Below are positions 1 to 64,000 of a stretch of DNA of 64,000 nt, piece after piece. Each line of letters starts with the position of its first letter. The stretch's first letter is position 1. This DNA comes from Anatilimnocola aggregata (GTDB lineage Bacteria > Planctomycetota > Planctomycetia > Pirellulales > Pirellulaceae): assembly GCF_007747655.1 (NCBI RefSeq), contig NZ_CP036274.1, positions 4,774,001 through 4,838,000 on the forward strand, in the 5' to 3' direction. Under the pieces are notes generated by a model. It was given only the letters and a program-made list of their open reading frames with translations, made no database searches and had not been told where the DNA came from. The position numbers and the translations under genes were made by a program.

Positions 1-105
1 CAACCGGTGATAAACAGCTTCCGACAAAGGCTCTTCGTCGGTGAGTTCATCCGCCCGGACAGTTTCTGTCTGAGCCTTGGGTTTGTGTCTAACTTTTGTC
101 GCCAC
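1..105 (-). CDS. Possible 5' end of an unidentified gene, cut by the window edge
   Basis: Reading leftward from a GTG at 105-103, a frame stays open for all 35 codons to the edge of the window. The peptide is hydrophilic and charged and ends in ADELTDEEPLSEAVYHRL, which reads like real protein. Upstream of the GTG the same frame gives Cys- and Trp-containing sequence that does not look coding, which favours a start here. I see no clear Shine-Dalgarno sequence and do not recognise a family. The call rests only on composition and an open frame. Confidence 0.33.
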   Translation of the reverse strand, partial: MATKVRHKPKAQTETVRADELTDEEPLSEAVYHRL

Positions 106-421
106 GGAACACCAGCTAAATGAATCGACTTTCCAGGAACTGCATGCAGTTCACAAAAGCCTACTTCGAGTCTTGGGCCTTTGTCAACTATTCCGCAAGG
201 AGGAACCGAAGAACTGCAAGTTCATGCGCAGTGGAGGATTGCTAGCCCGCGGGCCAGGCTCATCTGTAAAATGCCAAGGCCAAGATAAGAAAGACAAGAC
301 CTCGCGCTATCAGCCGGGCAAGGGCCATCGGCCGGATATCAAGCGGTAGTCAATTTCGCAGAAGCCTTTAAACCCCCGCCGCGGGGCAGGGGTGAGAGTA
401 AGCTTGCGCGTGCTGATTTAC
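106..421. other. Intergenic region without a supported gene
   Basis: This stretch separates the possible left-edge gene from the stop of the CehA-like gene. A short plus-strand frame at 77-349 exists, but its composition (many Lys, Gly, Gln and no family signature) does not support it. A GC-rich stem at 374-386 is listed separately. Confidence 0.4.
374..386 (-). terminator. Weak stem-loop downstream of the CehA-like gene
   Basis: CCCCG, a three-base loop and CGGGG form a 5-bp GC stem about 36 bases past the stop of the minus-strand gene ending at 422. On the minus strand it is followed by GTTTAAA rather than a true T run, so termination is only a suggestion. Confidence 0.3.
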
Positions 422-2830
422 TTACGGCCGATCGTTGAACGATTCACGTAGGATCTTTTCGTAAGCCTGGGTGGCGGTTTGGTAGGCAGCCTCGGCCGCG
501 GGGAGTTCGCTGGCGCGAATCTTGGGAGCTTTTTGCTTCCAGCACTGGGCGACGGAATCGATGCACCACTGGGCACTTCGCTGGCTCGCGCGGATAGGCT
601 GCTTGTCGACTTCGACGAAGATGGGATTGGTGTGGCAACTGGGGAAGATTCGCAGGGCGATCCAGCTGGAACGTTCGGGAACATAGTCGAACTGGATATC
701 GGTCACGTTGCCGTCGGCGACCATTTCCTTGGTCTCGACAACGTGGCCATTGACGATCAGTTCGACGGGGACCTTGTTCGAACTGCCAATGCGAGCCCGT
801 TCGATATGCCAATAGGGTTTTTGCACGAGCGGCAAGCGGCGGATGTCCTCGCGGGGAGTCTCTTCGAGGAGACCACTTGCGCGGCAGGTGACTTTTAACT
901 TCTCACCTTTGGCGGCAGCCAGAAAACTCTTCCGACCCTTGTCGCCAGGTTCGCCCACACCGAGCTTGTTGATTTTGAAGTCGAGTAAGTGACTGAGTCC
1001 ATCGCAGCAGTAAGAGCGGCCATCGCGGAGGCCATCAACCCAGCGATCGAAATCGATCTGGCCTTGAATGGCTGCCACGTTTTCACCGTCGGGCTTGGCG
1101 ACCGCCGCGGCGATTTTCCCCAACGCTTCCTTCACCGGCGGTTGTTGGTCCATCTTTACGTAGATGCGACCGAGACCGACGCGATCGCCATAGATGCAGG
1201 GAAAATCAGTCTCGCCGCTGATGCGGCAGGTGTAGCCGCAGTTGAGTGTGTGGTACCAAACGTTCAGTTCCCACACGATGGGCGTATCGACGGCAGAGAT
1301 AAAGTCGCAGACGTCGTGAACCACATCGACGACGTACTCATTCGCGCCGATGCTGTCGTACGGCGGCAAGTTGTAATTGGGAAGTTGATCTCCGGGGACC
1401 ATCAGCCCCCAGCCGCTGTGCGAGAAACCGACGACGCCACCTTGTTCTTTACCCCACTTCAGCACGGGCAAGTCCCAACTGGGCCATTCGTCGATTGTCT
1501 TGGTGCCGGGATAGTCGTCTTCCTTAAGCCGCAGCAGGCAGAGATGCCCGGCATGCGAACTGGGAAAACCGCTGACCTCGACGTCATAGCGCATCAAATA
1601 GTCTTTGGTCGATAGCTTGTTGATGGTCCCTTCGAAATATTGCTTCTGGTAGTACCAGCACGGGCCCCACGAAAGGACACACCCGACGTTCAAGTCTTCG
1701 CCCAAGATGTGCCGCATCATATCGGCGGGGGTGACCCCTTCGATCGGTGCTTCGTAGTGCTTGCAACCGGCCGCGTGAACGTGATGGTCGCCGGAGATCC
1801 AGCCGAGGTCAGCGACTTTGATCCAACGCTTGAGGCGGAACGATTCACGATGTTCGGCCGCGACCGGAACCTGAATGGTCCGTTTGAGGATTCGATACTC
1901 TGGGCCGCGGGTATAGAGCGCTTCGTAGGTGCCGGCGGGAAGCAAGACTTCTTCGCCATGATGGCGATAGACTTGATCGTGAAAGTAGAAGTCGGGAGCG
2001 AGGCGGCGTGCACGGGCCGGATAGATGCGCCCTTCGGGATCGCGAAAGACGAACTGACCTGTCGTGGGCTGGCCATCGTCGTCGATCACGTCGAGTCGCA
2101 CGCGGACGGCGGGCTCGCAATTGAAGACAATCGCCAGTTCGTTGCGAAAACCAAGGTCTTGTGTTCCCTGGCCAATATCAAACAGGAGTTTCGCTTCGCG
2201 CTTCCCCTTGTCTCGGCTGTACACCTGGACGATGCGATACTCCAGTTCAAGTCCCGTCAGTTCCTTGGTCAATGGCTGCGAGTCATAAGCAACGAGGTCC
2301 ATCCAGCGGTCGGGAACATCCGTGAGTTTGATAGTCGGGGCCGGTTTAGGACTAGCGGTCGACGTCTTCAGCATGGGTGCCGCGTTCGGGCTCGTCATGC
2401 GTAGGGCCGCGGTTACTCCCGCTTCGTTGTGGACCTTGATGAGATAAACTCGCCAACCTTGCTCGTTGAGATCGGCTTTGGCAGCGCCGCGAGTCACGCT
2501 AACGCGGCTCTCGGGATTGATGTTCACTCCAGCCAAGGCGCGGGCATCGAAGACCTTTTGAATTGCTTCGAGCGCGTCGGCAGCATCGGTCGTTTCGAGG
2601 GCAGCGTCGAGCTTTGCCAGTTCGTCCTTGGTCAGCGGTTCGCCCAGGAATTTTAAGGCATCGACGAGGCGTTTCGCCTGAGATTTCACAGGCTGAACTT
2701 CAACCGCCCGGACGATTTCCAATTCGGCACTTCGAAGTGGATTACTCGCCAGGAAAAGGAGCGCCAACGTTGCCAAGAGCGAACGTACGTACGCCCGCGA
2801 ACCTGCTGCACCACGAAGAATTGCCCGCAT
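422..2830 (-). CDS. CehA/McbA-like secreted metallohydrolase
   Basis: The 802-residue product begins with an arginine-rich N-terminus and a hydrophobic stretch (LLATLALLFLASNPLRSAE), consistent with Sec export. Near the middle (about residue 345) the motif GDHHVHAAGC is the metal-binding start of the CehA/McbA PHP-like fold, a family that includes carbaryl hydrolase. Further His and Asp residues follow (FSHSGW, VVDVVHDVCD). The first 330 residues appear to be beta-rich accessory sequence, including a carboxypeptidase-regulatory-like part around YPARARRLAPDFYFHDQVY. The substrate cannot be read from the sequence; planctomycetes carry many paralogs. It is transcribed alone, away from the trpG/pabA-moeA pair. 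Family is fairly sure, activity is inferred. Confidence 0.8.
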   Translation of the reverse strand: MRAILRGAAGSRAYVRSLLATLALLFLASNPLRSAELEIVRAVEVQPVKSQAKRLVDALKFLGEPLTKDELAKLDAALETTDAADALEAIQKVFDARALAGVNINPESRVSVTRGAAKADLNEQGWRVYLIKVHNEAGVTAALRMTSPNAAPMLKTSTASPKPAPTIKLTDVPDRWMDLVAYDSQPLTKELTGLELEYRIVQVYSRDKGKREAKLLFDIGQGTQDLGFRNELAIVFNCEPAVRVRLDVIDDDGQPTTGQFVFRDPEGRIYPARARRLAPDFYFHDQVYRHHGEEVLLPAGTYEALYTRGPEYRILKRTIQVPVAAEHRESFRLKRWIKVADLGWISGDHHVHAAGCKHYEAPIEGVTPADMMRHILGEDLNVGCVLSWGPCWYYQKQYFEGTINKLSTKDYLMRYDVEVSGFPSSHAGHLCLLRLKEDDYPGTKTIDEWPSWDLPVLKWGKEQGGVVGFSHSGWGLMVPGDQLPNYNLPPYDSIGANEYVVDVVHDVCDFISAVDTPIVWELNVWYHTLNCGYTCRISGETDFPCIYGDRVGLGRIYVKMDQQPPVKEALGKIAAAVAKPDGENVAAIQGQIDFDRWVDGLRDGRSYCCDGLSHLLDFKINKLGVGEPGDKGRKSFLAAAKGEKLKVTCRASGLLEETPREDIRRLPLVQKPYWHIERARIGSSNKVPVELIVNGHVVETKEMVADGNVTDIQFDYVPERSSWIALRIFPSCHTNPIFVEVDKQPIRASQRSAQWCIDSVAQCWKQKAPKIRASELPAAEAAYQTATQAYEKILRESFNDRP

Positions 2831-3003
2831 CGCTGGCTCCCTCTGACGAATGTCTCAATCGCCCCATTGAACTCGGTGCCATTTCACGCGAACCTATCTT
2901 GGAGCACGCGAGTCGTTCCGGGCAAGTGTTTTCGCGTTTTTCCTGAGCCGGAAGTATTCTGTCTTTACTTCTGCATTCTGCCTTTTCACCTCTGCATTCC
3001 CCC

Positions 3004-3597
3004 ATGATTCTGCTGATCGATAACTACGACTCCTTCACCTACAACCTCGTGCAGCGGTTGGGGGAAATTGATGCATCGCTCGATATTCAAGTCCATCGCA
3101 ACGACCAGATCACCTGCGACGAGATCGAGAAGTTGAAGCCGACACACTTGATTGTTTCGCCAGGTCCCTGCACGCCGACCGAGGCCGGTATTTCGGTCGA
3201 GTGCATTCAGCGGTTTATGGGAAAATTGCCGCTGCTCGGCGTATGCCTGGGGCATCAATCGATTGGGCAGGCGACCGGCGGCCTGATTGTGCGGGCTAAA
3301 CGGCTGATGCACGGCAAGACCGATCAGATTTATCACGATGGGGTGGGTCTGTTCGAAGGGCTGCCAAACCCGGTAACGGCGACCCGTTATCACAGCCTGG
3401 TGATTCGTCCCGATACGCTGAATCCTGATTTCATTGTTTCTGCCTGGGCCGATGCTCCCGATGGTTCGCGGGAGATCATGGCCATTCGGCATAAAACGAT
3501 GCCACTGGTCGGTGTGCAGTTTCATCCCGAGAGCTTCTTGACCGAATACGGCCACCAGATGCTGCGGCAATTCCTGACGATGCAGGTCAAGCGATGA
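3004..3597 (+). CDS. Anthranilate/aminodeoxychorismate synthase glutamine amidotransferase subunit
   Basis: Class I glutamine amidotransferase of the TrpG/PabA type, 197 residues, the normal length. It supplies ammonia from glutamine to a chorismate-using partner (TrpE or PabB). The N-terminus ILLIDNYDSFTYNLVQ is the family signature, the nucleophile elbow is GVCLGHQ and the catalytic His-Glu pair is in VQFHPES. TrpG and PabA cannot be separated from sequence alone, and one protein often serves both pathways. No trpE or pabB is present in the window. The stop overlaps the moeA start by four bases (ATGA), so the two are translationally coupled although their pathways are not obviously linked. 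Confidence 0.93.
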   Translation: MILLIDNYDSFTYNLVQRLGEIDASLDIQVHRNDQITCDEIEKLKPTHLIVSPGPCTPTEAGISVECIQRFMGKLPLLGVCLGHQSIGQATGGLIVRAKRLMHGKTDQIYHDGVGLFEGLPNPVTATRYHSLVIRPDTLNPDFIVSAWADAPDGSREIMAIRHKTMPLVGVQFHPESFLTEYGHQMLRQFLTMQVKR

Positions 3598-4823
3598 TCA
3601 GTGTCGAACAGGCCTTGGAACTGGTGCTGCAACATGCGGGCAAGCTGCAGCGCTGCCGGCAGGTGAATATCGAGGCAGCCTTGGGCTGCATCCTGGCCGA
3701 AGATGTGGTGAGTGATGTTGATTCGCCACCGCACGATAAGTCGATCGTCGATGGCTATGCAATTCATGAAGGGGATTTGAGCGGCGAGAACCAGTTGCAG
3801 ATCATCGAGCACATTGTCGCCGGTCTCGTGCCGTCTCGTTCGTTAGAAAAAGGCCTTGCCACTCAGATTATGACCGGCGCGCCCATTCCCACTGGCACTG
3901 CTGCAGTGGTAATGGTGGAAAAGACGAGCACTCAAAACAAGGGAGATCTGGAGTTCTTGTCTCTCACCGAGCGGAGCATTCGTCCTGGGCAGAACATTGT
4001 GCGTCGCGGGCAGTCGATGAAGCTCGGCGACGTAGTGCTGCGGCAAGGAACGCTGCTGCGGGCGATTGAGATTGGGCTGCTCGCCGAAGTGGGGCGAGAA
4101 AGTGTGTGGACACTCATCGATCCAGCGGTTGCGATTCTTCCCACCGGCGACGAAATTGTTCCACATACGGAGAAGCCACCGCCGGGAAAGATTCGCAACA
4201 GCAACAGCAGTTTGCTGGCCAATCTGGTTATGCAAGCCGGTGGTCAGCCGGCAGAGAGCGACATCGTTCCCGATCATGCAGAAACACTACTCCAGGCGAT
4301 TGAAGAGAATCTCGATTGCGATGCGATCTTGCTCTCGGGTGGCGTATCGGCTGGCGTACACGACTTGGTTCCAGCGGCCCTGGCCAAGGCTGGCGTAAAG
4401 CAGGTTTTTCATCACGTGAATTTGAAGCCAGGTAAGCCACTCTGGTTTGGCTTCTTCGATCGGGGCGACGATCGTCCCCCCTGTCTGGTATTCGGACTGC
4501 CGGGAAACCCGGTCAGCGGGCTGGTCTGCTTCGAGCTATTTGTGCGACCCGCCCTGCAGAAGATGCGGTGGATGAAGCCGCGTGGACTGCCTATTCAGCG
4601 GGCAACATTAACGGTGGAACATAAGCACCGGGGCGATCGCCCCTCCTATTGGCCCGCTGAATACGACTCCGATTCTGGGCAGATCTTGCCGTTGTCGTGG
4701 CAAGGGTCGGGCGACTTGAGGTCGCTGACGGGAGCCAATGCTCTGGCCTATTTTCCTGGCGGCGATCGGGTTTGGCCAGTCGACGAAGAGGTGACTGTCT
4801 ACCTACTGCCTGCCAGTTCGTAA
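3594..4823 (+). CDS. moeA: Molybdopterin molybdotransferase MoeA
   Basis: The enzyme inserts molybdate into adenylylated molybdopterin in the last step of molybdenum cofactor synthesis, in the cytoplasm. The 409-residue protein has the expected MoeA order: an N-terminal part with DSPPHDKSIVDGYAI, a middle beta domain with IMTGAPIPTGTAAVVMVE, the MogA-like domain with ILPTGDEIV and LLSGGVSAGVHD, then KPGKPLWFG and FGLPGNPVSG, and a C-terminal beta domain. All expected motifs are intact. Its start overlaps the stop of the upstream amidotransferase gene in an ATGA arrangement. No other molybdenum cofactor genes are nearby. Confidence 0.95.
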   Translation: MISVEQALELVLQHAGKLQRCRQVNIEAALGCILAEDVVSDVDSPPHDKSIVDGYAIHEGDLSGENQLQIIEHIVAGLVPSRSLEKGLATQIMTGAPIPTGTAAVVMVEKTSTQNKGDLEFLSLTERSIRPGQNIVRRGQSMKLGDVVLRQGTLLRAIEIGLLAEVGRESVWTLIDPAVAILPTGDEIVPHTEKPPPGKIRNSNSSLLANLVMQAGGQPAESDIVPDHAETLLQAIEENLDCDAILLSGGVSAGVHDLVPAALAKAGVKQVFHHVNLKPGKPLWFGFFDRGDDRPPCLVFGLPGNPVSGLVCFELFVRPALQKMRWMKPRGLPIQRATLTVEHKHRGDRPSYWPAEYDSDSGQILPLSWQGSGDLRSLTGANALAYFPGGDRVWPVDEEVTVYLLPASS

Positions 4824-4999
4824 CTCAAGTGGCAATTTCGTGCCATTCATGAAAGTCGACCGTTGACATCGGTCCGCCAGTACTTAACATAACGGGTGCT
4901 GGTTTTATCCCCCCTTGTGCGACCCTCCCCGCCTTGCACCCAACCAGCCTGCACTCTCGCCGATTGCTGCCCTCCGAAATTCTGCCCGCCAAACCCGCC

Positions 5000-5383
5000 G
5001 TGAAACTTCGCTTAATCAGCCAGGATCCCCTGGCATCGCCGCGTGAGATCGTGCTCGAACACTTCCCCGCTGATATCGGTCGGGGAGTGGATGTGTCGCT
5101 TCGCATCGACGACCGTTGGATCAGCCGGCGACACTGTCAGCTGAACATCGAAGGTGATGACCTGGTCGTCCGTGATCTTGGTTCGCGTCACGGCACCTAC
5201 GTCAATGGTCAGGCAATCGAGCAGGTCTGCTTGCAGCCAGGCAACGAACTCTGCTTGGGGCTGAGTCACTTCGTCGTCGATCTGCTCCGCGAAGAATCGC
5301 TTGTCCCTGCCGGCCATGACTCCGGCGAACTCGACCTGCCCATACGGGGCAACGGCCGCCGCGTGATGGCAATGGCCTATTAG
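5000..5383 (+). CDS. FHA domain protein
   Basis: A single forkhead-associated domain, a phosphothreonine-peptide-binding module, fills the 127-residue product. The hallmarks are IGRGVD (strand with Gly-Arg), the SRRHC phosphate-contact motif and GSRHGTYVNG. I chose the GTG at 5000 because the product then begins directly with the first FHA strand (KLRLISQDP). An in-frame ATG at 4934 would add 22 residues that do not look like domain sequence. The gene converges on the MotA/ExbB-like module, whose last stop is at 5396. The binding partner is unknown; a kinase-linked role is family knowledge only. Confidence 0.82.
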   Translation: MKLRLISQDPLASPREIVLEHFPADIGRGVDVSLRIDDRWISRRHCQLNIEGDDLVVRDLGSRHGTYVNGQAIEQVCLQPGNELCLGLSHFVVDLLREESLVPAGHDSGELDLPIRGNGRRVMAMAY

Positions 5384-5395
5384 AGGTTTGGTCGT

Positions 5396-6505
5396 CTAAT
5401 CGACCGTATCGGTCGGCCCCATGGGCAATGCCGGTTTCGCAGGTGCATTCGGATCGGGCTTAGGCGGAGGGGGCTGACCTTCGCAGGGAACTGTCATTCC
5501 CAGGCTCTCTCTCCAGGTGTAGTCGACCGTATAGGGTTCCCAGCCCGCGAGGACTCCCATTTCGTCGCACACACTCCGAGCAGCCACATAGGCATCGAAG
5601 CTGTCGTTCCACACGAGAAAGCGGATATAGAACTTGTCACCATGCTTGGTCTGTAAAGATTTGAGACCGCGGCGGAGATTGGAACTGGCGGCTGTTGCCT
5701 GCTTGGGGGATTCGCCTCCTGTCGGTTTCAACTCGAAGACGATGTACAGATTGAAATTGACCACGGCCAATTGGACGCGAAAGTTGGCGTCAAACACGCG
5801 GGCGTTCTTGTTGAAGGTCTGAACGAGCTTCTCGCAATCGATCTTTCCATCCTTGGTTTTCATCGCGGGCTGTCGCAACAGAAGCTCCACCTGCTTTTTG
5901 CAGCGGTCGCGAATCTCGGTGGGGAGGAAGGGGACAATCTGGCCATCGCGCACGATGATTCGGTATTGAGTCGCGCCAGCGGGAGCATCGCGAGGATTCG
6001 GCAAGCTGACAATCTTGGCCGGCGGCGCTGCAACGACTTCGGTCTTGTCGAGGAGAGCTTTCAAACGCGCAAGTTCTTCTTCGGTAGCCACCAATTTGGT
6101 GGCAAGCTCTTTGGACTTTTTCTCGTTCTCGTCGACCTTCGTTTCGGTCTCTTTGAGCTTTTCGGCGGGGACGATTTCCGCTGGCTTTTGCTTTTTCAAG
6201 GCTTCTATCTGGGCGAGGAGCACACCGAAGTTATCCGATGGTTCCGTGGTGGTAACAGTGGGCAGCTTGCTGGCCAACTGTTCGCGCAGCTTTCGCAGTT
6301 GTTCTGCCTGTTGCTGGGCCTTGGCGAGATCGGCGGCCGAAACGTTGAGCTGTGAGGGATCGAGATCCAGAATTCGCTGCACGGCACTTTGGACGTTCAG
6401 TGTGGTGAGCATGAGCACCATCACCAGCACCCCCACCACATTGGTGAGTGTGTCGAGAAGTGAATCGAGATTCATGCCGGCCTCGCCACCCTTGCGTCTT
6501 GCCAT
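5396..6505 (-). CDS. Single-span stator-like B subunit, Asp-containing (MotB/TolR/ExbD-like)
   Basis: The 369-residue protein has a short basic N-terminus (MARRKGGEAG), one membrane span at about residues 16-36 with Asp18 at its start (LLDTLTNVVGVLVMVLML), a coiled-coil region at about 60-150 rich in Lys, Glu and Gln, and a globular C-terminal domain from about 165 with RIIVRDGQIVPFLPTE. The Asp near the start of the span matches the position of the protonatable Asp of ExbD/TolR/MotB. No OmpA-type peptidoglycan-binding motif is visible. It is the last gene of a three-gene operon, six bases after the paralogous 285-residue subunit. Assignment to this superfamily is inference from topology and the Asp; the role is unknown. 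Confidence 0.7.
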   Translation of the reverse strand: MARRKGGEAGMNLDSLLDTLTNVVGVLVMVLMLTTLNVQSAVQRILDLDPSQLNVSAADLAKAQQQAEQLRKLREQLASKLPTVTTTEPSDNFGVLLAQIEALKKQKPAEIVPAEKLKETETKVDENEKKSKELATKLVATEEELARLKALLDKTEVVAAPPAKIVSLPNPRDAPAGATQYRIIVRDGQIVPFLPTEIRDRCKKQVELLLRQPAMKTKDGKIDCEKLVQTFNKNARVFDANFRVQLAVVNFNLYIVFELKPTGGESPKQATAASSNLRRGLKSLQTKHGDKFYIRFLVWNDSFDAYVAARSVCDEMGVLAGWEPYTVDYTWRESLGMTVPCEGQPPPPKPDPNAPAKPALPMGPTDTVD

Positions 6506-6511
6506 GATGCT

Positions 6512-7369
6512 TCACTTTCCTTGAAACAGGGTGAGGTCAAGCTTGCCTTGCGAACCGATGGCCAACTTGCCGTTGGTAACCGCCCGGTTGCGAGCGACAC
6601 TGCGGGCAGAGTTATACGTTGCGACCCCGTCCGGACGAATTAAGAATACCACGGTCGACTTGGCATCGGCCTTGACCTTGTCGAGCAACTTGATGAATTC
6701 GGCGTGACCACCCATTTGCGCCTTGGGGATGCGCAGCGGTTGCGGGCGGTCGTGCAGAACAATGCTCGCTGCCGCACATTCGACAAACACCGGCTTCAAG
6801 TCGGAGCCCGTCCCGCTGGGTTGGATTTGCACCTGCGCCTCTGCTGGCGGGGCTTTGATCTTGGCCAGTTGCTCCTGAAGCTTGGCCAATTGTTCGAGCA
6901 ATGGCTTCAAGCGCTCGTCCAGTTCTTTGTTTTCTTTTTGCAATTGTTCGAGGCGAATGATCTTGGCTGCCAGTTCGATCTGACGTTGACTCGCAGTCTC
7001 TTGGTTCGCTTTGGTGGTTGCCTGTAGTTCTACTAGTTCCTTTTTCGCTGCGGCAATATTCTCGGCGACAATCGTAGCTTCCTGCTGCGCTGATTGCAGC
7101 TGAGCAATTTTCGCTTGCAAAGCCTTGAGCGCTTCTTGATCCAACTTGGCCTGATCGCGGAGCGTCTTGTACTGCGTCGCGCGGGCTTTGGCTTCCTCCG
7201 CAGCTTGGGCGGCAGCGGCAGCATCGGCCTGGGCCTGGGGATTGTCCTTCCCAATTTGCCCAAGCGTGACGGCGGTAATCATCAGCACCAGAATTCCGAT
7301 CACTGCAGCGAGAATGCTGAGGAACGGAAACAGGCTGACAGCGTCGTCGATATTTGCCTTTTTTGCCAT
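6512..7369 (-). CDS. Single-span stator-like B subunit, Asp replaced by Ser
   Basis: The 285-residue product has the same plan as its downstream neighbour: basic N-terminus, one membrane span (PFLSILAAVIGILVLMITAV, about residues 15-36), a long coiled coil (about 45-180) and a small C-terminal domain with VFLIRPDGVATYNSARSVA. Aligned without gaps from the first Met, both proteins have Gly25, Leu27 and Val28, but the neighbour's Asp18 is Ser18 here. This suggests a non-protonatable paralog. It lies between the MotA/ExbB-like gene (50-base gap) and the Asp-containing paralog (six-base gap), so the three probably form one complex. It could alternatively be only a coiled-coil membrane anchor. Confidence 0.65.
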   Translation of the reverse strand: MAKKANIDDAVSLFPFLSILAAVIGILVLMITAVTLGQIGKDNPQAQADAAAAAQAAEEAKARATQYKTLRDQAKLDQEALKALQAKIAQLQSAQQEATIVAENIAAAKKELVELQATTKANQETASQRQIELAAKIIRLEQLQKENKELDERLKPLLEQLAKLQEQLAKIKAPPAEAQVQIQPSGTGSDLKPVFVECAAASIVLHDRPQPLRIPKAQMGGHAEFIKLLDKVKADAKSTVVFLIRPDGVATYNSARSVARNRAVTNGKLAIGSQGKLDLTLFQGK

Positions 7370-7418
7370 GATCTAGATCAGAAGCGGAGCTGCGAACGAG
7401 TGACAACTTGGGGCGAAC

Positions 7419-9035
7419 TCACCGTCGGCTAAACCACCCCTTCTTGGCTGGATGCTGCACCTGAATCACGACTTGCTTGCCGTTAAGTTGACTCAACGTG
7501 TCGTTCAAGTTGAGGACGGCCTGCTCCAGAAGTCCCATCTGCTCTTCCAGCATCTGTGTCGATTGTTGGACGACGGCCGTGACTTGCTGTTGACCGCTGG
7601 TCACTGCCGCTGTCTGTTGTTCGGCCGCACGGGTGGCCCAGTTTGCCTGATCTTGCTGGGCCTGGCTGAGGTTCTGCGTAACTGCTGCGATTTGCGTGGT
7701 CAGTTCACTCAGCGAGAGGACCGCCGTGTTGATCTCTCCCAAGCGTTCGGAATGCTGCAATTGCACCCCTTCCTGCATGTGAGTCCAACCCTGAGAAATC
7801 TCCGCCGTCAGTTCTTTACCGATTTCTCGCAGGCGCGCCGTCCACGCCCGCAGTTCTGCCTGATGCGGCACTAGCGCGGCATTGATTGCCTTTTGTAACG
7901 TCGCATCGCTCGATGTCACGGGCGCGCCGGCATCTTCATCGATCAGTCGCTTCAAGAGATTTTCGTTGCAGTAGTCTTCCACCCAGTTCAGCAAGTCTTC
8001 TTCGGCCTTCTGCAAGGAACTGGCTGGAAACTTGAGCAGCAGGCTCATGATCAACGCGACGAGCGTCGTATCGAACGCCACACCAAGACCACCCGTAATC
8101 GCACCGAGTGACTTCTTGATGCTCTCTACGTCGGAGGCTGCCTCTAAGCTGCCGGAGAGATTACCCACCGCATCGCCCAACCCTTGGACGGTACCAATGA
8201 AGCCCAGAATGGGAATTGCCCAGATGAACACATTCAGTAGCGAATAACTCGAGCTGACCGCGTTGTTATCGAGTTCCGCTTGCGACGAAAGCATTGTCGA
8301 AACTTCCGACGAACTCCCTCGTACGCTGTAGTGCTCTAAACCGCGCAACACGCGACGCGCCAAAAAACTGGCACCGGTATCAACCGGCAAGCTACGCACG
8401 TTCTCGCCAAAAGCGTGGACGTTCTGCCGCGAGATTTCTTTACCGATACTTTCGGGCAGCAAGTCGAAGAGCATCGACTCTCGCTGTCTGTAGAGCTTGC
8501 GCGACTTGAAGATCAAGATTGCGACGGCCCAGAACATCAGGAAAGCTTCGGCGACGGTGACCCAACCGCGATCGAAAAACAGATCGCGAAAATACATTTG
8601 CGGCAGCGGGGCCAGAATCGCGTAGAACGTCACCGTGAACAGCAGGCCAATGGCGGCCGTCCAAATCAGGCTGACATTCGTGCCGTCATCGTTGCTGGCG
8701 TGCGTTGTCTCTTTCGTCTTTGCCTTCGCTGTTTTCTTGCTCCCTGCGACAACAGGAGGCGTGGGTGCAGCCGCCGCCGGAGTGCCGAGGGAAGGGACAG
8801 CGGAAGTGGCTGCGACGCGAATTGGATTGGTAGTAGCTGGCGCAGGGCTGCCCCCCAAGGTGTTCAAATCGAGCGATGCCAGATCGAGAGGAGCCAGGGG
8901 ATCTGGCTCGACGGGTGCAGGCTGCGGCACCTTTACCTGGTGCTTGCAGTACGGACAACGAGCGTTCCGTCCGGCAAGCTCTTCTTTCACGCGGAGGCTT
9001 TTGCTGCAGTGGGGACAAGCGAAGTTGAAATACAT
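7419..9035 (-). CDS. MotA/TolQ/ExbB proton channel family protein with N-terminal zinc ribbon
   Basis: From the start chosen here (538 residues) the protein opens with MYFNFACPHC and a second CPYC pair, a four-cysteine zinc ribbon of the MJ0042 type. A Pro/Ala/Thr-rich linker follows, then membrane spans (VSLIWTAAIGLLFTVTFYAI, AFLMFWAVAILIF, IWAIPILGFIGTVQGLG, VAFDTTLVALIMSLLL) and a long Gln/Ala coiled-coil tail ending KKGWFSRR. IPILGFIGTVQGL matches the conserved third span of TolQ/ExbB/MotA. An upstream in-frame ATG at 9095 would add 20 residues before the ribbon and seems less likely. It heads the operon with the two B-type subunits. Ion flow through the complex is inferred from family; the driven process is unknown. 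Confidence 0.85.
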   Translation of the reverse strand: MYFNFACPHCSKSLRVKEELAGRNARCPYCKHQVKVPQPAPVEPDPLAPLDLASLDLNTLGGSPAPATTNPIRVAATSAVPSLGTPAAAAPTPPVVAGSKKTAKAKTKETTHASNDDGTNVSLIWTAAIGLLFTVTFYAILAPLPQMYFRDLFFDRGWVTVAEAFLMFWAVAILIFKSRKLYRQRESMLFDLLPESIGKEISRQNVHAFGENVRSLPVDTGASFLARRVLRGLEHYSVRGSSSEVSTMLSSQAELDNNAVSSSYSLLNVFIWAIPILGFIGTVQGLGDAVGNLSGSLEAASDVESIKKSLGAITGGLGVAFDTTLVALIMSLLLKFPASSLQKAEEDLLNWVEDYCNENLLKRLIDEDAGAPVTSSDATLQKAINAALVPHQAELRAWTARLREIGKELTAEISQGWTHMQEGVQLQHSERLGEINTAVLSLSELTTQIAAVTQNLSQAQQDQANWATRAAEQQTAAVTSGQQQVTAVVQQSTQMLEEQMGLLEQAVLNLNDTLSQLNGKQVVIQVQHPAKKGWFSRR

Positions 9036-9400
9036 GGCACTCGTAGTGTCGGCCTGCGACTCGAAATGAAGAAAACTGCCAGCCGTCAAGCTCATGCAGG
9101 TCCCTTCAGTTTACCCAAGTAGGAGTGCGGCGTTTTGCTCATTTCGAGGGAAGGGAGTCGCGAATTCTCCGCAACTTTGCTGCCGACTCGGTCTCTACAA
9201 ACCGTACGGCCGGTACGACCGACAAGCGAAACTCTGGCGATCGTGGCAATGCTCCGCTCGCCGTGCAGCAAGTTGAATACGCGTGCGTTGGCGGACCGAT
9301 GAAACAAGAGACACCCTAACAGGTGTCTTGGGCAAGGACGCGCCCCCACACGGTTATGGCCTCGCAAGCAGCCCACGCACGGGCTGAATCTTAGCGCGTC
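9036..9400. other. Divergent intergenic region between the MotA/ExbB-like operon and ftsK
   Basis: Both neighbours are transcribed away from this stretch, so it should carry both promoters. I cannot point to a convincing -35/-10 pair. An imperfect stem (AGACACC / GGTGTCT around 9303-9328) is present but has no T run. Confidence 0.4.
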
Positions 9401-12250
9401 ATGCTTGAGCAACGCAATCTCCGACTAGATCTCACCGCGCTCGGTTTGGTGGCGGTGATCATTTTCTTGACGTGCGCGCTCGTTACATATCATCCGAACG
9501 ATCCCGTTGGTCCCTTGCCGCCGCCCCTAAGCCTGCTGATACAGCCCGACTCGCTGGCAATTCCCGCCAACGAAGTGACTCAGAACGCCTGTGGATTCTG
9601 GGGCAGCCTGGCCGCCAACCTTCTCTTCACCACCTTTGGTTACGGCGCGTATTACCTGGTGGCGACGCTGGCCCTGATCGATTTCCACCTGCTACGGCGT
9701 CGACAAATTGACCGGCCGCTGCTGCGCGGCATCGGGTGGATCCTCTCGCTGGCCGGTGCAACGACGATCATCGCGGTCACACTGCAAAACACTTCGCCTG
9801 GGCCGGTGATCGGCGCGGGTGGCTACGTCGGCGCCCTCGGCAAAGCCATGGTCGAGGCCCATTTTGCGGCAGCGGGCGGCCTGATCCTGATGAGCAGCAT
9901 TACGATTGGCGGTCTCATTCTGTGTACCGACGATACGGTGATGCACGTCGCTCGCGGCGTTGCCGATCTGGCGAACAGCAGCCAGCGAGTCTTCGGCGGA
10001 GCCCACGCAACGGCCGAAGCTGCCGCTGCTGCCAAGGCCGGCAAGCGAACCCGTAGCGATCTCGACGCCAATAGTGTTCCCGACGATGCTGCCTCGCCGC
10101 TCAAGCTCAAGGGCAAAAACAAGCTGGTGCTCAACAAGGAAGAAGCAGCGAAATCGCCTGTTAGCGTTGCTGCTCCAGTCGATGACGAAGAGGAAGAGGC
10201 CCCCGCGCTGCCGATCAAAGCTCCGGGCAAGACCGCGTCCACTGCCGCCGTCGCTCCTGTAGCTTCGCCAGCAGCTGCCACCAGCAACGCCGCTCAGCCC
10301 GATAGCATCTTTAAAGTTCGCAATCCTCTCGAAAAGCGCAAGGAGTTGAGCGAGCGCGAGAAGCTGAATATCGACGAGACCAATCCGCTCGGCGAAGAAG
10401 AGTACCAACTGCCAAGCATCGAACTGCTGCAGCACGGTAAAGATATCGATTATGACAAGCAAGCCACCGAGGTCCGCCGCAAGGCCAAGATCCTGGAGAA
10501 GACGTTTGCTGATTTTGGCTTCAACGTGAAGGTCGTCGAAATCGAAACCGGCCCCGTCATCGCTCAATACGAAGTGGAGCTTGAGGCCGGGTTGCGGCTT
10601 TCAAAGATTACCAACCTGGCCGATGACCTGGCGATTGCCCTGCGCGTACCGAGCGTCCGCATCGTCGCCCCAATTCCCGGCAAGAACACGGTTGGAATCG
10701 AAGTTCCCAACGAAGATCGGCAAGTGGTTTGCCTGCGCGAAGTGATCGAAGAGTCGCAGTCAAACTCCAAAGTCAAGAAAATGCCGATTCCGCTCTACTT
10801 GGGCAAAGACGTGAGTGGCAACGCGATGGTTGCCGACCTGGCTGCCTTGCCTCACTTGCTCATCGCGGGTCGCACCGGTACCGGTAAGTCGGTCTGCTTG
10901 AATACAATCATCACCTCGATCCTGATGACCCGCGGTCCCGATGAGGTGCGGATGCTGATGATCGACCCCAAAATGGTCGAACTCAGCGGTTATGGCCGGC
11001 TGCCGCATTTGATGCATCCGGTGGTGACCGACATGCGCAAAGCCGAAGCGATTCTTGCCTGGGCCGTCGACAAGATGGAAGAGCGCTACACGCTGTTGGC
11101 CCGCGCAGGCGTCCGACATCTGTCTGGTTACAACCAGCTCGGCGAAGAAGAGTTGATGGACCGGTTGCAGCCAGAGAACGATGAAGAGCGTCAAAGCATT
11201 CCGCTGCAGTTGCCGTACATCGTGATTGTCGCGGACGAGCTCGCCGACCTGATGATGACCTCAGGCAAGGAAGTGGAAACGCACATTATCCGCTTGGCGC
11301 AAAAGTCCCGCGCGGTCGGTATCCACCTGATCCTCGCCACGCAAAAACCGACGGTCGACGTGATCACGGGTTTGATCAAGTCGAACTTGCCCGCTCGTAT
11401 CGCGTTCCAGGTTGCCAGCCGTACGGACAGCCGCGTGATTCTCGACGAAATGGGCGCCGACAAGCTGCTCGGCATGGGTGACATGTTGTTCCTCTGGCCG
11501 GGCACGAGCACGCTCTTGCGTGGCCAGGGAACTTGGGTTTCGGATGATGAAATCAACTCTGTTGTCGCGCATTGCAGCAAGCGCGGTAAGCAGAACTTCG
11601 TTCACGAGCTGGTCAACATCAAGATTAAGGATGAGGAAGGGGCAGAACCTGCCAAGCCTGGCGCGCTGAAAAAGCGTGATGAGCTGTACGAATCGGCCGT
11701 CGATCTCGTGGTGCGTGAACAGCGCGGCAGTGTCTCGCTGTTGCAACGAGCCTTGGGCATTGGCTACGGCCGAGCAGCCCGGCTGATCGACTTCATGGCC
11801 GAGGACGGCATTGTTGGTCAGTACAACGGCAGCCAGGCGCGCGAAATCTTGATGACCGTGGCAGATTGGGAACGAATGCAAGGTGCCAGCGAGGACGAGG
11901 AGCCAGCCAAGCCTGCCTCGCGTAAGGGTGCCAAAGCCGATGGCACACCTGGCAAGCGGAACAAGGTAACTCCGGCACCGTACGTATCGGAGGCTCCGCC
12001 CGAAATGCCCACGGCGAAGAAGTCACGCACAGTCACTCTGGTTCACGAAGAGAAAGAAGAACTGGACGACGAGCCTGACGAAGAACTCGCCGACGATGAC
12101 ACCGACGCCTTCGCCGAGGCGGAAGAGTCCGAGGACGAAGACATCGAAGGCTACGGTGAGGAAGACGAAGGGGCGGACGACGATGCAGAAGAGATGGGCG
12201 ACGAGGAAGAAGACGAAGACGGCCATCACTTCCGGGCCGAAAGTGCGTAG
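9401..12250 (+). CDS. ftsK: DNA translocase FtsK/SpoIIIE
   Basis: This is a membrane-anchored DNA pump for chromosome segregation at the septum. The 949-residue protein has about four N-terminal membrane spans (first about 200 residues), a low-complexity Ala/Lys/Glu linker (about 205-340), the alpha/beta motor domain with Walker A GRTGTGKS at 490-497, Walker B IVIVADELADLMM, and the C-terminal gamma winged helix (ESAVDLVVREQRGSVSLLQR). Unusually, the gamma domain is not the end: about 130 further residues follow, finishing in a very acidic Glu/Asp tail of about 70 residues. Twelve bases separate its stop from the downstream thioesterase gene, so the two are probably cotranscribed. Confidence 0.95.
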   Translation: MLEQRNLRLDLTALGLVAVIIFLTCALVTYHPNDPVGPLPPPLSLLIQPDSLAIPANEVTQNACGFWGSLAANLLFTTFGYGAYYLVATLALIDFHLLRRRQIDRPLLRGIGWILSLAGATTIIAVTLQNTSPGPVIGAGGYVGALGKAMVEAHFAAAGGLILMSSITIGGLILCTDDTVMHVARGVADLANSSQRVFGGAHATAEAAAAAKAGKRTRSDLDANSVPDDAASPLKLKGKNKLVLNKEEAAKSPVSVAAPVDDEEEEAPALPIKAPGKTASTAAVAPVASPAAATSNAAQPDSIFKVRNPLEKRKELSEREKLNIDETNPLGEEEYQLPSIELLQHGKDIDYDKQATEVRRKAKILEKTFADFGFNVKVVEIETGPVIAQYEVELEAGLRLSKITNLADDLAIALRVPSVRIVAPIPGKNTVGIEVPNEDRQVVCLREVIEESQSNSKVKKMPIPLYLGKDVSGNAMVADLAALPHLLIAGRTGTGKSVCLNTIITSILMTRGPDEVRMLMIDPKMVELSGYGRLPHLMHPVVTDMRKAEAILAWAVDKMEERYTLLARAGVRHLSGYNQLGEEELMDRLQPENDEERQSIPLQLPYIVIVADELADLMMTSGKEVETHIIRLAQKSRAVGIHLILATQKPTVDVITGLIKSNLPARIAFQVASRTDSRVILDEMGADKLLGMGDMLFLWPGTSTLLRGQGTWVSDDEINSVVAHCSKRGKQNFVHELVNIKIKDEEGAEPAKPGALKKRDELYESAVDLVVREQRGSVSLLQRALGIGYGRAARLIDFMAEDGIVGQYNGSQAREILMTVADWERMQGASEDEEPAKPASRKGAKADGTPGKRNKVTPAPYVSEAPPEMPTAKKSRTVTLVHEEKEELDDEPDEELADDDTDAFAEAEESEDEDIEGYGEEDEGADDDAEEMGDEEEDEDGHHFRAESA

Positions 12251-12261
12251 AATCGCAGGCG

Positions 12262-12657
12262 ATGCTTACTCAACACACGATTGACATTCGCGTTCGCTAC
12301 CAAGAGACCGACGGCCAAGGGCGGGTCCACCACGCCAACTATTTAAAGTGGTTCGAACTGGGCCGGGTCGAGTTGCTGCGGGCCTCTGGGCACAGCTATC
12401 GCGAACTAGAAGCGGCTGGAATCCTCCTGGTCGTTGCCGAAGTCCACCTGGAGTACTTTCAGGGGGCCGAGTTCGACGATTTGCTCCAGCTGACGACGAC
12501 CACGGAGCGGGCCAAAGGGGCTCGGGTCGAGCATCGGTACGAAGTCCACCGCGACGGCAAATTAATCTGCCGCGGTCGCACCACCGTTGCCTGCATCGAC
12601 CGCAGTGGCCGAGTCACCCGTCTTCCGGGGTGGTTTCTTGGAAAATCGGTGGATTAA
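12262..12657 (+). CDS. YbgC/FadM-type acyl-CoA thioesterase (4HBT hotdog fold)
   Basis: A single hotdog domain of 131 residues, the usual length. The signature YQETDGQGRVHHANYLKWFE contains the catalytic Asp17 of the 4-hydroxybenzoyl-CoA thioesterase class. VVAEVHLEYFQGAEFDD is the second conserved block. The enzyme hydrolyses acyl-CoA thioesters; chain preference cannot be read from sequence. In proteobacteria YbgC sits beside tol genes, but here it follows ftsK directly, which suggests an envelope or division link by position only. Confidence 0.87.
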   Translation: MLTQHTIDIRVRYQETDGQGRVHHANYLKWFELGRVELLRASGHSYRELEAAGILLVVAEVHLEYFQGAEFDDLLQLTTTTERAKGARVEHRYEVHRDGKLICRGRTTVACIDRSGRVTRLPGWFLGKSVD

Positions 12658-12777
12658 GAAGTTCGCGCAATCTCTGCTCTGCCCGAACGTGCGCCGTTTC
12701 TTCGCACAATCTTAACAATCCGCTGGTAGCGTGCGGGGGATGAAACAGGCATATTACGGACCCGGAAGGAAACAACA

Positions 12778-13869
12778 ATGATCCGCATTTACCCTCTCTG
12801 TTTGGCTTTAACTCTTGGCACTGCTGCCCTGCTGGCATGCGGTTGCAATAGTAGTACCCCCGCAACAGGTACGGGGGGAACCACAGCTCCGGTTGCAGAG
12901 GACCCCAGCCTCACACAGGCTAAGGAAAAATTCGCTGACGATAAGCTGACTGGGGAAGTCAAAGTCGATGGCTCCAGCACCGTTTTTCCCGTTACGGAAG
13001 CCGTGGCCGAAGAGTTCAAAGAAGCTCTACCCAATGTGCAGGTGACCGTTGGCATTTCTGGGACCGGTGGCGGCTTTAAGAAGTTTGGCCGAGGCGAAAC
13101 CGACATCTCGAATGCCTCGCGTCCCATTCTTAAGGCCGAAGCCGAGGCGGCCGCCAAAGAAGGGATCGAGTTCGTCGAGCTTCCTGTTTGTTACGATGCC
13201 CTGACGGTGGCTGTTCATCCATCTTGCGATTGGATCAAGGACGATACGATCACCATCGATCAGTTAAAAATGATCTGGGAACCAGCCGCTCAAGGCAAAA
13301 TCCTCAAGTGGAATCAAGTTGACCCCTCCTGGCCCGACGCTGAACTGAAACTGTTCGGCCCCGGAGCCGATTCGGGCACGTTCGACTACTTCACCGAAGT
13401 GGTGACTGGCAAAGCCAAGCAAAGCCGCGGTGACTTCACCGGCAGCGAAGACGACAACACCCTCGTGCAAGGGATTTCGGGTGACAAGTATGCCCTGGGC
13501 TATCTGCCTTATGCCTACTTCGAACCGAACAGTGCGAAGATGAAGGCACTCAAGATCAAGAAGGGTGACGCTGATGCAGTTGGCCCGAGTGCGGCAACTG
13601 TAAAGGACGGCTCCTACGCCTTGTCGCGTCCGCTGTTCGTTTACGTCAGCTTGAAATCGCTCGAGCGGCCCGAAGTTGCGAAGTTCAGCGAGTTCTATCT
13701 TGATACGGTTACCGCCCTGGCGACCGAAGTGAAGTACGTTCCCTTCGAGCCAGCACTCTACGAGTTGGTGAAAGACCGACTGGCGAAGAAGCTGCCGGGC
13801 TCGATGTTCGGCGGCGAAGCCGAAACGCACCAATCGCTGGAAGAAGCCCTGAAGGCCGCGGCCAAGTAA
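12778..13869 (+). CDS. pstS: Phosphate ABC transporter substrate-binding lipoprotein PstS
   Basis: The protein captures orthophosphate outside the cytoplasmic membrane for the Pst importer. The N-terminus has a lipoprotein signal with lipobox LLAC and acylated Cys21. The mature part carries the PstS phosphate-contact motifs [12 protein letters not shown] and [23 protein letters not shown], then [16 protein letters not shown]. Its length of 363 is normal. A good ribosome site, GGAAGGAA, lies just before the ATG. It is first of four genes in order S-C-A-B. I looked for a clear Pho box in the 120-base leader and did not find one, and no phoU or phoBR is in the window. Confidence 0.96.
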
Positions 13870-13882
13870 GTCTTCCCGCTGT

Positions 13883-14875
13883 TTGCACAAGCCTCAGGTG
13901 TTTTGCACTGAGGCTGGAGCCGCGACCTTGAGCAATCCCGCACCCGCCAAGATCAAACGACTGCGAAAGCGAACCGCTGCCAGTACGCGGCAGCGGATGT
14001 GGCGTGACGTGCGCGAAAAAGGGATTGAAGGCGTGCTGTTTATGGCGGCCGCCCTGTCCGTGCTCGTCACCTTGGGCATTGTCTTTGTGTTGCTGTTTGA
14101 ATCAGCGCAGTTTTTCCGGCACGTTTCACTGGTCGAATTCCTGACCGAAAGAAACTGGACACCCTCTTACGCCAACCCCAAGTTCGGCATTATGCCGCTG
14201 GTTTGCGGCACGCTCCTGACAACCGGCGTCGCACTGGCGGTGGCACTGCCGATTGGGACTGTGGTTGCCATCTATCTAAGCGAGTTTGCGCCCTTTACCG
14301 TGCGCGAAGTCCTCAAGCCCTTGCTCGAACTCCTAAGTGCTGTCCCCACCGTGGTCTACGGTTACTTCGCCATCGGCTTCGTTGCGCCGATGCTGCAGCA
14401 GATCATTCCAGACCTCCCCACCTTCAGCGTGCTCAGTGCTGGCCTCGTCATGGGCGTCATGATCATTCCCTATGTCAGTTCGCTCAGCGAAGACGCTATG
14501 CGCTCCGTGCCGATGCTGCTGCGCGAAGGCTCGTACGCACTCGGTGCCAACAAAATCCGGACTGCACTCGGCGTGGTTTTTCCCAGCGCACTCTCGGGGA
14601 TTGGGGCCGCGTATATCCTGGGAATCTCGCGAGCTGTGGGCGAAACCATGATTGTGGCGATCGCCGCAGGCATGCAGCCCAAAGTTACGATTAATCCCCT
14701 GGAACCGGCCGCGACCTTGACCGCGTTTATTGTGCAGGTGAGTCTCGGCGATGCGGCCCACGGCAGCATCGAGTATCAGTCGATTTTTGCCGCCGGCCTC
14801 ATGCTCTTCTTGATGACATTGGCGTTTAACATCCTGGGTTATGTGTTGCGGCGCCGTTATCACCAGGCTTATTAA
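13883..14875 (+). CDS. pstC: Phosphate ABC transporter permease PstC
   Basis: This is an inner-membrane permease half of the Pst importer, about 330 residues with six predicted spans. The family signature AIGFVAPMLQQIIP and the EAA-like cytoplasmic loop REGSYALGANKIRTALGVVFP are present, and the end LGYVLRRRYHQAY is typical. The 13883 ATG gives an N-terminus with an odd Cys-containing leader. A TTG at 13928, preceded by CTGGAG, would start at SNPAPAKIK and may be the real start. It lies 13 bases after pstS and two bases before pstA. Confidence 0.93.
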   Translation: MHKPQVFCTEAGAATLSNPAPAKIKRLRKRTAASTRQRMWRDVREKGIEGVLFMAAALSVLVTLGIVFVLLFESAQFFRHVSLVEFLTERNWTPSYANPKFGIMPLVCGTLLTTGVALAVALPIGTVVAIYLSEFAPFTVREVLKPLLELLSAVPTVVYGYFAIGFVAPMLQQIIPDLPTFSVLSAGLVMGVMIIPYVSSLSEDAMRSVPMLLREGSYALGANKIRTALGVVFPSALSGIGAAYILGISRAVGETMIVAIAAGMQPKVTINPLEPAATLTAFIVQVSLGDAAHGSIEYQSIFAAGLMLFLMTLAFNILGYVLRRRYHQAY

Positions 14876-14877
14876 TC

Positions 14878-15786
14878 ATGCTCGATAGCTCACGACTGAT
14901 TCTGCGTGGCAAACGCCAGGATGTCGTTTTCAACATCATCGGCATCCTGTTCACGATGGTGGGGATCGTTACGCTGGCGATTCTTGTCTCGGATCTGCTT
15001 GTCGATGGTCTGCCGCGCTTGAGCTCTCAGTTCATGACGTCGTTCCCTTCGCGTAGCCCGGCCAAAGCGGGCATTTTGTCGGCCTGGGTAGGCACCTTGA
15101 TGGTGATTACCGTCACGCTGGCGACCGCGGTGCCGGTCGGCGTGGCCGCCGCTGTGTATCTGGAAGAGTATGCTGCGAAGAATTGGGTCACCACGCTGAT
15201 CGAAATCAATATCTCGAACTTGGCCGGCGTCCCTTCGATTATCTATGGGTTGATGGCGCTTGGTTTGCTCGTCTATCAGTTTCACCTTGGCCGCACGGTT
15301 CTCGTCGGCGGTTTAACACTCGCGCTGCTCGTGCTGCCCATTGTGATCGTCTCGACGCGCGAGGCAATTCGGTCAATTCCTGGCAACATTCGCGAAGCTG
15401 CCTACGCGGCTGGGGCTACGAAGTGGCAAGTGATTCGGTTTCACTTGATTCCCTATTCGATGGGCGGCATTGCGACCGGAACGATTATCGCCATGTCGCG
15501 GGCCATCGGCGAAACAGCGCCGCTGATTACGATTGGCGCGCTGTCATACGTGGCGTTTCTGCCACCTCCGCCCGTGCAGTCCACGGCCCCGTTTGTGAAC
15601 GCCGCGTGGCTCAACAGCGGATTTACTGTGCTTCCCATTCAAATGTTCAACTGGGTCTCGCGGCCGCAGGCCAAATTCCATGAGAATGCCGCCGCGACCG
15701 GGCTGGTGCTGATTGTCTTTACCCTGGCAATTAACGGCGTGGCCATGTACCTTCGATATCGCATTCGTAGAAACCTGAAATGGTAA
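14878..15786 (+). CDS. pstA: Phosphate ABC transporter permease PstA
   Basis: The second permease half of the Pst system, 302 residues with about six membrane spans. Conserved features are VGVAAAVYLEEYA, the LAGVPSIIYGLMALGL block and the EAA loop REAAYAAGATKWQVIRFHLIP, which contacts PstB, then MSRAIGETAPLITIGA. It starts two bases after pstC, so expression is almost certainly coupled. A Pro-rich outer loop (FLPPPPVQ) is a minor peculiarity. Confidence 0.95.
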   Translation: MLDSSRLILRGKRQDVVFNIIGILFTMVGIVTLAILVSDLLVDGLPRLSSQFMTSFPSRSPAKAGILSAWVGTLMVITVTLATAVPVGVAAAVYLEEYAAKNWVTTLIEINISNLAGVPSIIYGLMALGLLVYQFHLGRTVLVGGLTLALLVLPIVIVSTREAIRSIPGNIREAAYAAGATKWQVIRFHLIPYSMGGIATGTIIAMSRAIGETAPLITIGALSYVAFLPPPPVQSTAPFVNAAWLNSGFTVLPIQMFNWVSRPQAKFHENAAATGLVLIVFTLAINGVAMYLRYRIRRNLKW

Positions 15787-15822
15787 TTTGCTGCCGCGAC
15801 TTACCTGCCTGAAGGCCACGGC

Positions 15823-16632
15823 ATGAGCGTCCCAGTGTCGACATCTCTGAACGAACCGCCCCGACCAACGACCGAACTCAAAGCGGACGTGCGGAAGGTC
15901 AATTTTCATTACGGGGAGCGGCATGCGCTAAAGAACATCTCGCTGCCGATCCCGCAGCGTAGTGTCACGGCGCTGATTGGCCCCTCGGGGTGCGGCAAGA
16001 GTACGCTGCTCCGGTGTTTTAACCGGATGCACGACTTGTATCCCGGCAATCGGTACGAAGGCGAGATCATCCTTCACCCCAGCAATGTGAACATTCTTAG
16101 CCCCACCGTCGATCCGATGGAAATGCGGCTGAAGACCGGCATGGTCTTTCAAAAGCCGAATCCATTTCCGAAGTCGATTTTTGAGAATGTTGCGTATGGC
16201 TTGCGGCTGCGATTGATTAACGATCGCCAAGTTCTGCAGCAGAAGGTGGAAGAGTCTTTGCAAGCGGCGGCCCTGTGGGACGAAGTGAAAGACCGGCTCA
16301 ATCACAGCGCCGTGAAACTCTCCGGTGGCCAGCAACAGCGATTATGTGTGGCCCGGGCCTTGGCCACCGAGCCCGAGTTATTGCTGCTCGACGAACCAAC
16401 CTCGGCGCTCGACCCCATTGCCACTTCCAAAATCGAAGACATGGTCTTCGCGCTCAAAGAAAGCGTGACGATTCTGATCGTCACGCACAACATGGAGCAG
16501 GCCGCGCGAATCGCCGACTTCACCGCGTTCATGTATCTGGGTGAACTGATCGAATACGGCCCGACATCGCAGATTTTTCAGAACCCCAAAAACCCACTCA
16601 CCGAGAAGTACCTGACTGGTACATTCGGCTAA
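15823..16632 (+). CDS. pstB: Phosphate ABC transporter ATP-binding protein PstB
   Basis: The ATPase of the phosphate importer, 269 residues. It carries Walker [10 protein letters not shown], the Q-loop [21 protein letters not shown] that is characteristic of PstB, the signature [15 protein letters not shown] and Walker [14 protein letters not shown], then the switch His in IVTHNMEQA. The family-typical ending [10 protein letters not shown] is complete. It closes the pstSCAB operon, 36 bases after pstA, and converges on a GDSL hydrolase gene. Confidence 0.97.
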
Positions 16633-16655
16633 TCGCAATTCTCTTCGCAATGCGG

Positions 16656-17483
16656 CTACTTCTTGCCGAATCTCTCTCGAATTAGCGGGGCGAGGAACTT
16701 AGCCGTCTCGTCACCAATGACGTGATAACCGGCGAGATTGGGATGCCGATCGCCGAACCAGCCAGGCAGATGGCCGAAATGAGCGTCGAGGCGATTATCG
16801 AGAACCTCGACCGTGGGATTCGCCCCAGCTACGACAAACGGCTTCACAAACTCGCGACGATTTTCAGGAATCTTCGCCAGCGGGAATCTCCGATAGTTGA
16901 GCATGTCCGGGCCGCGTTTCAATTCTGTTGCATATCGCGGGTAGATATCGAACAGCTGCAGGCCTTCCGCTTTCGCGACTTGTTCGTTGAGTTTGTTCAG
17001 CCGCTGGCACATCGCTTCATCGCCGTAAGGAATGACTGTCATTACGACTAAGGTGGCGCTCGGATGATCTTTCTTCAGGCGTTCGATCAGTTCGTGATAA
17101 TCCTTGGGAAAATTCTCGGACACGTTTTCGCGACGGGAGTTGTCGTTCAAACCATAACGAATAAGCACGTAGTCGATTCCGGGCAATTTCGACGCTGCTT
17201 TTTCATAGCGTCCCGACTCGAGCAGACGCTGGATGTATTCGCCGCTGAGACCCAAATTGATCACGTTCGTCGGGGGCAAGTCTGGTTCCGCCGCCAACAG
17301 TTCGCGGATCACGTCCTCCAGATGTGGACCCTTCGGCACGTGCCTGCGCGGCACGCTCCCTTCCGTCGTACTGTCACCCAGGAGCAGGATTTGAACCTTT
17401 CCTTCATGTTCAGCCTGCAGCGCACGAAATGGTACGAACGCAATCAAGGCAACGAGAAGAATGAGGTGGATTCGGAATCGCAT
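16656..17483 (-). CDS. Secreted SGNH/GDSL-family hydrolase
   Basis: A predicted exported esterase of about 275 residues. The start chosen (17483) yields a classic signal peptide, MRFRIHLILLVALIAFVPFRALQAE; an ATG at 17540 would place 19 extra residues before it. The four SGNH blocks are visible: GDSTTEG with the nucleophilic Ser, NLGLSGE with the oxyanion Gly, YGLNDN with Asn, and DRHPNLAG with the catalytic Asp and His. The substrate is unknown; in planctomycetes such enzymes often act on carbohydrate esters. It is transcribed toward pstB and is not in an obvious operon. Confidence 0.87.
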   Translation of the reverse strand: MRFRIHLILLVALIAFVPFRALQAEHEGKVQILLLGDSTTEGSVPRRHVPKGPHLEDVIRELLAAEPDLPPTNVINLGLSGEYIQRLLESGRYEKAASKLPGIDYVLIRYGLNDNSRRENVSENFPKDYHELIERLKKDHPSATLVVMTVIPYGDEAMCQRLNKLNEQVAKAEGLQLFDIYPRYATELKRGPDMLNYRRFPLAKIPENRREFVKPFVVAGANPTVEVLDNRLDAHFGHLPGWFGDRHPNLAGYHVIGDETAKFLAPLIRERFGKK

Positions 17484-17622
17484 GCTGAAATCCTTTGGTG
17501 GGAACGAGGTAGGGGCAGGTAAGCATCGCGACGAATTCAACGTCGCTGGCTGATCGGCGTGTGGAATCTACCGCGCGGCATGCGACCACTCAATCAATTG
17601 ATTGACTAGCGCGACAGATCAT

Positions 17623-18003
17623 TCAGACCGCTGACTTGGTGTGCAGATAGGCCGCAATAAAGAGTGTACCGAGGAGCAGGTCGATGCCAGCGAAGGGTGC
17701 GATCAGCACGTTGAGGCGAGCTTGCCAAAACAGAACGAGGCAGGCGATGCCGAAAGAATACTTCTCAACAACCGCCGGCAGCATCATCAGGCGATAGCGG
17801 GCGGGGTCGCGGGCGATGACGAGAAACGCCAATTGCCAGGCAATGGCTACGCCGAGAAAACCATAGAAGAACTCGGGATGCTCAATCTTCGGCGGCATGT
17901 CGATGCCGACGCGCTCTTCCATGAACAACTGGGGCGTGAGACAGAGCAGTCCATACACGCCCGCGATGCCGAATGTCCACCGAGCAAACTTCATCTGCAA
18001 CAT
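17623..18003 (-). CDS. Small four-span membrane protein of unknown function
   Basis: The 126-residue product is almost entirely hydrophobic, with four predicted spans (about 8-27, 47-66, 73-93 and 98-120) and short loops. Conserved-looking features are EHPEFFYGFLGVAIAWQ and ARDPARYR. An internal Met at residue 4 (MKFARW) is an equally good start. I do not recognise a named family, though it resembles small uncharacterised bacterial membrane proteins. It stands between two unrelated genes with no close partner. Confidence 0.7.
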   Translation of the reverse strand: MLQMKFARWTFGIAGVYGLLCLTPQLFMEERVGIDMPPKIEHPEFFYGFLGVAIAWQLAFLVIARDPARYRLMMLPAVVEKYSFGIACLVLFWQARLNVLIAPFAGIDLLLGTLFIAAYLHTKSAV

Positions 18004-18200
18004 GAATCACACTGAAATTCCTGATGAAGGTATAAGGATATTCGTTATCGCTGCAACGAAGATGGTGGCTTCTGGAAGCGGCGGAAGGTTATTTGGTGCC
18101 GCAGGAGACAACTACACCTAAATGCCGTGTGGTATTTTAGCGGCGTTCCCTTACTCGACGTGTTCCGCCCTAAAAACATTGCATTTCAGACTGCGATGAC

Positions 18201-19217
18201 ATGGAATTTGCACACTCAGATTTCTCGGCGGCGTTTATCGAAGGATCGCAATTGTGGAGTGACAACAACCGTCGCAGATATGTGGTTGGACCTGTCATCG
18301 CTGCTGGAGTCTTTCGAACGCCGTATGGTCGTGTCGTCATTTGCGATCCTTTCGATGTTCAGTATTTTGAGTTCGGCATGCTAAAGCGTTCGCTGGTGCC
18401 TGGTTCTTATCCAGTGTTCGTTGCTACTTTGTATTCAGAACGCGAAGACACAGATGAACGCATCCACTGGACAACCACTTGCGCAAAACTCGTTGCCTCG
18501 AACTTGCCTGTCAAAACATGGGAACTAGCGATGCGGGACGAGGGCAGCCCCGAGTTGTCGCAACTTGCCATTGAGCCCGGTTTTCAATTGGCTAGTGGAG
18601 TGTCATGTTTCGCAGAACCACAGTTGGTGAAGAATGGCAATCGGCAATTATTTTCACTGCAGTTTGCCCGCTGGGCGCAATCAATGCAACGATCTGATGG
18701 ATGGCAATTTGGCGAGTTTGAAGATCCGAAGTATCCGTCAGCGAATGTGGTGGCAATTCAATCCGGAGACCATGACGGCACCGCAGTTGGATGGTGGGGG
18801 CTCGATCAGAATGACGAAATTGCTCAACTGGTAATCGACTTTAGAGTTCTGGTGGAAACCGTCTACGATGAGCGGGTAATACTCTTGCAGCAGGTTCGCG
18901 ATGCGGGAATTTTAGACGTGCATATTGGAGGAAACTTGGTAGGCGTTTCAGTTCAATCAGCGAAAGAGCCCGAAAGTGACATATTGGTGGAAATACGTGG
19001 TGACTTTGAGAATTATCCGACGCCAGCAGTCCATCCGTTTGGTGAGGGCTGCTTGGGCAGGGTAGTCAGCGGTTCGATTACTCCAGTATGCACGTCAACA
19101 TTGATTTCGTTCGCTCCCAACGTTTGGCAGAATGCACAAATCAAAATTGCGACACCTGTGGGTGAAAGTCCTATGACCACGTTGTTTCAGCCCAGCACAC
19201 GTCAATCCGATGGTTGA
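18201..19217 (+). CDS. DUF4241 domain protein
   Basis: The 338-residue protein shows the DUF4241 pattern: GRVVICDPFD, VPGSYPVFVATLYSERED, KTWELAM, a middle Gly/Cys block (FQLASGVSCFAEP) and a terminal GTAVGWWGLDQNDEIAQLV. No signal peptide or membrane span is seen, so it should be cytoplasmic. About 90 extra residues after the domain are unassigned. The function of the domain is not established. Its DNA looks less GC-rich and its codon use more mixed than its neighbours, with a possible recent arrival in mind. It ends about 95 bases before the ftsH stop on the opposite strand. Confidence 0.72.
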   Translation: MEFAHSDFSAAFIEGSQLWSDNNRRRYVVGPVIAAGVFRTPYGRVVICDPFDVQYFEFGMLKRSLVPGSYPVFVATLYSEREDTDERIHWTTTCAKLVASNLPVKTWELAMRDEGSPELSQLAIEPGFQLASGVSCFAEPQLVKNGNRQLFSLQFARWAQSMQRSDGWQFGEFEDPKYPSANVVAIQSGDHDGTAVGWWGLDQNDEIAQLVIDFRVLVETVYDERVILLQQVRDAGILDVHIGGNLVGVSVQSAKEPESDILVEIRGDFENYPTPAVHPFGEGCLGRVVSGSITPVCTSTLISFAPNVWQNAQIKIATPVGESPMTTLFQPSTRQSDG

Positions 19218-19311
19218 CGATTTTCGAGGTTGGGAGGGAAACTTTGATCCCCATTGAGGGCTAATGTGCCGATTTTATCCGCTGAGTTCGTTCTAGCTCA
19301 CTCGTTCTGAA

Positions 19312-21375
19312 CTAGCCCCGTTGCTGAATCGAGCCGGAACTGAGGTTGTCCTGCGAGTCGGAGGTAATCCGAGGCGAGACCGTCGTGCCGGGCACGACCA
19401 GCGGGCCGGGCGAGTTGGCATTCATGATTCTTTTCAACTCGTCGGCGTCGACCGATTCCACTTCAATCAGGCGGCGCGTCAGCGCTTCGAGCGAACTGCG
19501 ACGAACTTCCAGGATGTGGCGAACACGTTCATTCGCTTCATCGAGGATGCGCCGAACTTCCTGATCGATTTCTCGCTGCGTCGTTTCGCTGCAATTGCTC
19601 GAGTACTCTTCGCCAGCAGCGGCAGCCAGAAACGGGCTGCGGTGGCTCGATTTGTAGCAGACGCGGCCCATGCGGCTCATGCCGTATTGCATGACCATGT
19701 TGCGAGCGATTTCCGAGGCGCGTTCGAGGTCGTTGGAAGCGCCGGTCGAGATATCGCTGTAGATCATCTCTTCGGCCAAGGTGCCGCCAAACAGAACCTG
19801 AATGCGACTCTCGAGTTCCGACTGCGTCATTAAGAAGCGATCGCCTTCGGGCCGCTGCATGGTGTAACCAAGTGCGGCGAGACCACGGGGAATGATCGAA
19901 ACCTTATGCACGGGGTCAGTATTGGGCAGGCTGTAGGCGACCAGGGCGTGACCACTTTCGTGATAGGCCACCCGCAGTTTCTCTTCGTCGTTCATGACCC
20001 GCTGCTTCTTTTCGAGGCCTGCGGTCACGCGTTCGACGCCGTCGTTGAATTCCGCCATGCCGACGGAGTTCTTTTCTTTGCGGGCAGCGAGTAGCGCGGC
20101 TTCGTTTACCAGGTTCGCCAGATCGGCACCCACAAAGCCGGGAGTAATCGCGGCGATTTCGCGCAGTTCGACCGAGGGATCAAGCTTCACTTGCTTGACG
20201 TGTACCTTCAAAATGTCTTCGCGGCCCTTGATATCGGGGCGGTCGACAAGCACGTGACGATCGAAACGACCGGGCCGCAACAAGGCGGGGTCCAGCGTTT
20301 CTGGCCGGTTGGTGGCAGCCATTACAATCACGCCGCTGTTCGAGCCAAAGCCGTCCATTTCGACGAGCAACGCATTGAGCGTTTGTTCCCGTTCGTCGTG
20401 CCCACCCATTTGACCATTGCCGCGGCTCTTACCGAGCGCGTCGAGTTCGTCGATGAAAATAATGCACGGGGCCTTCGCCTCGGCTTGCAGAAACATATCG
20501 CGGACGCGGGCGGCACCGACGCCGACGAACATTTCGACGAAGTCGGAACCCGATAAGCTGAAGAACGGAACGCCGGCCTCACCAGCGATCGCCTTGGCAA
20601 GCAGCGTCTTGCCGGTGCCCGGAGGACCGACGAGCAGTACACCCTTGGGAATGCGGCCGCCGAGGCGTTGATACTTTTCCGGCATGCGGAGGAAGTCGAC
20701 AACTTCCCGAACTTCTTCCACGGCCTCATCGATGCCAGCCACGTCGTTGAAAGTAACTCCCAGGTCTTCCTGGGCGTACAACTTGCCACGGCTGCGGCCG
20801 AACGACATCGGCGAGCCAGCACCGGCCAGGCGGCGGACCATGATGTAAATCACCAGCAGGCCAATCAAGATCGACAGGATATAGGGGGACGCTTGTTCCA
20901 GCGGATTAGGCGGTCCCGCGAAGCTTCGCTCAACTTTGCTCTCGATCACCGCCTGTTCAAATTCACTGCGAACTTTGCCATCGCCGGGGGGCAGATTGGC
21001 TAGAATCCGAACCTTCTTGTTCAACTTCTCGCCATCGGGCTTCATCTCTCCGCCAATTTTGGTTGGCACCAGCGGAGCCCGCTCGACGACGGCGGTGGCA
21101 TATTGGTCGTGGATTACCAGCGAGCGCAGGTTCGAATAGCGATAAATGGTGCCCGACTGTTCATCGCGAATATCGATGTGGCCATGCGGTTCTTTGCTCG
21201 CCTGAATCAGGCGAATCAAGTCGGAATCTCGCATCGTCTGATGAAAGAACCGGCTGGACACCACAACCGTCAGCAGTCCGGCAAGCAGCACCAGAATGAC
21301 GATGGCAAACAGGTTCATCCCTGACATGCCACCTTTATCCATGCCAGATCGTCCGGGCCCGTTTTCGTTGCTCAT
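19312..21375 (-). CDS. ftsH: ATP-dependent zinc metalloprotease FtsH
   Basis: A membrane-anchored AAA+ protease that degrades misfolded and regulatory membrane proteins. The start at 21375 ([11 protein letters not shown], preceded by AAGGAT) gives 687 residues; an ATG at 21444 would add 23. Features in order: first span ([18 protein letters not shown]), an external domain, second span ([16 protein letters not shown]), Walker A GPPGTGKT near 249, Walker [12 protein letters not shown], the second region of homology [20 protein letters not shown] and the zinc site HESGH near 471. All catalytic parts are intact. The C-terminal about 45 residues are low-complexity and polar. It is divergent from dxr. 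Confidence 0.96.
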
Positions 21376-21727
21376 GCTCAATCCTTGCGGGTAGATCTTC
21401 GCAGGAAGATCGCGTGTTCGGTTGGGAGAGAACGGCCGTTCCACCCAGCCTACAGAGAAGGTACTTCCTTAGTATAACGTCCCCCTCATCTTCTGCACCT
21501 GCACAGTTAGTTCATGTTGCTGCAAATACCGCTGCGGCCTACAATTGGCAACCGAACGCAACCTAAAGTGCCAGTCGACTTTAGGAGATTCAGTCTGGCG
21601 CGAAATGGGGTTTTGCTTGGCGCACTTTCCCGACTTTTGTTAGACACCTCGCCGACCGCTGAAAACCCGCTCCTGGTTCAAGCTCGCGTGCTTGTGAAAT
21701 TTGGCATTTCAGGCCACCATACCCCGC
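21376..21727. other. Divergent intergenic region between ftsH and dxr
   Basis: Promoters for both genes should lie here. A minus-strand TATACT at 21476-21471 is a possible -10 element for ftsH. It lies too close to the upstream ATG at 21444 to suit that start, which mildly supports 21375. No convincing -35 element was found. Confidence 0.35.
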
Positions 21728-22903
21728 ATGACTTTGCCCGTCCGCGCTACTACCGCCCGCAATCTCGCCATTCTCGGTTCGACCGGTAGCATCGGCCAGA
21801 GCACGCTCGAAGTGGTGCGACACTCCGGTGGACGTTTGCGGGTGGTGGCCCTGAGTGCTCACTCCAATACCGAGCAACTCTGTCAGCAAGCGTTGGAATT
21901 TCGCCCCCGCTGGGTCATTCCCACCGACCCAGCAGCTGCAAAAAAGTGTGATTGGTCCGCCTTAAATGGTGTGAGCGAAGTGGTTTGCGCAACTGACGGC
22001 ATGCAGCAAGTCGTGCAACATGCCGATGTCGACGTGGTCGTGGCGGCAATTGTCGGCAGCGCTGGTTTGGCCGGCACTTGGGCCGCACTCGAGGCCGGCA
22101 AAACCGTTGCCCTGGCCAATAAAGAAACACTCGTCATGGCTGGGCCGCTGGTTATGCCACTCGCGGCCAGCCGCAATGCCAAGATTCTCCCCATCGATAG
22201 CGAACACAGTGCAGTGTTCCAAGCCTTGGCAGCCGGACGGCGGGAAGATCTACGGCGTATTGTTCTCACAGCCAGCGGCGGGCCGTTTCGCAAGTTGACG
22301 AAGCAGCAGATGTCGCAGGTGACGGTCGAGCAGGCGCTGGCTCATCCCACGTGGCGGATGGGGCCTAAGATCACGGTCGATAGTGCGACCATGATGAACA
22401 AGGCCCTCGAAATCATCGAAGCTCGCTGGTTGTTCGATTTGCCGCCAGATCAAATCGAAGTGATGGTCCACCCGCAATCGGTGGTTCATTCTTTGGTAGA
22501 ATTCAACGATGGATCGGTCTTAGCCCAACTCAGCCCGCCTGACATGAAGCTGCCGATTCAATATGCACTAACATGGCCAGAACGTTTGCCCTCCCCCGCA
22601 CGTAAGGTGGATTGGCGGACTAGCTGGCAATTGGAGTTTGAACCGCCCGACGAAGACCGCTTTCCGGCCCTCCCCTTGGGTCGGGAAGTCGCCAAAGTCG
22701 GCGGCACCGCGGGAGCAGTCCTGAACGCGGCCAACGAAGCGGCAGTGGCTCGGTTTTTACGTGGCGAGATGCCTTTCCTGCAAATCGTGCCCGTTTGTCG
22801 CGCAGTCATAGATCATCATTCCTACGATCCCTCGCCTACCCTCAGCCAACTCATGCAGCTGGATACTTGGGCGCGGGAGGAGGTTCAACGGTGGATTGGT
22901 TAG
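21728..22903 (+). CDS. dxr: 1-deoxy-D-xylulose 5-phosphate reductoisomerase
   Basis: It converts DXP to 2-C-methyl-D-erythritol 4-phosphate with NADPH, the committed step of the MEP isoprenoid pathway. The start at 21728 (MTLPVRATTARN) leads straight into the nucleotide-binding motif LAILGSTGSIGQSTLEV. Other hallmarks are ALANKETLVMAG, the metal-binding IDSEHSAVFQ, LTASGGPFR, HPTWRMGPKITVDSATMMNK and VHPQSVVHSLVEF. The length of about 391 is normal. An ATG at 21701 in frame is possible but adds nothing recognisable. Its 3' end overlaps the rseP start by 13 bases, a dxr-rseP pairing found in many bacteria. Confidence 0.96.
   Translation: MTLPVRATTARNLAILGSTGSIGQSTLEVVRHSGGRLRVVALSAHSNTEQLCQQALEFRPRWVIPTDPAAAKKCDWSALNGVSEVVCATDGMQQVVQHADVDVVVAAIVGSAGLAGTWAALEAGKTVALANKETLVMAGPLVMPLAASRNAKILPIDSEHSAVFQALAAGRREDLRRIVLTASGGPFRKLTKQQMSQVTVEQALAHPTWRMGPKITVDSATMMNKALEIIEARWLFDLPPDQIEVMVHPQSVVHSLVEFNDGSVLAQLSPPDMKLPIQYALTWPERLPSPARKVDWRTSWQLEFEPPDEDRFPALPLGREVAKVGGTAGAVLNAANEAAVARFLRGEMPFLQIVPVCRAVIDHHSYDPSPTLSQLMQLDTWAREEVQRWIG
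22876..22883 (+). promoter_or_regulatory. Strong ribosome binding site that fixes the rseP GTG start
   Basis: GGAGGAGG lies within the end of dxr, seven bases ahead of the GTG at 22891. It is stronger than any site before the upstream in-frame ATG at 22795, which would also give a 108-base overlap. Confidence 0.75.
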
Positions 22904-25200
22904 TTTTCGATAGTTCGTTGTTACTCGCAGCCGCAGCTTCGGCTGGCGAACCCGGTATCCTGTCGTGGCTGCTCGGCACGCTGCAAAGCCTGCTATATGT
23001 GGCCGTCGGTCTGGGCTTCGTCATCTTCGTCCACGAGCTCGGCCACTTTCTCGTGGCCAAAGCCTGTGGCGTGAAGTGCGAGAAGTTCTACGTTGGCTTC
23101 GACTTTCTCGAGATTCCCATTCCGTTCACCGGTTGGAAAATTCCACGCTCGCTGTGGAAGATGCAGATTGGCGAAACCGAATACGGCATCGGCAGCCTAC
23201 CGCTCGGTGGCTACGTAAAGATGCTCGGCCAGGACGATGATCCGCGCAATGCCGAGGCAGAAGCCGAACGAACGAAACTTGACTCGACCACAGCTGCCGG
23301 CGAAGGACTGACGATGGGCTCGTCGATTGAAAAAGTCGCCGAACAAGCTTTTCATACGCCGCCAGACCCCGTCAAGAACGCCGATCCACCGCCTCAACCT
23401 GCGGTTGCGGTCAAAGGTGCCGATGGCAAAACCGTTTGGCTCGACCCGCGCAGTTACACGGCCAAGTCGGTTCCCGCGCGCATGGCCATCATCTCGGCCG
23501 GCGTAATTATGAATGCGATCTTCGCGGTCGTCTTCGCGTCAATCGCCTACAAAATGGGCGTGCGCGAAATGCCCGCCGGTGCCGGTGGTACCGTTCCTGG
23601 CGATCCCGCCTGGCAGGCCGGCATTGAACCCGGGGGCAAGATCATCGCCTTCGGCAAAGACTCGAAGCCCTACGCTCACCTGCGCTTCGAAGATTTGATG
23701 CGCAACATCGTGCTCAACGGCAATAACCGCGATCTGGCCATGCAGGTGGTCGATGCGCGGGGCAACGAGCACTGGTATGAAGTGAAGCCCGTAAAGCACG
23801 ACGGCAACAAGTTTCCGACTGTCGGCATGGCTCCGTTGATGGGCGTCAAGCTTAGCGTTCCTTCGGACGCGGATAAGCAGAAAGGTGCCTCGCTTGGTCT
23901 GGCCACGACCGACATCCCTCTCCAGTCCGATGACAAAATCGTCGCCGTGAATGGGCAAAAAGTAAGCTCCGGCGCGCAGATCAGTGCGCTCCTCGTACAG
24001 AATCCCACCGGCAAACTCACCCTAACCGTGGAGCGAGCTGTCGAACCTGGAAAGGGTGCCGATCCCAAAGCGGAAGCCAAGCCACCCGAAGTTCTGGAAG
24101 TAACGGTGGAACCCGCGGGAGTGCGTGAACTGGGTGTCACCTTGGCCCTCGGACCGGTCGCCGCGATTCGTAAGGGAAGCCCGGCCGAAACAGCTGGAAT
24201 TCTGGTGGGGGACCAACTCGAAACGATTGATGGCCAGCCCATTGGCGACCCTCTTTCGCTCGGCCAGCGACTGCTGGACCGCGTTGGCAAGGAAGTGGCG
24301 ATTGTGGTCAGCCGAGCCGGCAAAGATAACAAGCGCGAACAGAAGGAACTGACCGCCACCCTCGAGCAACCGCTGAATCTGTTTCCGCTTTATCGTTACG
24401 ATAACTCCGGCAATGCTGCGGCTGAGACATTGGGGGTGGCTTTTGACCTGCTCCCTCTGGTAGCCGAAGTTGACGCTGAGGGGCCAGCTGGCAAGCAAGA
24501 TATCAAAGCCGGCGATCAACTGGTCGCTGCGACGTTCATCCTACCCGCTGCCGATAAGCAAGACGAGCGCGACAAGGTGTTTGCCAAAGTCGGTCGCATC
24601 GACCTGAAGGCTTCGCCGAACAAATGGTTGAAGCTGATGGGCCTGGTGCAGCAAGCCAAACCTGACTATCAAGTTCAGCTGGAATTCATGCGCGGCGAGA
24701 AGGCTTTTGCCGTAAAGATCAGCCCGGCGGCATCCAAAGTTTATTTCGACGAATCGCGCGGCCTCTTCCTACAGGCCGAATCCAAGATTCATCGCGCAGA
24801 AAGTTGGAGCCAGGCCTTCAGTCTGGGCTTGCGCGAGACCAAGGAACGAATTCAAGAAGTGCTGCTAGTGCTGCACCGGCTGGTGACGTTCCAACTGTCG
24901 GCGTCGAATTTGTCCGGCCCACCGGGAATTCTGTATGCCGCTACGTCGGTCGCCTCGCTCGGCATTCCGAAGATGCTCCTCTTCTTGACGATGCTCAGTG
25001 CGAACCTGGCGGTAATTAACTTCTTGCCGATTCCCGTTCTCGATGGCGGCCATATGGTCTTTCTCACGGCCGAGTGGATTCGCGGGAAGCCAGTTGACGC
25101 CGAGCTACAGTACAAGTTGACTCTCGCCGGCTTATTCTTCCTCCTCTCGCTGATGGTTTTTGCCTCGGCAATGGATGTGGGACGTTTCCTGTACGGTTAA
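22891..25200 (+). CDS. rseP: Site-2 protease RseP (intramembrane zinc metalloprotease)
   Basis: A membrane-embedded protease that cleaves anti-sigma factors and signal peptide remnants. I chose the GTG at 22891, since GGAGGAGG lies seven bases upstream at 22876-22883; the product is 769 residues. The first span carries HELGH at 48-52, and the C-terminal spans carry the second catalytic block NFLPIPVLDGGH at about 710-721. Between them are PDZ-like repeats (for example VAAIRKGSPAETAGILVGDQLETIDGQ). The central part is far longer than in the roughly 450-residue E. coli protein, with Lys/Pro/Ala-rich inserts. The start overlaps dxr. Confidence 0.93.
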   Translation: MDWLVFDSSLLLAAAASAGEPGILSWLLGTLQSLLYVAVGLGFVIFVHELGHFLVAKACGVKCEKFYVGFDFLEIPIPFTGWKIPRSLWKMQIGETEYGIGSLPLGGYVKMLGQDDDPRNAEAEAERTKLDSTTAAGEGLTMGSSIEKVAEQAFHTPPDPVKNADPPPQPAVAVKGADGKTVWLDPRSYTAKSVPARMAIISAGVIMNAIFAVVFASIAYKMGVREMPAGAGGTVPGDPAWQAGIEPGGKIIAFGKDSKPYAHLRFEDLMRNIVLNGNNRDLAMQVVDARGNEHWYEVKPVKHDGNKFPTVGMAPLMGVKLSVPSDADKQKGASLGLATTDIPLQSDDKIVAVNGQKVSSGAQISALLVQNPTGKLTLTVERAVEPGKGADPKAEAKPPEVLEVTVEPAGVRELGVTLALGPVAAIRKGSPAETAGILVGDQLETIDGQPIGDPLSLGQRLLDRVGKEVAIVVSRAGKDNKREQKELTATLEQPLNLFPLYRYDNSGNAAAETLGVAFDLLPLVAEVDAEGPAGKQDIKAGDQLVAATFILPAADKQDERDKVFAKVGRIDLKASPNKWLKLMGLVQQAKPDYQVQLEFMRGEKAFAVKISPAASKVYFDESRGLFLQAESKIHRAESWSQAFSLGLRETKERIQEVLLVLHRLVTFQLSASNLSGPPGILYAATSVASLGIPKMLLFLTMLSANLAVINFLPIPVLDGGHMVFLTAEWIRGKPVDAELQYKLTLAGLFFLLSLMVFASAMDVGRFLYG

Positions 25201-25222
25201 AGAGCCTTTGTAAAGAGTCTTT

Positions 25223-25303
25223 GTAGGGTGGGCCGAGTGAAACGAGGCCCACCGAAATCGACGATTCTTCATGGAGGGCCTCGTTTCACTCGGCCCACCC
25301 TAC
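25223..25303. repeat. Perfect 28-bp inverted repeat (REP-like palindrome) between rseP and queF
   Basis: The arm at 25223-25250 (GTAGGGTGGGCCGAGTGAAA... ) is the exact reverse complement of 25276-25303, with a 25-base spacer. It lies 22 bases after the rseP stop and ends 26 bases before the queF start. Similar GTAGGGTGGGCC palindromes are, from memory, common between planctomycete genes; whether it terminates, stabilises or is a mobile REP-like unit is not decided by the sequence. Confidence 0.9.
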
Positions 25304-25329
25304 CTTCACGTTTGATCTCTGCACGACTC

Positions 25330-25683
25330 ATGTCCGAAAACCCCGCCTCGCTACTCGAAACGTTCGACAATCAATTCCCCCAGCGGGATTATGTGATCGA
25401 GATTATCTGCCCCGAGTTCACCTCGGTCTGCCCCAAGACCGGGCAACCCGATTTCGGCACGCTCACGTTCACGTACACGCCCGATCAGAAGTGCGTGGAA
25501 TTGAAAAGCCTCAAGATGTACCTGCAGAGCTTTCGCAATCAGGGCATCTTCTACGAGAACATCACGAACAGCATTCTCAACGATCTGGTTGCCGCCCTCG
25601 AACCGCGGCGGATGAAACTCGTCGCCTCGTTCACGCCCCGCGGCGGCATCTCGACCAACGTGACGGTGGTCCACGAAAAATAG
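25330..25683 (+). CDS. queF: NADPH-dependent 7-cyano-7-deazaguanine reductase QueF
   Basis: It reduces preQ0 to preQ1 in queuosine biosynthesis, in the cytoplasm. The product is 117 residues, the short unimodular QueF type of the T-fold. The catalytic Cys lies in [15 protein letters not shown], with the conserved Asp of that segment, and [21 protein letters not shown] is the NADPH-binding signature; [10 protein letters not shown] closes the fold. The start at 25330 is preferred over 25228, which lies inside the inverted repeat and would add residues unlike any QueF. It is alone; no queC, queD or queE is nearby. Confidence 0.95.
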
Positions 25684-25821
25684 ACCGGCTTGCCGCCCGT
25701 GCGGTTTCGGCGAGTGCCATTCTCGCCGCGAGTAATTCGATGTCGTATGCTGGGTCCACGTTGCGGCCGCCCGGATGATGGGGCACGCGACTCTCTCCCA
25801 CTCGCGATTTCGGAGCCTGCT

Positions 25822-26571
25822 GTGCTTCTTCCCATTCCTGCGCCAGTTCTAGGCGAATTTTTCGGCACGCTGACGTTGATTCTGCTGGGCGATGGCGTGG
25901 TGGCCGGCGTGCTGCTGAACCGCTCGAAGGCGCACAGCGCGGGCTGGATTGTGATTACCGCGGGCTGGGCCTTTGCCGTGACCTGCGGCATTTTTGTCTC
26001 GAAGGCTTTGGGTGGTCTCGGTGCGTTGAACCCGGTGGGACCGCTGGCCGACATGGTGCTGCAGCAAATGCCGCCCGTCGACGGTCTAGCGCTCGTCGCC
26101 GCACAAATGGTTGGTGCGTTCGTCGGCGCGGTCCTGGTTTGGCTCCACTATTTGCCACACTGGCAAGTGACGAAAGAACAAGACCTGAAGTTGGCCGTCT
26201 TTTGCACCGCGCCGGCAATTCGCAGCCCGCTCTCCAATTTGTTGGGAGAGTTCATCGGTACGTTCGCGCTTGTGTTCATCGCCTCAGCTGTCGGCAAGGT
26301 GACGAAAACCGGCGACGGGCTCAACGTTGTCGGCGGCCTGGAACCGCCGCTGATTGGTCTGGTGGTTTGGGCTATCGGTCTCAGCCTGGGGGGAACCACG
26401 GGCTATGCGATTAACCCTGCCCGCGACCTGGCTCCCCGCCTAGCGCACTTTTTGCTCCCCATTGCCGGCAAAGGCTCGTCCGACTGGAGCTACGCCTGGA
26501 TTCCCGTCGCCGGCCCGATCCTTGGTGGCGTTATTGGAGCGTTCGCCTTCAAATTGCTGACCGCAGGCTGA
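25822..26571 (+). CDS. Aquaporin/glycerol facilitator (MIP family)
   Basis: A six-span channel for water or small polyols. From the GTG chosen at 25822 (249 residues) the first span begins with GEFFGTLTLILLGDGVVAG, as expected of GlpF-like proteins. The first pore motif reads NPV (70-72) instead of NPA; the second is intact as NPARDLAPR at 198-206. The Asp after the second NPA-Arg is the glyceroporin signature. An ATG at 25690 would add 44 Arg-rich residues that look non-coding. No glycerol kinase is nearby. Glycerol transport is inferred and the NPV change makes it less certain. Confidence 0.83.
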   Translation: MLLPIPAPVLGEFFGTLTLILLGDGVVAGVLLNRSKAHSAGWIVITAGWAFAVTCGIFVSKALGGLGALNPVGPLADMVLQQMPPVDGLALVAAQMVGAFVGAVLVWLHYLPHWQVTKEQDLKLAVFCTAPAIRSPLSNLLGEFIGTFALVFIASAVGKVTKTGDGLNVVGGLEPPLIGLVVWAIGLSLGGTTGYAINPARDLAPRLAHFLLPIAGKGSSDWSYAWIPVAGPILGGVIGAFAFKLLTAG

Positions 26572-26622
26572 CCTGCCAATGGTGGTGGGGCTGGATGGTA
26601 GGCGTACATGCCAGTACCCGGT

Positions 26623-26647
26623 AGGTTCTGGCCGCTGGCCGGAACCT
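26623..26647. repeat. Stem-loop downstream of the aquaporin gene
   Basis: AGGTTCTGGCC, a three-base loop and GGCCGGAACCT form an 11-bp stem containing one G-T pair, about 50 bases after the aquaporin stop. No T run follows, so it is not a classical terminator. Confidence 0.55.
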
Positions 26648-26717
26648 GAAGCGGCGAGACACCGAGTTTGTAGTTTGCCGGTCGGATGCCGAATGATGGT
26701 CCAACTGCCAACCAGGA

Positions 26718-26736
26718 TCACATCCGGCGGATGTGA
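26718..26736. repeat. Short perfect palindrome TCACATCC-GGC-GGATGTGA
   Basis: Eight-base arms flank a GGC loop. It is the type of small dispersed palindrome found between planctomycete genes, by recollection rather than by search. Confidence 0.55.
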
Positions 26737-26778
26737 CCTACATGCTGGCGTGAACGGTTACCGAATTTTTCAAGCCGT

Positions 26779-27067
26779 GACCAAACTAGTCCCTGCTCGA
26801 ACGTCTAATTCATTAAGGGATGCTCTTTCATAATCTGGTCGTACGTGAATGCTAAGTGTGCCATTATTGGCGCATTACTTGCCATGCAATGTTCATCAAG
26901 TCCACGTGACTAATGGAGCTTTCGCTGCCCTAAGCTCGCGCAGCGGCACTGTTCACTGCGGAAACTGGCAGCTGACTCACGCGAACTTCCACTGCGGGAT
27001 AATGGAAATTTAGTGGAAATCGATTTTCGAAGTTTCCTAGGCGCAATCATGACTTACGACTACATGC
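26779..27067 (+). repeat. Diverged intergenic element, copy 1
   Basis: Aligned with the reverse complement of 47464-47751, this stretch shares a 13-base identical block (GACCAAACTAGTC) at offset 0, TCTAATT at offset 25 in both, TCTTTCA at 45/44, TGGTCG at 57/55, TAATGG at 132/130, a 15-base identical block (GGAAATCGATTTTCG) at 236/234 and GACTT at 272/270. The near-constant offsets rule out chance for most of it. It lies upstream of, and in the same orientation as, the GH38/57-like gene. Confidence 0.75.
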
Positions 27068-27247
27068 CGTGGCATAACTGCCTGCCGGGAAAGTCTTTGT
27101 GAAGTACCGAAGAGTCACCCCGGCATGTTGTTGATTGTTAGAATTCCGGAAATTTCCGTTCGTCGTTTCAGGCAACTTTCAGGCTGAGTGCACGCTGGTG
27201 AACTGGCGTTATCCAGCCCAGTTTGGCGCAAACCGCAAAAGGGGGGC

Positions 27248-27274
27248 GTTCAATTAAGGGGTCGTTAATTGAAC
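27248..27274. repeat. Perfect inverted repeat with 10-bp arms and 7-base loop
   Basis: GTTCAATTAA, a seven-base spacer (GGGGTCG) and TTAATTGAAC. Arms are AT-rich and palindromic. It is placed about 350 bases before the 27620 start and may be an operator or hairpin. Confidence 0.75.
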
Positions 27275-27312
27275 AGCGATGTGCGCAACTCTCGCGTTTT
27301 GCGAGCGATCGG

Positions 27313-27341
27313 TGTTCAACAATGAGGGTGATTGTTGAACA
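27313..27341. repeat. Perfect inverted repeat with 11-bp arms and 7-base loop
   Basis: TGTTCAACAAT, GAGGGTG and ATTGTTGAACA. The spacer length equals that of the repeat at 27248-27274, and both arms contain GTTCAA, so the two resemble variants of one site. A small stem CTCGC-GTTTT-GCGAG sits between them at 27291-27305. Confidence 0.75.
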
Positions 27342-27619
27342 TATAGGTTGAAAATTGGGCGGGGAGATTACGTGGCGAAAAGCTGCGTCGTGGTGATCCT
27401 GATTTTCTCGGAGAAAGTGGTTGCCAGCGATGGTTGCCGGGATGCTTGCCTGGTTCGATCGGAAACCGTCTCGTGATCAGGTCAGACAACCAATTTGGCA
27501 CACTACCGATAGGGCCAACATCTGGGCGCTGCCCGCGGTAACGATTAAGGTGGCAGGTTTGGGTAGCCTAATGGCTGCCGCTGGTTCTGCCCCTTTCCAA
27601 TCCTGCCCGCCAACCGACG

Positions 27620-30442
27620 ATGACGCAATTTACCGAGCTGCTGGTTTTGCTCCCGTGCCATAGTTTGGAAGATTTTCCGACCTATCACGACGGCGACGAT
27701 TCCCAAAGCCTGCTGGCCAATTGGTCGGCGCTGTGGCACCCCGAACTGATTGCTTCGGCTGGTCAGGCCATCGAATGGCGGCGGATCGAAGACCCGCCCC
27801 AGGAATTGGCCGGTCGGTTGATTGCCGTTCCGACCGTCTGCGTGCAACGGTTACCCACTGGCTACGCCCAGCGGGTGAAGGAATCGGGGGGCTGCCTGAT
27901 TCGGGGTAAGACTGACCGGAAAGATATTGTCGAGGCCGCGCTGGCGTTTCTCGGGCCACGGGCGAATCCCGTCAGTGACGATTTGGTGGCAGACTTTCTG
28001 GCCTTGGGATATGGCTATCTGCAGATCGCCCTGCTCACGCGGCAGATGCGCTACTCGAGCAATCTCGATGAGACTTATTTCAAGACGACCGCTGTCGCCG
28101 CCGCCCAGGCAGCTGTCGCAGGGGACGAAACGCTGGCTCGTGAAAAATTGGGCGCCTGCTTCAGTTTGCTGGCTGAAGAGCGAGACCATTACTACCCGGT
28201 CGATGCCCTGGTCCTTGATCTCAAGCTGATGGCGTCTTCAACGATTGGGAGTACCCTCCGCGCCGACCTGGCCGGCAGCACGCCGACGAACTTGCTCTTG
28301 TCCGGTGAGTTACTCGCCGAGATGGCTGCCAAAGAACCGGCTTCGCTCGATCTGGTGCGTGAGCGTTTGAATGCAGGCACTTTGAGCGTGATTGGGGGCG
28401 AAGCGAACGAACGGCGCTTGCCGCTGCTCTCGCTCGATGACATCGCTACTGGGCTCAAGCAGGGTGGCGAGGTCTATGAACAATACTTGGGCCGACGCCC
28501 AGAAGTATATGGCCGCTGGAAGTTCGGTCTGACGCCGCAATTGCCCGGTGTGCTCAATCGGTTGGGTTACAAGGGCGTGCTGCATACTTCGCTGGAAGAT
28601 GGCAAAGTACCTGACGGCACACAACTGAAGGTTCGCTGGGAGGGGCTCGATGGTCAGGCCATTGATGCGATTGCCAAGCCGCCACTCGATGCTTCGAAGG
28701 CCCAGACATTTCTCACCTATGCGACCAAGCTGGGCGAGTCGATGGACGGCGATCATGTGGCCACCGTGTGCCTGGCCCATTGGCCGGGACAAGCCAGTTG
28801 CTGGCTCGGCGATTTGCAACGGATCGCAAAGTACTGCTCGGCGCTGGGCAAATTCGCGACGGTCGATCATTACTTTCGCGAGACTGCTCAGCCCGGGCAT
28901 ATCGATCGCTTTGAAGCGGATCGCTACAAGTCGCCGTATCTCAAACAGGCTGTCATTCGTCGGCAAGAGGATCCAATCTCAACTTCGGTTCGTTACTGGC
29001 AACAACAGGTACTCGCTGCCTCAACCACCACACTGCAAACGTTGGCCGCACTGGTGAGTGGAGACCCCGGAAGTCAATCACAAGTGCCCCAGGTCTCGGA
29101 CAACACCGAAGCAGGATGCACCGTTGAGTCCATCGCAACCGCACAACAGGCCCGCACTCAAGCCGCCGCGCAGTGTAGCGAAAAACTAGCGGGGACAAGT
29201 AGCGCAAGTACCAACGGAATTTTGGTAATCAATCCACATAGCTTCGTCCGGCGCGAGAATGTGGAGGTCAGTGGTTTGTCGGCCTTACCGGCCGTCGAGA
29301 AGCCGATTTACTCCGTGGGCGGGACTGCTGCAGCAGGACAAGTCGTAGTCGATGTGCCCCCCTTCGGCTTCGTCTGGGTTCCCACTGATTCCAAACCGGT
29401 GCGCGAAACCAAGCAGCCGCTGCTAGCCGAAGAGAATGTGCTGCGGAACGAGTTTTTCGAGGCGATCATCAATCCCGTCACAGGTACGCTTGGCGCGCTA
29501 CACGAGTACGGCAAACGCGGCAATCGAATCTCGCAGCAGTTGGCTCTCCGCTTGCCGGGTGCGGCGCAGAAGCCGGGCGATACTTATCGTGATCCTGATG
29601 AAACGGCCGTCTATAGCGTGATGGCCGCTGATGAAGTGAAAGTAACCATGTCGACGACCGCTCTCGGCGAGATCGTATGCACTGGTCGCTTGCTCGATCG
29701 TGATGGCAAGAAGCTTGCCGGGTTTGTGCAGACGTATCGCGTGTGGCGCGGCAGTCGTGTGCTGCAAGTGCAGGTGGAACTCGACCCGATTGAACAGCCG
29801 CGGGCTGATCCGTGGAATTCGTACTACTGCGCGCGCTTTGCCTGGGCCGATCCCGCTGCTGAACTATTCCGCACCGTGCATCAAACGCGCGTGCCAGCCA
29901 GCGGCAAGCAGTTCGAAGCACCGCACTACATCGATTTGGTGACGATCAAAGACAACACGACGATTCTAACCGGCGGGCTGCCGTTCCATCGCCGACATGA
30001 TTCGAGAATGCTCGATAGCCTGCTGATTACGCGCGGTGAGCGAGCGCGGAAGTTCACGTTTGGCATCGGTATCGATTTGAAGTATCCACTGACGGAAGCG
30101 CTATCGTTGCTATCTGGCCCCGTGATCGTAGAACGCGCTGCGAAGCCCCATTCCGGCGTCACAGGTTGGCTCGCGCATGTCGACGCTCGCAACGTGGTCG
30201 TCACTTCGTGCCAGCCGCTCCTAGAGCAAGGCCGAGTCGCAGGCTTGCAGTTGCGCCTGTTGGAAACAGAAGGCCGCCCGGCAAAAGTGAACGTCCGCAC
30301 CTTTCGCGCCCTGGGCAGCGGGCACGTCGTCGATTATCAAGATAATGTGCTGCGCGACTGCGAGGCGGAGGATGGCAAGTTGCGCGTCGAACTAACGCCC
30401 CATGAGTGGGTCTGGGTGACCGCGAGGTTTCAGTCAGCATGA
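27620..30442 (+). CDS. Large GH38/GH57-like protein (glycosidase-type barrel plus beta domains)
   Basis: The 940-residue protein has no signal peptide. A middle region (about 210-400) resembles the barrel of family 38/57 glycosidases: LLLSGELLAEMAAK, LNAGTLSVIGGEANE, GRRPEVYGRWKFGLTPQLP and VLNRLGYKGVLH match the order seen in alpha-mannosidases. The segment after about 540 is beta-rich with a mannosidase C-terminal-like pattern (YRVWRGSRVLQVQVELD, WNSYYCARFAW, HEWVWVTARF). The usual nucleophile motif (DPFGHS) is replaced by KFGLTPQ. Activity is therefore uncertain. Its stop overlaps the cmk start (ATGA), so both are co-translated. Confidence 0.6.
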   Translation: MTQFTELLVLLPCHSLEDFPTYHDGDDSQSLLANWSALWHPELIASAGQAIEWRRIEDPPQELAGRLIAVPTVCVQRLPTGYAQRVKESGGCLIRGKTDRKDIVEAALAFLGPRANPVSDDLVADFLALGYGYLQIALLTRQMRYSSNLDETYFKTTAVAAAQAAVAGDETLAREKLGACFSLLAEERDHYYPVDALVLDLKLMASSTIGSTLRADLAGSTPTNLLLSGELLAEMAAKEPASLDLVRERLNAGTLSVIGGEANERRLPLLSLDDIATGLKQGGEVYEQYLGRRPEVYGRWKFGLTPQLPGVLNRLGYKGVLHTSLEDGKVPDGTQLKVRWEGLDGQAIDAIAKPPLDASKAQTFLTYATKLGESMDGDHVATVCLAHWPGQASCWLGDLQRIAKYCSALGKFATVDHYFRETAQPGHIDRFEADRYKSPYLKQAVIRRQEDPISTSVRYWQQQVLAASTTTLQTLAALVSGDPGSQSQVPQVSDNTEAGCTVESIATAQQARTQAAAQCSEKLAGTSSASTNGILVINPHSFVRRENVEVSGLSALPAVEKPIYSVGGTAAAGQVVVDVPPFGFVWVPTDSKPVRETKQPLLAEENVLRNEFFEAIINPVTGTLGALHEYGKRGNRISQQLALRLPGAAQKPGDTYRDPDETAVYSVMAADEVKVTMSTTALGEIVCTGRLLDRDGKKLAGFVQTYRVWRGSRVLQVQVELDPIEQPRADPWNSYYCARFAWADPAAELFRTVHQTRVPASGKQFEAPHYIDLVTIKDNTTILTGGLPFHRRHDSRMLDSLLITRGERARKFTFGIGIDLKYPLTEALSLLSGPVIVERAAKPHSGVTGWLAHVDARNVVVTSCQPLLEQGRVAGLQLRLLETEGRPAKVNVRTFRALGSGHVVDYQDNVLRDCEAEDGKLRVELTPHEWVWVTARFQSA

Positions 30443-31104
30443 TCGTAGCCATCGATGGTCCCGCTGGTGCCGGCAAAAGCAGCGTTGCTCGCAGGCTGGC
30501 TCATCACCTGGGATTTCAATTTCTCGATACCGGCGCGATGTACCGCGCCATTACACTCGCCGCGCTGCGACGGCACTATGGCGCTGGCGATGCCGACGCC
30601 ATTGCCGATATGGCTCAGCGGACGTCCCTCATTCTGCACGACAACCGGGTACTGCTCGATGGCTTTGATGTGACCGGTCTGATTCGCACCAGCGAGGTTG
30701 CCGCTTCCGTTTATCTGGCAGCTGACAATCGCCGCGTGCGCGAACGACTCGTCCATTTGCAGCGCGAATTTGCCGAAGGTAGCGATACGGTCACCGAGGG
30801 TCGCGATCAAGGAACGGTGGCGTTTCCGCATGCCGAGTGCAAGATTTATCTGACTGCTTCGCCCGAAGAGCGAGCAACTCGCCGGCACACGGAGTTGCAA
30901 GCGCGGGGCGAGCAAATATCTTGGGAGGAAGTGCTGCGACAGATCAACGACCGCGACCGGCGAGATATGCAGCGTGAATTTGGTCCGCTCCGCCGGGCCG
31001 ACGATGCCATTGATGTGTGCACCGATGGTTTGAGTACAGAACAAGTGATTGTCCGGTTGGAAAGCATCGTTCGCGAGCGGCAGCAGAAGCTGTCGCTAGT
31101 TTAA
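30439..31104 (+). CDS. cmk: Cytidylate kinase
   Basis: It phosphorylates CMP and dCMP to the diphosphates in the cytoplasm. The ATG at 30439 (MIVAIDGPAGAGKSS) starts exactly at the first strand; an upstream ATG at 30406 would add 11 residues. Features are the P-loop GPAGAGKSS, FLDTGAMYRAIT, EGRDQGTVAFPHAECKIYLTASPEERATRR (NMP-binding and lid) and DRDRRDMQREFGPLRRADDAI. The length of 221 is normal. It overlaps the preceding gene by four bases and is followed 41 bases later by plsC, a cmk-plsC order shared with several bacterial groups. Confidence 0.96.
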   Translation: MIVAIDGPAGAGKSSVARRLAHHLGFQFLDTGAMYRAITLAALRRHYGAGDADAIADMAQRTSLILHDNRVLLDGFDVTGLIRTSEVAASVYLAADNRRVRERLVHLQREFAEGSDTVTEGRDQGTVAFPHAECKIYLTASPEERATRRHTELQARGEQISWEEVLRQINDRDRRDMQREFGPLRRADDAIDVCTDGLSTEQVIVRLESIVRERQQKLSLV

Positions 31105-31145
31105 CCTTCCTCCTTGTTTGACCGCCTTCGATTGATCCCCTTCGT

Positions 31146-31781
31146 ATGGAACGCTCCTGGATTCAGCATGCCGGTTACGATGCGTTCCGCAATTTTTCAC
31201 GGGTTTTCGGAATCGTCGTTTATCGGCTGCGTTGGCAAGGTGCGGAGCACTTCCCGCGGGAAGGTGGCGCGCTAATCTGCTCGAACCACCAGAGCTATTT
31301 CGATCCGGTGCTGGTCGGGCTGACCTGCAGTCGGCGAATGAACTACCTGGCCCGCGATACGCTCTTCAAGAATCCGCTTCTTGCCCCACTGATTCGCTTT
31401 CTCGATGCCATTCCCATCGACCGTGAAGGAGGCGGGCTGGCCGGTTTGAAGGAGACACTTCGCCGACTCAAGGCAGGCGAGCAAGTGCTTATCTTTCCCG
31501 AAGGGACGCGGTCGCAAGATGGCGAGGTCTCGTCGCTGAAGTCAGGGTTTTGCAGTGTGGCGCGTCGCAGCAAAGTACCACTCGTACCCGTTGGGCTCGA
31601 CGGAGCTTATCAGGCCTGGCCGCGGTCGGCAAAACTGCCGCGGCTAGGGCGAATCGCTGTCGTTATCGGTGAGCCGCTATCGCCGGTGCTCATCGCGTCA
31701 CTCACCGACGAGCAAGTGGTGAGTGAATTGGAAGGTCGCATCAAGGAATGCCATCGACGGGCACGCGCAATGCGCGCGTAA
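31146..31781 (+). CDS. 1-acyl-sn-glycerol-3-phosphate acyltransferase (PlsC family)
   Basis: It acylates lysophosphatidate to phosphatidate at the membrane. The 211-residue protein shows the acyltransferase blocks in order: NHQSYFDP (the catalytic H-X4-D), LFKNPLLAPLIRFLDAIPIDRE, and the substrate motif FPEGTRSQDGEVSSLKSGF, then VPLVPVGLDG. No multi-span region is present, as usual. It forms an operon with cmk and the upstream large protein, and converges on trxB, whose stop is only four bases away. Confidence 0.92.
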   Translation: MERSWIQHAGYDAFRNFSRVFGIVVYRLRWQGAEHFPREGGALICSNHQSYFDPVLVGLTCSRRMNYLARDTLFKNPLLAPLIRFLDAIPIDREGGGLAGLKETLRRLKAGEQVLIFPEGTRSQDGEVSSLKSGFCSVARRSKVPLVPVGLDGAYQAWPRSAKLPRLGRIAVVIGEPLSPVLIASLTDEQVVSELEGRIKECHRRARAMRA

Positions 31782-31784
31782 CGC

Positions 31785-32843
31785 TTAAATACCCTCGGCT
31801 GCCAAAAAACGCTCGGCATCAAGAGCGGCCATACAGCCAGTTCCCGCAGATGTAATCGCCTGGCGATAGTAGTCGTCGGCAACATCCCCCGCAGCAAACA
31901 CGCCCGGCACGCTGGTGTAAGTGCGGAACGATTGCGTCAGTTTCACGTATCCCTTTTCGTTCAGTTCCAACTGGCCGTTAAGGAACGACGTGTTTGGCGT
32001 GTGGCCAATCGCCAGGAACAGGCCGCTGGCTGCAAGTTCTTCCTTGGTACCGTCTTGATTATTCTTCAGACGGATGCCCGTAACGCCCGGTCCACCTGGC
32101 TTGTCGTCACCGAGTACTTCGTCGACTTCGCGGAAGAAGTGAATCTTGATTTTGGGATTCGTTTCGGCCCGTTCCTTCATGATCTTCGAGGCGCGAAAAA
32201 CATCGCGCCGCATCAGCATGTGAACGGTCGAAGCGTACTTGCTGAGGTAGGTCGCTTCTTCGACGGCCGAGTCACCACCGCCGACAACGACCATCGGCTT
32301 GTTGCGGAACCGAGGAAGCGCGCCGTCGCAAACCGCGCAGGCACTTACGCCGCGATTCTTGAACTTCTCTTCTGACGGCAGGCCCAGATAGTTCGCCCGG
32401 GCACCAGTCGAAACGATGATGGTGTGCGATTCAATTGGCTCTCCCTCGCGCGGTGTGATGACGAACGGCCGCTTGCTGAGATCGACCGAGACCACGTCGT
32501 CGGTGACGATTTTCGTGCCAAAGTTGAGGGCCTGTTGACGCATTAAGTTCATCAATTCTGGGCCGGTCACCGCGTGCGGGTGCTCTTCGATCATGAAGTC
32601 GTTGTGCCGTTCCGGATCAATGGCCGACTTGATGTAGCCGCTCAGGTTCCCGGAGGGAAAACCGGCATAGTTCTCGACCTCAGTGGTCAGATTCAATTGC
32701 CCCAGCGGCAAGGTGCCAGAGATCCGGTTCTCTTCAGTGATTGCCCCTTCGAACACGATGGGGTGCAAGTTTGCGCGGGCCGCATAAATCGCGGCAGACC
32801 AACCAGCGGGGCCACTGCCAATAATCACCACATGCTCGGGCAT
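31785..32843 (-). CDS. trxB: Thioredoxin reductase
   Basis: A FAD- and NADPH-dependent disulfide reductase for thioredoxin. From 32843 ([26 protein letters not shown]) it is 352 residues, slightly longer than the usual 310-330. The FAD Rossmann motif [10 protein letters not shown], redox-active CAVC in [16 protein letters not shown] motif [15 protein letters not shown] and the C-terminal [23 protein letters not shown] are intact. An extended start at 32876 would prepend [12 protein letters not shown] minus-strand TATAAT at 32887-32882 is a plausible -10 element about 40 bases upstream. Confidence 0.95.
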
Positions 32844-32881
32844 GGAAACATCCTGAAAGAGTGTGAAACCAATCAAGCCTG

Positions 32882-32887
32882 ATTATA
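32882..32887 (-). promoter_or_regulatory. Possible -10 element of trxB
   Basis: On the minus strand this reads TATAAT, about 40 bases before the trxB ATG. No good -35 hexamer is seen at the right distance, so the call is weak. Confidence 0.35.
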
Positions 32888-32890
32888 GGA

Positions 32891-32920
32891 ACAGCCGCCC
32901 GGTCGTAAACCGGCGGCTGT
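32891..32920 (-). terminator. GC-rich stem-loop between hppA and trxB
   Basis: ACAGCCGCC-CGGT, a short loop and ACCG-GCGGCTGT pair over twelve bases with one bulged C. It is downstream of the hppA stop on the minus strand, followed by TTCCTATAATC, not a full T run. It may end the hppA transcript, or be a dispersed palindrome with the adjoining GGCTGTGGCTAGTTTGGT. Confidence 0.5.
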
Positions 32921-33021
32921 GGCTAGTTTGGTAGAAGTGAACTATTCCGAGCGGACACTTTGCGGGGAAGCACCTCCGAGTTGAGGTGATTCCCCGCCAG
33001 TCAAGCCCGTTCGTCGCAGGA

Positions 33022-35613
33022 TTAGAAGATGCCGAGGGCAGCCAGGCTGTAGCGAACCACCAGACCGGCGGCCACCACGCTCACCATGCTCATCAGTTTG
33101 ATGAGAATATTCAAGCTGGGGCCGCTCGTGTCCTTGAAGGGATCGCCGACGGTATCGCCGACCACAGCTGCCTTGTGAGCATCCGTCTTTTTGCCGCCAA
33201 AGTTGCCGGCCTCGATGTGCTTCTTGGCATTGTCCCACGAACCACCCGAGTTCGACATGAACACAGCCACGCAAAAGCCCGTGGCCAGCGTTCCGACCAG
33301 CAAACCCAGCACACCGCCCACCCCTAGGAGCAAACCGATGACGACTGGGGTCACGAGACCAAGGAGCGAAGGCAGAATCATTTCCCGCTGGGCAGCGACC
33401 GTGCTGATCTGCACCGGGCGAGCGTAATCGGGCATTGATGTTCCCGCCATAATCCCCGGGTTCTCTTTAAACTGGCGGCGGACCTCTTCTACCATTCCCT
33501 TGGCCGCACGTCCCACCGCTTTCATGGTCATGGCGCAGAACACAAACACCGACATCGAGCCCAACAGAATGCCGACCATCGCTTTGGGATTCATCAGCGA
33601 CGCGTCATAGTACGTGGCAAAGTCGGGAATGGTGGCATGTTTGAGCTCGATTAGCGTCAATTGATCGTCGCCCATCGTGAGCTTGCGCCGCTTTGGACTT
33701 CCTTTGAAATCGGTCTCTACAAGTCCAGTGCTTTGGCCTGTTTTTGCCAACGGCAACGCTTGCCAGGCGGGCAAACGAGCTTCGGTCGGCATGATGAGGT
33801 ACATCTCGTAATTCTTGGGATCGTTTCCGTTTTTGTGGAGAACGAAGTTCTGATTGATCTTGTAGTAGCCATTGTCGGCTGACGTCGCAACCACGGTGGG
33901 ATCTTTGCCCCAGCGTTCGAAGCCCACGCGAACTTCTTCGATATAAGCGGCAAGTAACGCGAGGGCGGTGAGGGCAGCAGAACCGATGGCAAATCCCTTG
34001 CCCGTAGCAGCCGTCGTATTGCCCAGTGCATCGAGAGCATCGGTGCGGCGGCGAACTTCGGCACCCAGGTGAGACATTTCGGCGTTACCACCCGCGTTGT
34101 CAGCGATCGGACCGTACGCATCGGTGGCAAGTGTGATTCCCAGGGTACTAAGCATCCCGACAGCGGCAATACCCACGCCGTATAGGCCCAGTGCAAAGTT
34201 GTCGACGCTGGCAAAGTCCCAATTGTTCGCGAAACCGAACGAGGCCAACGTGGCAATGCACACAATCACCACCGGTGCCCAGGTGCTTTGCATGCCGGCG
34301 GCGATACCGCCGATGATCACCGTGGCTGGGCCGGTTTGGGCCTGTGCAGCAACTTCCTTGGTCATCGAATATTCGTCGCTGGTGGCGATCGTCGTGTAGT
34401 AGCCAATGAGCCAACCTGCCACGAGGCCGACTACCACGCTACCTGCTACTCCCATGTGGTCTGGCAAAATCCAATACGCCAGGCCAAAGGTGCAGACCGC
34501 GACGAGCAGTGTCGATGCGTTAATGCCGCGAAAGAGAGCCGCCAGCAGGTTTTTCTGCGTGGCCTCTTCATTGGTACGGATGACATACATGCCGGCGATT
34601 GACAAAACGATCCCCACGCCCGCAATTGCCATCGGCAGCAGCAGGGCGGCCAACTGTTTTTGTTCGTTGCCGAGAAAGGCGGCCACACCGAGTGCAGCCG
34701 TCGCCAGAATCGAACCACAGTACGATTCGTACAAGTCGGCACCCATGCCAGCGACGTCGCCGACGTTGTCACCCACATTGTCCGCAATCGTTGCTGGGTT
34801 ACGCGGATCGTCCTCGGGAATGCCGGCTTCCACTTTGCCGACAAGGTCGGCACCGACGTCAGCGGCCTTGGTGAAAATACCGCCACCGACGCGGGCGAAC
34901 AGAGCCTGGCTACTGGCACCCATGCCGAAGCACAGCATGATCACAGTGATCTCGCCTAACGACAGAGCCTCGTGGCCGAAGGCGCCCATACCCCAGCGCA
35001 GAACCGCGTACCAAATGCAGATATCGAGCAATCCCAGGCCGACGACGACGAGGCCCATCACTGCCCCGCTGCGGAACGCCACCTGCAGCCCTTGATTCAG
35101 AGATTTTTGAGCGGCAGCTGCTGTGCGGCTGCTCGCGTGTGTTGCGGTCTTCATACCGAAGAAACCAGCCAAACCGCTGAAGAAACCACCGGTAATAAAC
35201 GCAAACGGGACGAACTCACTTTGCGTCTTCAACACGAAAGCTTGAACGGCCAATAGGCCGGCAATCACCACAAAAAATGCCGCGACCACTTTGTACTGCT
35301 GTCGTAAGTAGGCGGCGGCACCCGTGCGCACATAGCCGGCAATTTCTTGCATCCGAGCGTTGCCGGGGTCCGAAGCCATCATCTGGCGGTAAAAGACAAA
35401 CGCTTGAGCCAGGGCGATGATGGAGCCCAGCAAGCAGATGCTCCAAACCAGCACTTCGGTGGTGCTCCCGGAGGCAGGTGTCACGACCGCCACCGCTGGT
35501 GGCTCACTTTTGGCGGACTCTTGCGCCCCAATCGAGTCCGACATGGCAAGAAGCATCGTCCAAGCCAATGCCACCACTATTGCGCCACACCATCGCCGCA
35601 CACCGTTCGTCAT
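33022..35613 (-). CDS. hppA: Membrane-bound ion-translocating pyrophosphatase
   Basis: It couples PPi hydrolysis to H+ or Na+ transport. The 863-residue product starts with a likely signal peptide ([21 protein letters not shown]). It carries the pyrophosphate-binding sequence [21 protein letters not shown] with [20 protein letters not shown], then [10 protein letters not shown] and the final [28 protein letters not shown] has Ala at residue 535, the position reported to be Ala in potassium-dependent enzymes. About 115 residues (555-670) with a Tyr/Asn-rich soluble character separate the spans where a loop of about 30 is usual. H+ versus Na+ use cannot be settled by eye. Confidence 0.93.
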
Positions 35614-36206
35614 CCGTCAGTCCTCGTTCCAGGTTGTCCATCGAGCGCCGTCGGCGAACAAAATCGCCGAGTCCGACAGCGAGAACTAGCGTCCCGCTGG
35701 CGGAGGAAAATGACGACGCATTAAAGCCGCGTGATTGCCAGCTGTCAACCAGTGGACCGGCAGAAGGGCTTGTGATTCACCCTAAGCTGCAAGTTTACGG
35801 GAATTGGTACGCCGCCATTTCAGAGCTGTCGCACGGAACAGGCGCTGAAGTCAGATTTTCTCTGCTAGTCGTGAATGAGCAAGCTCAAGCTCTGTTTTGA
35901 CAAACTACCTGCCGGACTGCGGGGCAGATTGCTAGCGGCGGCAGCACGCCTCGCTTTTTGCTTGTAACAAGTTGCGGCAAAACATTGCTGGAGAATGCCG
36001 CATTCGCTTGGCGCAGCAGCACTAACGGACGATAAAAAGTCTTGTGCGCGAGTTGGGCGACACAAGCGCGCTAGGCTCTTCCCGCCTCGACGCGCTCCCC
36101 CTGGGACAATTAGAATCGTGGGTTTCCCATCCACATTTTTCGGAGAGTGTTGACCCAGACCGGGCCAATCCTCTTCAGCACTTAGAGCCACGGAACTAGG
36201 CTGCGA
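35614..36206. other. Divergent intergenic region between hppA and the ketosynthase-like gene
   Basis: Promoters for both genes should be here. I see no clear repeats, RNA gene or coding frame with a family signature; the minus-strand frame at 35865-36272 runs into the coding sequence of the next gene and is a shadow. Confidence 0.4.
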
Positions 36207-37511
36207 ATGACTCGTCGCGTTGTCATCACCGGAATCGGCCTCGTCAGCCCGCTGGGCAATAGTGCGTCCCAATTGTGGGATGCCCTCGCTCAGGAAAAAA
36301 CCGGTATCGCCGAGTTGACCAGTATTCCCACTGCGTCACTTCCTACCCCTTTTGGTGCCGAAGCCCGCGAGTTCACGGGTTCGATCGAAGAGTTCGGTCC
36401 CCTGGAAAAGACGCTCAGCCGGAACATCAAGAAAAATCTCCGGGTAATGTGCCGCGAGATTCAGATGGGTGTGGCAGTCGCCCAATTGTGTATTAATGAC
36501 GCCGGCCTGAAGCTTGATTCCATCGATCGGGACCGGCTTGGCGTGCTGTACGGGAGCGATTACATGCTTACCCTTCCAGGCGAGTTTGCCCTGGGGGTGA
36601 GGAAGTGCCTTGATGCACAGGGTCATTTCGACTTTACGAAGTGGGCCGATGAAGGCCTGCCCGCAGTCGAACCTCTGTGGTTGCTTAAATACCTGCCGAA
36701 CTTGCCGGCCGCTCATGTCGCGATCTTTAACGAACTGCGTGGACCCAACAATTCACTCACCTCGCGCGAAGCTTCGAGTAATCTTGCGGTTTTCGAAGCA
36801 TATCACACCATCGTCCGCGGCCACGCCGACCGGATGTTGGCCGGGGCCACGGGAACGCGAATTCACCCCGCCCGTTCAGTGCATGTCGCCATGCAAGAGA
36901 CATTGGCCGAAGGGAGTGACCCGGCCACCCTCAGCCGCCCCTTCGATCGTGCACGCACTGGACAAGTACTGGGCGAAGGTGCGGCCTGCATTCTGCTGGA
37001 AGAACTCGCCTCGGCTGAAGCACGCGGGGCGAAGATCATCGGCGAAATTATTGGAGGCGGCTCATCCATTGTGGCCAGTCGCCAGAGTGAGCCGGACGAG
37101 AAAACCGCCATCGCCAATGTTCTTAAGCAATCGCTGCAGAGCGCCAAGCTGAAGCCGGCCGAAGTCGGCCATATTCACGCCCACGGCCTATCGGACGTCC
37201 GGCTCGACCGTCTGGAATCGCAAGGAATCGCTGCTGCACTCGGTGCCGATAAAGACCGTGTGCCAGTGACGGCAGCTAAGAGCTACTTTGGAAATCTGGG
37301 TGCCGCCAGCGGTCTGATTGAAGCTATTGCCAGCACACTGGCCTTGGAAAATGGCAGCCTATTTCCGATTCAATCGCTCACCGAGCTTGATCCCGAGTGT
37401 CCGATTCGTCCTGCCAAGAAGGGCGATCGCGCGGGGAGCACGTGCATCAATCTAAGTGTGACGCCGCAAGGGCAAGCGAGCGGAATTGTCATTCGCCGCT
37501 GGGCCAGTTAA
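36207..37511 (+). CDS. Beta-ketoacyl synthase-like protein with altered catalytic residues
   Basis: The 434-residue protein has the thiolase fold of FabF: RVVITGIGLVSPLGNS at the start and HAHGLSDVRLDRLESQG and KSYFGNLGAASGLIEA in the C-terminal half. Aligned with FabF, the catalytic Cys position is Glu188 (TSREASSNLAV), His326 is kept (HAHGLS) and the second catalytic His is Asn363 (FGNLGAAS). This recalls the chain-length factor subunits of type II polyketide synthases, in which the Cys is also lost. It has no adjacent true ketosynthase or acyl carrier protein gene. A condensing role is therefore unlikely; a partner or scaffold role is inference. Confidence 0.82.
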   Translation: MTRRVVITGIGLVSPLGNSASQLWDALAQEKTGIAELTSIPTASLPTPFGAEAREFTGSIEEFGPLEKTLSRNIKKNLRVMCREIQMGVAVAQLCINDAGLKLDSIDRDRLGVLYGSDYMLTLPGEFALGVRKCLDAQGHFDFTKWADEGLPAVEPLWLLKYLPNLPAAHVAIFNELRGPNNSLTSREASSNLAVFEAYHTIVRGHADRMLAGATGTRIHPARSVHVAMQETLAEGSDPATLSRPFDRARTGQVLGEGAACILLEELASAEARGAKIIGEIIGGGSSIVASRQSEPDEKTAIANVLKQSLQSAKLKPAEVGHIHAHGLSDVRLDRLESQGIAAALGADKDRVPVTAAKSYFGNLGAASGLIEAIASTLALENGSLFPIQSLTELDPECPIRPAKKGDRAGSTCINLSVTPQGQASGIVIRRWAS

Positions 37512-37603
37512 AGGTCCGCTTGGCCTTCAAGATTGCGTGCACTCGTTACCCCACCTAAAGTAAGGCGTGGGGCGAGGAGCGCACCGCATCAAATGGGCCG
37601 AGT

Positions 37604-38428
37604 ATGTTCTTCTTCAAACGATCGCCGCAACCACTCGTAAAGCGCCGCTGGCGCTGGAGTTGGCGATCGTCGTTCTGGCTTCATTCCTTGCTCGTTTCGG
37701 CCGTGATCACCGAACTGGTCATGGTCGTGGCTCCATTGCCGGTCGCTCCACCCGTGCAACAAGTTGTGTTACATGCGCCTCCTATCGACGAACCGCCATT
37801 GCCACACGCAGTTACCATTGAGGCGTTCACGCCGAATACCGAACATTGGTTAGCCGATGAAGCTGTCAGTACGCGCGACATCGAAGCAGCTCAAGGCGAT
37901 CCTCGGTTTGCATGGTTGTCCGAGGGAGATTTCGATGCGCGCACTCCCGCCGAACAGGCGGCTGCCAGCGACTTTTTGTCGGCTCGGGTGATGAGCACGA
38001 TTGCGGAGGCAGAAAAGCATTCTGCTGCAGATAACCTTCAGCGACTGGAGAATCTGACCGGCCAGTTGAACGACGTAGCAACCGAGCAGTCGGTACATGA
38101 AGTCACTACGCAACTCAGCAAACTACTTGGCACTTCACCTCGGGCTAATGAGCCAGCCAAGAAGCCCGTTGCCGGTGAATTCGATCTCGATTCAGCTCAA
38201 CTACACGATGTGCGCCGCGAAATGCTCGACGATGGTTCGTTCAAATACATCGCGATTTTGATCGATTCGGCCGGCAGGTCGACTGACACCGAACTATCTG
38301 CCGAGGAGGGCGAGTCTGCATTTAAGACATTCGAGTTAATCAAATCGAATCCGCTGCTTGAGCGCGTCTATCGGGGCGTCGTCATGTCCCTGCTCGACAA
38401 GATGATGAAACCGTCTACAAACAAGTAG
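37604..38428 (+). CDS. Membrane-anchored hypothetical protein
   Basis: The 274-residue protein has a basic N-terminus (MFFFKRSPQPLVKRRWRWSW), one hydrophobic span (SSFWLHSLLVSAVITELVMVVAP, about 22-45), a Pro-rich linker (PPVQQVVLHAPPIDEPPLP) and a polar, helical remainder with an IAILIDSAGRSTDTELS segment. No recognisable domain. It begins 93 bases after the ketosynthase-like gene on the same strand and is seven bases from the converging larC stop. A TonB-like N-terminal layout comes to mind but no TonB motif is seen. Confidence 0.65.
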   Translation: MFFFKRSPQPLVKRRWRWSWRSSFWLHSLLVSAVITELVMVVAPLPVAPPVQQVVLHAPPIDEPPLPHAVTIEAFTPNTEHWLADEAVSTRDIEAAQGDPRFAWLSEGDFDARTPAEQAAASDFLSARVMSTIAEAEKHSAADNLQRLENLTGQLNDVATEQSVHEVTTQLSKLLGTSPRANEPAKKPVAGEFDLDSAQLHDVRREMLDDGSFKYIAILIDSAGRSTDTELSAEEGESAFKTFELIKSNPLLERVYRGVVMSLLDKMMKPSTNK

Positions 38429-38435
38429 GCGAAAA

Positions 38436-39614
38436 CTAAGAATTCGTAGAATGCTGATAGGCACGCAGGGCCAATTCGTAAACATCTTTGAGTGGCACAT
38501 TCTTCTCCATTGCAATTACGCGGCAACTCTCGAATTCGGGCGAGAAACTGGTCGTGCCATCGCTGAGAACCGCTAATTTGCCTTGCACGTTTCCCCACTC
38601 GGTTTGAATCGAATGAGGGCGGCGTTCCAGCTTGTGGCGACTGGCCGGCCAGCGACGAATGCCAAGTGTGCCCGTTTCTTTAAAGAGGATTTTTTCCATC
38701 TTGGCAATCATTTCAGGCTGGCAGAGAACTGTGACGAGTACACCGGGGCGATTCTTTTTCATTTGAATTGCGGTGGTGTAAACATCGAGCGCTCCGGCCT
38801 CGAAGAGCTTCGTGGTGCAATGCCCGATCACCTCGCCGCTGATGTCGTCAAGATTCGTTTCGAGTACCCAGACTTGGTCGCTGAGCAGATGTTCGTCGAC
38901 TTCCCCCACGATGAGTCGCAGCAGGTTGGGTTGCTCTTTTAAATCGCGATCGCCGGCCCCCAAGCCAATCTGGCGAATCTTCATTGCTGGCAGTGGGCCA
39001 AATTCATCAGCCACGGTGGCGATAATTGCCGCACCGGTGGGCGTTGTTAGTTCGAACGGCACGTGCGAAGCAGCGAGCGGAATCCCCTTCAGAATTTCCG
39101 CCACCGCCGGGGCCGGCACGCTGACTCGACCATGTTCAATCTCGATGAATCCCGTACCGGTTGGCACCGGAGAGCAGACAATGCGATCGACGCCCAGCAG
39201 TGACAGGCCGATCGCACTCCCCACAACATCGGCAATCGAATCCACCGCCCCCACTTCGTGAAAATGTACTTTTCGCAGAGTGCTGCCGTGAACTCGTGCC
39301 TCGGCTTCGCCAATGCAAGTGAAGATCCGGCGGGCCAGGTCTTTTTGCGTTTGGGTGAGCACCGGACTCGCATCGATCTTCTCGACGATGTGGTGCAGAT
39401 GCCGGTGAGCCTGCTCTTTCGGATGATCGATGCTGACCTTCTGCCCGCGAAAGCCCTTGCGCTTCACTTCTGCCGCCGAAAACTGAATCTGCGTAAAACC
39501 GAGCGAATCAACGCCGGCCTGAATGGCAGCGAGATCGACACCGCAATCGACGAGCGCTCCCAGGGTCATATCGCCACTAATACCGCTGGCACAATCGAAG
39601 TAGGCAATTTTCAT
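38436..39614 (-). CDS. larC: Nickel-pincer cofactor biosynthesis protein LarC (nickel insertase)
   Basis: It inserts nickel into the pincer nucleotide cofactor used by lactate racemase and related enzymes, using CTP. The 392-residue protein opens with the family signature FDCASGISGDMTLGALVDCGVD. Other hallmarks are KVHFHEVGAVDSIADVVG, ELTTPTGAAIIATVADEFGPLP and VLETNLDDISGEVIG, and the length is typical of an unsplit LarC. No larA, larB or larE is in this window, so its client enzyme lies elsewhere. It is transcribed alone, converging with the membrane-anchored hypothetical gene. Confidence 0.93.
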   Translation of the reverse strand: MKIAYFDCASGISGDMTLGALVDCGVDLAAIQAGVDSLGFTQIQFSAAEVKRKGFRGQKVSIDHPKEQAHRHLHHIVEKIDASPVLTQTQKDLARRIFTCIGEAEARVHGSTLRKVHFHEVGAVDSIADVVGSAIGLSLLGVDRIVCSPVPTGTGFIEIEHGRVSVPAPAVAEILKGIPLAASHVPFELTTPTGAAIIATVADEFGPLPAMKIRQIGLGAGDRDLKEQPNLLRLIVGEVDEHLLSDQVWVLETNLDDISGEVIGHCTTKLFEAGALDVYTTAIQMKKNRPGVLVTVLCQPEMIAKMEKILFKETGTLGIRRWPASRHKLERRPHSIQTEWGNVQGKLAVLSDGTTSFSPEFESCRVIAMEKNVPLKDVYELALRAYQHSTNS

Positions 39615-39822
39615 GGCTGAAACTTAGGCAGGCGAGGAAGAGGCTGGCCGCACGATGGGCAAATAGGATCAGGCCTGAATCGTAATCCCGAAATTGTTCC
39701 GAGAAAACGGGACGACGCTCGCGGAATATGCCAATGGCTGAGCGATGCCTGTTCTGACTACAATCGGCGTCAGCGCTCTCCCTCCTGGCCGCTGATTAGT
39801 ACTCACCACAAAGTCACCTCGC

Positions 39823-41805
39823 ATGTTGCACCTGAGACCAATATTGTCTCTATGTTTGCTCCTCTCGCCAATGACAGCGCGAGCAGCGGAGATGTCGGTC
39901 GCAATCCGGTCGGACTTTGCCGGTGGCAATGTCACTGTACTGAAGAACGAAGGAAGCGAGGTCGAAATAACGCCCGATCTGCGTGGCGGCAAACCCTGGT
40001 TCTACTGGCACTTTGAAGCGACTGCTTCGCAGTCCGGCCGCGTAACATTTACTTTTCCCAATGCCCAGCGCGTCGGTGTTCGTGGCCCTGCCTATAGCGT
40101 CGATGGGGGGCAGAATTGGCATTGGCTCGGTGCCGATCATGTGGAGTATGCGGCTCCGCCTGGCAATGGTACAGCTTCGCAGCGAGAGTCTTTTTACTAC
40201 GACTTCACAGCGGAAATTCGGAAGGTGCGATTCGCGGTCGCAATTCCTTACCTGCAAGACAATCTCGAAAGGTTCCTGCGCGAGCATCAGACCAATCAGC
40301 ACCTCAAGCGACTGCCGTTTGCGAAGACGCGCAATGGGACTCCAATCGAGCTGCTTCAGATTGGCGAGCCGGGACCCAATGTCAAAGCGATGATCGTAAC
40401 GGCGCGACACCACGCTTGCGAATCAATGGCCAGCTATGTGATGGAAGGTTGGCTGCACGAGGCGATGTCTGATTCTCCCGCGGGAAGTTCCTTTCGTGCG
40501 AAGCACGTGCTGTTTGCCATTCCTCTGGTTGATAAAGACGGCGTGCAGGCCGGCGATCAGGGAAAAAATCGCCCGCCGCACGATCACAATCGCGATTATG
40601 GCGAAATGCCGCTCTACCCCGAAATCAAGGCGATTCAAGACTTGGGCGAAGCTCAGCGCGTGCGGTATGCCCTCGATATGCACTGCCCGGCCTTGCGCGG
40701 CGACATTCATGAAGCCTTTCACTTTATGGGGCTCGGTCTCCCGCATATTAAGGACAACGTGAATGAGTTCATTGCTTGGCTGAAAGAAGAACGCCCCCAG
40801 TTGGCGATGGCCCCGATTAATGTCCTGGCCGATCCTGCAAAGCCAAACGCGATTAACCGCAGCATCAACTCGCATCATTTCGCCTTGCGCGATGGTTCCG
40901 TTTTCGCCGCCACCTTGGAGATCCCCTATACGCAGGCCACCGTGCTGCTGGATCAGAATTTGGCCCGGGCGTATGGTCGTGGCATGTTGCGCGCGTGGAA
41001 CCGAATGCAGTTCAAATCAGCAGATCTCAGCGATCGCGGTGCCGCCGAGAACGCTCAGCTAATTGAGTTTCGTACGACTTTCCAGAAGACGTTTCGCAGC
41101 AAACCCCAAGAGGTCGAAGCGATGGCGCAAGGTTATCTCGCCGATCCATCCGCGCCGGCTCTCTTGCGAGTCGAGGCCAATCACCTATTGTCTGTACTGC
41201 GACTTCAGCAAAAACGCCCGGCCGAGGCGCTGCAATATTGCGACGTTGCCCGCAACGATCCGTTGGCTAGCACTTATCAACAAATTGCCGCTTCGGTTCA
41301 GCGGCTGCAAATCGTCTCGGCGATAGCTACAACCACGGCAGCGCAATTCGAACTCGCTCTCAAAGACTTTCAGCAGTTGCCCTATCCCGCACTCGAACAA
41401 CAGGCTAAGGCGTTAGAGATCGCGAGCAACTTTCACCAGATGAGGCAGGAGTATGCCCGGTCTATAGAATTAGCCAGGCAACAACTGCCCGTGGCTGCTG
41501 GCTATGAAAAAGGGAAGGTCCTGAACCGGATTGCGAGCTTGCATGAATTCGCAAAGGAGCCGAACAAAGCGATTGCAGCTCGCACAGAGGCAGTTGAATT
41601 GCTGCGCAAGCAGTTGAGCCCCGCGCCCCAGCGAAGTGTGTTCGGCGCGATGATGGTCAGCGAACAGTTCACCGCGATTTGTGGTATTCCTACCGCGACT
41701 CTTGCCGAGAAACGCACTGCCGGCGAAATGGTGCTCAATCACGATATCGTATCAGCCGAAGTTAAAAGCAAAGTGAAGCAGGCGCTCGCTGAACTTGAGG
41801 AATAG
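39823..41805 (+). CDS. M14-family zinc carboxypeptidase with C-terminal helical extension
   Basis: A predicted exported metallopeptidase of 660 residues with a signal peptide (LRPILSLCLLLSPMTARA). The zinc site is HACE (His197 and Glu200) and His287 in DMHCP; Glu366 in ATLEIPY fits the catalytic Glu. An N-terminal beta domain of about 130 residues (VTVLKNEGSEVEITPD onward) precedes the peptidase. From about residue 400 the protein continues with alternating helices rich in Ala, Gln and Glu that look TPR-like (VEANHLLSVLRLQQKRPAEAL). Substrate unknown. Its stop is immediately followed by the stop of the opposing WD40 gene. Confidence 0.86.
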   Translation: MLHLRPILSLCLLLSPMTARAAEMSVAIRSDFAGGNVTVLKNEGSEVEITPDLRGGKPWFYWHFEATASQSGRVTFTFPNAQRVGVRGPAYSVDGGQNWHWLGADHVEYAAPPGNGTASQRESFYYDFTAEIRKVRFAVAIPYLQDNLERFLREHQTNQHLKRLPFAKTRNGTPIELLQIGEPGPNVKAMIVTARHHACESMASYVMEGWLHEAMSDSPAGSSFRAKHVLFAIPLVDKDGVQAGDQGKNRPPHDHNRDYGEMPLYPEIKAIQDLGEAQRVRYALDMHCPALRGDIHEAFHFMGLGLPHIKDNVNEFIAWLKEERPQLAMAPINVLADPAKPNAINRSINSHHFALRDGSVFAATLEIPYTQATVLLDQNLARAYGRGMLRAWNRMQFKSADLSDRGAAENAQLIEFRTTFQKTFRSKPQEVEAMAQGYLADPSAPALLRVEANHLLSVLRLQQKRPAEALQYCDVARNDPLASTYQQIAASVQRLQIVSAIATTTAAQFELALKDFQQLPYPALEQQAKALEIASNFHQMRQEYARSIELARQQLPVAAGYEKGKVLNRIASLHEFAKEPNKAIAARTEAVELLRKQLSPAPQRSVFGAMMVSEQFTAICGIPTATLAEKRTAGEMVLNHDIVSAEVKSKVKQALAELEE

Positions 41806-41806
41806 C

Positions 41807-42877
41807 CTACCCCTTCTTCGCGGCGGTCGACTCCTTGGTTGGTGCCGGCGTGAACGCCCACACTTGCAGGCCAGCATGACCAACGGCCAGGAGTTGCTGA
41901 GTCGCATCGTCATAGGCAAAGTGTTGGATGTGGCTTTTAGGCTTTGCTTTCGCCAGCGGAACCTCTGCCTTTAAATCCCAGAAGGCAATGAGCGGACCAC
42001 CGTCTCCGCCCCCAGCCCCAACAAGCAGATCACTATCGGGCAAATACTGAATGTGATTCAGAATCGCAGCATGCTTGTCTGTGCCGACAAATGTTCGCTG
42101 CTCGGCCTGCCAGTCCCATACTTCCACGCGGCAGGGGCCGACAAATCCATCGACGTTGCTAACTTGCCCAATGCCCCCGAGCGCCAGTCGAGTACCATCC
42201 GGCGAGAACGCCAGCGAACGAATGCCGCCAATCGAGCGGGCCCGCTTCTCCGCATCGTAAGTGTAAAAGGTCTCTGCGCGGAACTTCGCAATCTGCTTGC
42301 CGGTGTCGATATCCCACACCATGACCACACCCGTTCGATCAGCAGAAGCGATTAACTTTCCGCTATTGCTCGCCGCCAGTGAGTAAATGCTGTTGGCAAA
42401 ACCTTCGGGCGTTTTTGAAGCGTGGCCTTGGCAGTTGTGAATTGCCTGGCCCGTTACCGCATCCCATAACTTAAAGCACATGTCGTCGCCAATCGAAGCC
42501 AACTGATTGCGACCCGGAATGACCACGACCTTGCGCACCCAACCATCATGGGCGTTAATCTCGCGAATCTTTCCCTCGCCGTCCGGCCGAGTCCAAACGA
42601 GTTTGTGATCGTAGCTGCCAGAGACAACGATTCCGTCGAGCCAGGCTAGTGACGAAACATAGTTCTCGTGATGCCGCCACAGTTTCTCCGCAGTCGCTTT
42701 CTCTGCGAGCGTTTCCACAGGTCGCGTTGTCATCCGGTAAACGTGCCCGTCCGCACCGCCACCGTAGAAGTTCCCAGTTGTCGGATCGAGACAACTGCCG
42801 TACAGAATGCCCGGTGCTTCGGCCGTGTGAATCAGCCTTGTGAGCTTGGGGTCGATGGTCTTTTCAGCGTCGTTCAT
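41807..42877 (-). CDS. WD40 repeat protein
   Basis: A beta-propeller of about 356 residues with no signal peptide. Repeat units are visible as NYVSSLAWLDGIVVSGSYDHKLVWTRPDGEG, IPGRNQLASIGDDMCFKLWD, SIYSLAASNSGKLIASADRTGVVMVWDIDTGK and IRSLAFSPDGTRLALGGIG. The C-terminal Lys/Ala tail is disordered. Its start overlaps the stop of the upstream DUF1501 gene by four bases, so they belong to one operon with the DUF1549/1553 gene. Such propellers are often found with these pairs in planctomycetes. The binding partner is unknown. Confidence 0.88.
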   Translation of the reverse strand: MNDAEKTIDPKLTRLIHTAEAPGILYGSCLDPTTGNFYGGGADGHVYRMTTRPVETLAEKATAEKLWRHHENYVSSLAWLDGIVVSGSYDHKLVWTRPDGEGKIREINAHDGWVRKVVVIPGRNQLASIGDDMCFKLWDAVTGQAIHNCQGHASKTPEGFANSIYSLAASNSGKLIASADRTGVVMVWDIDTGKQIAKFRAETFYTYDAEKRARSIGGIRSLAFSPDGTRLALGGIGQVSNVDGFVGPCRVEVWDWQAEQRTFVGTDKHAAILNHIQYLPDSDLLVGAGGGDGGPLIAFWDLKAEVPLAKAKPKSHIQHFAYDDATQQLLAVGHAGLQVWAFTPAPTKESTAAKKG

Positions 42878-44196
42878 GAGAGCACCGCGTTAATCGGCTG
42901 AGCGTCTTCTTTAGCCAGTGGCACCGGACGCTGGCCCACTTGGTAGTGCTTGAGCGGGTCGATGCCGACGGCTTGAAAAATGGTGGCTGCCACGTCAGCG
43001 GCGTTGGCTTCTCCTTCGCTGACAGCAGTGCCATCTTCGTTGGTCTTGCCGTGAACAGTTCCGCCGCGAATGCCGCACCCCGCAAAGGCACACGACCAGG
43101 CGTCTGCATAATGATCGCGACCGACATCCTGATTGATCTTGGGTGTACGGCCGAATTCCGACAGCACAACGACAAGTGTCGACTGAAGCAGGCCGCGTTC
43201 ATCTAAATCGTCGAGCAACGTGCTGAGGACATTGTCGAAGTCGGGTACGAGTTCGCGGTGGCTTTCAAAATTGTCGTGATGGCTGTCCCAAAAGCCGCGG
43301 GCCACTTTCACCACCGGCACACCCGCTTCGAGCAGTCGACGGGCCAGCAGGCAGTGCTGGCCGAACGGTGTGCGGCCGTATCGCTCGCGCTGCTTCGATG
43401 GCTCATTTTCGAGATTGAATAGCTCGTCGGATCGCATCAGGCCGCGCACACGGGCATAAGCCTCGTTGTAGCCCTGAATCAAATCGTTTCCCGCTCGCTG
43501 TTGGCCAAATTGTTGACTGAGCAACGACCGCAGCGACTCGCGACTGGCATGCTCTTCGGCTGTGAGCTCGGGTGGTAACTCGATGTTACTCGGCTGCAGC
43601 GAACCTTCGAGCAGCAGCGGCGCATGTCGCCGACTAAGAAAGCCCGGACTTGGTCGGCGGCGGCCTTCAGTGGTTGTGAACAGCGAAACGTAATCTGGCA
43701 GCGGACTGTCTTGCAGCGCCAACTCTTTAGAAAGGACCACGCCGATTTCTGGATGTTCGAGCGCCGCTTCTTTCGGCCAACCGGTGCTGATCAAATCGGC
43801 CGCCTGAAAGTGCTCGGAGATCTTCGTATTCAGCGAACGAACAACGGCCAGTTTCTTCATGCGCGTGGCCAGTTTAGGCATCAGTTCGCAGACCTGATAG
43901 CCACTGACCGCAGTCGAGATGGCACGAAATGGCCCGCCTGTTTCACGCCCAGGCTTGGGATCCCACATTTCGAATTGACTCGATCCCCCTGCCAACCAAA
44001 TGAACAGCACTCGCTTCTGTTGCTGTTTGAGCGCGCCCGCTGCGGGAACCTCCCCGGCGATGCTAACGCCGGGCAGGCCCAAGGTCGCCGCGCCACCGGT
44101 TAACAGGCCACCGAGAAACAAGCGACGATGCAATTGATGCTCTTGCGGCGCGCAAGTACCGGCCTGTCTTAGTGATTGGTTTGCAGGAATACTCAT
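42874..44196 (-). CDS. DUF1501 secreted protein (Tat signal)
   Basis: A 440-residue sulfatase-fold-like protein of the planctomycete DUF1501 family. The N-terminal HRRLFLGGLLTGGAATLGLPG is a Tat-like signal. Family landmarks are VLFIWLAGGSSQFEMWDPKPG, GWDSH-type variant FWDSHHDNFE, LDERGLLQSTLVVVLSEFGRTPKINQDVGRDHYADAWS and FAGCGIRGGTVHGKTNEDG. The His/Asp residues of the latter blocks fit the metal site of the alkaline-phosphatase superfamily. The substrate is unknown. It lies 11 bases after the DUF1549/1553 gene. Confidence 0.92.
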   Translation of the reverse strand: MSIPANQSLRQAGTCAPQEHQLHRRLFLGGLLTGGAATLGLPGVSIAGEVPAAGALKQQQKRVLFIWLAGGSSQFEMWDPKPGRETGGPFRAISTAVSGYQVCELMPKLATRMKKLAVVRSLNTKISEHFQAADLISTGWPKEAALEHPEIGVVLSKELALQDSPLPDYVSLFTTTEGRRRPSPGFLSRRHAPLLLEGSLQPSNIELPPELTAEEHASRESLRSLLSQQFGQQRAGNDLIQGYNEAYARVRGLMRSDELFNLENEPSKQRERYGRTPFGQHCLLARRLLEAGVPVVKVARGFWDSHHDNFESHRELVPDFDNVLSTLLDDLDERGLLQSTLVVVLSEFGRTPKINQDVGRDHYADAWSCAFAGCGIRGGTVHGKTNEDGTAVSEGEANAADVAATIFQAVGIDPLKHYQVGQRPVPLAKEDAQPINAVLS

Positions 44197-44207
44197 CCGA
44201 GCCTCTG

Positions 44208-45806
44208 TTAGTGCTTAAAGCGAAACTCAGCCGATGTGATCAATGCCCAAACCAACTGCTCACATGTCTGAGGAAGACCGGCATTCGATTGAGACAACCA
44301 GGCTGCCAGTTGATCGATCTCACCGCTGCGTGGAGCCCGGCAGTAGATCGCGCGAATGGCTGCCGCCGCGATGGCCCGATTGTCTTTCTCAACTACGAGC
44401 CGTGATGTTACAGTTCCCTCATCAGCAGCGACGACTTTCTGGGTAGCGACATTATTCGATAAATAGAGTGCTTCCGCCGCACTTGTAAGCCCGTCTTGCA
44501 CGGGATCAAGATGGGGGAGCAGCGCAGCAGCCTGCTGTTCAGCGGCCAGGTATTGTTCGACTCGATGACTCCCTTTACTTCCTGCCAGTTTCTCGGCCCG
44601 TTGTTCCAGTGCCGACGGTTCGGCGAAGCTGGCTCGGCCCGTAGCGACGAGTACCGAGAAAGCATACTGCCGTGGCGATAGTGGGCTTACTCGTCGCACT
44701 GCAAAATCAGACTCATCCGGCACTGGCGACAGCGTTTCCCATTGACTCGACAGGCGATACGCCCGACTGCTCACCAGTCCGCCGATTAAGCGCTGGATGT
44801 CGTATCCCGAATTGACGAAGTCATCGGCCAGCCATTCGAGCAGGCCCGGGACCGATGCCGGATTCGCCGAGTGCATTTGATCGACAGGATCAATCAGCCC
44901 GCGACCAAAGACCTGTTGCCAGACCCGATTCACAAACGAGCGGCTGAAAAACCTCTGCTCCGTCAGAGCAAGAGTAACGAGCTGCTCGCGCCGGCTGACT
45001 TTGGGCTTCTTGCCGTCGAGTGCAGGGGGATCTGCGGCCAAACTGCCGGAAAGGAACATGACGCGGGCTGTTTGCTGCGAGCCATCACTTCCCTTGAACG
45101 TGACATCCCCTTCAGTCTTTTCGCTGATCGAGCCCTTGCCGCCTGAAGTACGATTGAAGAACGAGGCCATGCCATAGTAATGATCCTGTTTCCAATCGGC
45201 GACGAGTGGATGATCGTGACATCGCGCACAGCTCACGTCGACACCGAAAAAGACGCGCGTCGTATCGGTCGTTAGCCGGTCGAGATCCTTCGCGCGAATC
45301 TCCAGGAACTTGGTCGCGGGCTTTCTTTCTGCCACGTCCCAGGGACCAATCATTAATTCGCGAAAGATTGCATCCCAGCGTTTTCCGCTCCGCAAGCTAG
45401 TGCGCAGATAGTCGGTGAAGTCTGCATTTCCAGCAGCAGAGCCCTGCAACATTTCCTCGAGCACAGCGCCGTAATGCAATGGGAATTCAGGCCCCGTCAT
45501 TAACTCCTGTACCAAGGCCGGCCAGCGATCCACCAGCGGCTTGCCATCCTGCAAGCGAACTTCCCACTCGGTGCGCGTGGGAATGCGACCCGTAAGATCG
45601 AGCGTCAATCGCTTCAGGAGTGTGGCATCATCGGCCTGCTTCGCGGGGGTGATATTCTTGCTTTGCCAATGGTCCGCGAGGCGGCGATCGATCTCTTGGG
45701 CAACCTTCGCGAAATCACTTTCGCCTGCCAACAACTGCAGCGCACCGCAAGCAAATGCGGTCAGCACGAATGAGACCATCGCGAATGAATTGGTCCGCTG
45801 TCTCAC
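44208..45806 (-). CDS. DUF1549/DUF1553 secreted protein
   Basis: The 532-residue protein has a signal peptide (SFVLTAFACGALQLLAG), then the DUF1549 domain (LLKRLTLDLTGRIPTRTEW, with CARCHDHP near 192-199, a cytochrome-like CxxCH) and DUF1553 (RSFVNRVWQQVFGRGLIDPVDQMHSANPAS). The length is well below that of its relatives because no N-terminal cytochrome-like domain is present. It is first in an operon with the DUF1501 and WD40 genes. The function is unknown; heme binding by the CxxCH is inferred. Confidence 0.9.
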   Translation of the reverse strand: MRQRTNSFAMVSFVLTAFACGALQLLAGESDFAKVAQEIDRRLADHWQSKNITPAKQADDATLLKRLTLDLTGRIPTRTEWEVRLQDGKPLVDRWPALVQELMTGPEFPLHYGAVLEEMLQGSAAGNADFTDYLRTSLRSGKRWDAIFRELMIGPWDVAERKPATKFLEIRAKDLDRLTTDTTRVFFGVDVSCARCHDHPLVADWKQDHYYGMASFFNRTSGGKGSISEKTEGDVTFKGSDGSQQTARVMFLSGSLAADPPALDGKKPKVSRREQLVTLALTEQRFFSRSFVNRVWQQVFGRGLIDPVDQMHSANPASVPGLLEWLADDFVNSGYDIQRLIGGLVSSRAYRLSSQWETLSPVPDESDFAVRRVSPLSPRQYAFSVLVATGRASFAEPSALEQRAEKLAGSKGSHRVEQYLAAEQQAAALLPHLDPVQDGLTSAAEALYLSNNVATQKVVAADEGTVTSRLVVEKDNRAIAAAAIRAIYCRAPRSGEIDQLAAWLSQSNAGLPQTCEQLVWALITSAEFRFKH

Positions 45807-45894
45807 GCGGTTTCTCCATATTTCGAAATTTGCAGGAACTTGGTCATTCGAAGTTTTTAGTGCCTAGGATGCAAACGGATTTTCAGCAACACAC

Positions 45895-47199
45895 TCAGGT
45901 CGGTTTTAGCTGACGATCGAGCCAACTGAAGGCATCGTCTTGCATCGCAACATTGAACTGATGGGGTACATCGTAAAATTGTCCGGCGAACTTCTCCTTC
46001 GCGCCAGCCCGTTCATAGATGGCCGCAATCTTGGTCACTGAATCTTCCATTCCTTGGACGGGAAACAGACCGTCTTGACGGCATTGCTGCACAAGTAACG
46101 GTCGCGGAGCACGCAGGGCCACGACATCGGGCAAATCCAAATACTGATGCAATCCCGGCACAAAGTGAGCAAATGAGTGCGTATTGATATGCCGCTCGAT
46201 CATCGGCTGCACGGTCGACATGAATCCCACCACACAGGCGGCGGCTATTCGCTCGTCGAGGCCGGCGAGAAAAATCGTTCGCCAGCCACCCAGCGAAACA
46301 CCCAGGCAACCGATCCGTGCTGGATCGACCTCGGGACGAGTTACCAGGTAATCAACCGTTCGCATGTCGTCCCAGGTGATAATTCCCGGCCAGCAGATGC
46401 CCGCATAGATGAGCGACTTGGCCAACGTCGATTCTTTGCTCCGACATTTGCGATTCAGCAGATCGACCGTAGCGGGCGAATAGTCACCACGATTCGAACC
46501 CAACTCTTGATCTTCGGCAAATCTGGCCCGCCGCTCGCCGAACATGAAGGCGTCGATCGTAATTACGACATAGCCGCGCTTCACTAACTCGGTCGTAGTG
46601 GGCCGGCCGCCATAGTTCCGTTCGTGATACGTTTTCATCGTGAGATGGTTTGTCCCGAAGTCGATCACCTTTTCCTTGCCAAACAGAAACATGCCGCCGT
46701 GGGAGTGCAAATCGACAATCGCTGGTCCCCGCTCCTTGAGACCTCGTGGAATGTGGACGTAAGCGGGAACTCGAAACTGGGGCGATGTCGAGAAGAGAAT
46801 CTTTTCCCGCGTGAACTCAGGGAACTCCTGCCGACTCACCACCTCGGCATTTGGCGCGACCGCGGCGGGACGATAGCCAAATGCCTCCAGAACTTTTTCG
46901 CGCCCAGCAGCTTGTTGCTCGGCCAGCGAGGCAAAGCGACCGCTGAGGAAGGAATACGGATACGGAACCTTTTCCGCCAGTCCCCTGACAACTGGGTAGA
47001 GCGAACCGAGATCCGCATTGGCCGGAGCCTGTTCAACGGGTAAGTCGGCGGGCATCTCAGCAGCGGCCACTTTTTGAGCGGCCACGAACGGTCCGGCGTT
47101 TCCAATCGCTGACATTCCGCCAGTCAGGGCGAGCGAACCCGTACCGATTGCTTTCAGGAACTCACGGCGGGGAGATGGTTGCATTTGGGGGGAATTCAC
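45895..47199 (-). CDS. Secreted alpha/beta hydrolase (acetylxylan-esterase/dienelactone-hydrolase-like)
   Basis: The 434-residue protein has a Tat-like N-terminus (SPRREFLKAIGTGSLALTGG). The core is an alpha/beta hydrolase with IGCLGVSLGGWRTIF, giving Ser302 as nucleophile, and PLLVQQCRQDGLFP as the catalytic Asp region; the final His is likely in VPHQFNVAM. The region between 110 and 260 resembles the large-hydrolase group with FAEDQELGSNRGDYSP. It is monocistronic, 89 bases from the DUF1549 gene, and has a long 5' intergenic region containing copy 2 of the diverged element. The natural ester substrate is unknown. Confidence 0.83.
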   Translation of the reverse strand: MNSPQMQPSPRREFLKAIGTGSLALTGGMSAIGNAGPFVAAQKVAAAEMPADLPVEQAPANADLGSLYPVVRGLAEKVPYPYSFLSGRFASLAEQQAAGREKVLEAFGYRPAAVAPNAEVVSRQEFPEFTREKILFSTSPQFRVPAYVHIPRGLKERGPAIVDLHSHGGMFLFGKEKVIDFGTNHLTMKTYHERNYGGRPTTTELVKRGYVVITIDAFMFGERRARFAEDQELGSNRGDYSPATVDLLNRKCRSKESTLAKSLIYAGICWPGIITWDDMRTVDYLVTRPEVDPARIGCLGVSLGGWRTIFLAGLDERIAAACVVGFMSTVQPMIERHINTHSFAHFVPGLHQYLDLPDVVALRAPRPLLVQQCRQDGLFPVQGMEDSVTKIAAIYERAGAKEKFAGQFYDVPHQFNVAMQDDAFSWLDRQLKPT

Positions 47200-47969
47200 T
47201 ACGAGGGGAATCGACTGGCAGAGCTTGCAGTTTAGACCTGGACCTGCGATTTCGCGAATTGCTGAACTGTTTAACTAGGGTTTTGTCAAACCAACCACAG
47301 TGGCAGGACACCCGCCCATAACGGAAGAACGGACTTGCCACTTGACGGCTAATAAGCTCGCCAGCAACCGCGAATTTCGTGATTCGGAAAATTCCGTTAT
47401 TTTCACTTATTCGTAATTGCGTCAATAAATAGCAAGTATTTTATTGTCACATACTTACGATAAGCACGCTTGCTGCAAGTCCTTACCGGGGAGTGGAAAC
47501 GCCGAAAATCGATTTCCGGAATGCACTCCCAAATTTCCCTCCCAACTCGATACCGGTGAGTTAAGAATAAATCGTTAGGAAATCGCTACAGGCAATCGCA
47601 AGGGCTGGGTCCTTGCCATTAATATTTCTTAATATACAGTAATCGAATCTAAAACACTTGCGCACTTAAGGCTCACAACTTGCACTTGTTCGACCAAATT
47701 TGAAAGAACGATCCGTGACAATTAGATGCCTGGGCTGTGACTAGTTTGGTCCCCGCGAGGTAGAGAAAACACGCGTTGAAAAACCTGACGACGAAGGAGT
47801 TGGGGGCCTCTAGCCCTCCTCGCCATTCCGGGGGCTATTGCTCCCGCCAGTTCGGACTGGGAAGCGCGAATTCTGTCGTTTGGACAACGGTCGACTTTTG
47901 CTAGAGTACCCCCGCCAGCTTTCGTCTACGACCAATCCAAGTGCTAGCAATCTCGCCTCCAGCATTGCC
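47200..47969. other. Divergent intergenic region between the esterase and LptF/LptG-like genes
   Basis: AT-rich relative to the genes around it. It carries copy 2 of the diverged element (47464-47751). No gene could be supported; the only longer frames continue from the flanking coding regions. Confidence 0.5.
47464..47751 (-). repeat. Diverged intergenic element, copy 2
   Basis: Read on the minus strand this is the partner of 26779-27067; block positions are given in that entry. The two copies are almost equal in length (288 and 289 bases) and both lie upstream of a gene in the same orientation, here the esterase. The 18-base segment at 47733-47750 (GGCTGTGACTAGTTTGGT) also recurs at 32915-32932 with a single mismatch. 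Confidence 0.75.
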
Positions 47970-49157
47970 GTGAACACCCTCTCTCGTTCCATCCTGTGTG
48001 ACCTCACCAAGGTGTTTGCCTTTGGACTGGTGGTGCTCACGTTCATCATGGTGCTGATCGGGATTGGTCAGCAGGCGGTGCAGATGAACCTGGGTGTTGG
48101 GCCGACCCTCAAGTTGATTCCGTTCGCGCTGCCAAATGCCCTGGCGTTTGCTGTGCCCGGGACTATTCTCTTTTCTGCCTGCTTTGTGTACGGTCGGCTG
48201 GCTGCAGACAACGAAGTGGTCGCCGTAAAGTCGATGGGCATTTCGCCGATGGTCCTGCTCGCGCCCGCGATTGGGTTGTCGTTTCTGCTCAGCCTGGTGG
48301 CGGTCTGGCTCAACGACGTGGCCTATTCGTGGGGCCACTCCGGCATGCAGCGGGTCGTCATTCAATCGGTCGAAGAAATCACCTACGGCCTGTTGCGCAC
48401 GCAGCGATCGTACGCAAATCCCCGCTTCTCGATCATCGTGAAAGAAGTTGACGGTCGGCGCTTGATTCGCCCGATCATCAATTTTCAAGCGAACAACGAT
48501 CTGCCTGCGTTTACGCTCACCGCTTCCGAAGCCGAACTCCGTTCGAATCTCGATGAAAACACACTTAGCTTGATCCTGTTCGACTGCCAGATGGAAACCG
48601 ATGACGGGGTCCGCTTCGATTGGCCGGGTCGCACGGTCCAAGACATTCCGCTGGCGTTTGCTGCCGCCAAAGACGTGGGTGAAGGGAATCCCGCGCACTT
48701 GCCACTCCGAAAAATGGCCTCCGCCATCGTCGACCAGCGACAGACCATCGTTGACCTGGAGCAATCGGTCGCCGCCGAAGTCGGCCTGGCACTAATGACG
48801 GGCGAATTCGAACTTCTCGAAATGCAAAACTGGCAAAAGCGGCAAAGTAGCATTTCCAATGCTCGCTTGCGGCTCTACCGGCTGCAGTCCGAACCTTGGC
48901 GGCGCTGGGCCAGTGGCTTCAGTTGCCTGGCATTCGTCATGATCGGTGCTCCGCTGGCAATTTTGTGGCGCAGCTCCGACTACCTAACCACCTTCGGCCT
49001 CTGCTTTGTGCCAATTCTGGCACTCTACTATCCGCTCTTCCTGGCGGGCCTGGACTACGCCAAGACGGGCGTTACACCACCGGTTACCGTGTGGCTGGGC
49101 AACATTGTGTGCATGATCATCGGCATCGGCCTGATTCGCAAAGTCATCCGCAATTGA
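47970..49157 (+). CDS. LptF/LptG-family permease (YjgP/YjgQ)
   Basis: One of the paired permeases that extract lipopolysaccharide for export. I chose GTG 47970 (395 residues) because an N-terminal cytoplasmic helix and first span follow at once (LSRSILCDLTKVFAFGLVVLTFIMVLIG); an ATG at 47838 would add 44 residues without any signature. There are about six spans, three at each end, with a large beta-rich periplasmic domain between (SYANPRFSIIVKEVDGRRLI). The ending LYYPLFLAGLDYAKTGVTPPVTVWLGNIV is typical. Whether it is LptF or LptG cannot be told. No partner permease gene is near. Confidence 0.85.
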   Translation: MNTLSRSILCDLTKVFAFGLVVLTFIMVLIGIGQQAVQMNLGVGPTLKLIPFALPNALAFAVPGTILFSACFVYGRLAADNEVVAVKSMGISPMVLLAPAIGLSFLLSLVAVWLNDVAYSWGHSGMQRVVIQSVEEITYGLLRTQRSYANPRFSIIVKEVDGRRLIRPIINFQANNDLPAFTLTASEAELRSNLDENTLSLILFDCQMETDDGVRFDWPGRTVQDIPLAFAAAKDVGEGNPAHLPLRKMASAIVDQRQTIVDLEQSVAAEVGLALMTGEFELLEMQNWQKRQSSISNARLRLYRLQSEPWRRWASGFSCLAFVMIGAPLAILWRSSDYLTTFGLCFVPILALYYPLFLAGLDYAKTGVTPPVTVWLGNIVCMIIGIGLIRKVIRN

Positions 49158-49263
49158 GTGGCCAACAACGCATCAACAGGCAATAATCAGTGGCCGTGGC
49201 GCATCCCATTCGTGGGTGAATTTGTGACAGCCGGTATTGAGGACGTTGATGATGCTGGGACCG

Positions 49264-51759
49264 ATGAAGCAACGCTTGCTATTCGCTGCGTTGATTTGCT
49301 GCTTGCCATTACTGACCACTGCCAACGCCGCCGATGTGGTTCCGTCGGTCGTAACCAGGTTCGCCGCTGCGACCGGCGACGAAGAGCCCAGCCTGCGCCG
49401 GCATGTGCTCCCGCTCATGGGCCGCCTTGGTTGCAATGGACGGGCCTGCCACGGCTCGTTTCAAGGGCAGGGCGGATTTCGCCTGTCGCTGTTTGGCTAC
49501 GACTTCGCTGCCGACCATGCGGCCGTGGTTGGGGGCGATGAACCCCGCACCAATCTGAAGCAACCGGACGAAAGCCTGATTCTGCAAAAGCCGCTGCTGG
49601 TTATCGATCACGACGGCGGCAAGCGATTTGAAAAAGGAAGTTGGCAACATCATCTGCTGCTCCGCTGGGTGACGGCAGGTGCGAAAACGGTTGCCGAGGA
49701 CGAAGCCGAGATTACCCATCTAGAAATCTCCCCGCGGGAAATCGTCTTTGCCAAGAAAGGCGAAACGGCCCAGATAAAGGTGATGGCCCACTGGTCCGAC
49801 GGCGCTCGGGAAGACGTCACTCCGATTTGCCGCTTTCGCAGCAATGACGAATCGATGGCAACCATCGACGAGGCTGGCCTGGTGACCGCGCTTGGTCCTG
49901 GCGATACCGCAGTGGTCGCCTTTTACGATAACGGTGTTCTCCCCGTTCAAGTCTTGCTGCCAGTCACCGACCAACTGGGCGACAAGTACCCGGCAGTTCC
50001 CACACCCACCAAGATCGACGAGCTAGTCGTCGCCAAGCTCAGCAAGCTGGGCGTTGTTCCTTCCGAACTCTGCACCGATACCGAGTTTCTCCGCCGCGTC
50101 AGTCTCGACCTGATCGGCACGTTGCCAGCCCCGGGTGAAATCGATTCGTTTCTGGCTGATACGTCGGCCGACAAACGCAACCGCAAGATCGACGAATTAC
50201 TCTCGCGCCCCGCTTACGCAGCCTGGTGGGCGACAAAACTGTCCGACCTCACGGGCAACACCAGCGCGCTCGGGCCACAAGGTGGCGAGCAAGGTTTGAA
50301 TGGCGTGAAGGCTCGGCAATGGCACGCCTGGATCACGCGCCGGGTGGAACAGAACGTTCCTTACGACAAGTTAGTCGAAGGGATTGTGCTCGCCGTAAGT
50401 CGCTCGCCCGACCAGCCGTTTCTCGACTACACCGCGGAAATGAGTTCCTATTTTCGTGGCACTGAGCCGGCCGATTTTGCCGAGCGCGAGACGATGCCCT
50501 ACTACTGGACTCGGCGTCAGCTTGGTTCTCCGTCCGCCAAGGCGTTGGCATTTGCTTACTCCTTTCTCGGCGTCAGCCTGCAGTGCGCGGAATGCCACAA
50601 GCACCCGTACGATCAATGGACCAAGCAGGACTTCGATCAGTTTGCAGTCTTCTTCAATGGGGTTCGTTATGGCGCATTCAGTCGCGACGAAACGACCGCG
50701 ATGAAGAAAGAGCACGGCCTCACCATGGATGAGGATTCCGGCGACTTCAAAAGGCTGTTTGTCACGCTCTTGGCAGAGGGAAAGACCTTGCCGTTCAAGG
50801 AACTGACCGTTCCGCGCCCGTCGAAAAATCCCAAACTGAGCAAACCGCGTCCCGACAAAGCGGGCCGCGTCATCACGCCGCGCGTTCTCGGCGGCGAAGA
50901 AGTGCTGACGAGTGAATACCCCGACCCGCGTCAGCCTTTGATGGATTGGATGCGGCAGGAAGATAACCCGTATTTCGCCAAGGCATTCGTGAATCGAGTT
51001 TGGGCGGGCTACTTTCACATCGGTTTGATTGACCCGCCCGATGATCTCAACCTGGCCAATCCACCCAGCAATCCGGCGCTGCTCGATTATCTGGCGGATG
51101 AGTTCATTCGCCAAAAGTACGACATGAAATGGCTTCATCGCGAGATCACGCGCAGCCGGACCTATCAACTGAGTTGCCGCCCCAACCGCACGAATGAAAA
51201 CGACGAGCGAAACTACAGCCGCGCCGTGATTCGTCGTCTGCCGGCTGAAGTCACTTACGATGCCCTCGCCTACGCTACGGCCAGCGATGAAACTCGCGCC
51301 AGCCTGGATGCCAAGCCCGCGACCCTCCGCGCCATTGGCGAAGTCAGCGGGCTGAATGGCCGCGATGCAGGGGCGAGCAGTTACGCGGTGAATCTCTTCG
51401 GCAAACCGCCCCGCGCGATCAACTGCGATTGTGAACGCTCAGCAGAGCCAAACCTGTTGCAACTCGTCTATCTGCGCAATGACAACGAAATTGATTCGTT
51501 GCTCGATCGCAAGGATGGCTGGCTGCAAAAGCTGCGCGACTCCCAACCTTCGAAGCGAAGTAAAATTGCCAACGCGAAACCGCTCGATCACGAAGCCCTC
51601 GTGCGCGAAGCCTACTTCCGCACGCTCTGCCGGTTGCCGAGCGAGCAGGAAGAAAAGATTGCCCTGGGAACATTGTCATCTGCAGCTGATCCGATCACTG
51701 GCCTGCGGGATCTGATGTGGGCACTCCTAAACACCAAAGAATTTATTGTGAACCGATAA
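49264..51759 (+). CDS. DUF1549/DUF1553 secreted protein with Ig-like domain
   Basis: The 831-residue protein starts here with a signal peptide (MKQRLLFAALICCLPLL); ATGs at 49237 and 49252 are possible. The N-terminal cytochrome-like segment has C-X4-CH (CNGRACHG, near 57) instead of a CxxCH. A bacterial Ig-like domain (about 149-232, LEISPREIVFAKKG onward) follows, then DUF1549 with CAECHKHP near 441, and DUF1553 (AKAFVNRVWAGYFHIGLIDPPDDL). It precedes a DUF1501 gene by about 80 bases, completing another typical pair. Its role is unknown. Confidence 0.92.
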   Translation: MKQRLLFAALICCLPLLTTANAADVVPSVVTRFAAATGDEEPSLRRHVLPLMGRLGCNGRACHGSFQGQGGFRLSLFGYDFAADHAAVVGGDEPRTNLKQPDESLILQKPLLVIDHDGGKRFEKGSWQHHLLLRWVTAGAKTVAEDEAEITHLEISPREIVFAKKGETAQIKVMAHWSDGAREDVTPICRFRSNDESMATIDEAGLVTALGPGDTAVVAFYDNGVLPVQVLLPVTDQLGDKYPAVPTPTKIDELVVAKLSKLGVVPSELCTDTEFLRRVSLDLIGTLPAPGEIDSFLADTSADKRNRKIDELLSRPAYAAWWATKLSDLTGNTSALGPQGGEQGLNGVKARQWHAWITRRVEQNVPYDKLVEGIVLAVSRSPDQPFLDYTAEMSSYFRGTEPADFAERETMPYYWTRRQLGSPSAKALAFAYSFLGVSLQCAECHKHPYDQWTKQDFDQFAVFFNGVRYGAFSRDETTAMKKEHGLTMDEDSGDFKRLFVTLLAEGKTLPFKELTVPRPSKNPKLSKPRPDKAGRVITPRVLGGEEVLTSEYPDPRQPLMDWMRQEDNPYFAKAFVNRVWAGYFHIGLIDPPDDLNLANPPSNPALLDYLADEFIRQKYDMKWLHREITRSRTYQLSCRPNRTNENDERNYSRAVIRRLPAEVTYDALAYATASDETRASLDAKPATLRAIGEVSGLNGRDAGASSYAVNLFGKPPRAINCDCERSAEPNLLQLVYLRNDNEIDSLLDRKDGWLQKLRDSQPSKRSKIANAKPLDHEALVREAYFRTLCRLPSEQEEKIALGTLSSAADPITGLRDLMWALLNTKEFIVNR

Positions 51760-51840
51760 CTGCCTGACCCCTGACCTCCCGATCTCCGACTTCTGACCGC
51801 TGACCTCCGACCACACAGGTCGCTCAAAGGATCTATAAAT

Positions 51841-53136
51841 ATGACCACTCACCGCTACTGCGACGGTATTGCTCGGCGAGATTTTCTCCGCGTTGGTGCG
51901 CTCGGCAGCGCCGGCCTTAGTCTGGCCAGTTACTTGCGGGCGACTGAGGCTGGAGAAGTTCAGCCTGCCAAAGGAAAATCCGCGATCTTCGTCTATCTTG
52001 GCGGCGGGCCTCCTCATCTCGATACGTTCGACTTGAAGCCTGATGCTCCTGCAGAGTTTCGCGGCGAGTTCAATCCGATTGAGACCAACGTCAGCGGAAT
52101 CCAGGTCTGCGAGCATTTGCCGCAGTTGGCCAAGTGCGCGGATAAGTACGCGATTGTCCGCGGCATCAGTCACACCCTCGCGGGGCACGAACTGGGGACG
52201 AGCTACGTCAACAGCGGCAGCCGGCCCGTTCCCTCGCTGATTTACCCCGGTTATGGTTCGGTCATCAGCCGTGAATTGACCGGCGCGAGCGACTTGCCCC
52301 ATTTCGTTGCGATTCCGAACACACCTCAGCGGGCCGGCTACTTGGGCGTGCGGTATGCTCCCTTGCAAACCAACAGCACACCATCGGCAGGAGTCCCTTA
52401 CAGTGTGCGCGGCATTTCGCTGGGGAGTGGAAAGACTCCCGAACAGTTTTCCTCTCGCAATGTGCTGCTCGAACAACTCGATACCGGACTCGACGAGTTC
52501 AAGGCCAGCAGCAAGCTGGTGGACGGGCTCGATCGCTTCGGCCAGCAAGCGTTCGATCTCATCAGTTCCCCCCGAGCACGCGAAGCGTTCGACGTAAGCC
52601 TGGAAGATCCGAAGATTGCCGAACCGTTTGGCAAAACGAAGTTCGGTCAGAGTTGTCTGCTGGCGACGCGCCTCGTCGAGGCGGGCGTCCGCTTTGCCAC
52701 CGTCAGTTTCGGCGGCTGGGATACGCATTCGGGCAACTTCAAGAAGTGCAAGGAGAGCCTGCTGCCCGAACTCGATCAAGGTTTGTCGGGTCTCTTCACC
52801 ACGCTCGATCAGAAAGGACTGCTGGCTTCGACGACGGTCTTCGTCATTGGCGAGTTCGGTCGCACGCCCAAGATCAACGACAAAGCGGGCCGCGATCACT
52901 GGCCCCGCGCGATGTTTGCCCTGCTAGCCGGTGGCGGTATCAAGGGGGGGCAAGTGCTCGGCGCGAGTGACGACAAGGGTCAAGGGCCCGCTGGCGACGG
53001 CTTCACGCCCGACCAATTGGCGGCTTCGTTCTATCACAGCCTGGGGATCGACTTCCGCAAGGAATATCACACCAGCACTGGCCGCCCGGTCACGATCGTG
53101 CGCGAAGGGACCGTCATTCCGCAGCTGTTCAGCTAA
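51841..53136 (+). CDS. DUF1501 secreted protein (Tat signal)
   Basis: The partner of the preceding DUF1549/1553 gene, 431 residues. The N-terminal ARRDFLRVGALGSAGLSLASY is Tat-like. Landmarks are SAIFVYLGGGPPHLDTFDLKPDAP, FGGWDTHSGNFKKCKE, TTVFVIGEFGRTPKINDKAGRDHWPRAMF and the end RPVTIVREGTVIPQLFS. The presumed metal ligands of the alkaline-phosphatase-like fold are present. Its stop overlaps the stop of the opposing phytanoyl-CoA dioxygenase-like gene by eight bases. Substrate unknown. Confidence 0.92.
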   Translation: MTTHRYCDGIARRDFLRVGALGSAGLSLASYLRATEAGEVQPAKGKSAIFVYLGGGPPHLDTFDLKPDAPAEFRGEFNPIETNVSGIQVCEHLPQLAKCADKYAIVRGISHTLAGHELGTSYVNSGSRPVPSLIYPGYGSVISRELTGASDLPHFVAIPNTPQRAGYLGVRYAPLQTNSTPSAGVPYSVRGISLGSGKTPEQFSSRNVLLEQLDTGLDEFKASSKLVDGLDRFGQQAFDLISSPRAREAFDVSLEDPKIAEPFGKTKFGQSCLLATRLVEAGVRFATVSFGGWDTHSGNFKKCKESLLPELDQGLSGLFTTLDQKGLLASTTVFVIGEFGRTPKINDKAGRDHWPRAMFALLAGGGIKGGQVLGASDDKGQGPAGDGFTPDQLAASFYHSLGIDFRKEYHTSTGRPVTIVREGTVIPQLFS

Positions 53137-53872
53137 GTTCCGGCCGAACGCGATGTTTCCACTCCAGGCCGCCCGGTAGATCCGTGGCGGCATATTCGAT
53201 GTGAATCACACGCCGATGCTGGGCGGCAACCGATCGCGCCGAAGCATGCAACGTCAGCGGACACATCGACACGATTCCGCCCCTGCCGACCGCGCAAACT
53301 ACTTCTGGCACCCTCGCCTTCCACGCGTCGAGCTCTTCATCTAGCCAACCAAACCGATGCGAGCCGGGCAGCACGCGGAGCGGTCCGTTCTCTTCCCCAC
53401 ATTCATCCAGATGAACTCGCACTGCGACCATCCGCGCGAGCACTTCAGCGGGCGGCTGAACTTGCCAAATGCCAGCCTTGTGTGACCAGGCGATATAGCC
53501 GGGAACCTCACGCTTCTCTTGGACGGCGATCACATTATCTTGATGCCAGAAGAGTGACCAGTTCGAGCCCGGAACTTTGTCAAAGAAGATCGCCCGGACC
53601 GCGAAGGCATTACTACCAAGCACCGCAGTCGCGAACTGGCGGACCGCAGGTTGGTTGGCCAGTGAACAAACTTCAGGGCAAACTTCCAGCAGGTTGCGAA
53701 TGCCGTAGACGTTTTGTTTCTTGCGCACTTCCTCGCCGCTCGGCACATTCTCAATGGCCTGTGCGAGTGCGTTTAACTGAGAGAACGGCAAGACAGCTTC
53801 ACAGATGAAGTAGCCATCGCGTTCAAAGTCCGCAGCGTACTTTTGGGGATCGAAGTCCGAGATTGAATTCAT
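53129..53872 (-). CDS. Phytanoyl-CoA dioxygenase family protein
   Basis: A non-heme iron and 2-oxoglutarate dioxygenase, 247 residues, with no signal peptide, so it should act in the cytoplasm. The iron facial triad is visible as HQD in SLFWHQDNVIA and His in LTLHASARS, with the 2-oxoglutarate Arg in RRVIHIEYA. VRVHLDECGEENGPLRVLPGSH is the usual middle block. The substrate is not predictable; the family hydroxylates small molecules. It converges on the second DUF1501 gene and is 11 bases from the third DUF1501 gene, being the upstream gene in that orientation is not the case, since both read left. Confidence 0.88.
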   Translation of the reverse strand: MNSISDFDPQKYAADFERDGYFICEAVLPFSQLNALAQAIENVPSGEEVRKKQNVYGIRNLLEVCPEVCSLANQPAVRQFATAVLGSNAFAVRAIFFDKVPGSNWSLFWHQDNVIAVQEKREVPGYIAWSHKAGIWQVQPPAEVLARMVAVRVHLDECGEENGPLRVLPGSHRFGWLDEELDAWKARVPEVVCAVGRGGIVSMCPLTLHASARSVAAQHRRVIHIEYAATDLPGGLEWKHRVRPELS

Positions 53873-53883
53873 GCGATTGCAAT

Positions 53884-55257
53884 CTAGGCCAAGATCTCGC
53901 GGATAATTTTGCCGTGGACATCGGTCAAGCGGAAATCGCGGCCGGCGTGGCGGTACGTTAGCCGCGTGTGGTCGATTCCCATTTGATGCAAGATGGTCGC
54001 GTGCAGATCATGCACATCGACTTTGCCGCTGACGATGTTACGGCCGATGTCGTCGGTCTCGCCGTGGACAATGCCGCCCTTGATGCCTCCGCCAGCGAGC
54101 CAGATCGAAAAGCAGTTGCCGTGATGGCCGCGGCCATTCTTTCCCTCTTTGGCTGGCGTGCGGCCAAACTCGGTCGCCCAGACCACCAGTGTTTCGTCGA
54201 GCAGGCCGCGCTGTTTCAAGTCGCGAATCAAGCCAGCCATGGGCTGATCGACTGATTTGGCCAGGCCGATGTGATCCTTCATTTCGCCGTGTGAATCCCA
54301 GTTCGGTCGCGAGCCGGTATCGACGAGTTCGATGAACCGGACTCCACGCTCGGCCAGCCGCCGCGCGACGAGACATTGCCAGCCAAAGCTGGACGTTTCG
54401 CCCCGCTTGAGACCGTACGACTCGTGCGTCGCATCGGTCTCTTGATTCACATCGAAGGCTTCGGGGCCGGCGGTCTGCATTTGAAAGGCTGTTTCGAACG
54501 ACTTGATCCGGGCGGCCAGATTCGAATCGTCTTGCCGACGCTGCAAATGCGTGCTGTTGAATTGCGAGAGGAGCCCGAGTTCGAGTTCCTGCACCCGCTG
54601 CTGCTTGCTGCGGGGCACGAGGTTCTCGATTGGCTGCGTGCCGGGAATGACGCGAGTTCCCTGATGGTAGGCGGGCAGGAAGTCGCTGGCGTAAACCTGC
54701 GTGCCGCCGTAGGGCAGGTGCGGAGCGATCACCATGAACGACGGCAAGTTCTGGTTGACCGTCCCCAGCCCATAACTGATCCACGAGCCCATGCTGGGGC
54801 GGGTGAAGGTGGCGGAACCGGTGTGCATGCCAACCGCGGCTTCGGTGTGGTCGAAGTGGGCCGACTTCATCGAGCGGATGACGCAGACTTCGTCGAGTTG
54901 CTCGCGCAGGTGCGGAAACAAGTCCGTGACGACCGTCCCGCAGCGCTGGTTGGCCTGCCACTTGAAGTGGCTCCCCATCAGCTTTTCTTTGCCGTTGCCG
55001 TCGCGCCCGCCATCCGTCGACTTCGGATCGAAGGTATCAATATGCGACACTCCGCCGGTCGCGAACAGGAAGATCACTCGCTTCGCCTTGGCGGCAAAGT
55101 GAGGCTGCTTCACGCTGAGCGGACCATTCGCAGCAGCACTATCGCGCGGCGATTCCCCGGCCATCAGTTCCGACAAGATGCCGGGCATGAGCAGGCTGCC
55201 ACTCACCAGGGAGCGGATGACGTTGCGTCGGGAGACGGAGAAATGAGTTGCGGACAC
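53884..55257 (-). CDS. DUF1501 secreted protein (Tat signal)
   Basis: The third DUF1501 protein of the window, 457 residues, with a Tat-like N-terminus (SRRNVIRSLVSGSLLMPG). Conserved blocks are RVIFLFATGGVSHIDTFDPKS, RSMKSAHFDHTEAAVGMHTG, LVDTGSRPNWDSHGEMKDH and LVVWATEFGRTPAKEGKNGRGHHGN, the last two with the likely metal ligands. It begins 12 bases after the large DUF1549/1553 gene and is followed by the dioxygenase gene 11 bases downstream, so the three may be one transcript. It is more distant from the other two DUF1501 proteins than they are from each other, judged by eye. Confidence 0.92.
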   Translation of the reverse strand: MSATHFSVSRRNVIRSLVSGSLLMPGILSELMAGESPRDSAAANGPLSVKQPHFAAKAKRVIFLFATGGVSHIDTFDPKSTDGGRDGNGKEKLMGSHFKWQANQRCGTVVTDLFPHLREQLDEVCVIRSMKSAHFDHTEAAVGMHTGSATFTRPSMGSWISYGLGTVNQNLPSFMVIAPHLPYGGTQVYASDFLPAYHQGTRVIPGTQPIENLVPRSKQQRVQELELGLLSQFNSTHLQRRQDDSNLAARIKSFETAFQMQTAGPEAFDVNQETDATHESYGLKRGETSSFGWQCLVARRLAERGVRFIELVDTGSRPNWDSHGEMKDHIGLAKSVDQPMAGLIRDLKQRGLLDETLVVWATEFGRTPAKEGKNGRGHHGNCFSIWLAGGGIKGGIVHGETDDIGRNIVSGKVDVHDLHATILHQMGIDHTRLTYRHAGRDFRLTDVHGKIIREILA

Positions 55258-55268
55258 AATTAGTCTCG

Positions 55269-58028
55269 TTAGTCAACGTACAAAAACTCATTCATGCGGA
55301 ACAATACGCGGGCCAGCGAAGTGAGCGCCTGTTGCGGTCGTTCGTTGGCGGGCGTGGATGTAAGGTCGAATTCTTTTTCCAAAGCGGCGAACCAATCCCT
55401 GGTAGCAGCTTGTTCAATATCGGTTGGCGGGCGACCTAGCGTCAAGGCAAAGGCCCGCTCGGTTCGTGCGGATGGATCGGACGTTTCACGCACGAGCCGC
55501 TCGGCCAGTTTCGCGGCTTGCTGATTGACGAATTCGTTATTCAGCAGATACAGGGACTGCACCGTTGTGACCGAACTATCGCGGGCCGGTGTACTGGCGT
55601 TACGATCGGCACCGTCGAAGGTGGCAAAGAACGGGATGTTGTTCAAACGAGCCGTCATCAGGTACACACTGCGGCGATTGCTGTCGTAGCGATCGCGAAA
55701 CGGATGATGCTGCGTGAAGCCCCACTTGTCGACAGGTGGGAATGGATGCGGGTCGCGTGGCATGGTGCTATCGAGTTGACCGCTGATCGCCAGCAGCGAA
55801 TCTCGCAGCGACTCGGCATCCAGGCGGTGACGCGAATAGCGCCAGTGATAATCGTTATTCGGATCCTGGCTGAGCGCTGCGGCCGGCAATGCCTGGCCAA
55901 GTGGCGGGACCGAAGCCAGTTGATAGGTGTTGCTGAGCATGATCGTCCGATGCAACCGCTTGAGGGACCAACCGTCTTGGTGGAAGCGAGTGGCAAGCCA
56001 ATCGAGCAACTGCGGATGCGTTGGCGGCTGACCGCGAGCACCGAAGTCGCTCGGCGTCTTCACTAGTCCCGAACCAAAGTGGTACTGCCACACTCGATTG
56101 ACCATCACGCGCGGAGTAAGTGGATTCTTGGTATCGGTCAGCCATCCGGCCAATTGCAGGCGGCCACTTTGCTCGGCCTGTTGTTCGTCCAACATCTGCC
56201 CACCGAGCACATCCAAAAACTTCCGCGGCACCTGGTCGCCTGGCTTGTCGGGCTCGCCGCGCAATCGGACATGAGCATCTTTCGGCTTGGCATCGGCCAT
56301 TGCATAAGCGACTTGCGAACCGGGCTTACCGTTCTCGACTAGCGGAACAAAGTCGCGCGGCTTCTTATCGAGTTCAATCCCAGGAAACGGATAGCGCGTG
56401 CTGGCGAAGAAACCATACAGCCCGTAGTAGTCCTCGTTCGAAATGGGATCGAACTTGTGATCGTGGCAACGAGCACAACTGATCGACAGTCCCAAGACCG
56501 TGCGGCCCAGGTTTTCAATCGTATCTTCAATTGTCAGATGCTGCGGGTAGTTGTCGACGAGCGAACCAAACCGCCGGGAACTCGCCAGGTAACCGGTGGC
56601 GATAATCTGTTCGTTGCGTTGGGAATCGTTCGTGGCCGGCATCAGGTCGCCGGCAATTTGCTCGCGGACAAATTGGTCGTAGGGCTTATCGGCGTTGAGC
56701 GAATCGATGATGTAATTGCGATACAGATAAAGCTGCGGAACCGGATAGTCCGAGTTGTCTCCAGCTGTATCTGCATAACGCACGAGGTCCATCCAATGCC
56801 GCCCCCAGCGTTCACCGTAATGACGCGATGCGAGCAACCGATCGACGACCGTTTGCCACGCCTGCGGTGAGTCGTCGGCCAGGAAAGCGGCGATTTCTTC
56901 GGGCTGCGGCGGGAGGCCAGTCAAGTCGTAGGTTGCGCGGCGAATGAGTGTCCGCTTGTCGGCAGGCTGAATCGGCTGCAGTCCTCGGCGTTCCAATTCG
57001 GCGAGAATAAATCGGTCCAGGTCTCCTTGCGGCCAACTCGTATTGTTCACCTTTGGAGCGGGGGGATTCTCGATCGGCCTCAGCGACCAGAACTGCCGGG
57101 CAGCAGCCACGTCGATCTTCTTTTTCACATAGCGGGTGGCCTTGATCCGCGGATCTGGCGCACCAAGCAAAACCCACTTCTCCAAGTCGGCAATCTCGGC
57201 CGCTGCCAGTTTCTTCTCGGGCGGCATCTGCAAATCGTCCGCGTAGCGAATGGCCTTGATAAACAAGCTTTGGTCCAGATCTCCCGGCACAATGGCAGGC
57301 CCTGTGCTCCCCCCTTTACGTAGCGCAGCCCGCGAATCGACCAGCAAGTCTCCCTGCAGTTCCTTCGCCTCGGCCGAGTGGCATTCGTAGCAATGCTTGA
57401 CGAGTAAAGGACGAATGCGGCTTTCGAAGAAGGCGATATTCTCCGGCGTCAAATCGGCTGGGGAGCCATCGTGCTCGCCGCGCCAGATTTCGATTCCTGA
57501 AAAGTTTGCAGCGCCGCCTCGACTCGTGATTTGAATCGAACCCTCGTTGTTGTCGGCTTTGACATCGATCACGTACGGCCCAAGCCGATCCCAGTGTCCG
57601 GCGGAACCGCTTTGATAAAAGCGCAGCACGTCCTGGCCATTGATCGCGATGCGAAAGGTCTCGCTGTTGTTGTCTTCCCAGACGTAGACAAAAACGGAAT
57701 ACTTCCCGCTGGGCACGCCGCTGACGACGACTTTGTTGCCGCCCCAGCGACTGCTCCGGATCATCTTGGCACGATCGGGATCGGTCGGCGGGTTCAGCTT
57801 GACGTCTTGATTAGCAAACGACTTGTCGGTGCAGGCGAAGTTCGCAGGCTGATGGTCGGCGTCTTGCCCTTCCCAGGCGTGTCCATCGATCTTCACCGGC
57901 GGACCATTGAGATTCACTCCACGGTAGAACGTGGGGCGCAGATCTTCTGCAGCTGACAACGATCCGGCCAACAACGCCAGCAGCGCGCATGTCCATTGCC
58001 GGTGAGGAAGGCGAGCCATCGTCTGCAT
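55269..58028 (-). CDS. Planctomycete cytochrome-like/DUF1549/DUF1553 secreted protein
   Basis: About 919 residues from the ATG at 58028; 58019 and 58070 are alternatives. After a signal peptide (ALLALLAGSLSAAED) comes a malectin-like carbohydrate-binding type domain (about 30-190, WGGNKVVVSGVPSGKYSVFVYVWED). The cytochrome-like PSCyt1 domain follows with CYECH near 212 and MPPEKKLAAAEI, then DUF1549 with CARCHDHKFDP near 515 and DUF1553 (RVMVNRVWQYHFGSGLVKTPSDF). It is the largest of the three such proteins. Heme attachment at the two CxxCH motifs is inferred. It leads the operon with the DUF1501 gene. Confidence 0.92.
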   Translation of the reverse strand: MQTMARLPHRQWTCALLALLAGSLSAAEDLRPTFYRGVNLNGPPVKIDGHAWEGQDADHQPANFACTDKSFANQDVKLNPPTDPDRAKMIRSSRWGGNKVVVSGVPSGKYSVFVYVWEDNNSETFRIAINGQDVLRFYQSGSAGHWDRLGPYVIDVKADNNEGSIQITSRGGAANFSGIEIWRGEHDGSPADLTPENIAFFESRIRPLLVKHCYECHSAEAKELQGDLLVDSRAALRKGGSTGPAIVPGDLDQSLFIKAIRYADDLQMPPEKKLAAAEIADLEKWVLLGAPDPRIKATRYVKKKIDVAAARQFWSLRPIENPPAPKVNNTSWPQGDLDRFILAELERRGLQPIQPADKRTLIRRATYDLTGLPPQPEEIAAFLADDSPQAWQTVVDRLLASRHYGERWGRHWMDLVRYADTAGDNSDYPVPQLYLYRNYIIDSLNADKPYDQFVREQIAGDLMPATNDSQRNEQIIATGYLASSRRFGSLVDNYPQHLTIEDTIENLGRTVLGLSISCARCHDHKFDPISNEDYYGLYGFFASTRYPFPGIELDKKPRDFVPLVENGKPGSQVAYAMADAKPKDAHVRLRGEPDKPGDQVPRKFLDVLGGQMLDEQQAEQSGRLQLAGWLTDTKNPLTPRVMVNRVWQYHFGSGLVKTPSDFGARGQPPTHPQLLDWLATRFHQDGWSLKRLHRTIMLSNTYQLASVPPLGQALPAAALSQDPNNDYHWRYSRHRLDAESLRDSLLAISGQLDSTMPRDPHPFPPVDKWGFTQHHPFRDRYDSNRRSVYLMTARLNNIPFFATFDGADRNASTPARDSSVTTVQSLYLLNNEFVNQQAAKLAERLVRETSDPSARTERAFALTLGRPPTDIEQAATRDWFAALEKEFDLTSTPANERPQQALTSLARVLFRMNEFLYVD

Positions 58029-58175
58029 GCAAGTCGACCGGAGAGAGGATTCAGTTACCAACGAGGCCACTCATCGGGCGCGCTCGCCAGTATTTACTGC
58101 CCGTCTATCGTAGTCGTCGGCACTGCCCGCCAGCAAAAGAAACGGCCAATCAGGGAAGACCGTCCACCGCTGCAT

Positions 58176-58631
58176 TTACTCGGTCAGATTGAATTCTGGA
58201 GCATTGTTCGCCCCCTTTTTCACCTCAAACGTAAGCCCGGATTGGGTTGGCTCGAAATACTTGACCGGAATGACTGGATCGCCGGGCATCTTCTCGCCGG
58301 GTAATCCGCTGCCAACCTCACCGGGGCGGAGATCGCGGTCTGGCCCCCGGGCAGAGATCGCCACTTTGTGCGGGCCAATCAGCGCACCATCGGTGATCTC
58401 GAACGTGCCGAGCACGAACTTCCCTTGGGCATCGGTTAAACCAGAGGCACTACGCCCGCCACTTTCCGGAATGAACGTCACCATCGCCCCCACCAGCGGA
58501 AAATTTCGATAAGTGACTTTGCCCGCAACCGGTGCGCGTGGGGGACCAGAGTCAGTGCCACAGCCGATGACGGCAAACGAGACAAGTGCGCATAGCAGGG
58601 CTAAGAAACCAAACTTGCTTGGATTGGACAT
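58176..58631 (-). CDS. Small lipoprotein with carboxypeptidase-regulatory-like fold
   Basis: The 151-residue product has a lipoprotein signal ending VIGC with acylated Cys24. The mature part is a single Ig-like beta sandwich (VAGKVTYRNFPLVGAMVTFIPE, ASGLTDAQGKFVLGTF, GALIGPHKVAIS), a transthyretin-like module common in planctomycete surface proteins. It lies 93 bases after the DUF1559 gene on the same strand, the usual order, so the two are probably cotranscribed. No enzymatic residues are seen. Attachment to the membrane is inferred from the lipobox. Confidence 0.87.
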   Translation of the reverse strand: MSNPSKFGFLALLCALVSFAVIGCGTDSGPPRAPVAGKVTYRNFPLVGAMVTFIPESGGRSASGLTDAQGKFVLGTFEITDGALIGPHKVAISARGPDRDLRPGEVGSGLPGEKMPGDPVIPVKYFEPTQSGLTFEVKKGANNAPEFNLTE

Positions 58632-58723
58632 TGCTGTTGAATCTAAAGCGAAAAGGATGCGAGCGAACGTGGGAAAATTATGGCAGGAAGCTGGGCAGGA
58701 GTATGTTCAATGAACCGAGCTGG

Positions 58724-59839
58724 CTAGTTACTATTTACCTCGCCTCCTTGGCGGCTCCCCATTGCGTTATAGGTAACCATGGCGATGTTTTGACTCAGGA
58801 AGGTGACGCTGCCGTCGCATAGTGCAAACATGCTGCCGCCGGGATGATGACTTTGGAAGCCGCGCCCGCGCCAAGGTTGCCCCACAGTACAACCTGGACA
58901 GTAGAAAGACTTTTGCTCCATCGAGGGTAAAATGTTGAAATTAATCGGCAGACTGGTTCCATTCACGCTGCCTGTATACGTGAACCAGACCATATCGGTA
59001 CCGCCTCCAACCGACGAATTATGGCCGAGCAAGATGGTGTTACTCAGTCCGTCGATCACATTCGACATTTTGACCGCGGGCGTATTGTTGGAGTAATTGA
59101 AAATGCCGCGGTGCTGAAGGGGCGAACCTCCGGCACCACCGAATCCCGATGTTGGTTCCGGGCAATCCGGGCCCGCAGCCCCACCACCCGAGGTCTGGCT
59201 GCAACCGCCGCACCCGTAGGCTTTGCCGGTGGCCCCAATCGTGTAGTTCGACGTGTCGCCAACAATGAAGGCGTCTCCAAAACTTCCCAGATAGTGTGTC
59301 GGTCGCGTCAAAAAGGCATTCACGCCGGCCGTAACCGCTAAACTGCCGGTCCCATCATTGCAAGTAATGCCGGGAATCTGCCGATCGGGAAATGCTTTGC
59401 CCGCGTAAGGATCGGTTGAGCAGGTGAGCACCTTTAAATTAGCGTCGTGAGCCGCCTTCATGCTGACGCAGCAGACATTGGTGTTGACGTTGATCGCATC
59501 CGAGAGCGCCTGCTGCTCGATGAACGGCAGCACGCTGACAATCCAGCCCCAACCTTGGTTGGTTGTCGTTGCGGGCGGTCGTCCCGCCGGAAACGATCCA
59601 TGGGTGTCGTGGAAATTGTGCAATCCGAGCGCGAGTTGTTTCACGTTGTTCGAACAAGACGAGCGCCGGGCCGATTCGCGGGCCGATTGCACCGCAGGTA
59701 GCAGAAGTGCGACCAAGACACCAATGATGGCAATGACCACCAGCAGTTCCACCAGGGTGAAACCGCGACTATTTACCGGAGAGGAAATGCCCCGAGAGGA
59801 ATACATCCCGTTGCAGCCAACCGTTCGTGGATCAAGCAT
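58724..59839 (-). CDS. DUF1559 pseudopilin-like protein
   Basis: A type II secretion or type IV pilin-like N-terminus is followed by a DUF1559 (SBP_bac_10-type) domain; 371 residues from the ATG at 59839, which has GGAGGT just upstream. The prepilin peptidase site is RG|FTLVE with Gly26 and Glu31, then a hydrophobic helix ([19 protein letters not shown]). The family H-X9-DG motif is present near the end ([19 protein letters not shown]). Several Cys pairs and Gly-rich loops lie between. Planctomycetes have tens of such paralogs; the role is unknown. A 59971 start would add 44 unlikely residues. Confidence 0.92.
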
Positions 59840-59843
59840 GATC

Positions 59844-59849
59844 ACCTCC
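59844..59849 (-). promoter_or_regulatory. Strong ribosome binding site that fixes the DUF1559 start
   Basis: On the minus strand GGAGGT stands four bases before the ATG at 59839. It makes the upstream in-frame ATG at 59971 unnecessary. Confidence 0.75.
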
Positions 59850-60621
59850 GAAGTAAGAGCCGCCTCAGCCTGTGAATCTAAACACGAATCGTCTGGCGAC
59901 GCAAACCTGAGTTGGGGGGGATCGGCCTCGATTTGCATTATTTTTTGGCTCCGGCTGGCATAGCTGGTCACAAAGCAATCGATAGGGCAAAAGCCTGGCA
60001 GATCAATCCATACCTGCCGGCCTCTACTAATGTCAGTTGTGTTGGATTGCGATTCGTAATCGATTCTCTTCGTTCAAGAGATCAGCGACCCGATCGCAAC
60101 AGAGCAGATTCCAACTTTCGGCAGAGCAATTTGACCTTCCAGAGGTCGAAATGGGGCCGCCAACTGCGCGACGACCTGTCTAGTGGGCGACTGGTCGTCA
60201 AGTCGTGTGAAACTATCGAGAATTTGCTCCGTCTCTCCCAATAGGTGCTCATTTGACCTTTCCGCGGGGGCGGTTTCCGATAAGATTATCGGTTACAAGG
60301 ATGACGGTTTTCTCGCAGCGATTGCCCGAACTAGGGCCCCTCGAACAGCATCTTGAGGATGCGGTTTGGCAGGGCCAGTTTTCCAGTTGGGCACCGTCGT
60401 TGCGTGGCCGGCCCTGTTTTCGCCAGACAGGGCCTGCTCGATCTGCCCCGCTGCGGTTCTGCCAATTCGCGTTAACTCTCGTGGGCTATACGAGTTAGCG
60501 GTAGCGGCAGCCACCTTCATCTGGGGTGTGCTATTGGATGGCGTTTATGTGTACACTGGATTGATTCGGCCCAGCGCATTGCTGGTTCGATGTTTTTGCG
60601 TCGTGTTTTCTAGGTGCAGTT
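59850..60621. other. Divergent intergenic region between the DUF1559 gene and fusA
   Basis: About 770 bases without a supported gene. It should hold the fusA promoter and leader. A frame at 60253-60498 shows an amino-acid mix unlike a known protein. A weak stem (GACGACC / GGTCGTC near 60165-60198) is the only structure noticed. Confidence 0.4.
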
Positions 60622-62748
60622 ATGGATCTGACAAAAGTTCGCAACTTCGGTATTTCGGCTCACATCGACTCGGGTAAGACGACCCTCAGCGAGCGGATCC
60701 TGTTCTACTCTGGCCGCATCCACAAGATCGAAGAGGTCAAGGGTGGCGGCGACGGCGCGACCATGGACCATATGGAGCTGGAAAAAGAACGCGGTATCAC
60801 CATTACCAGCGCGGCGACGCACTTGGAATGGAACGACCCGGCGTTTCCTGGCGATGAGAACCACATGCACATCATGAACCTCATCGACACGCCCGGACAC
60901 GTGGACTTCACCATCGAAGTCGAACGCAGTTTGCGCGTGCTCGACGGCGCTGTGCTCGTGCTGTGCGCGGTCGGTGGCGTGCAATCGCAATCGATGACGG
61001 TCGATCGCCAGATGAAGCGATACCACATTCCGCGCATTGCGTTCATCAACAAGATGGACCGCACCGGCGCTCGTCCGCTCGCGATCCTCGACGATCTGCG
61101 CAGCAAATTGAATGCGAACCCGGTGCTCATTCAGTACCCAATGGGTGGCGGCGAAACCTTTGCCGGCGTCATCGATATGGTTACGCAAAAGGCCTTCTTC
61201 TTTGATGGTCCGAAGGGTGAAGTCGTTCGTGAGGAAGCGATTCCTGCCGAATATGAAGCCCCGGTCAAAGAATGGCGTCACAAGATGCTCGAAGCGCTGG
61301 CGATGTACAGCGACGAATTGATGGAAATCCTGCTCAGCGAGCAGGAACCGCCAATTCAGTTGGTGTACGACACCATCAAGAAGGCGACCCAACAGCAGGG
61401 CATGACTCCGGTCATGGTCGGCTCGGCTTATAAGAACAAGGGTGTGCAGCTGCTGCTCGACGCGATCGTTCGCTACTTGCCTTCACCGCTCGAACGCGAC
61501 CTGACGGCCAAGAAGTGGGACAATCCGACGGAGACGATGGGTCTGAAGCCAGATCCAAATGCCCCGTTCGTCGGCATGGCGTTCAAGATTGTCGAAGATC
61601 CCTTCGGTCAGTTGACCTTCTTGCGTATCTATCAAGGTACGATCAAGAAGGGCGAGTTTTACTACAACCAACGTACGCAGAAAAAAGACCGTTTCAGCCA
61701 AATCGTCAAGATGCACGCCAATAAGCGTGAAGTTGTGGACGGGGCCGAAGCGGGCGATATCGTCGCGATCACGGGCATCGACTGTGCGAGCGGCGATACC
61801 TATGCGTCCGAAAACAAGTATTGCTCGCTGGAAAGCATGTTCGTCCCCGAACCGGTGATTAAGGTCGCCGTGACGCCGACGAGCCGTGCAGATGCGGACA
61901 AGATGAGCAAAGCCCTCCAACGCTTCCGTAAGGAAGACCCGACCTTCCGCGTCTTCAACGACGAGGAAACCAGCGAGACGATCATCGCGGGTATGGGTGA
62001 GTTGCACCTCGATATTTACGTCGAACGCATTCGCCGTGAATACAAGGTGGAACTGGAAGTTGGTGCGCCGAAGGTCAGCTACCGTGAATCGCCAACTCGC
62101 AAGTACGAATACAACTACAAGCACAAGAAGCAAACCGGTGGTTCGGGCCAATACGGCCACGTCGTCGGTTACTTCGAACCGCTGCCAGATGACTCGACCG
62201 AGAACTTCGTCTTCGATTGGAAAGTGACCGGTGGTCGCATTCCAGGTGAATTCGAAAGCTCGATCGAAAAGGGTTTCCGGGCGCTCCTGAACAAGGGTCC
62301 GCTTGCCGAATACCCGATTGTCGGTCTGCACGTAGTCGTCACCGATGGTTCGTACCACGATGTGGATAGCTCGGATCGTGCTTTCCAAATCACGGCCCAG
62401 GACTGTCTGCGGACGCACTTCATCGATACCAAGCCGGCGATTCTCGAACCGATCATGAAGGTCGAAATCGAGTGCCCGGAAAACTATCAGGGTGATGTGA
62501 CTGGCGACGTGAACCGCCGCCGTGGCATCGTCATGAACAGCGACACTCGCGAAGGAGTCTGCCAGATTCTGGCCGAAGTCCCGCTGTCAGAAGTGTTCGG
62601 TTACGCGACCGACATCCGCAGCATGACGAAGGGCCAAGGTACCTTCACGATGGAACTCGCCGCCTATCGCAAGGCTCCGAGCAATGTTCAGGAAGAGATC
62701 ATCGCCGAAAAGAAGAAGAACTCGAAGCAGCTTGTCGGCGCTAAGTAA
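60622..62748 (+). CDS. fusA: Elongation factor G
   Basis: A translational GTPase of 708 residues that moves tRNA and mRNA on the ribosome. G1 is AHIDSGKTT (13-21), G2 is RGITI with the preceding KGGGDGATMDHMELEKE, G3 is DTPGHVDF and G4 is NKMD. Domains II to V follow (GELHLDIYVERIRREY, YNYKHKKQTGGSGQYGHV, GYATDIRSMTKGQGTFTME). The extra residues between G1 and G2 (VKGGGDGATMD) match mitochondrial and spd-type EF-G rather than the E. coli form; this subtype call is inference. It has no neighbouring rpsL, rpsG or tuf, and a strong terminator follows. Confidence 0.95.
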   Translation: MDLTKVRNFGISAHIDSGKTTLSERILFYSGRIHKIEEVKGGGDGATMDHMELEKERGITITSAATHLEWNDPAFPGDENHMHIMNLIDTPGHVDFTIEVERSLRVLDGAVLVLCAVGGVQSQSMTVDRQMKRYHIPRIAFINKMDRTGARPLAILDDLRSKLNANPVLIQYPMGGGETFAGVIDMVTQKAFFFDGPKGEVVREEAIPAEYEAPVKEWRHKMLEALAMYSDELMEILLSEQEPPIQLVYDTIKKATQQQGMTPVMVGSAYKNKGVQLLLDAIVRYLPSPLERDLTAKKWDNPTETMGLKPDPNAPFVGMAFKIVEDPFGQLTFLRIYQGTIKKGEFYYNQRTQKKDRFSQIVKMHANKREVVDGAEAGDIVAITGIDCASGDTYASENKYCSLESMFVPEPVIKVAVTPTSRADADKMSKALQRFRKEDPTFRVFNDEETSETIIAGMGELHLDIYVERIRREYKVELEVGAPKVSYRESPTRKYEYNYKHKKQTGGSGQYGHVVGYFEPLPDDSTENFVFDWKVTGGRIPGEFESSIEKGFRALLNKGPLAEYPIVGLHVVVTDGSYHDVDSSDRAFQITAQDCLRTHFIDTKPAILEPIMKVEIECPENYQGDVTGDVNRRRGIVMNSDTREGVCQILAEVPLSEVFGYATDIRSMTKGQGTFTMELAAYRKAPSNVQEEIIAEKKKNSKQLVGAK

Positions 62749-62757
62749 CACTCGTAG

Positions 62758-62778
62758 GCGAGTCATTCCATGACTCGC
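62758..62778. repeat. Small stem-loop after fusA
   Basis: GCGAGTCA, TTCCA and TGACTCGC pair perfectly over eight bases, ten bases past the fusA stop and before the main terminator. It may help protect the 3' end of the transcript. Confidence 0.6.
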
Positions 62779-62791
62779 ACACAAATAACTC

Positions 62792-62826
62792 GGGCCAGGT
62801 AGTGATGAACTACCTGGCCCTTTTTT
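62792..62826 (+). terminator. Rho-independent terminator of fusA
   Basis: GGGCCAGGTAGT at 62792-62803 pairs perfectly with ACTACCTGGCCC at 62809-62820 around a GATGA loop, and six T residues follow directly. This is a complete 12-bp intrinsic terminator, the clearest of the window. Confidence 0.94.
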
Positions 62827-62877
62827 ATGCCTTCAACATCCTGAGGTCGAAGTTTATGGCAACTTCGTGGCAGGAAA

Positions 62878-63612
62878 TTACTTCAGGTCGCGAATGCGGA
62901 TGTTTTTGAACTCGGTCCACATGGGCTTGCCGGCGTGCAACTGCAACGCGAGAACCCCTTCCGTCAGGGCCAACTCGGGATGATTATCAGTGAAATCGAG
63001 AACCAACCGGTCGTTGAGATAGTGTTGGATGTGCTTCCCCTTGGCGATGATGACAACGTCATTCCAATCGTCGAGCTTGACTAACTTTCCGAAGGAAGCT
63101 TGATCGATTAAGTCAGCCTTAATGACCTTCTTGCCATCCGATTCCCAGGTCGCTTGTTCGCCCACAAGGCAGATGCGTCCGCGTTTGCCACCTTCGTCGT
63201 AGATAAAACCGGCGACGTTGGGCAGCTTGTTCTCGTTACGGAGTTCGTGCTGGTAACCGCGGACGACCCAGTTGTTGTTCACCTTGCCTTCGGTGATGTG
63301 CTTGGAGCGATACTGGACGCCCGAGTTGTTGGTGTTGCTGCACCGGAACGAAAAACGCAGCTCAAAATCATTGAGCTTGCCATCCTTCCAAATGATGAAG
63401 GTGTTCCCCTTAGCCGGAACTTCGGCGGTGGTCTCACCGCGGATTACGCCATCCTTAACGCTCCAGAGCTTGGGGTCGCCGTCCCACCCAGTGAGATCTT
63501 TTCCGTTAAAAAGTGACCGCATGCCCGCTGTTTCAGCTGGAGCAGTGGTCGCACCATCCGGCGCTGCGGCCGGAATGAGCGTTGCCAGAGCGAGTAACAA
63601 GTTCGAGAGCAT
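62878..63612 (-). CDS. DUF1080 (3-keto-disaccharide hydrolase-like) secreted protein
   Basis: From the ATG at 63612 (preceded by GGAGAAGGAA), the protein is 244 residues with a signal peptide (MLSNLLLALATLIPAAAPDG). The single domain is the DUF1080 concanavalin-like sandwich: SLFNGKDLTGWDGDPKLWSV, DFELRFSFRCSNTNNSGVQYRS, NDVVIIAKGKHIQHYLNDRLV and the end FKNIRIRDLK. The family includes enzymes that cleave 3-keto-glycosides, but specific residues cannot be assigned here. A start at 63738 would add 42 residues and overlap the upstream gene's stop. It follows the fusA terminator on the opposite strand. Confidence 0.9.
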   Translation of the reverse strand: MLSNLLLALATLIPAAAPDGATTAPAETAGMRSLFNGKDLTGWDGDPKLWSVKDGVIRGETTAEVPAKGNTFIIWKDGKLNDFELRFSFRCSNTNNSGVQYRSKHITEGKVNNNWVVRGYQHELRNENKLPNVAGFIYDEGGKRGRICLVGEQATWESDGKKVIKADLIDQASFGKLVKLDDWNDVVIIAKGKHIQHYLNDRLVLDFTDNHPELALTEGVLALQLHAGKPMWTEFKNIRIRDLK

Positions 63613-63737
63613 TTCCTTCTCCGTGAATAGATGAACGTAATTTGTTAAACCGAAATCGCCTAACCGAAGGCCAGCTACGCATTTTACCCACAATAAGTTG
63701 CCGTAGGGAATTCGCCCTTCAGCTCCATGGTCGATCA

Positions 63738-64000
63738 TTAGTCTCGGTGGACACCGTAAAGTTTAGCGACGTCTGCGACGAAGAGGCGATGCTTTTCAGG
63801 AACTGCTCCTTGCCAGCGCTGGAGAAAATCAGCGAACGATTCTTTGGCAGGAGGAGGCAATGAATTGAGCCAGCGGATTGCTTCCCAGCGCGTTGGCTGT
63901 TCTTCGAAGTAAGAGAGGAGGACAACCGCCATTGCTCCATTCAACTCGCGATCGGTAGCTGTCTTGCGAAGTTGAGCCTCGTGATCGCGATAGAAAGCGG
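63738..64000 (-). CDS. Unidentified protein, 5' end outside the window
   Basis: The frame ending in a TAA at 63738-63740 stays open to the window edge (at least 87 codons) and reads AFYRDHEAQLRKTATDRELN, then a hydrophilic segment with EEQPTRWEAIRWLNSLPP and FADFLQRWQGAVPEKHR. The composition with alternating Trp and charged residues looks like a genuine helical protein. A TTG at 63945-63943 and an ATG at 63933-63931 are internal. I do not recognise a family. It lies 125 bases upstream of the DUF1080 gene on the same strand. Confidence 0.6.
   Translation of the reverse strand, partial: AFYRDHEAQLRKTATDRELNGAMAVVLLSYFEEQPTRWEAIRWLNSLPPPAKESFADFLQRWQGAVPEKHRLFVADVAKLYGVHRD

Follow-up and report, generated by a model that had tools for sequence, protein, structure and literature searches.

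Models of 5:2 motors, as described in excerpts of the papers cited here, use two ion sites. In these excerpts the ion-binding Asp is absolutely required in stators and one model works by protonation exchange between two Asp (PMC12905483), while rotation is assumed to need both Asp protonated (PMC10659934). Two B genes with one A gene are known from the AglR-AglQ-AglS cluster of Myxococcus gliding, in which AglQ and AglS are PF02472 proteins (PMC3169522) and Asp is predicted in both (PMC9389320). ZorB is encoded by a single gene, carries a peptidoglycan-binding domain and requires its Asp (PMC11890865). In PVC bacteria, a tolQ-like gene is found with two tolR-like genes beside TPR and vWA genes, the axle-acting vWA proteins each having an Asp (PMC12204202). 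The statement in the preliminary description of our locus that known stators are all-Asp agrees with what is excerpted of PMC12905483 and PMC9389320, and a literature search on ExbD1/ExbD2 returned nothing on one-Asp pairs among the titles listed.

The window, a stretch of 64,000 nucleotides from the Anatilimnocola aggregata contig NZ_CP036274.1, carries a cassette for one A subunit and two B subunits, B1 and B2. As in ExbB-ExbD and TolQ-TolR, A has a MotA/TolQ/ExbB channel domain, each B has one span and probably a TolR/ExbD-like periplasmic domain, and the key position is preceded by Pro at -3, in B1. Unlike those systems, the cassette has two unlike B genes, one of them without the Asp, and a long helical stretch between span and domain, and PF02472 is not among the matches of window B1 and B2 at E <= 1. 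The arrangement of one A and two B genes per cluster is that of AglRQS, whereas window B1 has Ser18 where both Agl B subunits have Asp according to PMC9389320. The A core and its probable cytoplasmic helical tail resemble ZorA; in contrast to ZorB, a peptidoglycan-binding domain was not found in B1 or B2, and in contrast to MotB, no OmpA-like domain of this kind is among the Pfam families listed for either. The PVC set excerpted in PMC12204202 has a comparable heterologous tolR-like pair and may overlap with some of our loci, but neither TPR nor vWA genes were seen among the flanking genes scanned with Pfam, which are a minority of the flanks.

The A-B1-B2 cassette and its distribution

The open reading frames agree with the following coordinates (positions of the window).

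7419 to 9035, minus strand: A subunit, 538 aa (PF01618; PADLOC ZorA2; homologue alignment)
8946 to 9017, minus strand: MJ0042-like zinc ribbon at C7, C10, C27 and C30 of A (sequence; TIGR02098)
8064 to 8192, minus strand: A residues 282-324 with the pore threonines T282 (GFIGTV) and T324 (AFDTT) (alignment)
6512 to 7369, minus strand: B1 subunit, 285 aa, with one span, a long helical stretch and a probable TolR/ExbD-like C-terminal domain
7316 to 7318, minus strand: B1 Ser18 codon, at the axle-Asp position (sequence, profile alignments)
6854 to 7240, minus strand: B1 helical stretch, residues 44-172, with a break at 123-126 (AF2, mean pLDDT 88.4)
5396 to 6505, minus strand: B2 subunit, 369 aa, with one span, a helical stretch, a probable TolR/ExbD-like C-terminal domain and a proline-rich tail
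6452 to 6454, minus strand: B2 Asp18 codon, predicted ion-binding carboxylate (sequence, alignment)
5399 to 5404, minus strand: final two codons of B2, Val-Asp (alignment of 40 B2)

The gaps between the genes are 49 bases (A/B1) and 6 bases (B1/B2), and the A start at 9035 agrees with homologues, which open with MYF or MYW and then have the first CxxC. B1 opens with MAKKANIDDAVSLFPFLSILAAVIGILV and B2 with MARRKGGEAGMNLDSLLDTLTNVVGVLV.

The cassette probably encodes an envelope motor without a name, present in Planctomycetota, Verrucomicrobiota and Myxococcota. Conservation of gene order, which had been proposed as a check, was found across phyla: the order A-B1-B2 is kept in 68 of the 80 loci from a pattern scan of genome contigs, whose record titles name Planctomycetota, Verrucomicrobiota, Kiritimatiellae, Lentisphaerae and Myxococcota; further homologue searches show it in the majority of their loci. 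B1 adjoins A in nearly all inspected loci. In three Planctomycetota genomes B2 lies 664 to 1405 kb away from A-B1, and therefore co-translation is not required. Genome searches, in which only candidates passing a loose prefilter were scored (with a ceiling of 8 to 12 per genome when the search was wide), gave lower bounds for the family of at least 14/199, 11/199, 27/240, 24/246 and 13/188 genomes; some of the 14 B1-matching genomes match by the helical part alone (for example G018 and G081, where the trio is absent).

The A subunit has a zinc-ribbon N-terminus and a MotA/TolQ/ExbB channel core, probably with four membrane spans as judged by eye from the sequence, and its C-terminal tail is probably helical. 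The assignment of A to the MotA/ExbB type was borne out by PF01618 (E 9.7e-9, 35.6 bits, cut-off 22.9), which matches 39/39 A proteins at E <= 0.001. TIGR02098 matches the zinc ribbon at E 0.0056, under its cut-off, and the CxxC-CxxC pattern is present in 27/39 A proteins. T282 and T324 are invariant in all 39 aligned A proteins, the short-B-type A standing outside this alignment; in PomA, according to the excerpt of PMC6677748, T158 and T186 are linked with PomB D24. The PADLOC ZorA2 profile, which is given without a cut-off, matches window A at E 7e-8 over residues 265-499, and NCBIfam ZorA reaches 14.2 bits, far under its cut-off of 100 bits. A PDB sequence search with A returned one ZorA row (E 4), and with the A profile coils only.

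Two paralogous B subunits in one register

Over their full length B1 and B2 are paralogous and share one register (hhalign of 46 B1 against 40 B2, E 5e-23), and Ser18 of B1 stands opposite Asp18 of B2, gap-free within the span. This register is independent of lining up the first Met, and the claims of the preliminary description about the Asp/Ser pair and the shared Gly25, Leu27 and Val28 held, as did the register of the spans in alignments of many homologs. In the Asp-bearing FQDI-type B1 proteins the Asp aligns with Ser18 of B1, and in the B1 of L187 TPFLD aligns on FPFLS. Within the B1 span S12, L13, F14, P15, F16, L20 and G25 are invariant in 46 B1 proteins. The Pro at -3 is shared with 7/11 ExbD proteins of the same genome (TPxxD), where the Asp is present in 11/11 PF02472 ExbD proteins.

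Long helical stretches follow the span in the AF2 models of both subunits; of the long coiled coils described earlier the helices stand, but the B1 helix is broken at residues 123-126, so that the model does not support one straight coil across the periplasm. For the C-terminal domain of B1, TolR (5by4) was the first Foldseek hit (probability 1.00, E 0.01) and VIA gave Z 7.8 against TolR, while for that of B2 TolR and ExbD were the top two VIA rows (Z 7.3 and 6.9) and Foldseek gave no clear match; values of Z < 8 can reflect a common arrangement. The best non-helical domain matches of both subunits are TolR/ExbD (VIA Z 6.5-7.8). The B2 proteins end in I/V/L-Asp in 39/40 aligned rows, the remaining one (L058) being broken by a contig end.

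The link of B1 and B2 to ExbD runs via short-B relatives and the domain folds. PF02472 matches 0/40 B2 at E <= 0.01 (the family listing is complete for B2, with 22 families, and for the other B1 rows covers 25 of 52), and hhalign of ordinary ExbD against B1 or B2 was not significant. The short-B relatives form a weak bridge to ExbD (E 0.0013), with PF02472 at E 0.0036 to 0.2, all under the cut-off, and NCBIfam ExbD_2 matches residues 9-95 of window B1 weakly (E 0.044, 14.2 of 123 bits). Pfam, NCBIfam and PADLOC gave chiefly coiled-coil matches (SMC, LmuB, JetC). The absence of a peptidoglycan-binding domain, as described earlier, was upheld, since none was above cut-off for either subunit; NCBIfam PRK09039, named 'peptidoglycan-binding protein', matches the helical parts of B1 and B2 with 15.6 and 12 of 305 bits (E 0.01 and 0.13). 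PDB sequence searches returned helical proteins for B2, with no MotB among the best 60 matches listed, and mainly helical proteins for the B1 profile, along with two Campylobacter-type MotB chains (E 0.025 and 0.087), which are matched over span and helix. The span-to-domain distances of B1 and B2 showed no co-variation (Spearman -0.05, 77 loci, noisy markers), and for total lengths the correlation is weak (0.23, p 0.016, kinship ignored).

The key residue in 58 pairs

Residues at the key position were read in 58 complete pairs from loci found without selection on the B1 residue, the window included. The B1/B2 combinations are Ser/Asp in 24, Ala/Asp in 12, Asn/Asp in 6, Cys/Asp in 2, Thr/Asp in 1, Asp/Asp in 12 and Asp/Gly in 1, so that one Asp per pair is found in 46, two in 12 and none in 0. 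B1 is neutral in 45/58, and B2 has Asp in 57/58, the exception being Gly. Conservation of the Asp/Ser pair thus stands, across phyla, as one Asp in most pairs, but the partner may also be Ala, Thr, Cys or Asn, and Asp in both subunits, the contrary case named in the preliminary description, occurs as an exception. Two such loci, L177 and L181, are nested within the window's own clade. On these sequences, the one-Asp asymmetry is old and repeated, yet not absolute.

The 79 Ser and 1 Ala of the pattern scan (n = 80) stand outside the 58 and are not evidence, because the pattern itself required Ser or Ala at the B1 key position. In the same scan B2 has Asp in 71/71 loci where it was found; the picking script demanded Asp, and listing without this demand gives the same 71 loci. 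The profile for finding B2 was trained on Asp-bearing rows, and the residue-reading step over loci leaves the key column unscored. Rows L187 and L189 are manual entries, L228-L237 were scored by eye, and the B1 of L186 was taken from a separate alignment. Also outside the 58 are the incomplete pairs L174, L195, L197, L203, L204, L205, L207, L215 and L236 (contig ends or an unreadable partner), L041, L042, L047 and L048 (no complete pair), and L031-L036, in which B2 is unlinked, B1 has Ser and B2 has Asp. Some cassettes are repeated between the 58 and the scan (L192/L051, L209/L068, L212/L103), and L231 is nearly identical to L189; the rows are therefore not independent.

Proposed mechanism and alternatives

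We favour, with a probability of about 0.6, an A5-B1-B2 motor of the 5:2 kind with a two-gene axle, in which only B2 Asp18 binds the ion. Five A would form the ring, and one B1 helix and one B2 helix would pass through its pore, so that the two subunits pair in one pore. The ion, presumably H+ (or Na+), would be bound by B2 Asp18 alone, facing the threonine ring of A (T282, T324), and the second axle place would be taken by B1 with a neutral residue at the key position. B1 is placed there because Asp is found in B1 of sister types and of L177/L181. In support of the axle reading, the B1 residue is either neutral (S, A, T, C or N only) or Asp, and B2 has Asp bar one Gly. Counting against a heterodimer, two carboxylates are tolerated in the Asp/Asp relatives, and B2 self-pairing is possible.

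In a two-site turnstile, each ion drives a 36-degree step from protonation exchange between two Asp. A single site would allow no Asp-Asp exchange, and the parts, if they rotate as we suppose, would therefore advance 72 degrees at each step and use five ions per turn, or else rock. Force would pass through the helical parts of B1 and B2, and through the differing TolR/ExbD-like domains of the two, to periplasmic partners, with the I/V/L-Asp end of B2 as a candidate docking point. The task is most likely mechanical work on the envelope. More tentatively, at somewhat under even odds, these loci may form a natural family of single-carboxylate 5:2 motors with an obligate B1/B2 axle, ion binding by B2 only and a cycle impossible for a two-site turnstile, the second Asp having been lost early and partly regained in Verrucomicrobiota. 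A family in which evolution has removed one Asp, with relatives that have both, makes the ion-site question testable via one B1 residue or the natural relatives; if the single-carboxylate reading is true, these would be naturally occurring forms of one machine with one site and with two.

The alternative that survives best, although unlikely, is a B2 homodimer with two Asp in the A pentamer, B1 being a third part docked outside the ring and transmitting force like TonB/TolA. TonB and TolA dock there via one span with an SHLS motif (excerpts of PMC12905483 and PMC12204202), and window B1 has no Asp. However, homology between B1 and B2 extends from end to end and takes in both the span and the C-terminal domain, the B1 counterparts in sister types and L177/L181 carry the Asp, and SHLS is found in 0/46 B1 proteins while the Pro at -3 is kept. 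We consider it rather improbable that B1 is a paralogue kept silent or used for regulation, with B2/B2 active, B1/B2 plugged and their ratio setting activity. The B1 residue drifts among neutral residues, and a neutral subunit could conceivably halt a two-site motor (a literature search on MotB D32N dominance found no paper), but B1 is kept next to A, its span is strongly conserved (46 B1), and an inhibitor alone would be needless in every operon. Still less credible are two homodimer motors sharing one ring protein, a structural A5B1_2 without ion and A5B2_2: there are two B genes per A, and AglRQ and AglRS could in theory make separate channels (excerpt of PMC9389320), yet an Asp-free homodimer should not run, though every trio keeps B1. 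A Zorya-like phage defence motor is very improbable and Zorya identity was rejected, for the earlier noted likeness to ZorA holds for A (PADLOC ZorA2 in 37/39 A at E <= 0.001, a probably helical tail) but is opposed by the low NCBIfam ZorA score, by B1 and B2, which have neither an OmpA-like domain among the families listed nor a ZorB match, and by the lack of a neighbour recurring at a fixed place across phyla.

Four neighbours in the window were identified by Pfam as FHA, FtsK, MoeA and glutamine amidotransferase proteins. Clusters of flanking open reading frames reflect chiefly synteny inside one lineage. Two clusters span phyla, GFO/IDH/MocA oxidoreductases (24 loci) and PQQ/BamB-like beta-propellers (16 loci), and were taken as large families met by chance because their distances and strands vary. 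A beta-propeller gene lies 70-167 bases from B1 in loci without a nearby B2, and in Myxococcota the flanks repeatedly carry a UvrD-like helicase and a PEGA protein.

Genes of the cassette and register of its B subunits

The cassette is carried by a planctomycete genome of 9.0 Mb on a single contig and consists of a ring or channel subunit (A) and two paralogous axle-type subunits (B1 and B2):

7419-9035, minus strand, A, first of the trio
6512-7369, minus strand, B1, second of the trio
5396-6505, minus strand, B2, third of the trio
5399-5404, minus strand, codons of the terminal I/V/L-Asp of B2, from the alignment of 40 B2 proteins (A4)

The A protein matched PF01618 (MotA/TolQ/ExbB channel domain, E = 9.7e-9), and all 39 A proteins qualified for this motor superfamily. 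A has an N-terminal zinc ribbon, the pattern of which was found in 27 of the 39, and its tail is probably helical. In the AF2 monomer models (mean pLDDT 88 for B1 and 81 for B2, the N-terminus of B2 being of low confidence), each B subunit has a single N-terminal span, then a helical stretch and then a folded C-terminal domain. Where the preliminary description proposed long coiled coils, the models of both proteins have helical stretches, but the B1 helix is interrupted at 123-126, and its helical part matched hairpins, e.g. prefoldin, in structure comparison. Of the 40 B2 rows in A4, which range from Planctomycetota to Myxococcota, 39 terminate in I/V/L-Asp and one is cut by a contig end. 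In the related long-B1 cassette type, B2 has another conserved tail, GS-x-x-G-[ST]-[RKQ]-S-x-x-[QE] (L039, L040, L043, L046, L194, L196, L200, L201, L206 and L208).

Residue 18, the key position matching the protonatable Asp of ExbD/TolR/MotB, lies within the span and is Ser in B1 and Asp in B2, as first described by lining up the first residues. Profile-profile alignment of 46 B1 and 40 B2 proteins gave the same register independently: it extended over the full length (probability 99.5, E = 5e-23), with a gap-free span and Ser18 facing Asp18. B1 of the related FQDI type (8 proteins, all Asp) aligned to B1 with Asp on Ser18 (E = 2e-25), and the profile of the short-B type (7 proteins) matched B1 (E = 1e-18) and B2 (E = 7e-18) in unchanged register. 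The Pro at -3 is kept in B1 (F-P-F-L-S), and likewise in 7 of the 11 ExbD proteins of the genome (T-P-x-x-D). Direct profile comparison of ordinary ExbD with B1 or B2 was not significant; short-B and ExbD profiles matched weakly (E = 0.0013, Asp on Asp), and PF02472 matched three short-B proteins likewise weakly, with E = 0.0036, 0.016 and 0.2. TolR and ExbD were the best non-helical structure matches of the C-terminal domains. For B1, TolR 5by4 was ranked first by Foldseek (probability 1.00, E = 0.01) and gave Z 7.8 by VIA (rmsd 4.3, 87 aligned), a value that may also reflect a common arrangement. Foldseek gave no clear match for B2, and its top two VIA rows were TolR (Z 7.3, rmsd 4.2, 88 aligned) and ExbD (Z 6.9, rmsd 3.9, 89 aligned), which may likewise reflect a common arrangement. 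The total lengths of B1 and B2 co-vary weakly, and no co-variation of their span-to-domain distances was detected in a noisy test.

Conservation of the cassette and of its key residue

Whole-protein searches of 199 genomes of the phylum identified B1 matches in 14 and B2 matches in 11. A pattern scan of a one-genome-per-species collection returned 523 matches, 387 of them B1 relatives, and the best 80 of the 387 were examined; their records, mostly MAGs, are titled Planctomycetota, Verrucomicrobiota/Opitutia, Kiritimatiellae, Lentisphaerae and Myxococcota/Deltaproteobacteria. A, B1 and B2 are ordered on one strand in 68 of these 80 loci, so gene order is kept in several phyla, and the cassette is real and conserved. 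Among the remaining 12, B2 is absent from nine (L053, L075 and L097 at contig ends; L069, L070, L073, L074 and L077 of a Gimesia-like group and also L112, none of these at a contig end), A is absent from L079 (contig start) and L100 (not at a contig start), and L116 has an A-like ORF on the opposite strand. In three genomes of the window's own class (G048, G069, G181; L031-L036), B2 lies 664 to 1405 kb from A-B1. A B2 hundreds of kb away is seen in one family of Planctomycetota (L031-L036, L069-L077), and five of its loci have a gene for a PQQ/BamB-like propeller at a distance of 70-167 bases from B1. The genome of the window has a second A-B1-B2 cassette at 3.226 Mb; it belongs to the long-B1 type and pairs Ala (B1) with Asp (B2):

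C1:3223000-3236000, local 3324-7626, second cassette (L208)

Because the scan pattern demanded Ser or Ala at the B1 key position, the frequency of Ser among its matches is no evidence; B2 has Asp in all 71 scan loci where it was found. An unbiased set was formed from loci found via whole B1 or B2 proteins or a B2 profile, with the key column unscored or the residue read by eye. These 58 complete pairs (48 plus ten more, including the window), the rows of which are not independent, comprise (B1/B2) S/D 24, A/D 12, N/D 6, C/D 2, T/D 1, D/D 12 and D/G 1, that is, one Asp in 46 pairs, two in 12 and none in 0, with Asp in 57 of 58 B2. The B1 partner of Asp is not always Ser but may also be A, N, C or T, and both residues are Asp in 12. 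The D/G pair is a reverse case found at one locus of one genome (L190, 3805-5534). All 11 PF02472 proteins of the window's genome, three adjacent pairs among them, have Asp, so its absence from B1 is not a genome-wide habit. Short-B relatives (L186-L189, L228-L237), too short for a long coil, have S, C, A, N or D in B1 and constantly Asp in B2.

In an unrooted tree of 53 A subunits, two separate branches (each 100/100) comprise the long-B1 type, with Ala or Thr, and the FQDI type, which is Asp/Asp plus the one D/G, and the window's type is not confined to one side of a single branch. The Asp/Asp loci L177 and L181, from the phylum of the genome titled Opitutales, are nested within the Ser/Asp clade with starred support; their grouping with the FQDI type was rejected (p-AU 0.005). 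B1 must have changed between Asp and no Asp at least twice on this tree, and at least three times on a wider quick tree of 98 rows. The nesting favours a return of Asp, a direction that the unrooted tree does not fix. In the fourth span of A, both loci read AFDAT for AFDTT (first Thr to Ala), which is one shared event.

Relation to known motors and a proposed one-carboxylate mechanism

The cassette resembles ExbBD, TolQR and MotAB in its likely working, and by the tested features it does not belong to PF02472, MotB or Zorya. AglRQS is nearest in gene layout, but both its B subunits are described with Asp, unlike the Ser/Asp pair of the window. Heterologous tolR-like pairs beside TPR and vWA genes are described for PVC bacteria in section 8 of PMC12204202, which does not mention a missing Asp; some of them may be loci of the present family. 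A literature search, mostly outside subscription journals, found no report of one-Asp pairs.

Steps of 36 degrees with two Asp exchanging protons are described in parts of PMC9389320, PMC10659934 and PMC12905483, and PomA threonines are tied to ion binding in passages of PMC6677748. T282 and T324 of A are invariant and, judged from their motifs, appear to be the counterparts of these threonines, which suggests an active pore. Alternative roles for B1 would be those of a plug or of a side subunit resembling TolA. We infer instead a B1-B2 heterodimer in the A ring, and assign a probability of roughly 0.6 to the whole explanation, an A5-B1-B2 motor with one working carboxylate. With B1 and B2 in a common pore, only one ion site would remain, and the axle would therefore turn 72 degrees per ion or rock. 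A varying neutral residue in B1 with a nearly fixed Asp in B2 is what one would expect of a motor whose chemistry requires a single side. Force would pass into the periplasm via the helical stretches and unlike domains of B1 and B2, with the I/V/L-Asp end of B2 as a candidate contact. The cassette lends itself to a clear mechanistic test.

Flanking genes

Comparison of flanking genes across phyla found no neighbour recurrent at a fixed place. In the window, a small FHA-domain gene (PF00498, 4934-5383) is convergent with B2, the end of which is 12 bases away. The Myxococcota cassettes are repeatedly flanked by genes for a PEGA-domain protein and a UvrD-like helicase (L125, 6609-7832 and 10982-13069, and equivalents).
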